DNA from: Paramacrobiotus metropolitanus
Taxonomy: Eukaryota; Tardigrada; Eutardigrada; Parachela; Macrobiotidae
Assembly: GCF_019649055.1 (NCBI RefSeq)
Contig: NW_026570260.1
Location: 620,001 to 684,000, forward strand
Direction: 5' to 3'
Length of the DNA: 64,000 nucleotides
In this document: positions 1 through 64,000 of the stretch, one piece after another
Position numbering within the stretch: the first letter of the stretch is position 1
Layout of the letters: every line of letters starts with the position of its first letter
Translations under genes and position numbers: made by a program
Notes under the pieces: generated by a model
Told to the model about the DNA's origin: nothing
Databases searched by the model: none
What the model saw: the letters and a program-made list of their open reading frames with translations, nothing else

Positions 1-113
1 TCACCAAGTGGATCAATTAGTTACATCAATTGTGTATAAAAATGAATGGTGTTTTTATATAGAACTGCATTTTCAGAAAGTTATAATCAAAAGTGGAATT
101 AATTCGCCTCGTT

Positions 114-2454
114 TTACAGTCCACGGTCCTTGTAGAATAGATCGCTGACGTCCTGCGTTTCAATCTTTACCCATCCCGTCTCCTTGATGTGGTACACTGC
201 CAATTAATTACCACATTTTATTCACAAGGAAAAGAAACAAGTTTACGCAATATAACCTTCGAACAATAGGAATAATCACGAATGACGTAAGTACAGTACT
301 TATTCAAAAATATTCATCTTTTTAAAAATCAGCAATATGCATAAAATGGAAATAAGTAAACAATTAACACGAGAAGAAAACTTTTTATTTATCGCACAGA
401 AAAGAACGAACGAAATTTCAGCGTTATGGAAGAAACAAATAAGTTAAAGAAAATAATTATGTCTAATGCAAGACACCTTACCATTAGATGCCTACCACAA
501 CAATAATGAATCCATGGAGTAACGAAATCATAATTTAATGAAATTAATTTCTATAACTTAAAAAATAAGTACAAGAGTAAGTAATTGAAGAATCAACAAA
601 AACCGTCGACCGAGATTCAGTAATAAGATAAAGTTAAATACAAAATAAAGTTTAAAAAATAAAAACAAAAGGATGGACATGTGCAATGATCAAATACGAA
701 AACCAGACCAGGCGTAAATGTGAAAACGAAAAGCAGAAAATCCGACAACACATCAGCAAATTCACACTAATTCACACTATCAGAGAACGAATCTGGTATT
801 CTTACCGCTGACATTGCCACCGCTGTAGGGATCACGCATCGTGGCGTGGTAAATGGCCCGTCGGGCCAGCTCGTAGGCCTGCGGCTCCGTCAGATCATAG
901 CGGTACTCTGTGTCCAGGACTCCAAAGGCGTACGGCGAGCCAGACCCAATGGAGAAGCAGTTGCCGGCCACGCGCAGTCCATCGTTATCGATAACATACA
1001 ATCCCGGCCCCTGCGAAAAACACAAACACACCCTTACAATTTCACGCCGGAGTGCCGGTTGTCAAGCGTCCGCGACGTACTCGTTTGTCATATCCGGCAA
1101 TCATTGACCCCTGCAAGGCAAACATGTTTATGCTGATGGCAATGCGCACAATGAAAAAGCGGGACTCACGATGGAGATGCCGTAGCCCTTGTAGCCGTAG
1201 AGCATGTTGGAGAGCAGTTTGGACGCCGCTGACACGGTGATGCGTTCGCGATTGCGCAGCTCATACATGCGGCACTGCCGGTTGAGGACGCGCATCCAGT
1301 AGGTGCAGTCAGCGGCACCGCCGGCCATCGTGCCCAGCAGGAAGCGTGAGATGGGGATCACTTTATTCACCGTCTGCGAACCTGCAAGCATACATAACAT
1401 GCTCAACTACTTTTAACCTTTACACAACACATTCTGTACAACCAAACAATGAAATAGGTAGTTATTTAATGAGCCTTTACAACATACGTGCATGTACTAC
1501 GTTGGTTCACTTTATTATATTTACAGTTTTACACTGTATGTAACGACAATTCAGCTAAACAGTGACTTGTGGGATTGTCGAGCAAGAAAAAACGCAAGAA
1601 AATCCAAAACAGGTAATTTTATCCAAGTTCTAAGACTTGTGCGAGTGCCCAAGCTGGCTTAGGTCAATTAATTTTTATCCACAAAACTGCCACAATGTTC
1701 AACTTGCGAGAAATCAGGTAAAACGTCATCCGAGAAACCGTAATATTTAAAGACAATGTTTTGAATCTCGTTTTTATTTCTGAACATTATAAAAAGAAAT
1801 TCTTACAACTGTTGGGTTTTCCTCATATCAACAATTATCTCTTAACAGGTTGACAGTAGCCGAAAAATAGAATCAAGAATAGTTTTAAAGGAAAATTTTT
1901 TATGCGGATAATATAATTCATAATCCATGTATCGGTGTTAAACTTAAGATTTTTAAATTCATCAAGGGATCGTCGACCTGAAAACCACTGGGAAAATGGA
2001 CGAACCTCGAATCCCATTTATCAATTTTCGCTGGGGATAAACTCTTTTCACTTTTCGCTTTATCACTTACTGATCTGTTGTCCGGCGGATGCCCGACTGT
2101 CGACGGCCACCATAACTCCGCCCTGGAACTTGAAGCTGAGCGTGGTGGTGCCGTGGAGGAAGAGGGAACGCGGATTGGCCACCAGACGTTCTTCCGTCTG
2201 CACGTCGCTCTCGTCCTCCAACAGCGCCTGGATTACGCGTTGCTTACCCTATCAGAAACATTTCCAACTCAGAAACGCATCATTCTGCGCGGAAAGCATT
2301 GGCCTACGTGGATGGACGGTAGCGGAAGGCCCACAGCGAACTCATTACTGACGGGATGCGTAAAACGCACATCCTGCAGACATTCGGGCTGCGGTGCGGA
2401 GAAGTCCAGGGATTCCCATGTGGAATCAGCGCCGCAGACGCGAGAAAGGGCCAT
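114..2454 (-). CDS. PSMB5: 20S proteasome subunit beta type-5
   Basis: This is the chymotrypsin-like catalytic subunit of the 20S proteasome. Exons on the minus strand run from about 2454 down: an N-terminal propeptide exon, about 2245-2071, 1381-1170, a 30-base microexon 1110-1081, 1010-806, and 196-114 ending in TAA. The mature N-terminus follows HGTTTL, giving Thr1; Asp17 lies in AVDSRAS and Lys33 in QTVNK, so the catalytic set is complete. [10 protein letters not shown] and [15 protein letters not shown] are typical beta5 blocks. The microexon supplies [10 protein letters not shown], exactly the segment otherwise missing before GPGLYVID. The start at MALSRVCG is the only good Met, but the first donor (near 2300) is uncertain. 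A head-to-head promoter is shared with the next gene. Identity is secure; the propeptide border is not. Confidence 0.93.
1081..1110 (-). other. PSMB5: 30-base microexon of PSMB5
   Basis: Flanked on the minus strand by acceptor ttgccttgcag and donor gtacgtcgcg, this exon is exactly 10 codons ([10 protein letters not shown]), phase 0 on both sides. It fills the gap between GYGISI and GPGLYVID that beta5 proteins always span with a segment like GTMICGWDKR. Confidence 0.9.
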
Positions 2455-3275
2455 GGTGAATAGAAAACAGAAAATGCTGTAGAACAGAAAAATATTTGTG
2501 GTAAAACAATATATTCGGAGGATAATGCCAAAATTTTCGAAGTAATTTTGGAACAAAAGTGCAAAACGAGAAGATAAATCAAATTTTCAGAACATCGTCA
2601 TGGTAAAAATTGCTGATGCACGAACGGCTGAGTCATGAAGCAGAAGGCGATCGACGAGTTTGAAGGTGAGACTGTTACGACGGACAGAACAGAACCACCA
2701 GGCGGTTGCCTATGCGCTTCGAATACGGCGTCAGCAATCATCATTCAGGTAGACTCATGCCGTGGTAATTTTCCTCAAACAATTTCAGTTTCTGAAGTGT
2801 TGTATGTTTTTTAAATTTTATGTTTTCTCACTTTTCTGTTTTGGGAATCTTTTGATTTCTCTGCTGTTGTAACTGCTGGCTCCTTGTACTATTTTATGAT
2901 TCATAACCATAATAACCATTACGATTATTATCGCATCTTGTGGATAACCTGGTTTAGTAGTTAGTTGTTACTACTTGTTACCTATTTAGTTTATCTGATT
3001 ATAACGACTCGTGGCGTATTTGTTCCAGATATGTAGTGGCAAATACAGCTGATCTATTCACAATACGTCAGCGTATTAGATTGACCAACGACTGCATCGT
3101 CGTTGTTTTTCGTGACTTCTAAATTTAGCGATTTGATTGACTAGCAGACTTGCTGGTTGCAAACTTGCAAGTCTGGTCTCAGCTCAGTGACAATTGTCAC
3201 AAAAACATTCGGGTACCGTTTGGTGGCTGGCGCTCTCTGATAACTAACGCTTCCCGCAGTGCTGTCTTTGTTCTG
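2455..3275. promoter_or_regulatory. Head-to-head interval between PSMB5 and CPTP-like genes
   Basis: This 0.8-kb non-coding interval separates two start codons facing away from each other, so it should hold both promoters and 5' UTRs. I see no convincing TATA box or other named element. The role is inferred from gene orientation only. Confidence 0.4.
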
Positions 3276-5001
3276 ATGGATGGACCACGCAGCAGCGACG
3301 TTGAGGAAATTATCGGCGATGAATCCTCATCCAGCGTGCTGCATGAAGCATCAGGTGCGCGCGTGGACCGCGAAGTATGCCAAGACGCACCGGGCAGCTT
3401 CCCTCCCGCACCAGTGACTGACTCGGGACACTTCATCCCGCGTTCCGACGGTTTCGATATGATCGCCGTGGCCTACAACTTCGAAATGGCCCTGACGGAG
3501 CCCGACACTCGTAGCGAAGTGGGCATGGACCACTACATCCAGGCCTATCGCGAGCTCGAGAGGTACGCTTGTTACTTGCTTTTAACGGCTTTCACGGAGG
3601 TGTATAACAAATCTGATTCTATTCTTCGCTGTGGCGACGTAGCCACATATCAGAGAGTTTCCACCGTTTCTGACATTCATTGAATGCAGTTTTGCGTTTT
3701 TTGGATTTTTTGCTTATCTTCCTTGTCCGAGTTTGATTTCGCGCTCTCGCTTATTCAGTGTTGTCTTTTTAATTGCTGGTTCTGTGGAAGCATGAGGCGC
3801 ACCATAATTTCCACTTCGCTTTTAATAAGTTAACCGCCAAGCGACTGTTGTAAATTACTACTCTACATGGCATTTACATGCATAACTAATTATCGAATTC
3901 GGATTTATTCTTACAGTACAGTAACAGTTGATCGTGACTTGGTTAATACTATTAGAGATTGTTAATAATGTCAATAATTTTATATCGGGCAGTATCTTTT
4001 GATTATTCTTTTCCTATTGCGCAGGTTCTTTGAATTAATGGGAACGATATTTGGCTTTGTGGGTGCGGACGTAAAGGACAAGCTGGACATTTTGAGCAAG
4101 CACCGCAGCGGCGCGGAAGGCGCCAACTACCGCACCATCCGCTTCATGATGGTTTTCGAAACAGGTGAGCCCTCGCGTCTGGAGCCCACCCGCACACCCC
4201 AGATTTCACCGCTGCCGTCCGCATCCCGCACACTCCTTCGACTTCACCGGGCGCTGGAGTTCATCATGATGTTCATGGAGTCGCTGATCGGCGCGCCCGA
4301 TTGCGAAGGGTCGGACATCTGGCGCAGGATTGCTACAAGAAAACATTAGCCAGGTACAACATCATTTTTTCATTATTTTTCCAATTGCTTACGAATGTGC
4401 CCTTAAAAAAGCAGCTCTTAAAATCACTGTTGAAAATGAATACGTAGTTAATGGTAAGCCGATTTCTAAAAGGCTTTAGATTGAAATTGCTGCAAAGCTC
4501 CAGAATGTTAAGTACTTATTTCTTCGGTGTGTGCCACTATTTTTTAAAAGATTTTCTAAAGTACAGAGTAGTTTATATAAAAATGTTTAGTACATTGTTG
4601 CCGATCTTTTCGAAATTGTATAGAAGTCTCACAGCAAATCACAGTATTTATGAACCAATACTATTGTGGTAGTAGTTTCGTTATGTGTTATATGAGACTT
4701 ACTGTATATCTGGAGCATAGAAATGTCTGGAGCATTTTGCATCCGGATATATTGAGAATTTTGCATGAATGTTTGGAAATTCAATACTGTGATTCGTAGG
4801 TATCACGGTTGGCTGGTGCAGAAAGGCGCCCACTTGGCCATGTACACACTGCCCACCAAGTACCGGCTGATGGAGCGCATCTCCAAACATCCCTACTCCG
4901 AGGTAACCGACATTGCCCGCCGTATGACCGAGGCCATGCGGCCTGTCTTCGATCGCACCCAGGAGTTGTACACCGAGTTTAAACTTCACGATTTGCCTTG
5001 A
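3276..5001 (+). CDS. CPTP: Glycolipid transfer protein family, ceramide-1-phosphate type
   Basis: A cytosolic lipid carrier of the GLTP fold that moves ceramide-1-phosphate between membranes. Three exons: 3276-3562, 4025-4353, 4800-5001. Headgroup-site residues can be seen: Asp and Lys in GADVKDKL (spacing D-x3-K as in CPTP, where GLTP has Asn), two Arg in SRTLLRLHRALEF, and His in ARYHGWLV. The C-terminus FKLHDLP matches the usual LLDLP ending. The N-terminus carries about 60 extra Ser/Pro-rich residues before the domain. Exon 2 has an apparent one-base deletion near 4318: the frame ends in a stop at 4347-4349, while LAQDCYKKTLAR, which joins the next exon correctly, lies in the neighbouring frame. 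Domain identity is strong; the break looks like a sequence error. Confidence 0.88.
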
Positions 5002-6014
5002 TGGGAACATCACTACTGTACCGTTTTTGTTACGTAATCAAAACTGGGCAGCTGTTTTACGTTCAGTGTAGTTCTGTACTTTTCTGCGTACCGGTGCGCT
5101 GTGCCATGACGTGAATTCGATTCCGGGTCCATTCCGTTGCGTAGTAGATTTTTACAATTGACGCTATACGAACAACTGTGTAAATTATCGAAATGCCGGC
5201 CATTCGCCTTCTTCCGGTCCGATTAAATTATTTTTTTATATGACTCACCTGTTGTCGTTTTTTTCCGCCGTGATTTCTGGTTTCTGTAGTTAAATATAAT
5301 TTATTTGCATTGACTACCTTTGTAGTTTGTAATGGTATTGTGATCGACGAAGAAAAGAAAGTAAGTTTGGAAACTGCGTAAATGTGATTAATAAGTTATT
5401 CCCTTCTTGCACTCGGATTCCGGCAGCATGTGCCGTTTGGAGTCAATCGATTTTCGTGAATTGTCGCTGATCCAGATTGACGTCATCGCAGTGAACGATA
5501 CGACGCCGTGCCGGACGGCTGCCCGATCCTCCTGCATCGCGATGCGGGGCGATCGATCGCGATGCTCTTGGTACGTCATTTCCGGCTGCAGTAGTGAAAC
5601 GAGATCACATGGCACCCATGAAGTCACTGCTGTTTTCAATGCGGGGTGATCAATCTTTCCCCCACACTCAATTGCTCGGCGCGCTGTTATTTGGCGTTTA
5701 CCTCATTTGGCTAGCTTTCCGTTTGTACGTCGTAGATAGACAGACTGCTGCTGGTCTGCTGCAGCAAATTTATCCTGACTGACGCGCAAATTTGTCCGCA
5801 TCCGTGCCATCTGGATAATTGGATTCTATGTTTCCTTTAAAAGTTCAGATTTTATAGAATAAGTTGTAGTACATTAGTACTGTGCCGTCTACATTATCAT
5901 TCTGCCAGTCGTACAGAAACCGGTTTTAAGCAACAGTCAATCAGAAGTCTTTTTCACCATATGTTTGTCACATATCTGTCTTCCTGATCTTGCTTTATTT
6001 GTTTATTATCCGCC
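5002..6014. other. Non-coding interval between CPTP-like gene and HID1
   Basis: Contains the CPTP 3' end and presumably the HID1 promoter and 5' UTR. Short open frames around 5400-5780 have no recognisable protein features. Nothing else is supported. Confidence 0.4.
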
Positions 6015-9000
6015 ATGGGCAACACGGACTCAAAGGCTGGATTCCGAAAAGCCATTCAGGATTTAAAGAACAAAGATAAGGTAAGTTCGTGCGCATACGT
6101 GCGAGCCGCTCAAGATGAGTGCACAGTCAGTCTTCCTGATCTCGCATTTTACAAAATAAACCGTTAATACTAATACATTTTAAATTTGCTCTCAGAATTT
6201 ACCGGACCGCTTTGCCTGCTTGTAATAAAATTGTTTCTTTATGAGTTTAGGCGAAGGGATTTAAGTAAATTTGCACTGTTTTTTATGAAAGAATTCGTGT
6301 GTGCTGTCGGATGATGTATCATACATCATGTGGTATGTGAAATTGTTTCGTGCAGATCATTGAGCCGGACAATGACGCGTTCTGGCGGCAGTTCTGGAGT
6401 GCGGAGCAGATGAACTTCCAGCTGACGGCGGCGGACGTGTTCAGTCTGGTGACGGCGGAAGACATTCGCAGTCTGCGTGAGGATGTCCCGCAGAATTTGG
6501 CCACGCTGGCCTTCAAGGCCATCGACCACCTGCGGGTGGCCACTGAGGGTGCCGCGCCCTGCACCACGCCCGCCCAACAACAGACGGGTCAGTCGGCGAA
6601 ATGCATACCTAAACGAAACAGCGGTATTTTGAATCCATTTATTTCAGATCAAATTTTTCATATGGTTTCGAGCACTGAAGCTAGTGTTCCAATTTCCTTT
6701 CAATTGTTTCCATATTTTTTCGCGTTTTACGACAACAGTTAGTTTTTTTAACAATTCAGTTAAACTCAGTGCTGACTTTTATTTGTCGCTGATTAAGTTT
6801 CTGGAATTCATAAAATAAAAATAAAATAAAAAAGTATGGTAAAAAGTAGTTATTATAAAATATGTGAAAAATATCTTAGATTGAAGTTTCTGGTCAGATA
6901 TTCGCGTGTGAGAAGCATTAAAAGTGACCAAAAGAACCTGCATTATTGTATATTGTGACAGTGCTGAACTGCGTGCGCTTGCTGACCCGGCTGGTGCCGT
7001 TTTTTCTGGAGGAGCCGGAGTGGCGCTCCTTCTTCTGGTCCGCTCTGCCCTCGGCCAGCGCTGCTTCCAGCTCCACTCGACAGGGTCCGTTGTCGCGCTT
7101 CCCCTCCTACCCGGCCGGCGGCTCCCTCGACTATCCGGAGCCTCCCACGCCGCCTTCCAGTGCCGGGGCGCGTTTCCGCCTCTTTGACGGCCCGGTTCTG
7201 GCTACCACGCTCATCAATTCGCTTTCGGTGTGTGCACTATCTTTCACTTTTCGTTTTGTCGCCACATCATGTTTTATTTATTTCGTTTACAGACACTGCT
7301 CTTCTGTCCCGGATTTACGGTCAATCAGCACAAAAAACCTTCGGTTAGGGCACTTTAGTTGGATATTGTTGTTTGATGGAATAATATGGAGTTCATGCAT
7401 GTAACATTTAGTGATATATACGTGAAGCAGTGATATATCACGGCGCAATATAGGAAAATCAGCAGATCAGATATTTTCAGTTTCACTTAAAGTACAAGAC
7501 AGGCATAGTATGTACTTCGTTATTGTGTAGTCGAACACGAACCTATGTCTGCTACGTGTACAGGAGCAAACGGAAGATTTGACTTCGTTGGACTGCGTCG
7601 AATACATTTGGGCAGCCGGGGTCGGCTTCGCTGTGTCACCGCCGCAGAATGCCAACTACGACGCGGCACGGATCGAGATTCTCCGTTTACTCCTGGCGTG
7701 TTTCTCGGAGTCCATGTACGGAACTTCCGGTTGGTTCCCCTTTGAGATTTTCTTCCGTAGCCGAATTGCTGCGTGTCATTTAACCTACAGGCCTGACTAG
7801 TGTTGGTTTCTAGCTTCGGAGGGACTGGTGTGTCCCAACCGTTGGCTAGAGTACTTCACAAGCGCCGAAAACCGGCCGGTGTTGCCGCTCTTCACCTCCC
7901 TGCTCAACGTGGTCTTCTCCTATGATCCGGTGGGCTACGGAGTTCCCTATAATTATCTCATGTTCGGTGACTCCAAGGAGCCTTTAGCCGAGGTGGCGCT
8001 GCAGGTGCTGATTGTCTGTCTGGACCATGTCTGCCGGGTGAAGGTCACCGAGGCCATCACGAAGGAACAGCTAGCGATGGAAAGCGATCCCGATGTGAGT
8101 TAGGTTCAAACAGAAGGAAAATAGCAGTTGCGGTAGAATTAGATAAGCTGCTGAAAAAGTAATTGTTGCAATATGATTCTGTGCAGCATAGAACATCCCA
8201 TTCCGGCATTTTTTTAGCTTAGCTAAAAAAATGCCGGAATAGGAAATATGGTTGAATGGTTAGACACGTATACAATCATAGGATGCGGAAGCTACATGTA
8301 TAAGACCGTCCCTTGATCTTTGTTAACTTCGAATGCCGATCACTTACAGCTGGAACAAACGATAGAAAATTGATAAAATATTTATAAAATTTTTTCCGAG
8401 TCAGCCCGGAAACTTTTAATAACGGTATATGTACTGGAAAACAAGTTTAATCGGCGTGTTGTAACGGTGAAGTGTGAATTTTTTAACGGTGTGCAGAGTG
8501 ACATGTTGAAGAACATGTTCATCAACTACCTGTCGCGCATCCATCGCGACGAGGACCTGGCCTTCATGGCAGATGGTATGGTGCGGCTGCTGAACAATCC
8601 CCTGCAGGTAGGCTACCTACCCAGCTCCACGAAAAAGATTCACTTCCAGGCCGAATTGCTCATTCTCTTCTGGAAATGCTGTGAATACAACCGGGTCAGT
8701 GCCGCTTTTTGTTTCTTCGTGTCTATGTCCTCAAATATTTTGCTACTGCAGAAATTTCTCTACCATGTTCTCAAAAGCTGCGTTGTTCTCGACATTCTGA
8801 TCCCCATTTTGCATACCTTGCATCAGAATCGCCTGAATCCCAGTACGAAATAATCGTTTGCTGATTTATAATGCACTATTTTTTATTGCTGTATCTTCAC
8901 AATAAGAATGAATGGGCGTTTTTGAAATGCAGGTAAAATTGGCTTGATTCATTTGAATGTCTTTATTCTGCTGCTGTTGAGTGGAGAGAGAAACTTCGGC

Positions 9001-11233
9001 GTACGTCTGAATAAGCCCTTCACGGGTCGGGCGCTTCCGGATTTACCGGCTTTCACCGGCAACTACGCTGATCTGATCATTCTGGTGAGTGATCTTTCCC
9101 TAAACCAACAACTTTCGTTACAACCAAGTCACCCGCAGGTGTTTCACCGAATGGTGACCTCGGGTCAGTCTAAACTGCAGCCGCTCTTCGACTGTCTACT
9201 GACCATCATTCAGAACAGTAAGTGGGCGCTCGCGGCTCGATGCGTGTGGAAAGTCTCGATTATCAGTACTCAGTGATTTTTCTCCTGATAGTTTCGCCGT
9301 ATGTCAAGAGTTTGGCCAGTGTCACCGCTACCAAGCTGCTCCACCTTTTCGAGGTAAGTATGTTTTCGCATTTCAGTTTCATAAATAAAGCAGCAGCATT
9401 TGCAGGAGTTGTTAACTTATTGTTAAAGCTTTAAGATTCTCCGATAATCCATTAGTGTTTATTTGAAATATTTTAACAACACTCACAGTAACAGACATTT
9501 TGTCGTTGGTTTAGGCCTTTAGTACGCCGTGGTTCCTGTACGCTAATCCCAGCAACCACAATCTGGTGTTTTATCTGATGGACACTTTCAACAACCTGAT
9601 CCAGTATCAGTTCGACGGCAACGCGCCACTGGTGTACTGTATCATCCGCAAACGCGCCTTATTTCACCAGCTGGCCAATCTGCCTATGGACCCCGCCTTC
9701 ATCGAGAAGACGGTACGCAACCGCAAAGGCAGTCGGCGGACATCGGTAGGGTCAGCCATCGAGACGGAGAGTGAGACAACCGAGGAGACACGGCGTCTCG
9801 AAGAGGCTGATGGTGAGGAAAAGAAAAGCCGGGCTTGCACACAACCTTGCCTCAAATTCCCGGTCAGTCGGCTACACTTTATTGGGATATTTTACAAAGC
9901 ATTTTCCTTCGTTTCTTAACTGTTAAAGAATTAACGTCCCAGTAATGATCTTGTATTCTAGGAGTGGGTAAGATGACTGGCCGCGCTTCGGGCCAAAATT
10001 TGGAGGGTTTCATGGACGATAGCCCGAGTATTCTGCGTGGTAAGGAGCGTCCCTCGATGAGCGGCGCCTACGAGCCCGGAACATCCGGTATTCTCGAGGA
10101 GTCGGCCAGCGAATCCAGCGGGGATGTCGTTTTTGAAGCCTCTAATGTCGGGACCACGCGCATCCCGGTTGTCTCGCGTAGTAACGCCAATCTGGTGAGA
10201 CAAACAGATTTTTTTGTCATACAGTATTTCATGCAAGCATGTTAATTTGAATTTAATTTTAAGAGCTTTAATTTGAATACGGTGCCGGTTAATCCTGCTC
10301 CTGGACCGCATGGAGCCTTGGGAGAAATTAGAAGTGAAAAAGTTGGCGTAGAGACAGGGCGGGAAGCATTGTCGCGGTCCGTGTCGGTGGCCAGTACGAC
10401 GCGAAGCGCAGGATGGACGCCGACACCCGAATGGGTTAGTTCTCCCTAAATCTTGTCCCGAATTATGTTTTACCAATTTCTTCTTGAGCCGGCTTTAGAT
10501 CATTTTACAGGGTGATTTTATAGCAACGGGCTCTGCTATGCACCAAAATAAAACAGAGGAATAAAAAACCGGCTTGGAAATTAACTTTTTTTGATAGGTC
10601 CGGTCGTGGAAGCATAAATTGCCGATGGCAACTGTGCTGCGTTTACTGCAGGTGTTGGTACCGCAGGTGGAGAAGTTTTGCATGGACAAGTAAGATATAT
10701 AAATCCCCTGTCTCCTGTTGTCTGCCGCTAACCGATGTGCTGCTGTATATAGAAACATCACGGAGGAGACGGAGATCGTCAAATTTCTGCAGAATGGAAC
10801 ATTGGTTGGGCTGCTGCCGGTGCCGCATCCGCTGCTGATCCGTCGCTACCAAGCCAACGCCGGTACCAGCACGTGGGTGCGTACCTACCTCTGGGGCGTG
10901 CTGTACCTGCGGTGAGTTTAATACTATAGGCATGCTGGTGTGCATACTTCTATAGTACTGATGTGATTGATTTGCTGTTCATGAAGTACTGTAGTAATCA
11001 GATGATATTACATACTATCAACTATAGTATACTATGATCACAATTTTCGTTACATTTGCTGAGTTCCGCTGATGAAAATTCCACTTTTTGCTACGATCGT
11101 GGGTTGTCCTTGATGGAATCGTCGATGAATAAAAGTCATAGGCTAACGATGAAATTTTCTGTGGTGTAGGAATACGAATCCGGCGATTTGGTTTGATACG
11201 AAGGTGACGCTGTTCGAGATCCAGTCCGGCTGA
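6015..11233 (+). CDS. HID1: HID1 (high-temperature-induced dauer formation protein 1 homologue)
   Basis: A peripheral Golgi protein needed for dense-core vesicle biogenesis and neuropeptide sorting. It starts MGNTDSK with Gly2, the N-myristoylation context of the family. About 17 exons can be followed, including 6015-6079, about 6355-6591, 6957-7228, 7292-7347, 7563-7731, 7816-8095, 8497-8694, 8751-8848, 8935-9085, 9139-9219, 9290-9352, 9514-9810, 9961-10194, 10265-10435, 10600-10690, 10751-10911 and 11170-11233. Diagnostic blocks are DSLDCVEYIW-like (LTSLDCVEYIWAAGVGFA), LPLFTSLLNVVFSYDPVGYG, LLLSGERNFGVRLNKPF, YQFDGNAPLVYCIIRKR and GLLPVPHPLLIRRYQANAG. The end TLFEIQSG matches the family's FEIQRV. 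The variable Ser-rich linker sits at 9700-10440. No frame break was seen. Some borders are approximate. Confidence 0.95.
8200..8240. repeat. 41-bp near-perfect palindrome in a HID1 intron
   Basis: Left arm 8200-8219 and right arm 8221-8240 are exact reverse complements of 20 bases, separated by a single T at 8220. The arms begin attccggca and contain a run of seven T/A. It lies between the exons ending at 8095 and starting at 8497. Confidence 0.95.
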
Positions 11234-11552
11234 TGTGGGAATGCCGATTAGTACTCTCGGTGAATGTTTATCCGGTTGTGGCAAATCGTTTTATTGCGTT
11301 TTTAATTGTGAATCGAAGGTTTTTGTACTGTTTTTAACGCATTTTGTTAACGATAGGCATGGTATTGAAATGTTACTTGATTTAGTTCTGTGTACTAGTC
11401 AACATGCAGTGCTACATGTCAGAATTCCGCTTTTTAGATCTCTTTAAAATATTATTAAAAGTTCAGGTTCACCTTTGTTTCCGTGTTTTGTATTATGAAT
11501 GTAAAGAAAACGATAAAGACCGTGTTTAGAAGACAAAAAAAGGAAAAAAGTG
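11234..11552. other. HID1 3' flank up to the tRNA
   Basis: AT-rich sequence after the HID1 stop. No gene recognised. Confidence 0.4.
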
Positions 11553-11635
11553 TGCTAGGTGTGGGGTTCGAACCCACGCGCTCTATTGAGCATCAGATCT
11601 TAAGTCTGACGCCTTAACCACTCGGCCAACCTAGC
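11553..11635 (-). tRNA. tRNA-Leu (anticodon UAA)
   Basis: On the minus strand the sequence folds into a class II tRNA. The 7-bp acceptor stem is GCTAGGT with ACCTAGC; the D-arm contains GGCCGAGTGGTTAAGGC; the anticodon loop CTTAAGA reads TAA; a long variable arm (TGCTCAATAGAGCG) is typical of Leu; the T-arm is GGGTTCGAACCCC-like with TTCGAAC. The discriminator base is A. There is no intron. The A-box and B-box promoter elements are intact. Confidence 0.97.
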
Positions 11636-11967
11636 TATGTAACACTATCATGTTTACAATGTTGAACGAAATGAAACGTAACTCCGTCAACGACGCTATT
11701 TCACAATTACAGGAATATAAAAGCACTGTAATCACCGTCGTCGAACAGTAAATCCATTTTTTGATTTTTCTTCTTTGCATTATTTATATTGAGATGTATT
11801 CCTATGAACTCACAAAGCAACGGTCCTGAAATCAGCTTAAATAAAAAATTCCGACCCGTCAAAAACATACTGACAACGAAAATCAATAATATTTACTTAA
11901 TTACAACGACATTCCCAAAATGCCTCAAAAACTACTGGCGGCAAACTCGATTAATACAACTCTCTTC
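11636..11967. other. Interval between tRNA-Leu and the MED14 stop
   Basis: About 330 bases of AT-rich sequence. It should hold the 3' UTR of MED14. I see no further MED14-like coding sequence on the minus strand here, which bears on the short C-terminus. Confidence 0.4.
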
Positions 11968-14900
11968 TTATTGTCCAGCCCGTAGAATTCTGCCGGGTCC
12001 TTCCACAACATGCGGCTGGGAGGCGCGAAGAGAGGCAAAAAAGCGCTCCATGGACAGCTGCACGTCGGCATCCAGCGGCGGCAATATGGGCAGACCGGGC
12101 TCCGTCTTGATGTGCGTCACATCGCCATCGCCATGCTCCACCAGCGCTTTCAGATGCGGCGTTGACTGCCATGGTCCACCCAGGACGCCTAGATCCTTCA
12201 CCAGTGGACGGCGACCCGGCTGGATATGGATTAAAATGCCGTAGGTGGATTTCCAGCAGGCAACGTAGTGAGCCAAGGACAACGGGACCAACTGCAAGCG
12301 CCACGAAATTTATATTAATAAAATTATTGGATAAAATTAAAATCAAAAAATTTATATGAAGAAACTGAAAAATGTTCAATATGAACGATTGGTAAAATTC
12401 ATCCAAATCGTCAAAGACTCAGAGCAGATGTGAATTTAGTAATTAGGTTAACTGTTTACTAACTCCAGTTATCTTTCTATCACTACCCACAAAATACATT
12501 TAATAAAGAAAGAATTCTTTCAAAACGTTAAAATAATTATCAAGAAATGTTACTAAAATGGCGATTCCGAATTATATTAAATCAAAAAAATAAAGTGGAA
12601 AGCATTTTGTGCAAAGCTTCAGAGATATGTAAGCGGAAGTGCAGATTATCACAGTTTGAATTCACACAGGTGTCAAATCACCAGCACTGACCTGAAACTG
12701 GCTCTGTGGCGGCAAATGCCGCGGGAAGCGGGACATATTGAGCCCCACAGGCCGCATAACCGCTCGGGCTCCCACCACCAGCGGCGTGGTAAGGGCCACT
12801 AATTCCACCACCCGCGCAAACTGTACTCGGTGCACATTGCGTACATCGCCGCGGTTCAGCAGCTCACCCAATCGCGCCTGTAGATGCCGATGGGGATTGT
12901 AACTGTTCCCGCTGCGCGTCCCGAATTCCAGCAGCAACCGCCGCGTCCCACCGGACCACGCCAGAACCATCATCAGCTCCCGATTCACGCCGTAACTGAT
13001 CTTCACCATCTTCACCGTGTATTCCACATCATAATCCCAATTCTCCAGTGATGCCGGTCGCGACTGGACAAACTTGTGGAAACGCTGCATTATGCGTAGC
13101 AGACTGACCATGGCGTGATATTCGTACCCGAACGAATCCACCACGTTCTCCGCCTGGACGCTGGACTCGTACGCCAGGGTGGTGTGCATTACGTCCTCGT
13201 TTTTTTGGAAGGGAACACCCGTTAGCGCCACATCCACAAACCAGCACGACGTCGAGGTGACGTTCAAACGCGCCATGCGGCGCCACGACACTCCGCGGAT
13301 CTCCGCCTCCGCGGGACGCAGCCGCATCTCCAGTCCGACATTTCCGGCGCCCCGCCGGACACCCAACACCGCCCAGCCCTTCTCCTTCAAAACCGCTCGC
13401 AGATCCCCAAACATACTCATCTCCGCCATATCCACGATGATTCCCTCCATACCCTCCAATGCCCGGGGACAGAACCGCTTCCCACCGTCGAACTTGACTG
13501 CCCCACTGCGCACCGCCTTCATCACGGCCAACCGCTGCTTCAGCACATCAAATGGATTCAGTTTCTTCACTTCAGGGACGCTCTTAGGGGTCTCCCGCGC
13601 TAGATCCTGCTCCATCTGCTCACGGGACATCATCCCCGCCACCCGTAACACCAAACCCTGCGGTTCCACTAACAACACGTGATAGTCAATGCGGACATGA
13701 TCGGGGACGGTGGGGTCGAGGTGGGCGGAGATGGCCAGCAGTGCCGTCGTCTCAATCTTTTTCTGGAAACGGAAGAGGGCGCTATGTGGTCCCAGCTGCT
13801 CATAGCGGCGGAAGACCTCCGAGGCCTGCGGCAACAGTCGGGGATGCTCGAGGATCATGGCATTATGTGCCAATCCTCGCACCACGGTCATCACCACGTC
13901 CAGGTACACCTCTCGCAGCAACCCCACTAACCTGTCCACTTTCCACACCGCCGTGCTGTTTAGATAGTCCTCTACGCGCCGTACATACACACTGTCCTTC
14001 AGGCAATCCACCCGCACGTTAAAAAATCCAGTGTAGTAGTTGATCCCGATCCACACCACGGCGTGGCCCATTTCCACCGCCACCCGGCACGGCAGCCCCT
14101 CAGAGCGACAGGCAAGATACCGGCCCACCTCCTTCTCCACACGACGCAGACGCTCCTTGACGCGGGTGTGGATGACTCCCATCAGGCACTCCTGGATGTC
14201 CAGCTGTCGCAGCGGAACTTTGTTAGGAGCGGCGGGGTGTGTTGTACTACAAAGTCAGGGCTGGGATCGTCGTCGGCCGGCAGAGCGATGGTGACGGTAT
14301 GAGACGGGGTGCCTGGTATTTTTTTCGTGTTATCCTCCCAGTAGGCCAGCGTCAACGAGTGACTGGGTTTGTACAACTCGATACGATAGTAGTCGATACC
14401 GGTGTTGACCATGTATTTGGACACCTGACTGTACAGAACTTCCAGTTTCAGGCTCTGGCAGAAATTGTGCAGAATGTTGTAGACCTGTCAAAAAGAAAGT
14501 AGTTAAAAATGCGACGTCTATAATATCCTGAACGAAAGGATGATCGTATAAGCATAAACGTGAGTGATCACATATGAAAGTATTTAATTTTTATAAAATT
14601 CTAAAGATGTCGATAATTTTCGAAACATTCACGGACCTCATCGAGCGGCTGCTCGCAGTCCATAATCCGCGTCTGAATGAGCTGTTTGACGTAATTTATC
14701 TGCTGCGCGTGCACCAGGGGCTTCCCGTCGCCCACGCGGCGGTGCTCCACGAGTATGTCGATATCGAGGATAAAGAAGGGCATCGACTTGTCATCTCCCA
14801 TCACCGCCATGGCCACGCTGAATTCCCCTTCCACCCTGAACACCACGCGACCGTTGCCCACGGTAAAGTGGCGCATGGGCAACGGCGGCCGGTCACTAGT

Positions 14901-15935
14901 GACCAGTCGGTACATCAGCGCGTTCTCCAACTCCCAGACAGTCTCCGCCGTCTCTTCCTCGGTCAGCGCTTCCGGCGCGATGATCTTATCTTTGATACAG
15001 GCCGGAAGTCGCGGACAGGTGCGTGAGTTGAGCACGTCCACCGCGAAGGACACCTAAAATTCCCCAGAAAAAAAGCGCTAATAAATAACTCATATTCCTC
15101 ACAGGTATTTCAGTACAAAATATCCATCGGCAATTTATCGGTACTTTTGTAAGTATTCGAAATGTTCTGCAGTGCTTGCGCTATCTAAAAAATCATATTT
15201 TTAACCGAATAATTTTCGGTTTCTTTAAAAGCATTTTGTCAGTTTATTGTTCAGAAGATTTTCAAAAGAGTTACAAGACCTTTTTTTTAAATACCAAGAA
15301 AAAAATAAATTCGTGCATATCTGTATTGAAAACAACTTTTGAGATTCGGAAAAGTAAGAAAACGATTTCCGTGAAAAAAAAATACAGAAAATATGCCACT
15401 CAAACTAGACCGCGCAATACGGTTTCCGTGTACGTGGACACCGTGTTCCTTTCAGCTCATACTGAACCGCAAACGTGCGCGCCGCATTTACCTGATAGCA
15501 AGGCAATTTGGAATTGGACAGCGTCTCACGCGACAATCGTGCCAGCACATCGGCAGTCTCCACAAACAACGCAGACTGCTCCTCCAGCGTATTGATAATG
15601 TGAAAGCACTTGTCGACTTTGGTCATATTGGAGGACCATTTGAGAAGCGCCAGGAAGCGCATAAAAAAGTTGCGCGTCCGCGACAGATACTGCATGATCT
15701 CCAGCTTACGGTCCATATCGGTCTTGCGGGCGCTGTAGGCCAGGTCTACCTCGGCCAGCAGGATGAGATCGTGGTAAGCGCGCTGGATGAGCATGTCGAG
15801 GAGATCCATCAGGCGTACCTGATTCCGCTGCGCTGGCTGCAGCGGACCCGCAGGAGCAACAGCCATGGCGGCAGTGATGGCGATCGAAGGCGGCTCCATG
15901 GCTGACTGGGAGAGGCTCTGGTGTATCGCGTTCAT
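11968..15935 (-). CDS. MED14: Mediator complex subunit 14, lacking the usual C-terminal half
   Basis: Scaffold subunit joining the head, middle and tail modules of Mediator for RNA polymerase II transcription. Exons: 15935-15492, 15053-14637, 14484-12692 and 12291-11968. The N-terminal block LLDMLIQRAYHDLILLAEVD, then RKLEIMQYLSRTRNFFMRFLALLKW and DTADVLARL-like residues, match MED14 closely. Exon 2 carries GNGRVVFRVEGEFSVAMAVMGDD. Exon 3 has an apparent one-base deletion at about 14224: HTPPLLTK is in one frame and VPLRQLDIQECLMG in the next. The reconstructed length is near 990 residues against about 1450 in vertebrates; the Pro-rich region and C-terminal repeats are absent. The last exon ends GRILRAGQ. 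Identity is sure; whether the C-terminus is really lost is uncertain. Confidence 0.9.
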
Positions 15936-16788
15936 ACTGAGCTCGACGAGAATTTTCAGGTTACTGAGGGGGAAATAAGGAAGATGTCATTAAGCCCGGG
16001 AGGATTCGCAATTCCAAATCAAGAAGTGAGGAACTACAGCTAGCGACTACTGATTAAAGTATTAGTACTGTACTTCGAAGATGAGCGTGACGCACTGCCT
16101 TACGATGTCAGCAGTTCACAACTTTGCAGTAACCGTCCACATCCGTAGAAATTCACACATTTTAGACTTTTGAAGATCTGACGAGTGCAGATTTATCTGA
16201 CCAGAAACTTGATGTACTTACTGTGTTTTCGAAAATCAAAACTCAAAAGTATAGAAAAATCAAAACAACAACTGATGCACAAAGTTGCAAACAGTCCATT
16301 ACGAGCAGTGGAGATGCTGCCATTCCAGCGATGCAGTTTTCCATTGCCATTACCCATTAGTAAATACAGTACTGTATTCAACTGCTTCCTGTTTTGATGG
16401 ATAATGGATTGGGAACTTAAAACCGCTCCTCTTCGACGATAGGTTAATTAAACAACAGTCGTCATAAAATGGATCAGAACAAATTAATTTTTTATCCCCT
16501 TAAAATTATTTTTATTGCTCACGTGTCGTCGAAGCTACCGCAAGAATTAAATCGGAAGTCGTAGCCCATTTCCACTACTTCTACAGAAAGAATATTATCG
16601 CAATCGCTCACGATGGAACTTCGCTTGGCCACTCCTCCGAGTAGCCCCTTTCTTATCACTGTTGTTGCACGTGCCACAGATAGGTACACAAACATTACAG
16701 TAATCGAACCGACCCCTGGCAGTCAACGTTTTCCCTTCAAGCTGCAGTCTTCTCCTTGTGCTTGTTTGTTCTTACTGAAGCGCACAGA
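15936..16788. promoter_or_regulatory. Head-to-head interval between MED14 and SOAT
   Basis: An 850-base non-coding stretch between two outward-facing start codons, so promoters of both genes are expected here. It contains palindromic tacagtactgta at about 16363-16375. Regulatory function is inferred from orientation. Confidence 0.4.
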
Positions 16789-19700
16789 ATGGACAATCCG
16801 CAGGGAAATCGGGATCGCACGGCGTCCTTGTCGGGCAGCATCAGTCCTGACTGCGACTTGCAGGACTTCTTGACGGGCGAGCGCAACGACAACGAGCCAG
16901 CCTCATCCTCGTCGCAGTCAGGCAGCGCTCAGCTCCGTGAACGTAGGTTGCAGCTGCAAACAGGCCCGGCCTGGCTGCAAAATCTTGTTCAAAAAGTTGT
17001 ATTCACTATTCAGTGAGTTTTCGTAGGCAGACGCCCGAAATCGCCGCCTGTTGCCAAATCGGGAATTTCACAGGATTTTCCAGCGAAATGAGATGCGATT
17101 GAAAGCCAAGGTGAGCGAGTGAAAATAACCATCAATCACAAGCACCAGCACTAATGTGGCTACTTTTTGAAATGACAAATACTTTTTAGAGCTTGTTTCA
17201 TTTCGAAGGTTACATTATTACTTTGTATGCGAGTAAATTAAAATTGTTTACTGTTACGAATTAATATAACTAGCCAAACCAAATACGAGATAGTACGGTA
17301 ACACGCTTGTATTATTTATTTAATTTTGATTTCGTACCGAAGTATTACTGGCGTATCGCGCGGGTTTTGTATTTAATGTTGTGAAAGATTTCGTTTGAGA
17401 AAACTGTTTGCGCTGAATTGAACAGATTTTAAAAGCGAAATGCGAGGAACAAGTGGAGCACTTCCAGGAGATATCCTATGTTCGAAGAGCTGATGGGGCA
17501 GTTGGACCACCCGGAAGGCGTCCCCTCGGCGTATCCGTCTAGCAGTCAACTGAAGCCGGTGCCCAAGACCGGCAAACTGGTCAACAAGCGCTTCTACGCG
17601 CGACCATCGCTCTTGACGGAACTGTTCGAGATTCCACATTTCCAAACCATCCACTACATTTTCATTGCCGGTGAGTAGGAGAAATTGCTGTCTTCAGTCA
17701 CCCTAATTTTCATTTAAAATGAAAACAGATACAACAATTTACTGTGTATCTTCATCTTTTACTTTATATGCGGTTCATCGTTAGCATTAAATAAAGTAAA
17801 ATACATTCAACGTGTAGCTGTTTGTGCTGACTGAAGTTTTGACTGACCGCTTGCCTTACCGCGATGATATTTTAATTTGTAGTTCTGCTGGTATTCGGTC
17901 TGTCGACCATTGTCAACGACTTCATGTTCCACGGAACGTAAGTACAGTATATAATATAATCCACGAGTATTATTCTACGTACGCCACTTACTGTGTGCCA
18001 GGAGGCGATTTTGAGAAGCATTTTGTGGAATTAGCAAAGCGCTGCGCATTGGGCAACCCCTGCGGGTTTGATGTTTTTTCGATTTGTTCAAACTCATACA
18101 ATCCATGCGTGCCATAGCTTAAAAAATGCGAAAACAAGTTTTAAGTTTGAAAACGAAAAGTTTGAGTTTATAAGTAAAAAATTCTGAAACAAACGAATGT
18201 TTTACGATTTAAGGGAAATTCATTCCGCACTACTTTAGCGTTTGCATTATTTCCGGTAAAATGGCCTTGAAACTGTTTTGTTAGATTTGGATTGGATTTT
18301 AAAGTGCTGCGTTACAATTTCGGCAAGTTGTCGTCGGTAATGGTGGTGTGGCTGTTCATGCAAGCCTTCACGTTGCTCGGTGTCTTCGGTGCCCTATTAG
18401 CCTGGTCGCGTTCCCGGTTTACTTCCTCCAGGCCCGGTAAGTCGTGATTGGACGTCCGCTTATCCAGTATACCGAATCATCTGAATGCACGCTATGTAGA
18501 GAATAAAATCATTTTATGTTTCACTGAAAGAAAACTGCGCTTTGCTAGCATGTAAGTATCCGCCATGACGGTTCTAAAATCTTAGTAATGTAACGCAACA
18601 GGTGCCCACAACGCTAGGGTCGCATTTCTAGCGCGGGCCGTGGGATTTTAAACCTAGTCAAAAAAAGGAGTAAGAAGCGCAAAGACAGGAAGAACACATT
18701 CGCCGATATTAGTATGCTATCGTATAGATACAAGTGCAAAGTAGGCAAAACAACGTTAATACTACAGTAGCTTATGCATTGAATCTGCAGACTTTTAACA
18801 AACATTTACAATAAATTGTACCGTAGTGGCTTGTGCGACTGTCAGCTATATTACTTGTCAAATGAATGCAGCACAAAATGTTTTGATATTATAAACACAT
18901 GACCTTTGTGGTATCAAAACACGAGCGTTTTGATATTATCTGAACAACAGAATGATGTGTATTAATATTTCCCTTTGTCTGTTGCACTTCCATAGTTTGC
19001 TTGCTGTGCTTGACATAGGAGGCGTGGATTATGGGTTCTTGGCGTTGTATATCGTCTACCAAATCACTTTTCTCGTGATTCCCGTTTATTACTTGGTGCA
19101 TTTGGACTTGCCGCCGGCGTCGACGGCCATTGTTATGTGCGAGCAGGTGCAGTCACAACAAGTTTGGGCATTATTGGCACCACTGGATTTTGGTTTTCTC
19201 TTGCTAGATTCGTTTTATGATGAAGTCGCACGCGTTTGTTCGTGAGAAGATCCCGGTGATCATGAGAGCCGACGGGAGCTCCGGTGAAGGTGTGCTGGAT
19301 TTCAGCAGATACCTGTATTTTCAGTTCGTGCCGACACTGGTTTATCGCGATAATTATCCAAGGTCAGTAGCCATTTTGTACAAGCGTAGTCTGTTACGAA
19401 ATAATGTCCTGTTTTTTTTTGTCGAAGAGCATCGGTTTTTAAATAAACTTCATGTGTCCGAGATGGTCATCAGAACTATGAAATCCGGCTATCTGTTCGC
19501 TGTTTTTATTTTGAATCAGTTTCGTTTACTGAAGTTTACAATGTTTTATGTCAGAGCATTGCACAGTTAAGTATACTAACGGTGCATACGTTTCTTATGC
19601 TGTTTTACTGCGTGTTTAGGACGAAGAAGATACGCTGGAGCTTCGTGGTGGCTAACCTGGCCAACGTGGCCGGCGCCATTATGTACGCCTACTACGTCTT

Positions 19701-20917
19701 CATCCGCTTCTGCATTCCTGTCTTTCGCAATTTTAATCATGTAAGAAATTTAATTTCCAACCAGTACTGTAACTTTATTAAAATTACGGCAAACATGACC
19801 GTGTGTAGGTGCATGTAAATCTACCGACGTTTGTCAGTTCCGTGTTTAGCTGCATCCTCCCCGGCTCACTTCTCTTTGTCGTGCTGTTTTTGCGTTGCTG
19901 CACTGCTGGATGAACGCCTTCGCCGAGATGTTCCGCTTCGCTGATCGTATGTTCTATCGGTACGAAGTGTTCGTAGTATTTGGATAGATGCAAAAATACC
20001 AAATGTAAAAATTTAATACGGTTGTGTGCGCCTTCGATTGTCATATATGGATTTATTGTTTGCGCAGTAGTGTTTCTGATATAAGACAATGTAATCGCGA
20101 TAATGTTTTTTTCCTGATGACTGTGTGAAAACATTGTCACATTTATTTAAGAGTTTGCTATTATGACAGCGACTGGTGGAACTCAACTAATTTCTCCAAT
20201 TATTACCGCACATGGAACGTGGTGGTGCACGATTGGCTTTACTCGTACATCTACAAGGATCTTTACCTGGTGCGTGTTTCTCCCCCTGTGCCAACTCAAA
20301 AACATGTGATGACTCTATGGTTATGACAGTTGTGGGGCGCCAAATACCGGCATGTAGCCACCCTGGTGACCTTCATCACGTCAGCCATCTTCCACGAGTA
20401 CATCTTCTGCTGCACCTTCCAGTTCTTCTACCCGGTGCTTTTCGTCATGTTCGGTGGCATTGGAGGTGTGTTTTTCACTGCATCTGTAACAGATTGTTTG
20501 CTAACGACCTTGTTTATATTTGTAGTGTGGTTGATGTTTGCGACGCAACACCGTTCCTCACCGCCGTGGAACGTTGTCCTGTGGGTGCTGCTGATGCTGG
20601 GACTCGGTACAGTTCGGTCATCACGACCCCCATAACTTATGACGTTTTTTTAACGGTTAAGTTATGCAATCTACTCTAGGAATGCTGATGTGCCTTTACA
20701 CAATTGAGTATTACGCGCGCTTCAATTGTCCCGCCAGCAGCGTAAGTATTGCATTGCCCTAAATAAAGTTTTTTTCTCAAAAACTTATTTGGTAATCCTT
20801 TAATGGCGGAATCTGTACGGGCAGGACAACATCATTGTGGACTATTTGACGCCGCGCTCCTGGACGTGCCATGTTGTCAGCATCGATAATCCCGCCAATA
20901 CTACGACCTCTCAATGA
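16789..20917 (+). CDS. SOAT: Sterol O-acyltransferase (ACAT/SOAT family, MBOAT)
   Basis: An ER multi-pass enzyme that esterifies cholesterol with fatty acyl-CoA. Family signatures run in order: [20 protein letters not shown] (first membrane entry, about 17615-17671), [16 protein letters not shown]-type block at about 19205-19260, [17 protein letters not shown] (about 19311-19362), [19 protein letters not shown] (about 19900-19960), [23 protein letters not shown] (about 20168-20240), AIFHEYIF with the catalytic His (about 20385-20410), and the ending [12 protein letters not shown]. The N-terminus is an acidic/Ser-rich cytosolic segment with a coiled-coil-like stretch. There are two frame problems. 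At 17470-17478 the frame shifts by one extra base before [10 protein letters not shown]. In the T5 run 19887-19891 one T seems missing before [10 protein letters not shown]. The 5' exon joins are tentative. Confidence 0.9.
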
Positions 20918-22319
20918 TCGTCCCTCCCGGATGTTGGAGAATTTACAATCCCGTTTCCGTTTCGAATTGTCTTTATTCCATTAAATAAACCGGTTTCTTG
21001 GGCTTCCATTTGGATACCTAATTGAGAATGAGATTATTCAGATTACGGATGGTGTTTTTCAAGCACGGTCTGTTACAAGCAAGTGTTTGTAGCTTTATTG
21101 TTCGCTACTTTTCAGGTAACAGTTACTCATGCTTTGGTGAATTTTGTAATTTTATTATTATTTTTGTACGGTTTTAATAAAACGCAACAGAAAAACGAAG
21201 CATAGATATTCAGTGAATGTTTAGCAATGTCCAATAAGACGCTTTTGGTTATTAATTACCGCGTCCGTTAAGTTACGAAGGGAGACCATCGCATCGAAAA
21301 CAAGGACTTTTCACACCGCGTGTGAAGGTCACTAAATATTGCGAAGACTGAGTGCGGTTCTACTTCTACGTACCGTCGACAAGTCAGTCAAAAGAATTTG
21401 TGGTTTTGAGAGAAACGTCTTCCGCTGAGAAGAGACATCGATGTTTTGCGTTTTTGTCTAGGTACAAAGCGGCACAGACTGGTAGGTTTCGCTGCTCTTC
21501 GGCGAAATCGAACAAAATGCAGCGCTTTTTATTGCGCTGTCATTGTCCGCAGATATCGAGCGCAATCACGGTGCTGACAATGGTGCCCACTGACAACAAC
21601 ATCTTGGAGCGGAAACATATCGGCAAGCCGGGTGAGCAAAGGCCACCGTATGTTACGAAACCTCGCAGCACGGCGATCGAAGCCGTGGTTTGTTGTTACT
21701 GTTGCGATCCGCGGCCATCATCATAGCATGCACATCCGATCCGGCTAATCACCGCGGCATTATCGACAAAAAACTCTCCCGTTCATCCGGGATAGATGAA
21801 TTATGAAGGGAGGTAGAAGAGCGGGATGAAAAGTAATAAAGCAAACATCGCCGAGCGGTGAAGAGGGGCCCGGCCAACGAGCGGAGCGGCCAATTTGGCC
21901 GCGGCTACGGGATCAATAGGCAGTGCGCGTAGCCACGACAGAAGAATGCCGGTAGGCAAACAGCCGCGCTGGGGACGCTGACAAAGGCCGCTCTTTTGTC
22001 AGGCAGCCGCATAATGGAGACGCGCGCTGCCGCAGCTATTCATTCACCTGCTCGACACATATGTACAGAGTAGCCCCGGCACACGGAGCGCAACGCGCTG
22101 TATGACCTTGACAAGAGGCCAAGGAAGATGTTAAGTGGGCGCTCTTCGCCATCTTGCGCGTCGATATCGCACACGCCGGGAGCGAAGGCGTTTTCTTATT
22201 TTCTGGACGCGGCTAATCGCTGGATGATATGTCTTGTTTTCGGCTAAATTATGCGCTATCGCCGAATCATGGTGATGTGTGACGGTTTCTTGAATGGATA
22301 TTGCGATGCATCGCGGGCG
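20918..22319. other. Intergenic region between SOAT and guanylate cyclase 1
   Basis: About 1.4 kb without a recognisable gene. A possible SOAT polyadenylation signal AATAAA is at about 20983-20990. The second half is GC-richer. A 124-codon frame at 21352-21726 has no identifiable domain, and I do not call it. Confidence 0.4.
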
Positions 22320-25300
22320 ATGAAGAGGTTCCTTGTTTTCTACTGTGTTCTTCTTCCCTCCGTATCGGCTCAAGGTAAGACTGCTCGCTTGGTTCCGGTG
22401 TTTGTTTCTTTTATAAAACCCATAATAATGCGTTGAGTTTGGGTTGTAATTTCATGTACAGTGATGTACTTAATTAACGAACCTCAGTTTTTGAAACGGT
22501 TCTAGTGTTTCTAACGCTTCTATAGAATCTAGTAGTGGTCAAACGGGATTCAGTAAGACGCAGAGTGGCGTTGTTGACGTTTAGTTGGTACGACCGTACT
22601 GGCAGTAATATGATTATTGGCTGCGGATTACCCGTGTCCCGCCGCGTTATGCGGATGTCGAATGCGCGCGTCCACGTATGGATTTGACTGGTGCAGGATG
22701 TCGTCGTTTCCGGCACTTCAGCCGTTGTGTTCTTTTTGTAAGCCAGCCATTTTGCCGTTTATCAGAGGTTCTATCATTTTATAATTGCTTTAGACATAGC
22801 TTTTGCGTTCGTCCGCAGATTGCGTAACGTCAAGTCCGCTATTTTACGTCTTTGCAATAATTGTGCCGGTAATCTTTTCCTTGCTCTTTTTACGACCTTG
22901 TACCGTTTGTGTGTAATATTTTGATTTTTTTGTAAAAAGCTGATTGGTTTAAACCGATTATCAAAATCCTTTTTTGGCATTGCGATTAAGGTGTCGTATA
23001 AAGTATTGTACGGCGAATCGTATAAAAAATACAAAAAATATGCTCAAAGGAAGCCCTTTGATCAGGAAGGGCGCGCGTATATAGACGGGCAATCATCGAT
23101 CTGTGTGCCTAATTTATTAATGCACTTAAGTCTACATTGCCAAACACCTTCGCTCTCCAGCGATAATGCAGCAATATGCGGAAGTGCGTCCTTTTCCGGC
23201 CGCAAGCACGCCACAGCGGTGCTGGTATGATACCCGCACTGATGGCTGTAAAGGACACATCTACATTGAATCTAGCGTGTGCGGGCGTTGAGAAATGAAA
23301 CCTTACGTCAAATTCTGAACGATTTACACAACATAAACCAGTAGCCCTGTCCAGTGGATCTTTCAGTTTTAGCTTCTAATAATTTTAAAGGGCAGACAGT
23401 TAAAACTGAAGGACAAAATTAACAGTAATTTTAAATTATCATCTCCTCCAGGAATCGAGACAACAACAACAACCACCACCACAACAACAACAACGACCAC
23501 GACGACTCCCACCACGACCACCTCCTTTACGCCGCCGCCCAACCAGATCTTCGTCACCAGCGGCGTCATCCTGACGCACGACACCGGTGCCTCTATGACT
23601 TCCAGGTGATGCGGCCGGCGCTGGACGCCGCCTTTGCCAAGGCGCAGTCGCAGTACAGCGTGGTCTTCCGCAACAGAAACTACATCTACGATGTCTCGGC
23701 CGACAGCTCCTCCAGCCCGGATCCGGCGTTGCGCCGCACGCAGGGCTGCTGGATGTGGAATGCCAGTGGCGAGTCCATTTTGGCTGTCAAGTATGTCACT
23801 CGTCGATCTTCGAATTATACCAGGAAAAAAGCAAGATAATTACGATTTACGGTGACCGATATCCGTAATCAGTAAAGGTTAAGGTGCTCAGCTTCGGTAC
23901 AGACCGTACAGTACATCTGTGGACTATAAACTATGTACACTGTGATGTTTGGCGATTAACTTGTTTCCGATGGGATGTGCAACCACTACGGTGTGGTTAC
24001 AGGGACAGCGTGCAGGTGATCATCGGGCCGGCCTGCACTAACGACATGCAGATCGTCAACGAGCTGACCACCTTCTTCCGCATCCCCACCGTCACCGGGC
24101 GGCTAACTTGGTGGACAGTACGGCCCAGTACGACCTGCTGACGCGCACCGGCTTCAGCACCTACGACCTGTGGAATTTTCTCATCAAGATGTTCCAGCAG
24201 TACGGCTGGATCAACATCGCCATTGTATACGACAACGACAATCTCCAGAATACGGTTCTCGCAACAAGTGAGCACCATAATCCGTATATACTGTTTCTTA
24301 CTCGGATAGATTCGAAACCAGATGTAATACATTTTTTAATAAATAACTGGCACCTGTTGTGCAGCTTGTGCTTGAGTGTACCACCTGCTGAGAATTCCAC
24401 TGGTATTAATTTTACCACTCGCTAAAAAATTATCTAAGGTGTCGGTTATTAATTTTAGGTTTTCAATCGCGACTAAAAACCTTCCCCGAAATGCGCTCCA
24501 TCGTCATCTCCTTCAATGCAACCGCGTTCGAAGATTTCGATTCTGTGCCGAATTACTTGACCCAGGCAACGCATAATGCCCGAGGTAAAATACTCGCACT
24601 ATGGCACACATGCAGCAGAAGTACCGGTACCCGTGCAAGATAATTAGTAAAAATTATTAGTTTCACTTATGAAAGCGCTATTCACAAAAGAATTAAAGTT
24701 ATGTTTGCAGTGGTGTTGTTTCTTCTGCCACCGGCCTTGGTCCGCTACTTCCTGGTGTACGCCAAGCGGCAGAAACTGATGACCGGCGAATACATTTACT
24801 TCGCCACCGACTTCTTCCTGGACACGCTGCTGACGCCGTCGGGCAGCTGGAAGCAACGCGACGGCTACGATCACGACGCCCTCGTTGGCTTCTCCTACTT
24901 GTTCATCCTCAGCCTGAAGGATGTGCGCGGCACGCCGGAATTCCAGGAATTCCAAGCACGGATGATAGCCTCGGGGAATCCGCGCACCAACTACTACATG
25001 ACGACATTCTACGACGGGATCCTCATGCTGGCGCGCGCCATTCGCGAGCAGGTGGACGCTAACGGCAACGGCACTTGGGACCCCAAGGCCATGGTGCTGG
25101 ACGGGATGTGGAACCAGACCATGCACGGTACGAGCACAGCCAGGTAGTGGACTGTACCGGAGAGGATTTAATAGCCGCGTTGACCTTTAGGGGCTAGTGG
25201 ACTAGTGTATATTAACCCGGGCGGCGACCGCAACCACGATCTGGATCTTTACTACATGACTAACACCAATTCCGGCACTTTCTCGGTAATAGCTGCTGCC

Positions 25301-28300
25301 ATTAATACGAGGGATTTTGCCTCGTAAAGGACGATCAAACTGCAAATTATTTGGAAGAATCAATGATAGTTTGTCGTTAGGTTATCGCCGAGTACTACGG
25401 CCTGGAAGGCCAGTATCGGCCGCGGCTGGACATTATGTGGCGCACGACCGACGGCAGTCCGCCCATCAATGAGCCGGTGTGCGGCTACGACGACGACAAG
25501 TGCTTCGACACAGGTATAAAACAGTCAGCCACCAAAAACATGTAGAGCAATGCCATGGTTTTCCTGCACACACAGAGACCACCGGCATTGTGGCGGGCAT
25601 CCTGGGAACGGCGCTGGTGGTTGGTGGTGGCATCGCCTTTGTCGTCCTCTACACCAAGGCTAAACGGGCGCAGGCATTGGCGCAGAAAGAGTGGATCGCC
25701 GAATGGGACGAGCTGAACGTGGACGCGCCGGCCACCTCCTCGCGGATGTCCATGAACAGCTTTGCCTCCGGTACCTCGCAGTCCAAGGCTTCCATGCAGT
25801 CCGACACGTCCAGCACCGGCGCCTCAAAACGCCGGCCGCCGCCCAGCAGCGGCCGGTTATTTTTTGTCAACTGGCGCGGCCGCCCGTGATGGTGGTCAAG
25901 TGTGAGCGGCGCAACTACCCCATTCACATCAATAAGCACATTCTACAAGAGATCCGCACGGCACGGGCCATGGTCAACGATAATCTGTGGCGTTTCTTGG
26001 GCGCCACGCTCGGACCGGAAAACGTGGTGGTCATCGGGGAGTACTGCTCCAAAGGGACACTACAGGACATCCTGGTGGATGAGACGCAGAAGCTGGACTG
26101 GATCTTCCGGTTTTCCTTGTTGAACGACATCGTCAAGGGCGTCATCTACATCCAGAACAGCACGCTGGGCTGTCACGGGAGGCTGTCCTCGCGCGGCTGC
26201 TACGTGGACGGGAAGTTTGTGCTGAAGGTGGGCGAGTATGGACTGCCAACGTTTTACCGCAAGAGCCTGCCCCCGGAGGAGGAGATGACCAATCAGGATT
26301 ACGCTGCGTTGTACTGGACGGCGCCGGAGTTACTGGGGAATCCCTACGGACAAGGCACGCCGGAGGGCGACAGCTTCGCCTATGCGATCATCCTGCAGGA
26401 GGTTATTCTCAGGGAGGAGCCGTATTCCATGTATGATTATGAACCCTCCGGTAAGACATTTCGCACTTCATCTCCTCATCACCTATGCATGCTAAGAACT
26501 TGACCTTTTGGCTTCTTGCCTTTAAGCTGATTACAACCGAATTTTCCCAAAGAGAAAAAATTTGTGGGAATGGAATATCTTTCTAGATTAGGCAATTCAT
26601 TAATTTTTGTCGTTATGGACGCTTTATGCATAACCCGACTTCTCGCCCTTTCTACAATTCATTAAACTAATTTTGCAACGAAATGTAATGGGCAAATCGA
26701 AGCAAGGAGCATAACCTCACTAGTTCTACATTTGTATGCCGTCAATTGTGTTCATTGACGCTAAATGTTTGCGGTGTTGCTTTTTCACCGTTGATGACTT
26801 CCGACTATAAGCATGATAACTCTGTAGAAATAATTTCGAGAGTGCAGAGTTCGGAGCTGCTCTTCCGGCCGAACGTCCAGAACCCGGACTGCCCACTGGG
26901 CCTGATCGCTCTGATGGATTTGTGCTGGCAGCATGATCCGCTGGAGCGACCCCGCTTTCCGCAGATCAAGACCAGCATTCGACAGGCAACACGGTCCGTC
27001 AGTTCGGCGGCATGCCTTGTTAGTACGAGTGTCGAAAAGTGATTTTTGATGCGTTTTAGGGGCGCCATCGAGAAGCACAATCTGGTGGATTTGCTCATTT
27101 CCCAAATGGAGCAGTACACCGCCGATCTGGAGAAGATCGTCGAGGAAAAGACGCAAGATCTGCAGGAAGAACAGCGCAAGGCCGATGCCCTTCTCAACCA
27201 AATACTGCCCAGGTACACAAGCCCAACAATAACTTAAACTGTGAAACTGAAAACAGCCGAAATCGTCAGGATTATTCAGTCGTGTTCAGATTGTGGATCA
27301 ATTGTGATGACTGTTAATTTTTGTGATTTATAGTTCGATAGCAGTGAAATTAAAAAAGGGCGAAACTGTGGAGCCGGAAGCGTTCGACAGTGCCACCATC
27401 TTCTTCAGCGACATTGTCGGTTTCGCCACCATCACGATGGAGAGCACGGCCGTTCAAATTGTCGACTTCCTCAACGATTTGTGTACGTTGTTGCGATATG
27501 ATAACGCAACCAAATTAGTTCACACAGAAGTATATGAAATTTATTTTGCAGATTCCCTCTTTGATAAAACCCTCCCTAAATTCGACGTATACAAAGTGGA
27601 GACCATCCATGACTCGTACATGGTAAAATATGCTAAGTCATCTTGACTGCTTGTCCTTATTGACCGTGATACTATCGACGCCAGGTGGCCTCTGGTCTTC
27701 CCAATCGCAACGGCCTGGAGCACTCCAAAGAACAGGCACGTCTGGCACTGACACTAATGATGCTGATCGGAACCTTTCGCATCCGGCATCGGCCACTGGA
27801 AGTGGCGCGCCTGCGGGTCGGAGTTAATTCCGGTGGGACACCCTCTTAGTCGTTTGTTGTTTTAGCCGGCCTTTCTAACGCGCCGATTGCAGGTCCGGTG
27901 GTAGCTAGTGTGATTGGCCTGGCCGTGCCACGCTACTGCTTGTAAGTTGTGCCCTTTTCCCACGCACTTCCATGATGGGAAAACTTCGGTCATTGTGTTT
28001 TGCAGATTTGGTGATACCGTCAATACCGCTAGCCGCATGGAGTCCACCGGCGAAGGTAACAATTTAGTGATTCTTTCAGTTTCTTGGATTTTTTTAGTTG
28101 ATTGTGGCGTTGTTTTCGCGAAAAGGTAACTGGGTTGTTTTTCGCGCTAGGTCTGCGGATCCAGATCAGTACGTCCACTAAGCAACTGCTGGACAACTTC
28201 GGCATGTTCGAGATGATCGAGCGCGGCGAAATCGAGGTGAAGGGCAAGGGCCCGATGACCACCTACTGGCTAATCGGCGAGAAGACCGGCTTCATTGAGA

Positions 28301-28332
28301 AACAGGCTCAGGAGCTGGCTAAAATGTCGTGA
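22320..28332 (+). CDS. Receptor-type guanylate cyclase 1 (natriuretic-peptide-receptor-like)
   Basis: A single-pass plasma-membrane receptor that makes cGMP from GTP. Order: signal peptide ([17 protein letters not shown], exon 22320-22374; an upstream in-frame ATG at 22251 is possible); Thr-rich stalk from 23452; periplasmic-binding-like ligand domain with [12 protein letters not shown]; transmembrane helix at about 25590-25650; kinase-homology domain with HGRLSSRGC in place of HRD and GEYGL in place of DFG, so a pseudokinase; dimerisation coiled coil (27060-27212); cyclase domain from about 27360. [25 protein letters not shown] and the final exon 28151-28332 keep the metal Asp, guanine Cys and the Asn...Arg pair. 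The usual ETIGD is ETIHD. Three one-base deletions are apparent, near 23593, 24095 and 25885. It is followed head-to-tail by a paralogue. Confidence 0.92.
23460..23526 (+). repeat. Threonine-codon repeat in guanylate cyclase 1
   Basis: A run of ACA/ACC/ACG codons encodes about 14 consecutive Thr and then a Pro/Thr tract. It sits just after the signal peptide, before the ligand-binding domain. Such tracts are often O-glycosylated stalks; that role is inference. The opposite strand shows only a valine shadow. Confidence 0.9.
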
Positions 28333-29557
28333 ATGGCAATTCAGTTCAACAAGCTGGACTGCGTTACGTTACTATTAAAGCTACAGCCGCGGCTGGTCTC
28401 TTTTTTTGCCCATACTTTGTGTGATTGGACAGTGCAACACATGATTCTATGAATTCACCGTTTTGCCTTTTTCTGTAAAGAGTATTACACAGAGTACAAT
28501 GTTCTGTTAACGGCTGAAATCTTGGATGAATGTTAATCTTAGCAATATCTCCACAGGAGTGCCGTATTACAGATGCAGATATCGCATTACCGCTTGACAT
28601 TAATGACAGTATTCGACAGTTGACAGTTTCTTGACACTTGGCAGTCACCACTTGAAAACGGTTATATACCAGTACACAAGAACTCCTGTATCTGTCTGTG
28701 TTTTTTCCGAACATCATTTTGTCGCATCATCAAATTGCAACGCCTAGTCCAAGGTTATCGATTACGGTCAAACCGATGAAAGCGCTGATGTCGGTCCAAA
28801 CCTGAAACTTTCCCGACCATTTAAATGTGCCTCACAAAATGACAATGCAATCGCTTTAAGCCGCGCTGATCGATGCAACGGGGATTTTATACAATATCCT
28901 ACCGTTTGGGTGGTTAAATGAAGATTTAATGAGGCACCGGAGTAAATGCGCAAAATCAACACACAATCCCTAATCTGAACAGGCTATCGCTGAATGCTGG
29001 GTCAACATTTGATGGGCATCGATCGGCGCTGGACACATTTAAGCCCACCTTAACAAGCCATTCAGCGCCACCGTGAACTGCACTGTTCTGTGTATATATC
29101 GATTCCTTTGCGGGTGTTTTTTAAACGAGCCTCCCCATGAGATTGGGAAGATAAACAAACGGGCCAGGCCACACCGTCGAAGAGGATCGTTAAGGGTGGC
29201 GGTGTGCTACTTCCGCGCGGAAGTACATAATGTTAGCCAACGCAACAGGGGGACAATGGGACGCCGCTCGCACACCGCTGGCAAGTTTAGTGAGAAAATA
29301 GATCGCTTGGCTTTTGTTATTCTTTGGGCGGATGTTATATGCGCACTGCATGCCACTATATCGACCGGCTGCACACACACATACACTCACAAATTGGCCT
29401 ACGTGTAATCGTTCAGCCGACTGTAATGCATAATTGATAAGTACGATCGTTTTTTCTCTTCCCGTCTCCGCTTTCTTCCTCGGTTGGCGCGACCACATTT
29501 GGCAACTATGCCCCACTGAAATAGTCTCCCGCGCCGCTCCCGTTTCTTCGTCCGGCA
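28333..29557. other. Interval between the two guanylate cyclase genes
   Basis: About 1.2 kb between tandem paralogues, with no coding evidence. It should contain the 3' UTR of gene 1 and the promoter of gene 2. A short CA-rich stretch lies at about 29373-29390. Confidence 0.4.
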
Positions 29558-32500
29558 ATGTTCAGTGGTGTCGGCGTGGTGTGGTGTCTGCTGCTGCCAG
29601 TGGTGACCTTTGCCGGCGCCGAGACGCCGGTAATCCGGGCGGGTGTCCTGCTGACTGACGGGAGCAGTGTGGCTTATGATTATGATTTGGTAAAGCCGGC
29701 ACTGCACGCCGCCTACGATGAGAGTCTGCGGCGTTTCAATGTCCGCTTTGAGGAAGTGCTTTGTCTGTATCCCGGCAGCAACAGCGACGGATGCAGCACC
29801 AGCAATGCCATGGGCAAGACGTACGAGTGCACCTACTTGCAGAATGTCCAGCTGATCATTGGTAAGGGACTGGTCTGTTGGCACTTGCCGGTCAGTATAG
29901 AAATGGCGTTGTGGCGTTTGACTATTGTGCTGACTGTCCAGCCAAACACAGCGCCTATCGTTTGAGATAGCAACTAATTTTTCATAAGTGATCTGTTCTG
30001 GGCTTCTTTTTAATTTAACGCTGTAATCGCTCGCTAAATGGGTATGTAGTATGAATAATTTTACTGATTTGTCACATTTCTTATAGCGGTATTTTTTGGC
30101 GTGTGTCACCTAATCAGTGTCACCCAATCAATATCCTCACCCCGTTGCCAGCTCATGTAGCCAACCATTCGTCGTATATATAATTTTGTCGTTCATATCT
30201 GTAATTATTTGCCGTTTTGTATCAGGCTGTGCTCGTTCCAGGTCCAGGTTGCACCAACGACATGATGGCCTCACTGGAGCTGCAGACGGTTCTCGGAGTC
30301 CCCAGTGTGACGGGGGCCGGCGATCTGGTGGATTCCACCGCGAAATTCCCCTTCATCACACGCTGCTCCTACAACACCTACACCCAGTGGGTATTTTTCG
30401 TCAATCTGTGTCTTAAATATAAATGGACCAATGTGGCCGTGGTGTACAACCGCCAGAACGCCGTCAAGGTGACCAATGCACAGAGTACGTCACACACACC
30501 GTCATCCATCACTCGCTGCAGCGCATTCGGACATCGGCAACGCACTGCAGTATATAAGATAAGTACTGAATCTACTGATCATATACTAGTAATCTTATGC
30601 AGGTTTGGTGACTAATCTACGCAACAGCAGTCTTAACCCCAGAGAATACCCGTTCAGCGGCACAAATGTAAACTCGGCAGAAGACGCCATAGCCATTTTA
30701 CAGAACGCTACGTCGCGGGCGCGCATAGTGGTAGTGCTGACCAAGGGAGCGTACTTACGGTGGTTTATGCTGGGCGCCAAGCGGGCCGGCTATCTGACCA
30801 ACGGCGACTACGCTTTCTTCACCTTAGACCCGTTCCGTGATGATATTCTGGGACCGAACGGATGGGAGCGCGGTATGTGATTATCCAATTGCAATTAACC
30901 GTAAACTGAATCACATTCAGCTGAGCATAACCGAAGCAGGCCGGTATTACTCCTGTAATATGAAAGCTGCAGCACTCATACCTTTTGCTTGACAGAACAA
31001 CCATCGATAAAATCGCTACAGCTAGTACGAGTTAATGCAGTTAAAGTTAATGCAGTGGACAACGGCAGAGCAATTTCTAAAATTTGTTGAATGACCCTTG
31101 TAAGACAACGAAACGATGCAAATAAACAAGATTACCGAGTTGAATAAATTATTTACTGTAACTTTTTTCAGTCCATACTGGTTTATGCAGTACATAGACT
31201 GGTTTATAAGGTTTACACTGTGTACATGAACTTACAGTACGTGTGCTTGTCTTTAAATGGCTGCAGGTGACACGATGGATTACGAGGCCCGGGAAGCATA
31301 CCGTAGCTTGATGGTGCTCACCCTGCGCGACACCAGCGACGTACCGGAATACATCGATTTCCAACAGAAGGTCAACGAGACTGCCCGCCGCGATTTCCCC
31401 GGCATGAAAGTGGGGACACATAAACTGGACATAAATTAATGACGTTTTTATAGGTTTCGTTTAGTGCATCAGCGTTACGTATGTGTCCAATTAGGTACAG
31501 TTCAATTATTACGTGGCGGCTTTCTACGATTCGGTGTTAGTATATGCGCTGTCCGTAAATAAAACCCTGGAGATGGGGCAGTCCATAGATATATCGGTCA
31601 ACGTCCAGAATTTGTCCACGGAGCAGTGGGGCAAGACAATGCCCGGTAGGCAAACCTCAGTTTGCCTTCCGCAAGAGCCATCATGACCTAGTATTGTTTA
31701 TTCTGTAGGCGCCACCGGTAATGTTTACATCAACCCCATGGGCGACCGCAACGATGACCATTCCATGTACCAGTTTAAAGCCGATGGCAAAGCTTACGTA
31801 CGTAGCGTCATGTCGCTAGTCCAGCTTCTTATTCTACTTATTCTAAAATTAATGGGCAGAGCCAGCAGAGATAAGCAGAGAGTGTAAGGCTCAGCTGCTG
31901 CAAAGTTCGTTTGAGAACAGTTGTTTTGCTGATCACAGGTGGTGGCATCGTTTTTCGGCTACAAAGTCATCGATAATCCCAAGTACGAATTCGACCCGGT
32001 GTCACCGTACTTTAACTGGCATAACCCTACTAATACACCGCCGCTCAACGAGCCGGTGTGCGGATACGACGGACAGGCCGCGGCATGCGATAATTCCAGT
32101 TAGTTTCGAGGAAATTATATCATTGTTATTGGGCATTATATACTAAAAGCGTTCAATGTGCGTGTACAAAAAGAATCATAAAATAAACGAAAGGTCATCG
32201 TGCAAATGCAAACACTTATTATTGTCGCTCTAGTGGTCACACTGGGCATCGCGATGGGCATCGTGGGCGGACTCCTCGTCCTTGCCATAATCATTGGCAT
32301 CTTCCTCTACCGGCATCTGTCCCGTAAAGCCGAGCTGGCCCAGCTGGACTTGCTGGGCACATGGCGCGATGTCACCAAAATCAGCACGCCCAATCCCAAA
32401 AACAGCAACGTGACCAAGAGCCAGGCTGAGTTGATGGGGAGTCATATTCAGATTAACCAGAAAACCATCTACGAGGACCCTAATGCCATGATCAACCAGA

Positions 32501-34710
32501 CAATCAATGCCCACTACAACGGAGTGCGCGTTATTGTCAGGGTGGGCGAACCGGGCCTGATTGAGATCACGCGACCGGTGCTAGCCGAGATTAAAGCGGT
32601 GCGCGCCATCAGCCACGAGAATGTCCTGCGACTACAGGGACTGTGCTGTGGACCGGGCCGGGTGGCGGTTATGTACACCTACTGCTCTAAGGGCAGCCTA
32701 TTTGTAAGAAAAAACTCAGCTTTTATTTGTTACTCTACAAAGACGAATACGTGCACCGGCAATCGCCGTACGAAACCTGAAAGTCTAAAAACATTAGCTG
32801 ACCTTTGAGGTGACGGTTAATAAGCGCATCATTTGGTAGGATTTATTAGGCTCCGACGCGGTGAAGCTGGACTGGGTGTTTCGGTTCTCCTTCGCCAAGG
32901 ACATGATGAACGGCCTGAACGCTATTACCACAGCCCTGGGTTGTCACGGCCGGCTCAAGTCCAAGTGCTGCTTCATTGATGCCCACTTTGTCCTTCGCGT
33001 AGCCGACTACGGTCTGCCCAGTTTCTTCACGCGCGCCATTCCGCCCATTCCCGATGCGGCTTACTACATCAGCCTCCTATGGACAGCGCCGGAGCTGCTG
33101 GACACGCCCTTTGGGAAGGGTACGCCGGAAGGTGACGTTTACGCCTTCGCCATTATCCTTCAGGAAGTCATTATGCGAGAGCCACCCTTTGCGTCCTATG
33201 GGATGGACCCGGACGGTATGTTTATAATATTGCCCAGTGTTGCTGCATCGCGATCGTTTATTAACCAGTCCGTAATCAACGCTTCAGTGGTTGTGGCCAA
33301 AGTAAAGAAATCCGGCTACAAAGCCTTCCGCCCAAAGGTGGACGCCAACCAGTGTCCACCGGAGATCACCGTTCTCATGAAGCAGTGTTGGGCCAGCAAT
33401 CCTCTGGAGCGACCCCGGCTGGCCCAGATCAAGAGCATCATGAAAGAAAGCGAAAGGTTATCGCTTATTCAACAGCTATCTATTAAAGTTATAAGAAAAA
33501 AGGTTGAATTTTCTTTAGAAATTTGGGCGAACACGGTAGCATTTTGGATACGTTAATTCGTCGCATGGAACAGCACACAATGGAGTTGGAGCACATTGTT
33601 GAAGAGAAAGCCCAGCAGTTTATGGTGGAGAAGGAGAAAAGTGAACAGCTCTTGTATCAAATTCTACCCAGGTCAGTTTATTGTACAAAAAAGAGAGGCG
33701 CCTAACTCCTAGGGTAGCATTCAGGGTGTCGACATGATCAAATTACCGAGGATACTTTCAGGACGGTGGTCGACCAGCTGAAACGTGGCGAGCACGTCAA
33801 ACCGGAAAACTACGACGCGGTGACCGTGTATTACAGCGATATCGTTAGCTTTACCACACTGTCCTCACGCAGCCTGCCCACAGAGGTGGTCGATCTCCTT
33901 AATGACTTGTATACCATCTTCGACAGTTGTATTCGCAAGTTTGATGCTTATAAAGTGGAGACCATCGGCGATTGCTATGTCGTAAGAAAAACCGTTGCAC
34001 TGAATGAAGTTGTCTGCCACCAACAGCGGGGTTTGTATTTCAGGTGGCATCCGGTGTGCCGATACGCAATGGAAGCAAACATTCAGGGGAAATCTGCCGG
34101 TTGTCCATCATGTTACTGGACGAGATCCGGGTGTTCAAGATTCGCCACATGCCGAATGAACAGTTGCGCTTACGGCTGGGAGCTCACATGGGTATGCATT
34201 TAATTTTGCAACGTATTACCCCGTGTCATTGACGACATGTTGGTTGTGTACTTAGGTCCGTGCGTCTCTGGTGTTGTTGGATTGGTAATGCCGAGATTTT
34301 GTCTGTACGTGACCTTTAGCCACACGTATTTAACAGTACTAACACTAACTAACAGCAGGATTAATGGTTATGTAAATGTAGCTTTGGGGAGACAATAACA
34401 ATTGCTGCCAAAATGGAGTCTTCGTCGCAACGTAAGTCAAATCTGATTGGTCGAATCATGGGTTTTAATAGGATGATTCTGTTTGATAGCCATGCGCATC
34501 CAGATCAGTGCGCCCTGCGAACGGTTGTTACAGACGGTGGGTACCTTCGAGACAGAGGCCCGCGAAGCGCCCATCCGCATCAACGACAACCTGGAAATTC
34601 AAACTTACTGGTTGACGCGGGAGATATTCGACGAGCCAAGCATCCCGGCCACTGAGGCCGAAGATACGCCAGTTACCCCATTGCCGAATGGGAACATTGT
34701 GCCCATATAG
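29558..34710 (+). CDS. Receptor-type guanylate cyclase 2 with altered catalytic residues
   Basis: Tandem paralogue of the preceding cyclase, with the same exon order. Signal peptide [21 protein letters not shown]; ligand-binding domain with [27 protein letters not shown] and [11 protein letters not shown]; transmembrane helix at about 32255-32315; kinase-homology domain with HGRLKSKCC and ADYGLP; coiled coil 33518-33671; cyclase domain 33762-34710. Metal-binding Asp are kept ([16 protein letters not shown]) and so is the guanine-site Cys (RFCLFG). The normally invariant [13 protein letters not shown] is [13 protein letters not shown] (exon 34382-34431). The transition-state Asn is therefore Thr, the phosphate-binding Arg is Lys, and Asp is Glu. 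No frame break was seen. It may be weakly active, heterodimeric or catalytically dead. AATAAA at 34811-34816 could be the polyA signal. Confidence 0.92.
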
Positions 34711-36071
34711 AGCGATACAGATTATATATGCCGAGTTGCCGATGACTGATCTTTCCAGTTTTTTGCGTGCCTTTGCATTTTGCATGTCGAACACTTCTGT
34801 ACATAGGAAACAAATAAACATACAGCAGCTGCGTTAACCAAATTTTATTCAAATTACATACATTCATGCTGTTAACAAAATTATATTAGTATTCAAATTA
34901 CATACATTCATACCGCTGTGTTGAATCAGGAGCAACTTTTATCACGGTGTTCAGTTTGTTATCGGCCATATTGACACACTCTCAAACTCCGACACATTAA
35001 AATAGCGTACAAAATTACACAAGTTTTATGGTATCGACAATTTTGCGGTAAAAAGTAGCGGAAATACAAACCCAACACAACATTTTGCTTTCTTATCGCA
35101 AGTATACATGTGTTGCTGGCTCGAAGTTGCTAACTTTTTTCATTCAAACAATCACCGTGCGCCCCGTGCTAAACAGTGAACATAATAATCGACAGCTATG
35201 TGACCTTTTCCGTCGGTCTCCCTACTTAGCGCCGGCATGCTTTGGGCAAAGGTCTGCAAAATTAATGTGTTTATCGTACAGTATCATGTAGGCGTACATC
35301 CCAGGGCATCAGCATTGCGGGTCCGCACAGGTCAAGCAAACCGTTATCGGTGTTGCCTCGACCGGCGGACACCACAACGCTGTCTGCCGTTGTCGCACCA
35401 GTAAACACATCAGATATTTTGCTGTTAATATTTTTATGCGAATGTTATTCTTTACGTTTTGCTTTTATGTAATTCTTTACTTATTCAAACCTTGGAAAAA
35501 TATTCAACTGGGCTTAAGAGTTGCTCCCGGGCGGTGGCTTTGTCGGAAAAATAGGCCACGCATTGTAACAGTAACTGCACCAACGTTTCCACGGCAGAAT
35601 GATCGCTAGGATGAAATGATGGAATGTTGCTTTCCATCACCGACCTAGGCAAAATTTTTCTATGTTGAAAGTTTTCCGATATACTGTATGTTGAACATTT
35701 TTTTCATTATTACGTTATTTTATATTCTTTTGTTTCTATTATCTGGAGTCAACTTTTAAAAACAGAAACACTGGCAATACAAATCAAATAATAACGAATT
35801 AGTTCTGGATCTCCCCCAACAGGTGGCAATCTCGTCGTTAAAAAAGCAGACAAGTGTAAGCAGTGAACTGTCGAATCGGGTCGATATTGTAGACTTTACA
35901 TTTATTTTAAACTCTTTTTCTTTACTTGGTTTAAATTTTGTTCATAGCTAGCTATCTTAGAGATCTTGATACTTCAAACGCAAGTAAAAAATCTTGAAAT
36001 TAAATGTATAAAAGAATTGAAAATTTTATCCGATTTTTCAAGTGAACATGATCAAGGATAGAACACATAAC
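34711..36071. other. Intergenic region after guanylate cyclase 2
   Basis: About 1.35 kb, AT-rich, between two converging genes. It holds the direct repeat listed separately. Nothing else is recognisable. Confidence 0.4.
34847..34911. repeat. Two-copy direct repeat, 44-base period
   Basis: The 21-base word beginning attcaaattacatacattc occurs at 34847-34867 and again at 34891-34911. The bases before each copy are also related (gttaac...aaatt), so this is a partial tandem duplication. Confidence 0.85.
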
Positions 36072-38021
36072 CTACAAAATGATCTCCCAGGCATCCTTGG
36101 TCTGTTGTACTATATCGCTATTCTGCAGCATCTCCTCAATGGACGACAAGAACCCGTAACGCGACGCTGACTCATGGATGAACGTCCATAAGATCTCCGC
36201 GCACTGAACAGTTAGTGTTTGCAGTTGACCTTTCGTTGATATCTGTAACCAGTTAAAGAGCGTACGATACAACGGATTTCACAATTACCAGTTCTTTACG
36301 TGTGCCTTACGCAAACACCGGTAAAAAGTTGCTCCATGAGTTCTCGTGTCGTCTGCGAATATCCGTGCTCTTTCGGCATCTTGCGCCAACTGTTATTTAA
36401 CCGTAGTAGCTTGTCCAACACGCACACGAACCCGAAGGTGGCCGCGATCTGCAATTGGATAAAATTGCCTTAGCGTCTAAGCAAAATTTCTGTTGGCTGC
36501 GGGAACACTAACCACAGCGCCACCAATCATCCCAGGAAACGCTCTTCCCATGCAGACCATCCAGTTGTCCAAAACACCCAACAATTTCTCCAGGAAACGC
36601 ACGTTTTGAGCTACATATAAAAGCTCTTAAGAATGAAATACATTGAAATAATTAAAATGTCCAGTTATTTTGGTTACTCAAAATTCGATCTCGCGGTGCT
36701 ACAACTTGCACAAGATTCGCATAAAACTGCAGGTAAACCGTGGAGATGAAATGGCACATTGGGGGACACTTTGTTAAACGCTGCAACACGATTTTCCGTA
36801 TCTGTACACTGTAAAAAAACTGTTTTGACAACTTAATTAATAGAAACGCTAATGCAAAGTATACTTTGGGTTGCACGTTATCCAGAATTCCGTTAAACTT
36901 GTAGCCAAATCGTCAAGTTCTCCACGAGTGACCTTGGTTCCTACTAGCTGTTAACCATCGTTAAAATGCACCATGTACATTGTACACGATTTGATTGCGT
37001 TTTTCCGTACCAGTAAATGACTGCGTAGGCACAAGAGGAAGCTTACAACATCTGCTTCAGGAATGTTATACTGCACAATCAACGCCTCGAATTGCACCGC
37101 CTCAGACCACCGGCCCAGATCCCACAGAATGACCGGCATCCAATTTGTTTTAACATCCAGCTTGGCCGATAGGCACTCAGCGGCCAGCTGTCCCAGGACC
37201 GCCACGTCGGCATCGCATAGGCTCACCGGTCCGTCTGCGGAAGTGACAACCTCCAAGCGGGGTGACGCTACACACGGCACTTGACATAGCTGAATTTCTG
37301 GTTCAGGTTGGGGCTGCGGAATCAATCTTAAGGAGTCGATTGGAATTATGGCTTGCGGCGCAGTGCCACTAGTGGGGATTTCCGCCGGGGTTACCGGCTT
37401 GGGAAGATCCGCAATGAGTTGTAAGCCGATGAAATAAAACTGCGCTTGAACTCTGCAACTTTACGTCTTTTCATGCAACAACAGAAATAACGAAAAGCGA
37501 GGATTAACCTGCTTCCAAATTTCCGCAGGAGCGAATTTGGAAAACTCGCTGATATCAGCTGGGAAAAAAGGGATGCTTTGACCGGAGGGTGCTTGTGTTC
37601 CCAACAGTCCTCCACGTAGCGGTCGAAGATTTTATCCCGCGATACAGCCGATCCATTGGCTTCAGTGAGATGAGATGCAATCCACTCTTTCTGTGGAGTT
37701 GGGAAGACAAGCCGTCACAAGCGTCAAGCTTTTCTCACGCTATTTAATGGTGGGACCGTCAGTACGCACCTCAAAATCTTTCGGCTTCGACGGGAGTTTG
37801 GAAGGCTTCCCATCGTGAGATCTCTTAACTGCTGCCAGCGCTTGTTGTTTTCCCTGATAAGGCGAGGAGGATGGTGCTTTGGGGACGTTGATCTGGAAAC
37901 TGCTCATCAGTTGGTCCCACAGGTCGCTTTCGCCCGGCGCTGCTTTGACTGACTTCATCTTTACATACAGTTGTTGGCTTGAGGATTCTCGATAGTCGAC
38001 ACTAGCGTAAAATAATACCAT
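36072..38021 (-). CDS. Divergent RFX-type winged-helix protein
   Basis: Exon 1 starts at ATG 38021 (or 37959) and ends at KPKDFE near 37770. The next exon (about 37695-37510) has KEWIASHLTEANGSAVSRDKI, then DRYVEDCWEHKHPPVKASLFSQLI and FPNSLLRKFGSR, the layout of an RFX DNA-binding domain (W...L...Y..YC......P...A.F..LI...FP.....R.G). The following exon begins RVQAQFYFIGLQL, in place of the RGxSKYHYYGI wing. Later exons give ELDDLATSLTEFWIT, RFLEKLLGVLDNWMVCMGRAFPG and SWRKMPKEHGYSQTTRELMEQL, consistent with RFX dimerisation regions. It ends at KDAWEIIL, 36072. The predicted protein is short and wing residues are degenerate. RFX factors control ciliary genes in animals. Family assignment is likely; which RFX member is unknown. 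ARID2-type RFX domains are the alternative. Confidence 0.6.
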
Positions 38022-39545
38022 ATGTTGCTCTCAGCATTAAAACATTAGGACAATTTTCTGAAAAACGACTCGGGAATGTTGTTATTTGACTTGTTCTTGA
38101 TAACATACGTTGATAATCTCGAATTTAAAATTTCGAATACCATAACTCGTTGTCGTGACTCGTGAGCACCGTATATGCTCATAAAGTCAAAATCGAACTC
38201 CACAGTACTGTATTCCCGTCATAAGTACTTGTTCTGTAAACGTTACGTGCTGTCTTCAAAGGGAATGCTTGGCGCGCTACGCCACAATCGCACACGCTGA
38301 ACGGCAGGAAGGCATCTGTCTCGTGACAGACCGGAAACGACCAAGAGCTGCGCCAGACTCTTAACAAAAAGGTCAAAAGGCTCCCCTTTCTGCCAGCTCC
38401 TCGCCTCGGTATTCGATCGGCTTGAAACTCAATTGCTGGCCAGCGCCGTTGCTGGTTGTGTCTCCCCATTGCTACGTGCTGGAAACGCTGGTTACTTCGA
38501 AACTTGTTTCTCTTATTAGTGGCAACCCTTCATAAATCAGAATAAAACGTTTTCTTTGGAGTTCGATTGTCAGGCGTAATTGATTGAGTGATGGACTACA
38601 TGCAGTGTTAGGAACGTCCTGTTTGCTGCTCTCGCCCAGCTGCTGTGGCTGAGTCGTAATTGAGCAAATGAGCCACTACTGCAGTGCAGCGCCAGGCAAA
38701 CGCACGGACTCCCCATCTCATGTTTACTTCTCCGTCAAGTACGGCATTATCATGCACGCAGCCCCCGACCCATGTTTCATTCATGAAGATTCCCCGCGCC
38801 ACTTGTGGGGCTTATTCAGACGCGTGCTGCTGGACCGCCTGACACGCGCAGGCAACGCGACAAGCAGTCCATTTGCGTCATCCTCTTCCTGCATGTTGCA
38901 CGACCGGTGAAATCCGCACCTATCGCACAAACCCTGTATTCACACCTACTGGTTAAACTGCGGTGGACAGCGCGCGTCAATGACACGCACAGTTATTTTA
39001 CCAAATCACATACTTGCCGCGCATTAAAAACTTCCCGGTTTGCTCGAGGGCTATATCGAGGTTGTACAGGGATTGTTGTGCTTTGCGACACGTTTTGGTT
39101 GCCTGCGCCAGGAATTGGCGTCGGTTTGGTGTGACAGCAGCAATCGAGGCTGGAGAGTGGCGGCATTTGCAGGCATTTGAAGGGATTGCATCTTTTGCCC
39201 ATCGCCAAGGAGAGAAATGTCAGTGGCACTGCAGTGCGGCGCTGAGTGTTGTAAGTGTTGGGGACCGGCAACGTTAACGTTGCGAGGAGTTGTGCATGCG
39301 CATCGCATCTCGCTGCTAGTGGCAATCAGTCGCAGCGCCGTTGCGGATCATTTGGCCGTTTAACGCAATCCCGACATCCTCTGGCATAAATAAAGCGGCA
39401 ATTGATTCATTGTCTCTCATTACGCGGATGAGCAAGCGGGCGAGCGGCCAGCTGATTGATTCGCAGTGTGCAACAGTGTCAATGGGATTTGATTGCGTAT
39501 CTGCTGTTTTCTAACCGTTTCGTGTGCACCGGTATCTATGCAAAA
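38022..39545. promoter_or_regulatory. Head-to-head interval between RFX-like and G-alpha genes
   Basis: About 1.5 kb of non-coding sequence between divergently transcribed genes. Open frames here lack domain features. Promoters are expected but no specific element was identified. Confidence 0.35.
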
Positions 39546-42500
39546 ATGTCCAAGCAGTGGAAGGATATGTGCAAGAAGATCTTCACCACAAAAGACACTA
39601 ATTTTGAGCGTGAACAGGAGGACTTCCACCGGACGTATCGATTGTTACTCCTCGGTAAGCGGCGACCGGCTATTCTTTTCCCATGCAAACCCGCCTAATT
39701 TAGCCCATCGTATTTCTCTGCAAATGCAGCATCATATTATTTTAACTAACAAAAATGCCGGTCAGTGCTGATTAAACTGCTACATGTGTTAAGGCAAAAA
39801 CATATATACTTCTCCAATACGAGATCAAGTAGCATTGTTAAGCATTGATAGTTTTTTAAAGTGTCTTTATTGAGGTTTTCATTACAATTGAAATATATGC
39901 ATAACAATATTCTGCTGCTTTTATTGCTAAAGCAATCAATATAATATTGCATTAAAAATAAGTCTGAGTAATTGTTAATCCACGTGCTTATTTAGAGAAT
40001 GAACTTCGTTGTTAATTCCATCTTGTCATAATGCTTGATATTTTTTGAACAGGCACCAAGGAATCCGGTAAAACAACCATTATGAAGCAGATGAAAATTC
40101 TCTATGGAGCGGGATTTAATGAAGTGTGAGTCAATAAAATTTGACAGCAATTAAATGTGGCGTCGAATGGGTATAAATATCGCGGCCGTATTTGTGTATG
40201 TTATGCATATTGTGGTGCCTGATGCTGGTGGAGGCGATGTAATTCGATTCCATGGAACGCACAATATTACAATATCCAATTTCCGCTCCCGTTTCCACAC
40301 AGCAATTACAACCGACTAACCAGTGCCCAGAAATTTTACCCGAACTTTTCAATTCTGAAAAAACCAGACATGCCTTTTTTAAGCCCTTGTCGTAAGACCG
40401 CAATTAAAATAGTCGAAAAAACGCTCACGCGTTTGCAACTACAGATTGGGCATAGCCTTGCAATTTAAGTAATGTGTTACTGAAATCTGGCAGATTCAGA
40501 AAATTCTCCAGATTTTCCGACCGAATTTTCGTATGCAGTAATTTTTAATTGTTTTCTTTGTTGGTTAGTTGTTATGTACATACCGAATATTTTAGTTCAG
40601 CGGTAATTTTCCACAAATAATTGCATGGTTTATCCTTTGTTCATCGCGTAAGTATTGTAATTCGGTAGCATAGCTCGTCCAACCGAAGGTGCCATCTATG
40701 CCCTGTATCTGTAGATTCTGTACAAAGGGCCGGAGCGCGAAGCGAAGGGTGTAAATTAAGTGTCTGTTTAGAATTCCGCGGACATCCCGGCTGGCAGTGA
40801 TGCTCTACAGTGCGGCGGTGCGATGGCAGGAGCAGCAGCCGCGTGAGATGCGTAGACAGTGGTGAAATTAGAAAGTGGTCCCATTAGTCGTTAAGGTTGG
40901 AAATGCGGACAACTTCCGCTTGCCAAATTGACTGCTGGCCCCATCAGCCACATCTGGCACGCGCACGCACCACAATCTTAGCGAATTTCCTCTGTTCTAA
41001 CGCTCGTGGCTGATGTGGACTGCAGCTCACATGCCGGTGCCGGTCTCCGCCGGCTTCCGCTCAGCAAACCCATCTGAACAAACACCGATACCAAATAGAT
41101 AGATAGATACGATACAAACTCAATTTAATTGCCATCCTCTTTTATTGCATTCAATCTCGGCAATCTGTGCCGCTGCGGTACTGGCGCTGCCGTCATGTGT
41201 TGGGTCAGTTGTTTTTTTCGCGCGTCACAGTGACGAGCACAGATTAGAACGATCAGACATCCCAATACGCCGGTATGTTCGCTGATGATAAATGCAGACA
41301 GTAGAGACGTAAAACTGCAATGTTACAAAAAAAATTAAAAATCAGTTATATTAATTAACGCAAATAATCCACTGCATGACGCGCTAGGCCTTAACTGTGA
41401 ACAAAGGCAATTCCGAAATGGGACTGTAGGGTCTTTCGTTATTTACAAACGAGCATGGGTATACACCGCCGTTTCTTACCATCGATTCCGAATGTATTTA
41501 AATTCCCGAGTCAATAGGGGCATCCACAATTGGCATGGGCCGCCGCGTAGGAATAGTTCAGTTGTGAATCAGCGGTGTATACTCACTCCACCATACTACC
41601 TATGCGCATTACTTTGTGTTCGGCCAATCGATCGGCTAAACCAAAATGTTTCTCCTTGCGGAGCGGGTACTAATGCTAATGATGTTGACCTTTTCCTTGT
41701 ATCAGCAGAGTTCTAGCTGAACGCGAGCAACTTAATGCGGATGACACATTACGGACACTGAGCCGTGATTAGCATGGCATTAGCCGCAGCGAAGGGGCCA
41801 CAGATGACGGTTGACCTTTGACATTATACGTAGGCCTGAACTTTCCGGGCTTTGCTACTCGCAACAGTGTTTGTGTCGTTCTCTTGCTGCTCTTAAGAAT
41901 CTGATGGAGTGCAGTGTTACGTCAGCATTAGATCGTAGTCGCCGGTGGATCAGGTCGGCTGGAGAGCAGCCGACTGACGCATATTCCCCGTGAGCAATGC
42001 ATATGAGCGCGCACAAGTGTCCAGTTGTTGTCGTGATTTCAAGTAGTACTTTAGAGGATTGTAAGCGTGTTTGTCTTTTCCTTCACAGCCACCTTTAAGC
42101 TTTAATTCAGGTAATTGCTAGCGTTCAGGCGCAGGACAACACGAATCATTCGCAAATTTGCTTTGATTGTGCAGTGCACACCTTGCACAGCTCCATACGC
42201 ATTTAAATCGAAACGTTTGCAGTTATGACGAAATACACAATTGCTGTGGAATTTCAGGGAAAAGAAAGCATTTGTTAAAGACATACGCAACTACGTCAAA
42301 GAAATCGTGCAGGTATTGCAATTCAAAATGTAACTATCATAATAACCACCCTAAATGATTTCATAAAACGTTTTCCGAGGTTATAGCCTCGTGCTTCTAG
42401 TCCTAATCGTATAACATTATTCGACCGTTATGATCTTTGTTGTGCAACTTTTACTACCATTATCAGTGCTGCAATCTGATTTACTGTCGGAAAACTTAAT

Positions 42501-45500
42501 TACTCGTTCTTCGCTTTCTTTGATAGAAAACACTACACAGCGCCGCTGCACACCGCAACGGTATCCGTCTGGAGCGCACAGAAAATGACCGATACGTTGA
42601 GTATGTATTATCCCTGGACGCGGTAGAAGCAGTGGAAGCGCACGGGCCGGACGACGGGCACGTGCCGCTGCAGCTCAACGGCAACGACAGTCACACCGAT
42701 CTTGACCTGGTCACACCGGTCAGTGAAAACACTCACTCTGTTTTGGGAAAATAAATGATTATGGATGTTGTCAGGAGTTCTGGGAAGCCGCCCAGGCGCT
42801 GTGGACGGACCGGGGCTTCCAGGAGTTGTGCGGCCACAGTCCACAGTTTCAGCTGCTGGACAATGCCAAATAGTACGTCGCACGTGTGCATCTGTAGTAG
42901 TGTACCACAACACTTTATCTGTACTTCTAGTCTATTCATACATGCATATACTGTTTGTAATTTTGGTGGTGTGTGCATATGCATGCATGTTTCTGGATGT
43001 TTCCTTTGTAATCGTATTGTTTATGGTGTGCGTGTGCATGCACACGTGTGATATGCGGGACAAGAGGAAGCCGGGGCTAATCGATATCGCTGATCCCGCG
43101 CCGACCGGCGGACATCCAAGCGGAAAGTTCGTTTCGCTGCGCTGATCTGCACTGTGCCGCAGCAGAGCTATAGCACCGCTATCAGGGCTGCGTATCACTG
43201 CACAGTACGCACTGAACCTCCCATTGCTGGTCGCTATATCGAGAATTGATCTTTGCGCTGGGATGGTTCCTAATCGAGCCGACCATTTCCTATCAGATAA
43301 CGCCGTATATAACCATCATTTTTTTGCTAGCGTAGCTTGTAAGTTGTATTCATCTACATTGCCTTCTCATATTGATCACCAGAGGAACACACTTTCGATA
43401 TTATATAAGCACAAATGGCCAGATCATTTTTATGAAAATTTACAAAAACTGAAGAGGTTTCCAACTTGCCCGTTTGATCCTAAAATTACACGTTAAAAAG
43501 ACTTCTCATTTGCTGCTCAGCAAATCTGGGAAATCGCAGGTAATCTTTGAAAAATATTATATTACTAGTTTCAGACTCTTAATCAGAATCTATGTATTAA
43601 TTATCAAGTTAACAGCTGCTGTGCTAACTAAAATGTACAATTTGAACAAAGTCCAGATTGAACCGCGTTAAAAAATCAAAAGGCAAAAGAAACTTCTCCG
43701 ACGTTCTAGTTTGGATAGTGGGCTAATCAAACCGATAGCGGATGTTGGCGCATGTGGTCGGGACAGATGCAGATGAATGTATGTACACATTGGTAGCGCG
43801 TTTGTCTGTTAGAGATTACGCCTGTTGACACAGTTAACTCGCTGTCCCGAGTAAACATCCTCTTGTTCATGTGTCTCTCACGCCTGTCGTCATGGACATG
43901 TGCCGCAACCAGTGTGTCAACAGACACTATTAATACATACAATATGCGATTGTTCCTCGCAGTTTCCTGGACCGCATCCCGCTGATCCGCTGTCCAGATT
44001 ACCTTCCCGATGAACAGGTGGGCAGTATAGTATAATCGACATTAAACTAGCCAATACGTCGATCGATGCCTCAAGAGGGATTTGCGCTTAAAACGGCCCA
44101 ACTGAATTACAACTGCCGGCTTAGCATTGTCAAACGTGCTAAGCGTGACATATGACGCAATGAATAGGACGCTAGCGGCGCAATTGTTGTAATCCGCGGG
44201 TAAATGTCAGTGTGGAGTGTATAATGCTATTGATCTGTCCGCGTGGTTGGCAGGATATTCTACGGGTCCGCGTCCACTCCACCAACAGCATGGAGACCGT
44301 CTTCGCCATCGACCATATACGCTACCAGTGAGTGCTACAGATACACTAAAGGTCACGCTGAAGTATCCTGTAATCGCGGTTTAAAATGCCGAAGCAACCG
44401 GAAATGCATGAAAAACGTTTAACGCTGAAATAGGAAGAAACTGTAAACGTACATAATCAGTTGCAAGGGAGACAAATTGATGAGAAGTTAGTTCACATAT
44501 CTGTAGATGGTTAAAGAGTGTCTTCATGTTTAGTGTGTTCAACGTGGCCGGTCAGCGGGATCAGAAAGGCAAGTGGCTCCAGTGCTTCAACAACATCACC
44601 GCCATCCTCTTCGTGCTTCCCATGAGCGGCTACGATGTAGTCGTGCCCGACGAGCAGGACGAGACGCAGATGACCAACCGGCTGGCCGAGTCGCTCCACG
44701 TCTTCGCCATGCTATGGAACAGCAAGTACGAGTACATGTACAGAGTACATACAGCCAATTTAATGAAATTACACAATAATTGTGAATTACGTTTAATTAT
44801 TATTTCTCCGTGCCAGTTTCTTTCTCGTCTGTGGTGTTTTATGATACTAGCTCAGAGTCTTTATTGCTACGTTTGCAAATATTCTACGCTGCGTACAGGC
44901 TGATTTTTATTTTTCGTTATTTACAAACATAATTAATTGCTTTTGCAGATGGCTAACCCGTAAAACTGTGATACTCTTCCTCAACAAACTCGATCAGTTT
45001 CAGGAGAAGATCATCAGGAGCTGTAGTTCGCTGGAGGCCTTCTTCCCCAGCTACAAGGATTATTGCGTTCCATCTTCCGGTATACTTATCGCTAACCATT
45101 CTTTTTCATCCCCGAACAACAGAAAACTAAAACATTTTGAACTTGACAATGACAGCATGCAGCGTTCAGTATGTTCTTAACGTTGCCGCCGGAAGCCGGC
45201 ACAAAGTGCACTTGTTGCTAGCTGGAGCTAGGGCGATGTATATATGTGAGCAGTAGAAGCATATATAGCGCGGTGTATTTGTGACCGGAAGCGGCGGGAA
45301 ATTGGGCAGCTGCTTAACTGCGGCCGGGCATAAATCGGCCTCATCCATCACCCGGCATCGTCGACAGTTTTATGGGCCAATCTAATTCTGCATTCCACTA
45401 CACCAACCGCCCCCACTGCCGACTGCCGGCGGAAGAAGGGAGCGGGGAACAGCAAAAAACGCAGACTACACCATCCATCATCACGCAGATCATTCTCTGA

Positions 45501-46260
45501 CAAATGCACATTGCCCGGCTGTAATTACAGCCAGCAAGTAGCCCATGCCGCCGGCGCACACATCACTCTTCTTTTCCGCCTCATTTATTCCCATTATTTC
45601 AACTGATATGCAGCCCCTAAATTCCACTTAATTCCACCACATTCCATTTTTTTAGTTTTTTCTGAACCATGTTGAACTTGAAAATGATTTAGATGTACGG
45701 AAGAACTGATAGGTATATGTAAGAAAAAGTCGAATAAGTATTGTAATACAAGGTGTCATTACAAAAATCGCTGTCAAATAACTATGTACTTTAAAATCAG
45801 TTGAAAAATTCTATCATTATCGTTACAGCAATGACCTTGCCAGGAGATAACCTGGAATCACTACGAGCGCGATACTACATACGCCACGAAATAACGGTAA
45901 ATTTAACGACAACGGTATTTTTTGAGTTCGACCACAGAGAAATTGCAAGAATATCTGTACGGTATGCAGAGAAGTAGGTTCTACAAAAAGCCGATTTGGT
46001 TTTATCACGAATACACTATCTAATTTTCGGCAATTTTCATGTTCGGTGTGGAATGAAAACTTGGTAGAATATTGTAAAACGCAAATAAAGTGAACAGCGG
46101 CATGTTTTGACAGAGGATCACGTCAAGTTCCAACACGCAGCACGTTTGTTATCCGCACTTTACGGCGGCCATCGACGGGGAGGCGGTACGGCGGGTCTTT
46201 AACGACTGCCGCGACATTATCCAACGCTCGCAGCTGCAGCACACCCAGACCACTCTGTAG
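39546..46260 (+). CDS. Divergent Gs-like G-protein alpha subunit
   Basis: A heterotrimeric GTPase subunit. Exons: 39546-39654, 40053-40125, about 42258-42312, 42528-42719, 42774-42870, 43960-44019, 44253-44329, 44532-44726, 44949-45079, about 45842-45895, and about 46109-46260. Gs-type features are the exon ending RYYIRHEIT joined to [17 protein letters not shown], then [16 protein letters not shown] near the C-terminus, and the [14 protein letters not shown] region. The motifs are unusual: G1 is GTKESGKT (usual GAGESGKS); the catalytic Arg in LRVRVHST is kept, with the switch I Thr as Ser; G3 is NVAGQRD (usual DVGGQRD); G4 is NKLD; the guanine-base motif is TAAI (usual TCAV). The N-terminus MSKQWKDMC has no MG myristoylation site. 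No frame break. Coupling is unknown. Confidence 0.88.
40126..42257. other. Long second intron of the G-alpha gene
   Basis: A 2.1-kb intron, much longer than the neighbours' introns. It includes a short ATAG repeat at about 41096-41112. I see no exon or nested gene. Its size and position suggest possible regulatory content, which is inference. Confidence 0.5.
42950..43055. repeat. Alternating purine-pyrimidine tract in a G-alpha intron
   Basis: Two clusters of TG/CA alternation (tgtgtgcatatgcatgcatg at about 42970-42990 and gtgtgcgtgtgcatgcacac at about 43027-43047) lie in the intron between exons 42774-42870 and 43960-44019. Such sequence favours Z-DNA; any function is inference. Confidence 0.6.
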
Positions 46261-47485
46261 AATGCAGTGTACCCGGCTAATTGCTTGTTGATACGCGCTG
46301 TCCTGTGCAAACAGATCGAGTTTCCTATCCCTCAATCATGCCCATTCATGACCTTTATTTGTCCGACTAGCTGTTCTGATTAAAAATGCACATTTCTGTT
46401 TGTGTCGGCGTTTGATTGGCTTGATTATTGCAAGTAACAGATCTCCGTGTCGACTGCATAATCATTTACATTCAATAATGGTGCACTGTAGTGCAATATA
46501 CTGTACGTGCCGTCAAATTAAAGTACAGTAAAGTAATTGAGCACAGTAAATATTAACCAGCATTTCCATATCTGGGCATCCATGCCACAACAAAATTAAT
46601 TGTAAATATTTACAACACCTGGATTCAGCTGTTTTCTGAAGCATTATGTATCAAACAACAATTTTTACAGGTAGTTAAATATTATAAAAAGGTGAGTGGT
46701 CGCAGGCATGTCAAGATAAATTAAAACGAGTACTACATAGCGAGCAAAACTTTGGGGCCATGGACAAAGGTGAGTTTCATTGTAAGTAGTACCATGGTTC
46801 AGCCTATGGTGCATATATCTAGCAAGTCCATAAGTCAAGGGGCCATGGTAGGACAAAAGTCTAGCACCATCGTGTATTTGGGATAAATATTTAAGGCGGT
46901 CAAAATATATAAAATGTGATTAAATACTACAAATTAACGGCAGTCATACAGTATAAAGCATAACCTGTCTTACGGTTGCAAGAACAACGGCGCGTGTTAT
47001 ATTTTGTTTAGAAGATAATACCCATGCAATTAAGTACTTATGTAATGAAAGCATAAGTAAATTCACAAAAGGTCGTATTTTCATCATCAAAATCGAATTG
47101 GACTACAACCTTGACTGCCTAATTAGCTAAGGATCGAATTTCATTAATTTGATTTTTAGTGAAAATTAATTCGATTTTGTAAACTGACATGTAATTACGT
47201 ACTCTAATTACTCTAACGTTTAAAGTTGTTTCTAATAAAGCTGTTTCTTACATACATTTCTTGCACGACTTAATTGTTGCTAAAATAAAAACGTGCATCG
47301 GATAAGTCGATACGTAAAGTGCCGAAACCATCGTACTCCCTTAGCAACAACTAGCTCCCACCGACCGCGGCATACTGTTTTTATCTGCGCCGTGGACCAT
47401 CAGTGTAATCGATAGTGGAGTGGTTTCTTTAATCGGATCCATTACATTTGCACCATCTCCATAACAGTTACGCAACAACAATTTA
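46261..47485. other. Intergenic region between G-alpha and LRRC23-like genes
   Basis: About 1.2 kb, AT-rich. Several tacagta/tactgta words occur at 46495-46560. No gene recognised. Confidence 0.4.
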
Positions 47486-49831
47486 ATGGATGAAGAAGAG
47501 GGCGAGCAGCCGGAGTCACCGGAGGAAGGGTCGGAAGTGCAGCCGCCCCGCGTAGTGGAACCGCCCGAGCCCACACTAGCCCCGGACCCGGAGGATGTTC
47601 TGCTGAAGAGCGACGCCGATGCATTAGGTGCGACAAGAGCGCGCTGAACACTCCTCAATACATGCCGTAAGCAACTCCTGATTACATTAATGTTGATGTT
47701 ATGGGATGCTTCGTCATACTCATATTGAACTAAGTTTCACATGATTCCTGCACCTATTGCACCTGTATGACACTCCACATAGAGATATGTACAGTACGTA
47801 TCCCAGTCTACGCATTTTTAACAATCGCTAGTGCATCGCGTCCTAAAAACTCGCTGAAAGTAATGCGGAAATTCTTAATAGGAGAAATCAGCCGCTACGA
47901 TGCAACAGTAGCCTTGCACAAGAAGACAGTGGCATAGAAATGAAAATGAGCTGAAGAGGGAATGTAAGCAACTAAAGCATTTGAAAAAATTCATAGCGGA
48001 ACTACGTAAATATAACTATACTTAAATTGTATAATTATTCACATGGATACTGGAAATCCAGGATATCGTACATAATATTTTTAAAAGATGGCAAAGTCTT
48101 TACATTCCGGTCTATTGGCTGAAACGTTTGCGATTACGCGCTCTGGTATAGTCCTGTACGAGTATAGTTAATTAACCAATTTAGAGTGTTTAACCAATTT
48201 AGAGTGTTTGAATAAAGTAACCCTGTAATGTAACCCCATAATTCTTTTACCTAATGGTAACTGTAAAACTTGCTAGGTACAATCCTTTAGAAGCCTACTC
48301 CAGATATTTCAAGCGATTACGGTATTTAAAATGAATTTGCCCATTGGATTTAAAACTGTATTTTCGACAGGAGAAACGGATTGGCTGGAGCAGGCAGTGG
48401 ACATTGCCTATCACGCTCCCAACTTAACCGTTCCCCTCTACAAATTCATCCAGGAGGGCTACGGAAAGTTAGGACGTCGACTGAACCAGCCCCTACTGAC
48501 AGAGGGCCTGTCGATGCTGGCCAAGACCATTTCCGGTCTGGGACACGTCTTCGTCCGACTGGACCTGCCAGGTCGCTCCCTCGTCGACATCGCCGCCATC
48601 CAGCACCTCCAGCATTTGCGCTACGTCGCTCTGCCCGGCAACCATCTGCTTGATATCCGGCCGCTCAATCAGTTGCACTTCCTTATGCAACTCGATCTGT
48701 CCGATAACTATCTCCTTTCCATGCAGCCCTTGGAGGTAGCAATAGCGTCAGTGCTTGTACAACAGATTATAGATTATCAGCGCAATGTAAGGTTTAACTG
48801 CACATTATGGAGTCAGTATTTAGTTTTCAATCAACAAACTGAAAAAATAAAACGTAAAGTTTGGTTTTGGTTAGTTTGCAAAATTAACTGACTTAATAAG
48901 TTTATTCTTTGACAACGAGCGTTAATTCTCGTAGTCAAAGAGTAAACTTATTAAGTCAGTACTGTTATTAACAATATTCTTGCTAACAGTCCCAGTGTTT
49001 TCAGCATAGCGCCTTGTCACAGGAAATGTGCAAATACATTTACAAATTTTGTGTTAATTTATTAAGCTGGTGTTGCCTCGTAGCCGCACCCCTTCTTAAA
49101 GGTTATAAACGTGAGCAAAAACTTCTTGAAAGATTTGCGCGGTATTGAGGAGCAGCCGCATCTGCAGCGCCTGTACATTAGCTACAACAAGCTGTCGGCC
49201 TTCAACTTGTCGCAGACCAAGTTTCTTAAGGATCTCGATACACTGGAAGTGCGAAAAAACCGTCTGCGCACATTCGACGCCGTACTCCCTTCGCTGAAGA
49301 CGCTGTTTCTGGCGCAGAACTGCATTGACACTCTGGGTGAATTCTCTTGTACACCTAAGCTGGAGTTCATTGACTTACGGCGCAATAAAATCCGCTCGCT
49401 ACAGAAATGGCAGATTCCATATTTAAAGTACGTAATCAAAACGGCAAGCTCCGTTACACGCAAAAGAGAATATGCTTATACGTGATTGTGCATTTAATCG
49501 TACAACTATTAGTGAATGACCGGTTAATTAACGTACATCCATGTGCCAAGGAAAACTGCAGATCTTTGATTGTGGTAGATACCTGAATTTATCGTGGAAT
49601 TATTTGGAGAATCTGGAGGAAGTATTTGGTGTGTTGAAAGACTTACCGGAACTACAGACGCTGGTGATGAGCAATAATCCGGTGTGCGAGAACATGGAAC
49701 GGCTGCAACAGCACGCTATGGTTAGCTGTCCAGCACTGAAGCGCTGCAACCAGATGCTGGTCACCAAAGAACTGCGCCAGGAAGCAGCACAGCAACTGTT
49801 GGAAGAGGAAAACGACAAGCCCTCTGGCTGA
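47486..49831 (+). CDS. LRRC23: LRRC23-like leucine-rich repeat protein (axonemal radial spoke)
   Basis: LRRC23 is a radial-spoke component of motile cilia and sperm flagella. Exons: 47486-47627 (acidic MDEEEGEQPESPEEG leader), 48371-48736, about 49100-49430, and about 49573-49831. LTEGLSMLAKTISGLGHVFV followed by RSLVDIAAIQHLQHLRYVAL matches the LRRC23 start (EGLSLLCKTGNGLAHAYV, RDLTDIYLLRSYIHLRYV). Leucine-rich repeats follow: NHLLDIRPLNQL, NYLLSMQPLE, NFLKDLRGIEEQPHLQRLYI, LKTLFLAQNCIDTLGEF, LEFIDLRRNKIRSL, YLNLSWNYLENLEEV. The cap LQTLVMSNNPVCE ends in a Glu-rich helix like the family's. All splice phases join correctly. Orthology is likely but rests on pattern memory. Confidence 0.82.
48173..48208 (+). 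repeat. 18-bp tandem duplication
   Basis: The word taaccaatttagagtgtt occurs twice in direct succession (48173-48190, 48191-48208) in the first intron of the LRRC23-like gene. Confidence 0.9.
48887..48960. repeat. 74-base inverted repeat (hairpin) in an LRRC23-like intron
   Basis: Left arm 48887-48913 and right arm 48934-48960 are reverse complements over 27 bases with one mismatch. An inner acgag...ctcgt pair extends the stem, leaving a loop of about 8 bases. It lies in the intron between exons ending at 48736 and starting near 49100. It could be a small mobile element remnant or a structured RNA. Confidence 0.92.
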
Positions 49832-50142
49832 CCAGTGAATCAGATGAATTGTTGCTACGGTTTGATTATACAGTAACGACAAATACGCTTTGTGTATCTG
49901 GTGGTAGACCAAATGTATAAGGTGTCGCTGGAGTTATGCCGGGTTTATGTCTGTTCGCTGGAGGCCGCGACCAGTATCGCGCAATAACACTTCGTCCTAC
50001 TGGTAAACACGGGAGTGGTACTAGAATTACTGAACACTGTGAACAGCATCATAAAATACACACAAAACCACGTCTAAAAATCTGTCAAACAAACAGTTAT
50101 CATAATTTTATTACAGTATCAATTAATAAACTCAAGGCCCTG

Positions 50143-51742
50143 TTATTCAGTCGCATCGGCTCCATCAAGCTGTTCCGTTTCTTTGGCGCATGTGGTCGAA
50201 AATTTTCCGTTGATTTCCATGGGTAATGCAGAGTGCTTGATACAGTGGCGCGCCATCTTGATGATTTGGCTGCTTCTAAAGCGGCAATCAGCGCACACCA
50301 GGAGTGCGTTGCGACATAACTGCTGATGCTGACCGCCTAGCAAATGGGAGATTAGCGTCTGCTCCGCTTTGCAATGGAACTGGCACCCTTCGCAGCGATA
50401 CGGATGCGGTGAAGCATGACAGCCGATGATGACCTCCTTTGCCGATGAATTAAAGACGACGGTGTGCACGCTGGTTGGCATGATGGACTCGTGAGCATGA
50501 TTGTTCCGAAGCGGCGCCTGTCGGGAAGGCATTCGAACGTTCCTCCTTCTCCTCCTCGGGAAGGACGACCTTCTCCCGTAACAGTGAGCTCTTCGGCATG
50601 GTAGCGCGGCTCGAATTACGTGGTTTACCTTGCCGTTTCCGTCTTATGGTGCCTCCATGCCTTCTGCTGTCTTCAAAAAAAGTTTATGCAAAAGCAAAAC
50701 TAAGAAAACCCAAAAGAACTCACTCTTCAAGAAGCGCTGCTTGACGTCTTTGCCAGCCAGATGCAGTATTTTGGATACCGTCGGCATACTCAGACCGACA
50801 CGATCACAAATTACACACATACTTAGGTCCTCTTGGAACAACTGACACACCAACTGCTTCTTCGCGTTACTCGCCCTCGACATTCCTCGGCCTGAACCTG
50901 ACCCTTCAAGATAAGATACAGCAATATCAACAATTTAATTCATGGGAGTAGCGTAAGCTAACCATTACCACTACAGAGAGAGAAGGCAGAACCAGTGTGG
51001 CTCTGCCTCCTTTACTGGGAACACGCAAAAACGAGGCTTAAGGCGGTGCTTTCCACGTGAGACCTCTACCAGTTAGTGTACTGCCTCGTATGTCTAAACA
51101 AGCCAGAAAGGGGTTCAGAACCCAACCCGTTCGCCATGGGACAGAAATAAGTTGCGGAATAATAAGAGATACGGAATACAGGACCGAGACACCTTTTTGT
51201 TGCGAGTGGTTTACATTTACACAGTGTCTTCACTGCACTTACTGCCAGACAAGGTTTTGCCGACCAACAGCAGCTCCCGTTGCACATCGTACAGCTGCAC
51301 TCCGAGGGTACCGGCGATCTTCCGTCCAGTAGAGCCCTGTTCAAACATCCCGTAAATGGCTTGCCGCTGTGCATCGGTGATGTTGCGTCGACGTAATTGT
51401 CGATCAGGCCGCTCGACGGCAGTTATCCGATTAGAAGGAACCACGCCGCTGCGGTTGGTCAAATCGAGTTCGGGGAACTCCGGCGACTGTCGACCGCCAC
51501 TGGATGGTCCACTGTGCTTCTGCGTTGACTGATGGCGTCGCTTGCCTTCAACGGATAAAGCGCGCGGACTGATTGATTGAGCAGTTGCCAAGTTGTACAA
51601 ACGACAGCATCTATGCGTTTTTTCCCTTTAGCACTCAAGACTCACTTTTTGCTGGCTGTTTTGCGCTGACAACAACGTTTTCGCCAATCGCACTACGTGG
51701 CCGAAGCCGACGACGCTCAGGTAGGCTCTCCTGCCTTTCCAT
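50143..51742 (-). CDS. HTH-repeat/zinc-finger protein, paralogue A
   Basis: Unrecognised family; see the other two copies. Exon 1 is 51742-51646: MERQESLPERRRLRPRS, ending in a gtgagt donor. Exon 2, about 51551-51243, has a helix-turn-helix block with TDAQRQAIYGMFEQGSTGRK then IAGTLGV, and a gtaagt donor. Exon 3, 50897-50724, has a second block, KKQLVCQLFQEDLS then VICDRVGLSMPTVSKILHLAGK. A basic stretch follows, then the last exon from about 50560 to the stop at 50143 with two C2H2 fingers: C-x2-C-x12-H-x5-H in YRCEGCQF...SHLLGGQH, and a complete C-x2-C-x12-H-x3-H in CADCRF...KMARHCIKH. The HTH pattern resembles resolvase and Tc1-type DNA-binding modules. It is likely a nuclear DNA-binding protein. 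Joins between exons 3 and 4 are uncertain. Confidence 0.65.
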
Positions 51743-52578
51743 AACTGCCGTCTCATGCGTTGACAGTAATTATTAAGCTTCGATGATACGCACAAAGAAT
51801 ATGGCAGAATTGGTTCAAATTTTTATTTCACACCATCTGTGATTTGTGAAGCATGTTCTACTGTCACCTAATTCAGCCTCGATCTGATGGTGAGCATTAG
51901 CAAGCAGCAATGAGCCATGAGGCTAGGCTGAGTGAACGAGCGCAAGAGAACCGAACGCAGGCAGCGGTTTATCGTGCGGTTCGTACTTCGTTCCAATCAT
52001 TGCACGTGTACGCTACCTCACGTTTTGATTTTGTTACGGTCGGTGGACGGCGGACGCCATGTGCCGTGCCATGTTATCAGTATTCTGTAGATTCATCATT
52101 GTGGCCGATACGTTGCATTTTCGAAGCTTTCTGATCAAGAAACGTACTCGTACTGGTAGAATAATAGACCAGCGCATCCGCTTCAGTTATGCACTATGTG
52201 TCTGTAGTCCGAAAATTCTTTTCGGTAGTGTCGCGAGTTGGAGACTGTTGCGAAATGTTTCTTTCAAATGGTTGAGGCAAAAGCGACTAATTCTGCGAAA
52301 CTGCTGAAGGTTGCAGTTTTCTCACGATAGTATCAATCATCTGCGGCCAGAGAAGCATCGAGAATTAAAAACACTTAAAAAACGTTGTCCGATGTGGTTG
52401 GGCATTGTTATTCGACCTAACGCACAGATTGCATAGTTTGCATCTAACAGTTTTCTTTCGCTGGTCACCCTATAAGTTCATGGTCATGGAGCAAAATTTA
52501 GCGTAGAAGTTTTCGTCGCTTTTGGAGAAATCTTCGGTGGATAGTTTAAATAGTCTTCTGTCAGCCAGTTCATCGAAA
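51743..52578. promoter_or_regulatory. Shared upstream interval of HTH/zinc-finger paralogues A and B
   Basis: About 0.84 kb separates the outward-facing starts of two paralogues. A shared promoter is inferred from orientation. No named motif is seen. A further 5' exon of paralogue B could lie here. Confidence 0.4.
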
Positions 52579-54075
52579 ATGGATGCCACGCGTGCGAAGG
52601 TGTTGAGCATGTTCGATGCGGGCTGCACCACACGGCAGATCCGGCAAAAGACGCATATCAGCGAGGAGAATCTGAGGCGGTTGCTAAAGAGAACCGCTCG
52701 AAGCTTCAAGCAGCGCAATAACGCCGCGATTAGTCCCATTAGCGACCAAAAGCGACGCCAGATTGTGCGGTTGTTTGACGCGGGATGTACCCAACTGCAG
52801 ATCATGCAGCAGGTGGGAGTACATGCCAGTGGGGTAAAGAGAGTTCTTAAGCACGCTGGGAAAAGCCTCACACTGCGCAACCGCGATGCCGTATGGCAGA
52901 GCAGGGCCACGCCAGCGCAACGAGAGCGCATCTGCCAGATGTTTGACGAGGGTTGCAGCCGACTGAAGATAGGGAAGAGCGTTGGTATGACAAAGAATCA
53001 GGTGGAGCGGGAACTGGCACTAGCCGGCAAAATCCTCTATAGGTTTCCACATGGCAAGTACAGAGTACTTCCGACAGAACTCCGAAAGCGGGGTCATTTT
53101 TCATAGTTATTAATAGACGGTTAATTCAAACAACTGTTTTGTCGTACTTCGGTATGGCCGTATCTAATACATAATTATGTGTTTCTGTACGTTCGCATTA
53201 CAGGACTCTTCAGAATGCTTACATATAACTCAAATTTCGAAGCGTCCGGGATTAATAACTTTGTTCAAGTTATAAAACTGGTATCGACGAAGAAATGCTT
53301 AAGAACTTGCACCTGTTGATTCCAAGTTACATCGTTTGGCTTAAACGGTTGCAGTGCTGGAAAAAGCTCTCCGTGGCAAACAAGTTCTCAACGCCACAGC
53401 CATTTCTCAACCCGAAAACGAACGTAGTCAAAATGACGGAAACAGAGGAGACAGTGTATCTCGGCGTGTCTTACTGCGGAGAAGCAGCTGTCTGACAGAC
53501 AAGCCGGAAGAAACGCTAATGGCCCCTACGAATGCAGCAGAATCCTATGATGACGGAAACGGTAAGAGGCACCGTTTATGTACCCGTTGGTTGATTATTA
53601 GTCATACTGCCAGCAAAAATGTGACCACCCTTCTTTTGCAGAGCCTAACACTCCTGCATATTCCGTGACCTCCTTTGCCGGCGGGAAACTCCATGTGCAG
53701 GCCCAGGCGTCAAAAGTCCGCCTCGCCGAAGGAATCGTGCGCCACGCCCTTACAGGAAATTCAAACATCAAACCCGAGCAAGCCATGGAAGAATGCCGGC
53801 GAGATGGCGCTCCTGTTGCCGGCAAGGGGCAGCGGTATGCGTGCAGTACGTGCCAGCTATCATGGCACCATGAGGACGATCTCCGATCGCATCTGCTAGG
53901 CGCCGTACATCGCAAATTGGCAGCCAGTGGAGGCTTCTTTGCTTGCACGGGATGCTCCTTCAAAAGCCGGAAGCCGCTGAAGATGACCAACCATATTATC
54001 GTCTATCAGGCGCGCTCCCGTCAAGAAAGCGAAGGGATAGTGCACACTGCCGCTGTGGCTCCTCCGGAGGCTTAA
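52579..54075 (+). CDS. HTH-repeat/zinc-finger protein, paralogue B
   Basis: Starts at ATG 52579 (MDATRAKVLSMFDAGC). A single exon to about 53060-53091 holds three consecutive repeats of about 55-60 residues: KVLSMFDAGCTTRQIRQK, RRQIVRLFDAGCTQLQIMQQ and RERICQMFDEGCSRLKIGKS, each followed by a helix ending near RxLKxAGKxL. A Ser/Asn-rich exon from 53355 to 53562 follows. The last exon, 53642-54075, carries two fingers: YACSTCQLSWHHEDDLRSHL then GAVH, and CTGCSFKSRKPLKMTNHIIVY. In the second finger the fourth zinc ligand is Tyr, not His. A polyA signal AATAAA is at 54184-54189. The middle join near 53090/53355 is tentative. DNA binding is inferred; target and role are unknown. Confidence 0.7.
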
Positions 54076-54943
54076 CTGCGATGTGTGGCTGTGTTGGTAC
54101 GTCTGCCGAAGATTATGCTAATTTTTTATGATCAGGCTCCGTTGTATGCGTTATGCTGACATAACCTTAAAACTTGTGATCGAATAAAAATTTTTATTAG
54201 TCATAAATGTTTGTATAGTGTGCGACAGTGATGAATACGAATCATTAACCGATCTCTCCTGCCCTCTGATTGCGTATCTGTATAATATAATTATATGACA
54301 TTAAAGTGTACTATGATCACTGAACAGACCAAATTAAGAGTATTATGGGCAACTAATTTGTAAACTCAAACTAGGCATGGCTTACATACATTTCGATTCA
54401 TTTAAGTTTATTGTTACGGAACTGTATATTGCTGAATTAAATATAAATAAATTAAGAATGAATAAAACAAATGTGTAAATACGAATTAACACGAGCGTAA
54501 TAATGCATAAGCATCTTTTCGGCAAATACGAAGCACGTGCTCGGCGCGATTGTTAAGTAGCATGCCGAGCGAACCAAAATAAACTTATACAGATCTCTAT
54601 AGCCTCTCACATTTTATAATTGCCATTGACCACGATCGACACACAATGTCGGCACGGTAGAATCAACAAAGGATCACAAGTAATTCGACAATGACATTGC
54701 ACGCTGCGTTGCTAAACATCGCTTACAGAAGCAACATCGCTCTTTACAGCCAGTCAGTCTGACTCTGCAAGAATGGACAGCGCTGCACACAAGGGCCAAA
54801 TGTCGTCACGGCATGGCATCCAGTCAAGCCAAACACCGGTAACTGCTCTTAACTCTGGGCTGTACCACTTATTCAGGCGCTGCTCATTTGCTCAACGACC
54901 AAAGAACGAGACTGCTTATGAATTAGAAGCGTGACCTTTGCCC
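54076..54943. other. Intergenic region between paralogue B and the Rh gene
   Basis: About 0.87 kb, AT-rich in the first half. It holds the 3' end of paralogue B and the likely promoter of the Rh gene. No other gene seen. Confidence 0.4.
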
Positions 54944-57294
54944 ATGTCCATGTACTTCACCAGCAGCCGCTTTGCGGCTTTTCTCTTCCTCAGTCAAGCC
55001 GGGTTTATCATTCTGTTTGGATTCCTGGTAGATTACGGCTGGGATGCCACGCCGGTGTCACTGCGCGAACGCCAGATGGGCGATCTGGTGCAGGACGACG
55101 TGGACGCCGGGCGAAATGTGGATTTCAGTGCGCCGCGGAAGTCGCTTGAGCGATACTATGGCAGTATGTTGACTTTACACCATTCGGCCCGCGAGAACAG
55201 TATGCATGCGCGGTTCCTTTGTAGTGTTCCAAGATGTGCACGTGATGATCTTCGTCGGTTTCGGATTTCTCGTGGCCTTTATGAGAAAGTAATACACTTT
55301 TCTTTCAAAACTTTAGCAACACTAATATAAAAAATTTTCAAATATAAAAATTTTCACGGAAATCTAAACTAACGTGGTGTGTTTATAGTTATGGATATAG
55401 CGGGGTGGGTTTCACCTTTATCCTTGCCGCATACGTCCTGCAGTGGGCGCTGCTGATGCGCGGCCTGCTGCGACTACAGGACAACCGAAACCGCATTCGC
55501 TTGGACGTTGAGAAGTTAGTCACCAGCCAAATACTATTATTGCAATCATTTTGGCACAAACAGTTGACAGTGACTTGGTTTCCTCAGCCTTCTGGACGCC
55601 GACTTCACCGCCGGTACAATCCTCATCACTTTCGGCGTCATTCTGGGCAAATTAAACCGTTTGCAATACCTAATCACCATCTTCATGGAGGTGGTCTTCG
55701 TCACCGTCAACGAGTGGATCTGCATGGATCTTTTCAATGCCAACGATGTCGGTGGCACCATCACCATCCACCTATTCGGAGCGTACTTCGGGCTGGCCAT
55801 GGCGAAGACGCTGCACCTGGACGAGTACTCGGACAGCAAGTTCAACACGCTGAAATTCGGGACGCACTATAATGATCTGCTGACGATGATCGGCACTTTG
55901 TTCCTCTGGATGTTCTGGCCCAGCTTCAATGCGGCACCGGCTGTAGGCGACGGTCGCTACCGGGCGGTGATGAATACTTACCTGTCGGTGTCGGCTAGCT
56001 GTATCGGGGCATTTATGATCTCAGCCGTGACTTCGAATAAGCGATTTCGAATGGTAAGCATAAGCGACACACATTACTCAATTAAATGGTTGTGCGTATT
56101 TTTTGAAGTTCGTACTTGACCTTTCCAAATCTGTAAACCTGTAGAGGTCGCCTTAGAAAAGTATAACAAAAGCGTGCGTTGTATATGAGTCTATGACCAT
56201 ATATAACTTGTTCTTCATGTAGGAACAAGACTTTAGTGTACCCCTAATTGGTGTTTTCATTTTTGAAGTTAAACTTTGGCGTTTTTTTTTCGTTCTGCAG
56301 GACATTATCCAGAATGCCACTTTAGCAGGGGGTGTGGTCATTGGTTCGGCATGCGATATGTACTTGTACGGATGGGGAGCGCTAATTGTCGGATTCTGTG
56401 CGGGCTGTATCTCTGCTCTCGGCTTTCACTTCATCATGGTATGCTATAATTGTGATAGCAGCCGGTTGAATCTGAACTGTATTTCGGCCTCTTGTTGCAT
56501 TGGGCCGAAATGCCGAAATAACGAATATATACTGTGCGTTTACCAACTTCACATTTTAGCCACTGCTAGAAGAGAAACTTGGGCATCCATGATACGTGTG
56601 GCGTCCACAATCTGCACGCCATGCCCAGTTTCTTCGGGACGATAATGAGCGCGATCGTGATTGGATGCGCCACGCCGGATGTTTATGGGTCAAGGTAACG
56701 GAAGGTCACTTTTCACTGGCCGCAGCTTCTTTTTGTAAATAGCTGTACAATTCAGAATAATTCAGTGCAAACAACTGCTATGTATATTGTGCAGCTTTTA
56801 CACGATGTTCCCAACAACCGCCCCGCGCGCCAATACCACCGAACTGGCCCAACTGCAGTCCATCTACCCGGATGTTCGGCCTGGACTGGGGCGTACTATC
56901 GGACAACAAGCAGGCTACCAGATGGCCGCCATGGCCACCACCCTGGGCATCGCCATTTCCGGTGGCATCGTGACCGGTAAACCTTCTTACATTTTCAGTG
57001 TATTTCTTCGATTCTCGCGTTTTAAATGATCGTTAATTTGGCAGGGTTAGTGCTCAGGTTAGCATGGTGGAAGGGTCTATCGGCCGGCAGTTCCTACAAC
57101 GATAGTCACCATTGGGAAGTCCCGGAGGAAGTAACCCACGACGAGATCCACACGCTGCGCCATCGGCTGGACAAGAAGGCCCCTTCGGTCAGGATATCCA
57201 TAGTAATTTCAGCACGCTGGAGAAAGCCACCAGTACGACGGAGATTGCGCTGAATAACCCGGCACAGTTTTCGCAAGACGGTTATACCCATTGA
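54944..57294 (+). CDS. Rh-type ammonium transporter (RhCG/Rh50-like)
   Basis: A multi-pass membrane channel for NH3/CO2 of the Amt/Mep/Rh family. It starts [18 protein letters not shown]. Signatures: [18 protein letters not shown] (about 55221-55289), [56 protein letters not shown] with the first pore His, [53 protein letters not shown] with the second pore His, and [14 protein letters not shown]. The cytosolic tail ends QDGYTH. Two frame problems: one extra G in GGG at about 56579-56582 (needed for KLGIHDTCG), and one missing base in CCCC at about 57180-57184 before [15 protein letters not shown] at 57379-57384 is a likely polyA signal. Confidence 0.93.
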
Positions 57295-58250
57295 CTCCGT
57301 TACTGTCTACTGAATGAAATATGAATATTATTATCTGTAATGAACTAATGGTTAGAATAATAATAAGTGCAACGCAGAATAAAAGCATTTATTTATATGT
57401 ATAAGCGATCTATCTGTATAATTACTGACGTCTCTGAGCGATGAAAAATTATCAACCGTTTTATTTACAGAGGGTATTTTGTATAAACGTATTAAGCGGT
57501 GCAACATTATTAACCAGTCCTTCCGCTCCCGATTTTTGACTTGGTGCATTATACTCTGTAGGTTTTCTTGTTGGCGCTGCCTCTTACTCCGTTCCTTACT
57601 TTTAGTGGCCAACAAAAATCATAATTGTTTTCACTTACCACTTGATTTCGTCATAAGTGCTTCTTTATAAAAATTATTGGCTTGCCGTTCAGTAAATATT
57701 TCGCAGGCTGTCGCTACTTCCGGTGCAGAAGCTACACAAAACACACGCCGTCACGCGAAATACCAATAAATGCTGTCACCGATTCACTGCTGTAATTTTT
57801 GAACGTGAAATGATCTAGAAATTAACGAAACTTAATGTACCGAGTGCAAAATGAAAAGCAGTGCGCCGGATGTGTTTAAAGCGCGCGTAAAGGTTGTGTA
57901 TTAAGTGAAAAGTTATGGAGAATGTCTTCGACCAAGTGGAGTGGACCAAGTGGTCACCATAATTTTATGTAAAACTATCAGATTTCAGATGTGCAGTAAT
58001 ACGTGAACAGGAATGACCCGAATGAGAAATATTACGGTAAATTGAATCATGAACGTACAATAAAATAATATTACAGTGTGGTAGTACCCAACTGTGCAGG
58101 GTTTTGCTGATTTAAATAATAACAAGAAGAAACTTCGTGACCAAAGGTCCAAAGCTGTCAGTAAAATATAAAAATAAAAAAAGAGTTTAACTGAGCAGAT
58201 CGGAGGCAGACTAAGACTGATCATGGGTTGTTGTGGGCTAGAGAACCTGA
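57295..58250. other. Interval between the converging Rh and GPCR genes
   Basis: About 0.95 kb, AT-rich, expected to hold both 3' UTRs. No coding evidence. Confidence 0.4.
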
Positions 58251-60773
58251 TCATGGATTAACAGTGTAGACAGTAAAGGGTTGAATGGTGGTGTGATTGG
58301 TTGCATGTGATCGGGGATGACGCGGAGTGGACGGCACCGTGCCGGCATTGTGGGCGCCGCCATGCTCTGGCTCGTCCAGGCTGACCGACCGGCGTTTGCG
58401 GTGGCACACCGTCTCGCGGAAAGCCTGTCGGAAGCGGAAACTCATCACGTTGTAGATGATGACGTTGATGATTCCGTTGCCATAATACGCACAACCTGTA
58501 TACACGTCCGTTAAACTTTTGCATCCTAGGAAGCAAAAGTGAAGCAGGCCTGCTTATGGTTAGCTGAAATACAGACACATATCACACAAATCAGTTTCGC
58601 GAAAGAGTCAAGGCTGTTTACGCCTGTCTGAACCACTGCTGGCAGTTTAGCTTTCCATTCCTGATTTCGCAGTAGTAGAAGAATCGCAAAATAGACGCTC
58701 TAAGTAATGCAACAATGATCCACCAAATTATGGATGTATAAACGTAAAATACGGTGGGAGAACGTAAGCAAAGCCCGGAGATGCGAGTACTGAGAAGTAG
58801 GGAGGAGTTACGTATACTGGACGGTGATAACATTTTAGTTATCTTTGGTTACTTACCGGCAACCATATACAGCGCCGCATTGGCCGTTGTCACCTGCTGA
58901 TCCCAACGATCGACCGTTGACCATAACAAACGTTGAGCATGGAAAGGTGACCAGCTCAAGAAGAACACGAGGCACACCGCCACTGCCATCATACAACAAC
59001 CAACTCTGGTTAAAATTTCGCGTACTTTCAACTAGGAGGAAAATTATGTAATTATATGATTATTGAAGCCAATTTGCAAAATACATAATAGTTATTAGAT
59101 AATTTTGCTATATGATTTTGACTTATCTGACGGATGTGTATTTACCAAGCATGAGAATAGTGGACTTGCGGGACTGGGTGCGCGATGCCCCGGATAGCGA
59201 TTCGCTGTTGGACGATTCGGATGTCCCCGAGCGAGCGTGCATGCCGCTCAGTTGGTAGCGTTTGGTGGGGCTGCGCAGTGTCAAAGCGATCAACCCGTAC
59301 CTACTCACATAGCATACCGTATAAAAAAATTCACAGTATATAGTTTAATCTACCGAGAGTTAGATTGCATACAAAACAGTGAGGAGCCCCATGGGCAGAA
59401 AGAAGAAAGCAATGGCGTGACAGAGGAACAGGGCAAAGACCTGTCGCTGGCGTTCGTGGTCGAAGCTGCACCAGCCCGTTCCCGGGATGCGCTGCAGGCT
59501 GTCGTCGAGCGGGTAGTACACGTGGTTGACCTTGGCATAGTGAGCAAAGGGAGCCGCCAGGAAGAGCGCAAACAGCCAGATGAGGATCACCAGAGTGCGA
59601 CTGCGCGACACCGTCACTAGTCGCTCTGTGCGGAATGGATGGCAAACTGTAAACGTACGCACATTTTATGCACCAACAATCATCGCATCCATTCATTTCC
59701 AGAGCCGCCGTTTACAAAGCATCAACAACGCATAGATACCCATTAATGCAACCATCATTGCACATGATAGTATAATTATACGATTGTGAGAATATTACTC
59801 TACTTCTAGTATACAAGTGATGTATAGTTGTATCATCGTAATATAGTTGTATCATCGTTACTACCATTAAAAGAATCCAGATTTAAATGGTTTGTTGTTA
59901 AAAGAATAAAGTACGTAATACTTAAGTGCTGAAGAATGCACTGAATACCTTGTGTATGGTAATATAACTATGACTGTCGTAACTACGATAACCTGTAAAC
60001 TAGTTTTACAGTATCACCCGTGAATTTCTAATTATTGCTTACTTGCAAGATACCGTTCAACAGTGAAGGCAGTGATGGTCATCACGGAAGCGCACGCTGT
60101 CAACGGTTATAAACATGAGGATAAACATGACGCCATCCTCGTGCAGATTGTAAAGGTCATGCTGGCAGTTTTCACAATTGTGCAGTACTTACTGGTCATC
60201 TCGGCCAACAGCGCTCTTCCAGTGCACACAAAAGAGGGGAATTCAAACTGCAAAATTAACAGCGCAGTGGTAATGCTGCAGTTATGCGTCTTATGACAAG
60301 ACCATCAGCTTGGTGACGATGTGCGTAAGTATTCTTACAATAGAACAGTACATTGTCACCGAACTAAACTGAGGTCCGTTATATTATCTATGCGGGCTTA
60401 CATTGCATTCTCGCATCCAGAAAGAGTACAACTCCATTGGAACACCTAACACAAACAAAAAATTGTGCCTTTTGCACAGTTGCACAAGATATTTTTCAAC
60501 GCAGATGCAAGAAGTAAACGGAAGTTGGCAAATAGACCAGGCAAGGTGAGTGCCGATCAGCTGCCTACCGAAGAGCAGCATGAGAATATCCGCCACCGCC
60601 AAAGAGAACAAATAGCAGTTGGTAGAGGTGTGCATGTACGGCGTCTTGACAATGACGAAGCAGATGAAGACATTCCCGATGATCCCGCTGAGGAACAACA
60701 GAATGTAGATCACTGTGACGGGAACAATGAAGCCAGCCAGATCCTGGTACGCATAATCGAAATCCGATGCCAT
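58251..60773 (-). CDS. Peptide GPCR of the neuromedin-U/pyrokinin/CAPA receptor group
   Basis: Class A seven-helix receptor. Exons: 60773 to about 60562 (MASDFDYAYQDLAGF; TM1 IYILLFLSGIIGNVFICFVI; TM2 NCYLFSLAVADILMLLFG); microexon 60445-60402 (GVPMELYSFWMRECN); about 60255-60195 (FEFPSFVCTGRALLAEMT); about 60105-60054 (CASVMTITAFTVERYLA); about 59649-59375 (ICHPFRTERL, TM4, second loop with GWCSFDHE, TM5); about 59309-59148 (third loop ending SRKSTILML); 58982-58857 (VAVCLVFFLSWSPFHAQRLL, the TM6 signature of this group); about 58499-58251 (TM7 and tail). ERY replaces DRY, which is usual here. NPxxY in TM7 is NVIIY, which is not. All joins are in phase. The ligand is inferred only from the family. 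Confidence 0.88.
59823..59858. repeat. Short tandem repeat, 19-base period
   Basis: tatagttgtatcatcgt occurs at 59823-59839 and 59842-59858 in a GPCR intron. Confidence 0.9.
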
Positions 60774-61410
60774 GGTTAGCAGAAGCGGAGCTGATCTTAA
60801 TACAGTTTGTGACGGCTAAGGAATATACGCGATCCATGCTGGACACGTTTCTGAATTTCAAGTTTCAGTGTCTTTTAAGCACAGTTGGCAGAAACCTCGA
60901 ATAGTGACGGTGTACAAGATAAATAAATACCTTCCATCGATGAAACACAGGACCCAGTGTTAGCGCGCTACATTCCGCGAGCCGTTAGTCATCATCGAGT
61001 GCGGCATGCGACTCTCCAACAGATGCTTTACTACAGTACGGTTCAAAGTGCTATCGTAAGGGATGTCATGGAAGCTCCTTACGCATCGGCAATGTCATCA
61101 TCGCGAATTTACACACTGCTGATGGAGTTTCAACGAGCAGCTCATTAATACGCACGATAATTTCATTGCAATTAGTCTCCTTAGCATTGCACTATGTTTC
61201 ATAAACCAAGCTCGAAACTGTTCAGCACTTTTAAAATACAACGACAACTGAATTTTATAACAACTTATACAATCAACGTCTTGTTATTTATGCACAACCA
61301 CGATTAAGCTAAGAGAAAAATATACAGAATTTGAATTATAAAATGAACGAAAGCGCCGGTAAAGGAGCGTATCTGTGCATCGGCCAACAGGAAAACAGCG
61401 ACGTCAAAGG
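60774..61410. other. Interval between the GPCR start and paralogue C stop
   Basis: About 0.64 kb, expected to hold the GPCR promoter and the paralogue C 3' UTR. No gene recognised. Confidence 0.4.
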
Positions 61411-63660
61411 TCAGTCGACGGCGATAATCGCGTGGCGGTGTGTTTCATTGGACACCGCGTGGAACTGGTAGGTGGCGACATGTCCGGCCATTTTCTTAGG
61501 CTGGCGCGTTTGAAAGGTACAGCCGCTGCAGCGAAGCACGACTTGGTGAGCGGCCAAAAGCGCGTGGTTTTGATTGAGCAGGTGCGAGACGAAGAGCGTT
61601 TCATCCACCGAATAGAACTGGCACAGGTCACATCGGTACTTGGCCGGGATGTCGTGGGTCGTTTCCTTCAAACATTCTTCGTTAATCTGCGACCTATCGA
61701 TTTTTTCGCCGGGCTGGCACGCAGAGTCGCTCCCGCTTCTTTTAAACACTCAGTTGCCGTTTCCTTTCCGCTGATTGCCAGGCTATAGTTTTCGTTGCCG
61801 AAAGTCCTTGTGACGCATTCCGATGTCATTTTATCGGCTTCGTCCGCGATTGCCGGTGTCGATACGTACTGATAAAGCAGCGCAAAGTCTGCTGCGATGT
61901 CACTGATATTCAAACAGTCGGATCGCGGAACACCAACGGCTGTTGTGGCGAAAGTATCATCTAGACACTGTTTCGCGGCGACGTTGTCACAGCGTCCGGC
62001 AGCGTTATCCTGTAACACCTGGTAGGCCGCAACCCCATTCTGGTCAGTGCCGTGGCCGATCGCAGCAGCGACGTCGCTGGGGTGTTCGTTAGTCAGTGCT
62101 TCTATGTTATAGTCGAACATAACGGCGCTGTACAATCGTATGTAGGCTTCGGCACTTTCCATTCGGGCTGCGTCCTCGCAGATGGCCTCCTTTTCAAGCC
62201 AACCCGCATCCAACGGTTTCGCGCCGTCTTCCCCATTACTGCACACTCGGACGGCATCCGCACGCGTCTCGAAAGCATCCGCTTGGCCCGTTGTCACGTC
62301 GGGTATTGGGACGGCGCCGGTCCACAAACTACTGACAAATTCTTCTGAAGATTCCGTCACAAGGAGATCGCCGGATTTAATAGGGATCTCTGCATCGATT
62401 ACCCGTGGCTCCACTAGTGGAGCCAGTACTGGATCGAGGCCGGTTGGGAGATCATCCTGGTCGGTGACCTGCGACGTACTGGGAGCGTCGGAATCGGCAT
62501 TAACTACGGCATCCGTCACTGCACATTCCATTGGATCTATGGTAATGGAGAGATCCCCGGTGATTTCGATTGTGGATTCTCTAACGCTGGGACCATCATC
62601 GAGGTCAGTCACAGCCGTCACTGGACTCACTGCCATGTCAGCAACAATGACTGGAATATTGTCCATAGCTGCGGCCGTGAACTGTGAAACCTTGCAACCT
62701 GGATCCAAATCGGCACGGTTCGTTGCTTCTGTGGTTACTGTTTCAATAGCGGTTGGAACAGTATTGGAATTATCATTGTTAACCAACGGACCGTACACCG
62801 ATTCCAAGTAAACCTGCAAACAGTCACTGCCTTCCACAGTAGAACTTTCGTCGATTGGGACTCGGTGCTTCGATGCTGGCGCCAGCGAGAGGGGTATGGT
62901 TTCGACTGCAACGGTTGCACGGTGCGTCGGCAGGATGCTGACATCAACAACTGATTCTTTAGCGTGGAGTGCGGCAGAATTGTTCGCATCCGCATCTGCA
63001 AAACGGCCCATAAAGCCATCCTTATCAGTGCACACAAACTAAAGTCAGCGTACCAATTTCAGCGGGAATTTCTGGATTTGTCCGTGACGCTGACTGTAAG
63101 AAAATCTCCCGGCTGACCAAGGACAATGTGATGCCCAGCTGTTCAGCAATACTTCCCATGGACTGCCCCTGATTATACAGCGTGCGGATGGCTTCTCTCT
63201 GCGCGGGAGTGGCACGCAGGCTGCTGCCGGTAATCTTGCCGCGCATGAACAGCACATACCGCACTGTGTTCTCCGCCGTCTTCAGGCGCTTGGCTATGCG
63301 GTCGAGTGGGTAGTCTTTGTCGAAGAGCTCCACGATGTCCTCTTGGACGCGCGGCGTAGGCATGCGCTCGCGCTGGGAGGCCTTGCGGGGATTACGAGGT
63401 TGCCGGCTCAATCGGTCAGCGAAGCTCTTGCCGGCGGCGCCCACTACTTTGCACACGGTGGTGTAAGATTTGCCCGCGCGCTCCATAATGGTCTTCTGAG
63501 GTAGTCCCTCATCGAACAGGCGTAGAATCAGAGCTTCCGGTGTCTCTTTGGCCTCACTCGCGGGCTCCGACGGCTGCTTGGACTCAGTCGTTTCATCTGC
63601 AATGCATACGCTGTAAGCAGTGTTCAATTCCAAATTCGCTAAACTTAGCAATGCACACAC
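61411..63660 (-). CDS. HTH-repeat/zinc-finger protein, paralogue C (5' end not found)
   Basis: Largest copy of the family. One exon (about 63613-63054) carries three helix-turn-helix repeats: ALILRLFDEGLPQKTIMER, QEDIVELFDKDYPLDRIAKR and TPAQREAIRTLYNQGQSMGS. A 58-base intron (63053-62996) joins in phase to exon 62995-61411. That exon encodes about 420 acidic, Ala/Thr/Asp-rich residues without recognisable domains, then two fingers: YRCDLCQFYSVDETLFVSHL then NQNH, and CSGCTFQTRQPKKMAGHVATY. As in paralogue B the last zinc ligand is Tyr. An A6 run at about 61717-61722 marks a one-base deletion between linker and fingers. The first exon and ATG were not identified and may lie beyond 63660. DNA binding is inferred. 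Confidence 0.65.
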
Positions 63661-63782
63661 TTATCCAAAATAAATCAGTTTCAATTACAGTACAGTATTA
63701 TACCATGTGGGGTATGATGTGTTCGATATCAATCGGCGGGCGATGCTTTAAAAAACTATTTTTAAGTACGGTTTTTTTTCAG

Positions 63783-63843
63783 GCGAAAACACGGATCACC
63801 CGATATATAAAGCGCTGGGCATCGCCGACCGTGGTGCCCACTG
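63783..63843 (+). other. Possible internal exon of a gene continuing past the right edge
   Basis: A 61-base stretch is preceded by a strong pyrimidine tract and cag acceptor and followed by a gtaatt donor. It is open in the frame GENTDHPIYKALGIADRGAH. No family recognised. Splice signals alone are weak evidence. Confidence 0.2.
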
Positions 63844-64000
63844 GTAATTATATAATTCTACTAGACATAAATTATTCTTATACCCAACGGATCCAATCAT
63901 CCATACCATTATGCGAATCGAGAAGCGCGGCCCCTATTACAGCTGCAGTTCTATGACACGCACACTATTTAGTCCACTTACTGTTAGGCGGGGTTTTGGT

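What the first reader, a model, noticed from the sequence alone, without database searches (positions are those of the whole stretch)
50143..63660. Local three-gene family joining HTH repeats to a pair of zinc fingers
Three genes (50143-51742, 52579-54075, 61411-63660) share an architecture I do not recognise: two or three helix-turn-helix repeats of about 55-60 residues (consensus I-x2-LFDxG-x6-I-x6-[LIV]-x4-V-x3-L-x2-AGK), a variable linker, then two C2H2-like fingers (YxC-x2-CQ...SHLL-x3-H...C-x2-C-x-F...KM-x2-H). The last HTH in B and C begins TPAQRE(A/R)I, like TDAQRQAI in A, so the repeats have orthologous positions. HTH units look like resolvase or Tc1-transposase binding modules, so domestication of a transposase DNA-binding region is possible. 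This is the best candidate for an undescribed system.
Basis: partly seen in the sequence, partly recalled or inferred. Interest (0 to 1): 0.85.

Follow-up and report, generated by a model that had tools for sequence, protein, structure and literature searches.

The report
Clustered helix-turn-helix array DNA-reader gene family
Three odd genes in this animal genome turn out to belong to a family of some seventy or more loci whose proteins carry strings of DNA-gripping modules that change fastest where they would touch DNA, joined to a much less changeable pair of zinc fingers, which looks like a little-known way for an animal to build a large, fast-evolving set of DNA readers.

Summary
Genes A, B and C each have 2-3 helix-turn-helix (HTH) units upstream of an exon with two C2H2-like fingers. 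Merged searches of the same genome give 70 finger loci on 19 contigs and 93 HTH blocks on 22 contigs; 38 and 54 of these lie in one 0.55-Mb array on contig C51 (one of the 70, on C49, is an ordinary C2H2 gene). Open frames carry up to 10 HTH units, with five positional types in the main clade. The units resemble the Sleeping Beauty PAI subdomain. In 15 of 15 disjoint paralogue pairs, the predicted DNA-facing residues change faster than the rest of the HTH surface; the fingers are conserved. A smaller branch mounts the fingers on a SAMD1/KAT6A-type winged helix. Best reading: an amplified repertoire of sequence-specific DNA readers with a constant effector module, analogous to KRAB or FiNZ zinc-finger families but built from HTH arrays. 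DNA binding, targets and expression are untested; omega above 1 is not shown, so relaxed constraint remains possible.

The parts
51259..51372 (-). Gene A, HTH unit 1 (TDAQRQAI...)
   Evidence: profile hit E 3e-10; HTH_38 E 0.011, below cut-off
50898..51242 (-). Gene A, predicted phase-1 intron between HTH exons (GTAAGT donor)
   Evidence: join is open and in frame; not RNA-verified; an acceptor 6 bases further on is equally in frame
50752..50865 (-). Gene A, HTH unit 2
   Evidence: profile hit E 2e-13; HTH_23 E 0.0017, below cut-off
50230..50400 (-). Gene A, two-finger domain
   Evidence: profile hit E 1e-21
52585..52695 (+). Gene B, HTH unit 1
   Evidence: profile hit E 5e-10
52747..52860 (+). 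Gene B, HTH unit 2
   Evidence: profile hit E 5e-14; best stretch of HTH_23, 31.2 bits, over cut-off
52915..53028 (+). Gene B, HTH unit 3 (TPAQRERI...)
   Evidence: profile hit E 1e-13; best stretch of HTH_38, 29.0 bits, over cut-off
53562..53641 (+). Gene B, predicted phase-1 intron between linker exon and finger exon
   Evidence: GTAAGA donor, TTTTGCAG acceptor, in-frame join reading ...DDGNEPNTP...
53836..54009 (+). Gene B, two-finger domain
   Evidence: profile hit E 2e-25
63430..63537 (-). Gene C, HTH unit 1
   Evidence: profile hit E 1e-10; best stretch of HTH_23, 39.9 bits, over cut-off
63238..63345 (-). Gene C, HTH unit 2
   Evidence: profile hit E 2e-8
63097..63204 (-). Gene C, HTH unit 3 (TPAQREAI...)
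   Evidence: profile hit E 2e-7; best stretch of HTH_38, 49.9 bits, over cut-off
62996..63053 (-). Gene C, predicted 58-bp phase-1 intron between HTH exon and linker exon
   Evidence: in-frame join with no stop; shifting the donor by one base either way gives 27 or 18 stops
61690..62995 (-). Gene C, long linker exon (3' end uncertain)
   Evidence: open frame, no Pfam hit
61465..61638 (-). Gene C, two-finger domain
   Evidence: profile hit E 5e-24; the exon was the query that found 70 places genome-wide

Best explanation
A, B and C are members of a large, tandemly amplified family of predicted DNA-reading proteins. The N-terminal part is an array of up to ten HTH units that resemble the Sleeping Beauty PAI subdomain, each offering one recognition helix to DNA; a multi-HTH array would read a long composite site. 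After gene duplication the base-facing residues of those helices change, so paralogues come to read different sequences. The C-terminal pair of C2H2-like fingers is kept nearly constant and serves as a shared docking, oligomerisation or effector module; in a side branch the same module carries a SAMD1/KAT6A-type winged helix instead. The whole most likely acts as a lineage-specific repertoire of sequence-specific regulators, in the manner of KRAB-, FiNZ- or ZAD-zinc-finger families, perhaps silencing repeats. Shown here: architecture, amplification, clustering, faster change at predicted contact residues, conserved fingers, alternative head. Inferred: nuclear location, DNA binding, a shared partner, regulation or silencing.
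For: Architecture and copy number. HTH identity: Pfam HTH_23, HTH_7 and CENP-B_N over cut-off in 4 of 5 HTH exons scanned outside the window (not L015); PDB profile hit to Sleeping Beauty PAI. Diversification: in 15 of 15 disjoint paralogue pairs dN at the chosen recognition surface exceeds that of other HTH surface and of core; pooled omega 0.77, 0.37 and 0.27. Site rates in 28 genes: recognition set 1.40, other HTH columns 0.77; permutation p 0.0008 over 38 columns, 0.010 over 22 surface columns. With a contact set taken from the Sleeping Beauty PAI docking model (R36, S37, Q40, T41, R44, K45; PMC11754664, passage): p 0.0002 and 0.003 by site rate, 8e-5 and 7e-4 by pN. Finger omega 0.09-0.28 with own dS in 7 of 7 pairs, against 0.43-1.44 for the rest of the same exon. 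HTH then finger on one strand in 33 of 39 loci; phase-1 splice sites. Same fingers on a different DNA-binding head.
Against: No DNA-binding, expression or target data. Omega at contact positions is not shown to exceed 1: columns 27, 28, 31, 32 give 0.87 (bootstrap 0.73-1.04), 27 and 28 alone 1.06 (0.84-1.36). Contact residues exceed the inter-domain linkers in only 10 of 15 pairs, so relaxed constraint fits too. Measured against exon-wide dS the fingers are slower than the rest of their exon in 6 of 7 pairs, not in L037/L038. My own contact set was chosen after I had seen the column entropies. Column 29 of that set is slow by site rate (0.65). Caenorhabditis F-box A2 proteins carry a Tc1/mariner HTH that failed to bind the tested DNA and may bind proteins (PMC12062965, passages). 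A single-sequence search of gene B's HTH block against solved structures found nothing. 13 of 70 finger loci had no HTH block within 7 kb; C49 is an unrelated gene, several have the winged-helix head, and C55:295625 does have HTHs that the searches missed (L027). 17 of 100 HTH places contain a stop, so some copies are decayed or read across introns.
Confidence: 0.62

Rival explanations
1. The HTH arrays are protein-interaction modules, as suggested for Tc1/mariner HTH domains in Caenorhabditis F-box A2 proteins; diversification tracks protein partners rather than DNA.
For: PMC12062965 passages: F-box A2 HTH domains did not bind the tested transposon-like DNA and may mediate protein interactions in an amplified nematode family. 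Contact residues here evolve about as fast as linkers.
Against: The fast columns coincide with DNA-contact residues of the closest natural solved HTH, including column 16 (Sleeping Beauty L25), while helix-1 surface and core are slower. The side branch carries the fingers on a head matching SAMD1_WH and KAT6A; WH1 of MORF/MOZ recognises unmethylated CpG DNA (abstract).
Confidence: 0.15
2. An ordinary expansion after domestication of a Tc1- or pogo-type transposase DNA-binding region, with relaxed constraint rather than adaptive change, and many copies on the way to pseudogenes.
For: Closest natural solved relative is a Tc1/mariner transposase subdomain. 17 of 100 HTH places contain stops. Omega at contact sites is not shown to exceed 1. 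Transposon-derived factors are amplified in several animals (PMC10027918, passages).
Against: HTH core and fingers stay under purifying selection in the same genes. No transposase catalytic domain listed for the HTH exons scanned. No HTH_SB match at E 0.01 in the genome, so no source element was found.
Confidence: 0.2
3. The family is still a mobile element or an accessory gene of one, amplified by transposition.
For: Members lie on about 20 contigs and the HTH is transposase-like.
Against: The largest group sits in one largely co-oriented array (36 of 38 finger loci on C51 on the minus strand); several members share phase-1 splice sites; no catalytic domain listed; no relatives among viral contigs (close relatives only).
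Confidence: 0.03

Closest known systems
KRAB-, FiNZ- and ZAD-C2H2 zinc-finger families (PMC10547256, abstract and passages seen)
   Same: Tandem DNA-binding repeats in clustered, lineage-amplified genes, a constant accessory domain, and fast change at base-contact residues.
   Different: Here the variable repeats are HTH units and the constant part is a pair of zinc fingers, the reverse arrangement; omega above 1 not shown; transposon repression untested.
Pipsqueak (HTH_psq) proteins
   Same: Tandem HTH repeats of about 50 residues in an animal protein (recalled; the link of psq to pogo transposase is in a passage of PMC10027918).
   Different: HTH_psq is not among the families listed for the window exons or the other members scanned (four lists were cut at 25 families); up to 10 units; no BTB domain listed; finger pair instead.
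Sleeping Beauty / Tc1-mariner transposase PAI subdomain (PDB 2m8e, 6urs)
   Same: HTH unit matched over 44 of 53 profile positions, E 4.2e-8.
   Different: Long arrays, no catalytic domain listed, joined to fingers; below the Pfam HTH_SB cut-off.
ZHX1 double C2H2 finger (PDB 2ghf)
   Same: Both fingers align with the two-finger profile, E 1.6e-6.
   Different: MBP-1 (E 1.7e-6) and CTCF chains match nearly as well, so this is a general C2H2 likeness; no homeodomain is listed for the exons scanned.
KAT6A/MORF winged-helix region
   Same: Side branch on C7, C91 and C86: SAMD1_WH matches E 2.6e-11 to 3.2e-5 in 4 exons, 3 over cut-off and 1 just below; PDB match of one exon to KAT6A (7y43), E 4.6e-9.
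   Different: The winged helix lies upstream of the finger pair; no acetyltransferase domain is listed for the exons scanned.
Caenorhabditis F-box A2 family with Tc1/mariner HTH (PMC12062965, passages seen)
   Same: Lineage-restricted amplification of genes with a transposase-like HTH.
   Different: HTH joined to F-box and FTH domains; it did not bind the tested DNA.

Membership tests
HTH_23/HTH_38/HTH_7 (homeodomain-like HTH superfamily, Pfam) | score over curated cut-off | tested here: met
   B and C over cut-off, A below; L009, L033, L037, L039 over cut-off for HTH_23 and HTH_7, L015 not
Sleeping Beauty HTH (HTH_SB) | score over curated cut-off of 43 bits | tested here: not met
   at most 29.6 bits in the members scanned; no match at E 0.01 in the genome
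Tc1/mariner or pogo transposase | DDE catalytic domain in the same gene | tested here: not met
   none listed for the window exons or for five other HTH exons (in one search the lists of four proteins were cut at 25 families; unscanned exons are not covered)
Pipsqueak (HTH_psq) | HTH_psq model match | tested here: not met
   not listed (16 exons, 9 of them with HTHs; four lists cut at 25 families)
Pax paired domain | PAX model match across both subdomains | tested here: not met
   L037 scores 28.4 bits, over the cut-off of 22, but its best stretch covers positions 16-62 of 125 only, one HTH; gene B 13.0 bits, below cut-off
KRAB/FiNZ/ZAD-ZNF type repertoire (as a functional class) | tandem array of C2H2 fingers (five or more in the survey of PMC10547256) | tested here: not met
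   two fingers only
KRAB/FiNZ/ZAD-ZNF type repertoire (as a functional class) | base-contact residues evolve faster than the rest of the DNA-binding repeat | tested here: met
KRAB/FiNZ/ZAD-ZNF type repertoire (as a functional class) | omega above 1 at contact residues | tested here: inconclusive
   0.87 (0.73-1.04) for four columns, 1.06 (0.84-1.36) for two
KRAB/FiNZ/ZAD-ZNF type repertoire (as a functional class) | binds or represses transposable elements | not testable with these tools
   needs DAP-seq, ChIP and RNA-seq
C2H2 zinc fingers | Cys and His ligands retained across paralogues | tested here: met
   C-x2-C...H-x5-H in finger 1 and C-x2-C...H in finger 2 are kept in 35 of 42 aligned segments; losses or truncations in L005, L013 (two pieces), L016, L017, L025, L031. 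The fourth ligand of finger 2 is H-x4-H in the A-like group; many C51 genes have a later conserved His instead
C2H2 zinc fingers | score over a Pfam zinc-finger cut-off | tested here: not met
   all listed zinc-finger matches are below cut-off, the best KIN17-type at 25.8 of 27.7 bits in L026

The most novel reading that the evidence does not exclude
Animals have a second kind of evolvable, clustered genome-surveillance repertoire besides poly-zinc-finger proteins: long arrays of transposase-type HTH units that retarget by changing recognition-helix residues, joined to a constant finger module that can also be mounted on a CpG-reading winged helix. The arrays would constitute a natural modular DNA-reading scaffold of up to ten HTH units.
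Probability: 0.35. Interest if true: 0.92.

Novelty: new variant of a known kind. Interest (0 to 1): 0.76.

Why it matters
Clustered, fast-evolving DNA-binding repertoires in animals are known chiefly for C2H2 zinc-finger arrays. A family of some seventy or more loci that does the same with HTH arrays would be an independent solution. It would show that such repertoires do not depend on the zinc-finger fold, and it would offer a natural multi-HTH scaffold for studying modular DNA recognition. It is directly testable by DAP-seq of a few paralogues with different recognition helices.

Tried and rejected
A known single-copy transcription factor: rejected, the genome has about 70 finger loci. Pax or CENP-B relatives: two such genes were among the HTH_23 hits (L049 Pax-type and L050 CENP-B/pogo-type, by eye) and differ from the family. 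Viral origin: two scans of viral contigs found no relative (they reach close relatives only). Sleeping Beauty-type transposases as a source in this genome: none at E 0.01. Naming the organism: a Lipocalin_7 search gave one gene whose listed PDB matches are fatty-acid-binding proteins (60 of 242 shown), so it did not help. Structure prediction and so fold search: not possible. C49:1019107 proved an ordinary multi-finger C2H2 gene and should be removed from the 70; one search adds four finger loci on C7 and C91 that are not among the 70. C4:3482924 has a finger pair but no head that I could recognise.

Rows left out and choices made: one search used 28 of 32 ORFs with four or more HTHs (L007, L009, L010, L067 left out; of L037, L038 and L039 only the first five units entered), and HTH 2 was placed by hand because of a one-residue insertion. 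One search used 12 HTH-exon pairs and 7 finger-exon pairs that share members; one search replaced the former by 15 disjoint pairs, 9 that are sisters in the tree (support 92-100) and 6 chosen by similarity alone. My contact set was fixed before the dN and rate tests but after I had seen the column entropies; the Sleeping Beauty set came later from the paper and its numbering was fitted by me through the alignment. Core and surface classes are my assignment from the consensus, not from a structure. share genes. The splice-site scan is a simple pattern scan without a control.


Full report
What is there. The window is G000:C40:620001-684000 of a 169.8-Mb genome in 533 contigs. Genes A (minus strand), B (plus) and C (minus) have 2, 3 and 3 HTH units and one two-finger domain each. 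HTH units pass Pfam cut-offs in B and C, not in A; the fingers pass none but share 17 of 59 invariant columns. Three splice joins are open and in frame with matching phase 1: A HTH1-HTH2, B linker-finger and C HTH-linker. The other three joins are unresolved.

It is a large family. A search with gene C's fingers gave 70 places at E up to 10, gene B's HTH block gave 118 places at E up to 1, and two further queries gave 67 and 100 places at E up to 0.01. Merged, these are 70 finger loci on 19 contigs and 93 HTH blocks on 22 contigs. One finger locus, C49, is an unrelated C2H2 gene; a later query adds four finger loci on C7 and C91. Contig C51 holds 38 finger loci and 54 HTH blocks between 6.5 and 558 kb; 36 of the 38 finger loci are on the minus strand. 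Of the 70 finger loci, 57 have an HTH block within 7 kb; for 53 of these the nearest block is on the same strand and for 46 it is also 5'. The 11 exceptions are 4 with the nearest block on the opposite strand and 7 with it on the same strand but 3'; four of these seven also have a 5' block 2.5-5.5 kb away. Of the 13 without a block, C55:295625 has HTHs that the searches missed (L027). The tool says counts of large families are lower bounds; hits near E 1 may be chance.

Anatomy. I fetched 71 loci for this analysis. Of loci L001-L039, chosen from the hits, 33 of 39 have HTH unit(s) followed by fingers on the same strand; L031 has them on opposite strands, L014, L029 and L030 showed fingers only, and L021 and L032 HTHs only within the piece fetched. 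Open frames with a confident unit carry 1 to 10 HTHs (66 frames: 9 with one, 15 with two, 10 with three, 12 with four, 15 with five, 2 with six, 1 with nine, 2 with ten). L037 and L038 carry two blocks of five. An alignment of 28 genes shows five positional HTH types, each recurring in the same place, though not every gene keeps all five. In a pattern scan of 21 genes, 7 HTH exons of the C51 group end at a phase-1 donor in the same motif (L011, L015, L016, L018, L019, L020, L036) and 5 finger exons start at a phase-1 acceptor in the same motif (L008, L018, L019, L020, L036); no donor passed the pattern in 3 of 21 and no acceptor in 6 of 21.

What the units are. Pfam puts 4 of 5 HTH exons scanned outside the window over cut-off for HTH_23, HTH_7 and CENP-B_N, among other HTH families; for L015 no HTH family is listed at E 0.01. 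Against solved structures, gene B's block alone finds nothing; a profile of 21 units matches a repeat protein labelled 'CAP REPEAT' best (8vd6, E 8.1e-14 summed over five repeats), then the Sleeping Beauty PAI subdomain (2m8e, E 4.2e-8, single unit). The finger pair matches the ZHX1 double finger (E 1.6e-6) and several other C2H2 proteins almost as well.

How it evolves. Per-site rates on a 28-gene tree: my six recognition columns average 1.40, other HTH columns 0.77, columns outside HTHs 1.25; permutation p 0.0008 among 38 columns and 0.010 among 22 surface columns. For Sleeping Beauty PAI, helix-3 residues R36, S37, Q40, T41, R44 and K45 are modelled in the major groove and L25 contributes to binding (PMC11754664, passages; docking models supported by NMR shifts). 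Through the alignment I place these on columns 27, 28, 31, 32, 35, 36 and 16. Tested as an outside set the six give p 0.0002 and 0.003. In 15 disjoint paralogue pairs, recognition dN exceeds other-surface and core dN in 15 of 15 and linker dN in 10 of 15; pooled omega is 0.77 recognition, 0.37 other surface, 0.27 core, 0.65 linkers; the five columns with the highest pN of 38 are 28, 27, 31, 32 and 29. Column 29 is slow by site rate (0.65), so it is not consistent. Bootstrap intervals do not exclude an omega of 1. In seven finger-exon pairs (L004 used twice) the finger region has omega 0.09-0.28 with its own dS, 0.05-0.39 with exon-wide dS; by the latter measure L037/L038 fingers are no slower than the rest of their exon. 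So the HTH scaffold and fingers are preserved while the predicted DNA face is freed or driven to change.

A second head. Finger loci on C7, C91 and C86 have no HTH block nearby. Upstream on the same strand, in four fetched genes, is an exon with a SAMD1-type winged helix, three over the Pfam cut-off and one just below; the one compared with solved structures matches KAT6A (E 4.6e-9; that this is WH1 is recalled). MORF/MOZ WH1 recognises unmethylated CpG (abstract of PMC9908889). Twelve SAMD1_WH matches exist in the genome, ten of them on C7, C91 and C86, and the finger query from this branch finds HTH-family fingers as weaker relatives (E 3.9e-7 to 0.009). The finger pair is thus the shared module and the DNA-binding head is exchangeable; that the winged-helix and finger exons form one transcript is inferred from order and strand.

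Comparison and novelty. The nearest functional analogues are KRAB and FiNZ zinc-finger families: clustered, amplified, with positive selection at DNA-contacting residues and, for FiNZ, repression of transposable elements (PMC10547256, abstract and passages). Transposon-derived factor families, including HTH-psq, are amplified in several animals (PMC10027918, passages). A Caenorhabditis family with a Tc1/mariner HTH is a warning, since that HTH did not bind the tested DNA (PMC12062965, passages). I found no description of this family in the listings of searches for tardigrade with HTH and zinc-finger terms, tandem HTH and psq terms and Paramacrobiotus. In two tardigrade comparative papers the words zinc finger, HTH and helix-turn do not occur in the main text, and a C4 zinc-finger survey that includes P. 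metropolitanus has no HTH mention in its main text. Subscription papers and preprints were not searched, and no other animal genome was available, so how far the family extends is unknown.

Verdict. Observation confirmed and greatly extended; new variant of a known kind (clustered, evolvable DNA-binding repertoire) built on an HTH array with a nearly constant finger pair. DNA binding and function are inference.

Noticed in passing
G000:C7, C91, C86 (L073, L074, L075): A side branch joins the same finger pair to a SAMD1/KAT6A-type winged helix, in small clusters on C7 (about 1485-1518 kb) and C91 (469-490 kb); a second, H1-like winged helix may be split by the following intron (by eye).
   Followed up: partly
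G000:C40:687724-687900 (L028): A fourth local relative just outside the window with one detected HTH and a finger pair.
   Followed up: partly
G000:C97, C161, C461, C31, C143, C55 (L040-L044, L046, L051): HTH arrays with no finger exon found in the pieces fetched; fingers may lie further away, as in L037 and L038 (over 4 kb), or be absent.
   Followed up: partly
L037, L038 (G000:C44, C151): Two close paralogues on different contigs with ten HTH units arranged as two blocks of five.
   Followed up: partly
C51-group finger exons, e.g. L008 and L033; gene B and gene C C-termini: A recurrent His 16-17 residues after the second finger's His (often H-S/A-V-K) may replace the missing fourth ligand.
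   Followed up: no
L009, L010, L044: A further shared motif (YDDFFGGEY.V...A...G....R.R..L) downstream of the HTH arrays looks like a degenerate extra HTH unit (by eye).
   Followed up: no
window 48277-61000: Neighbouring genes by eye: leucine-rich repeat protein (48-50 kb), ammonium-transporter-like protein (55-57 kb), rhodopsin-type receptor (58-61 kb).
   Followed up: no
L049 (G000:C119), L050 (G000:C12): A Pax-type paired-box gene and a CENP-B/pogo-type HTH gene in the same genome (by eye).
   Followed up: no
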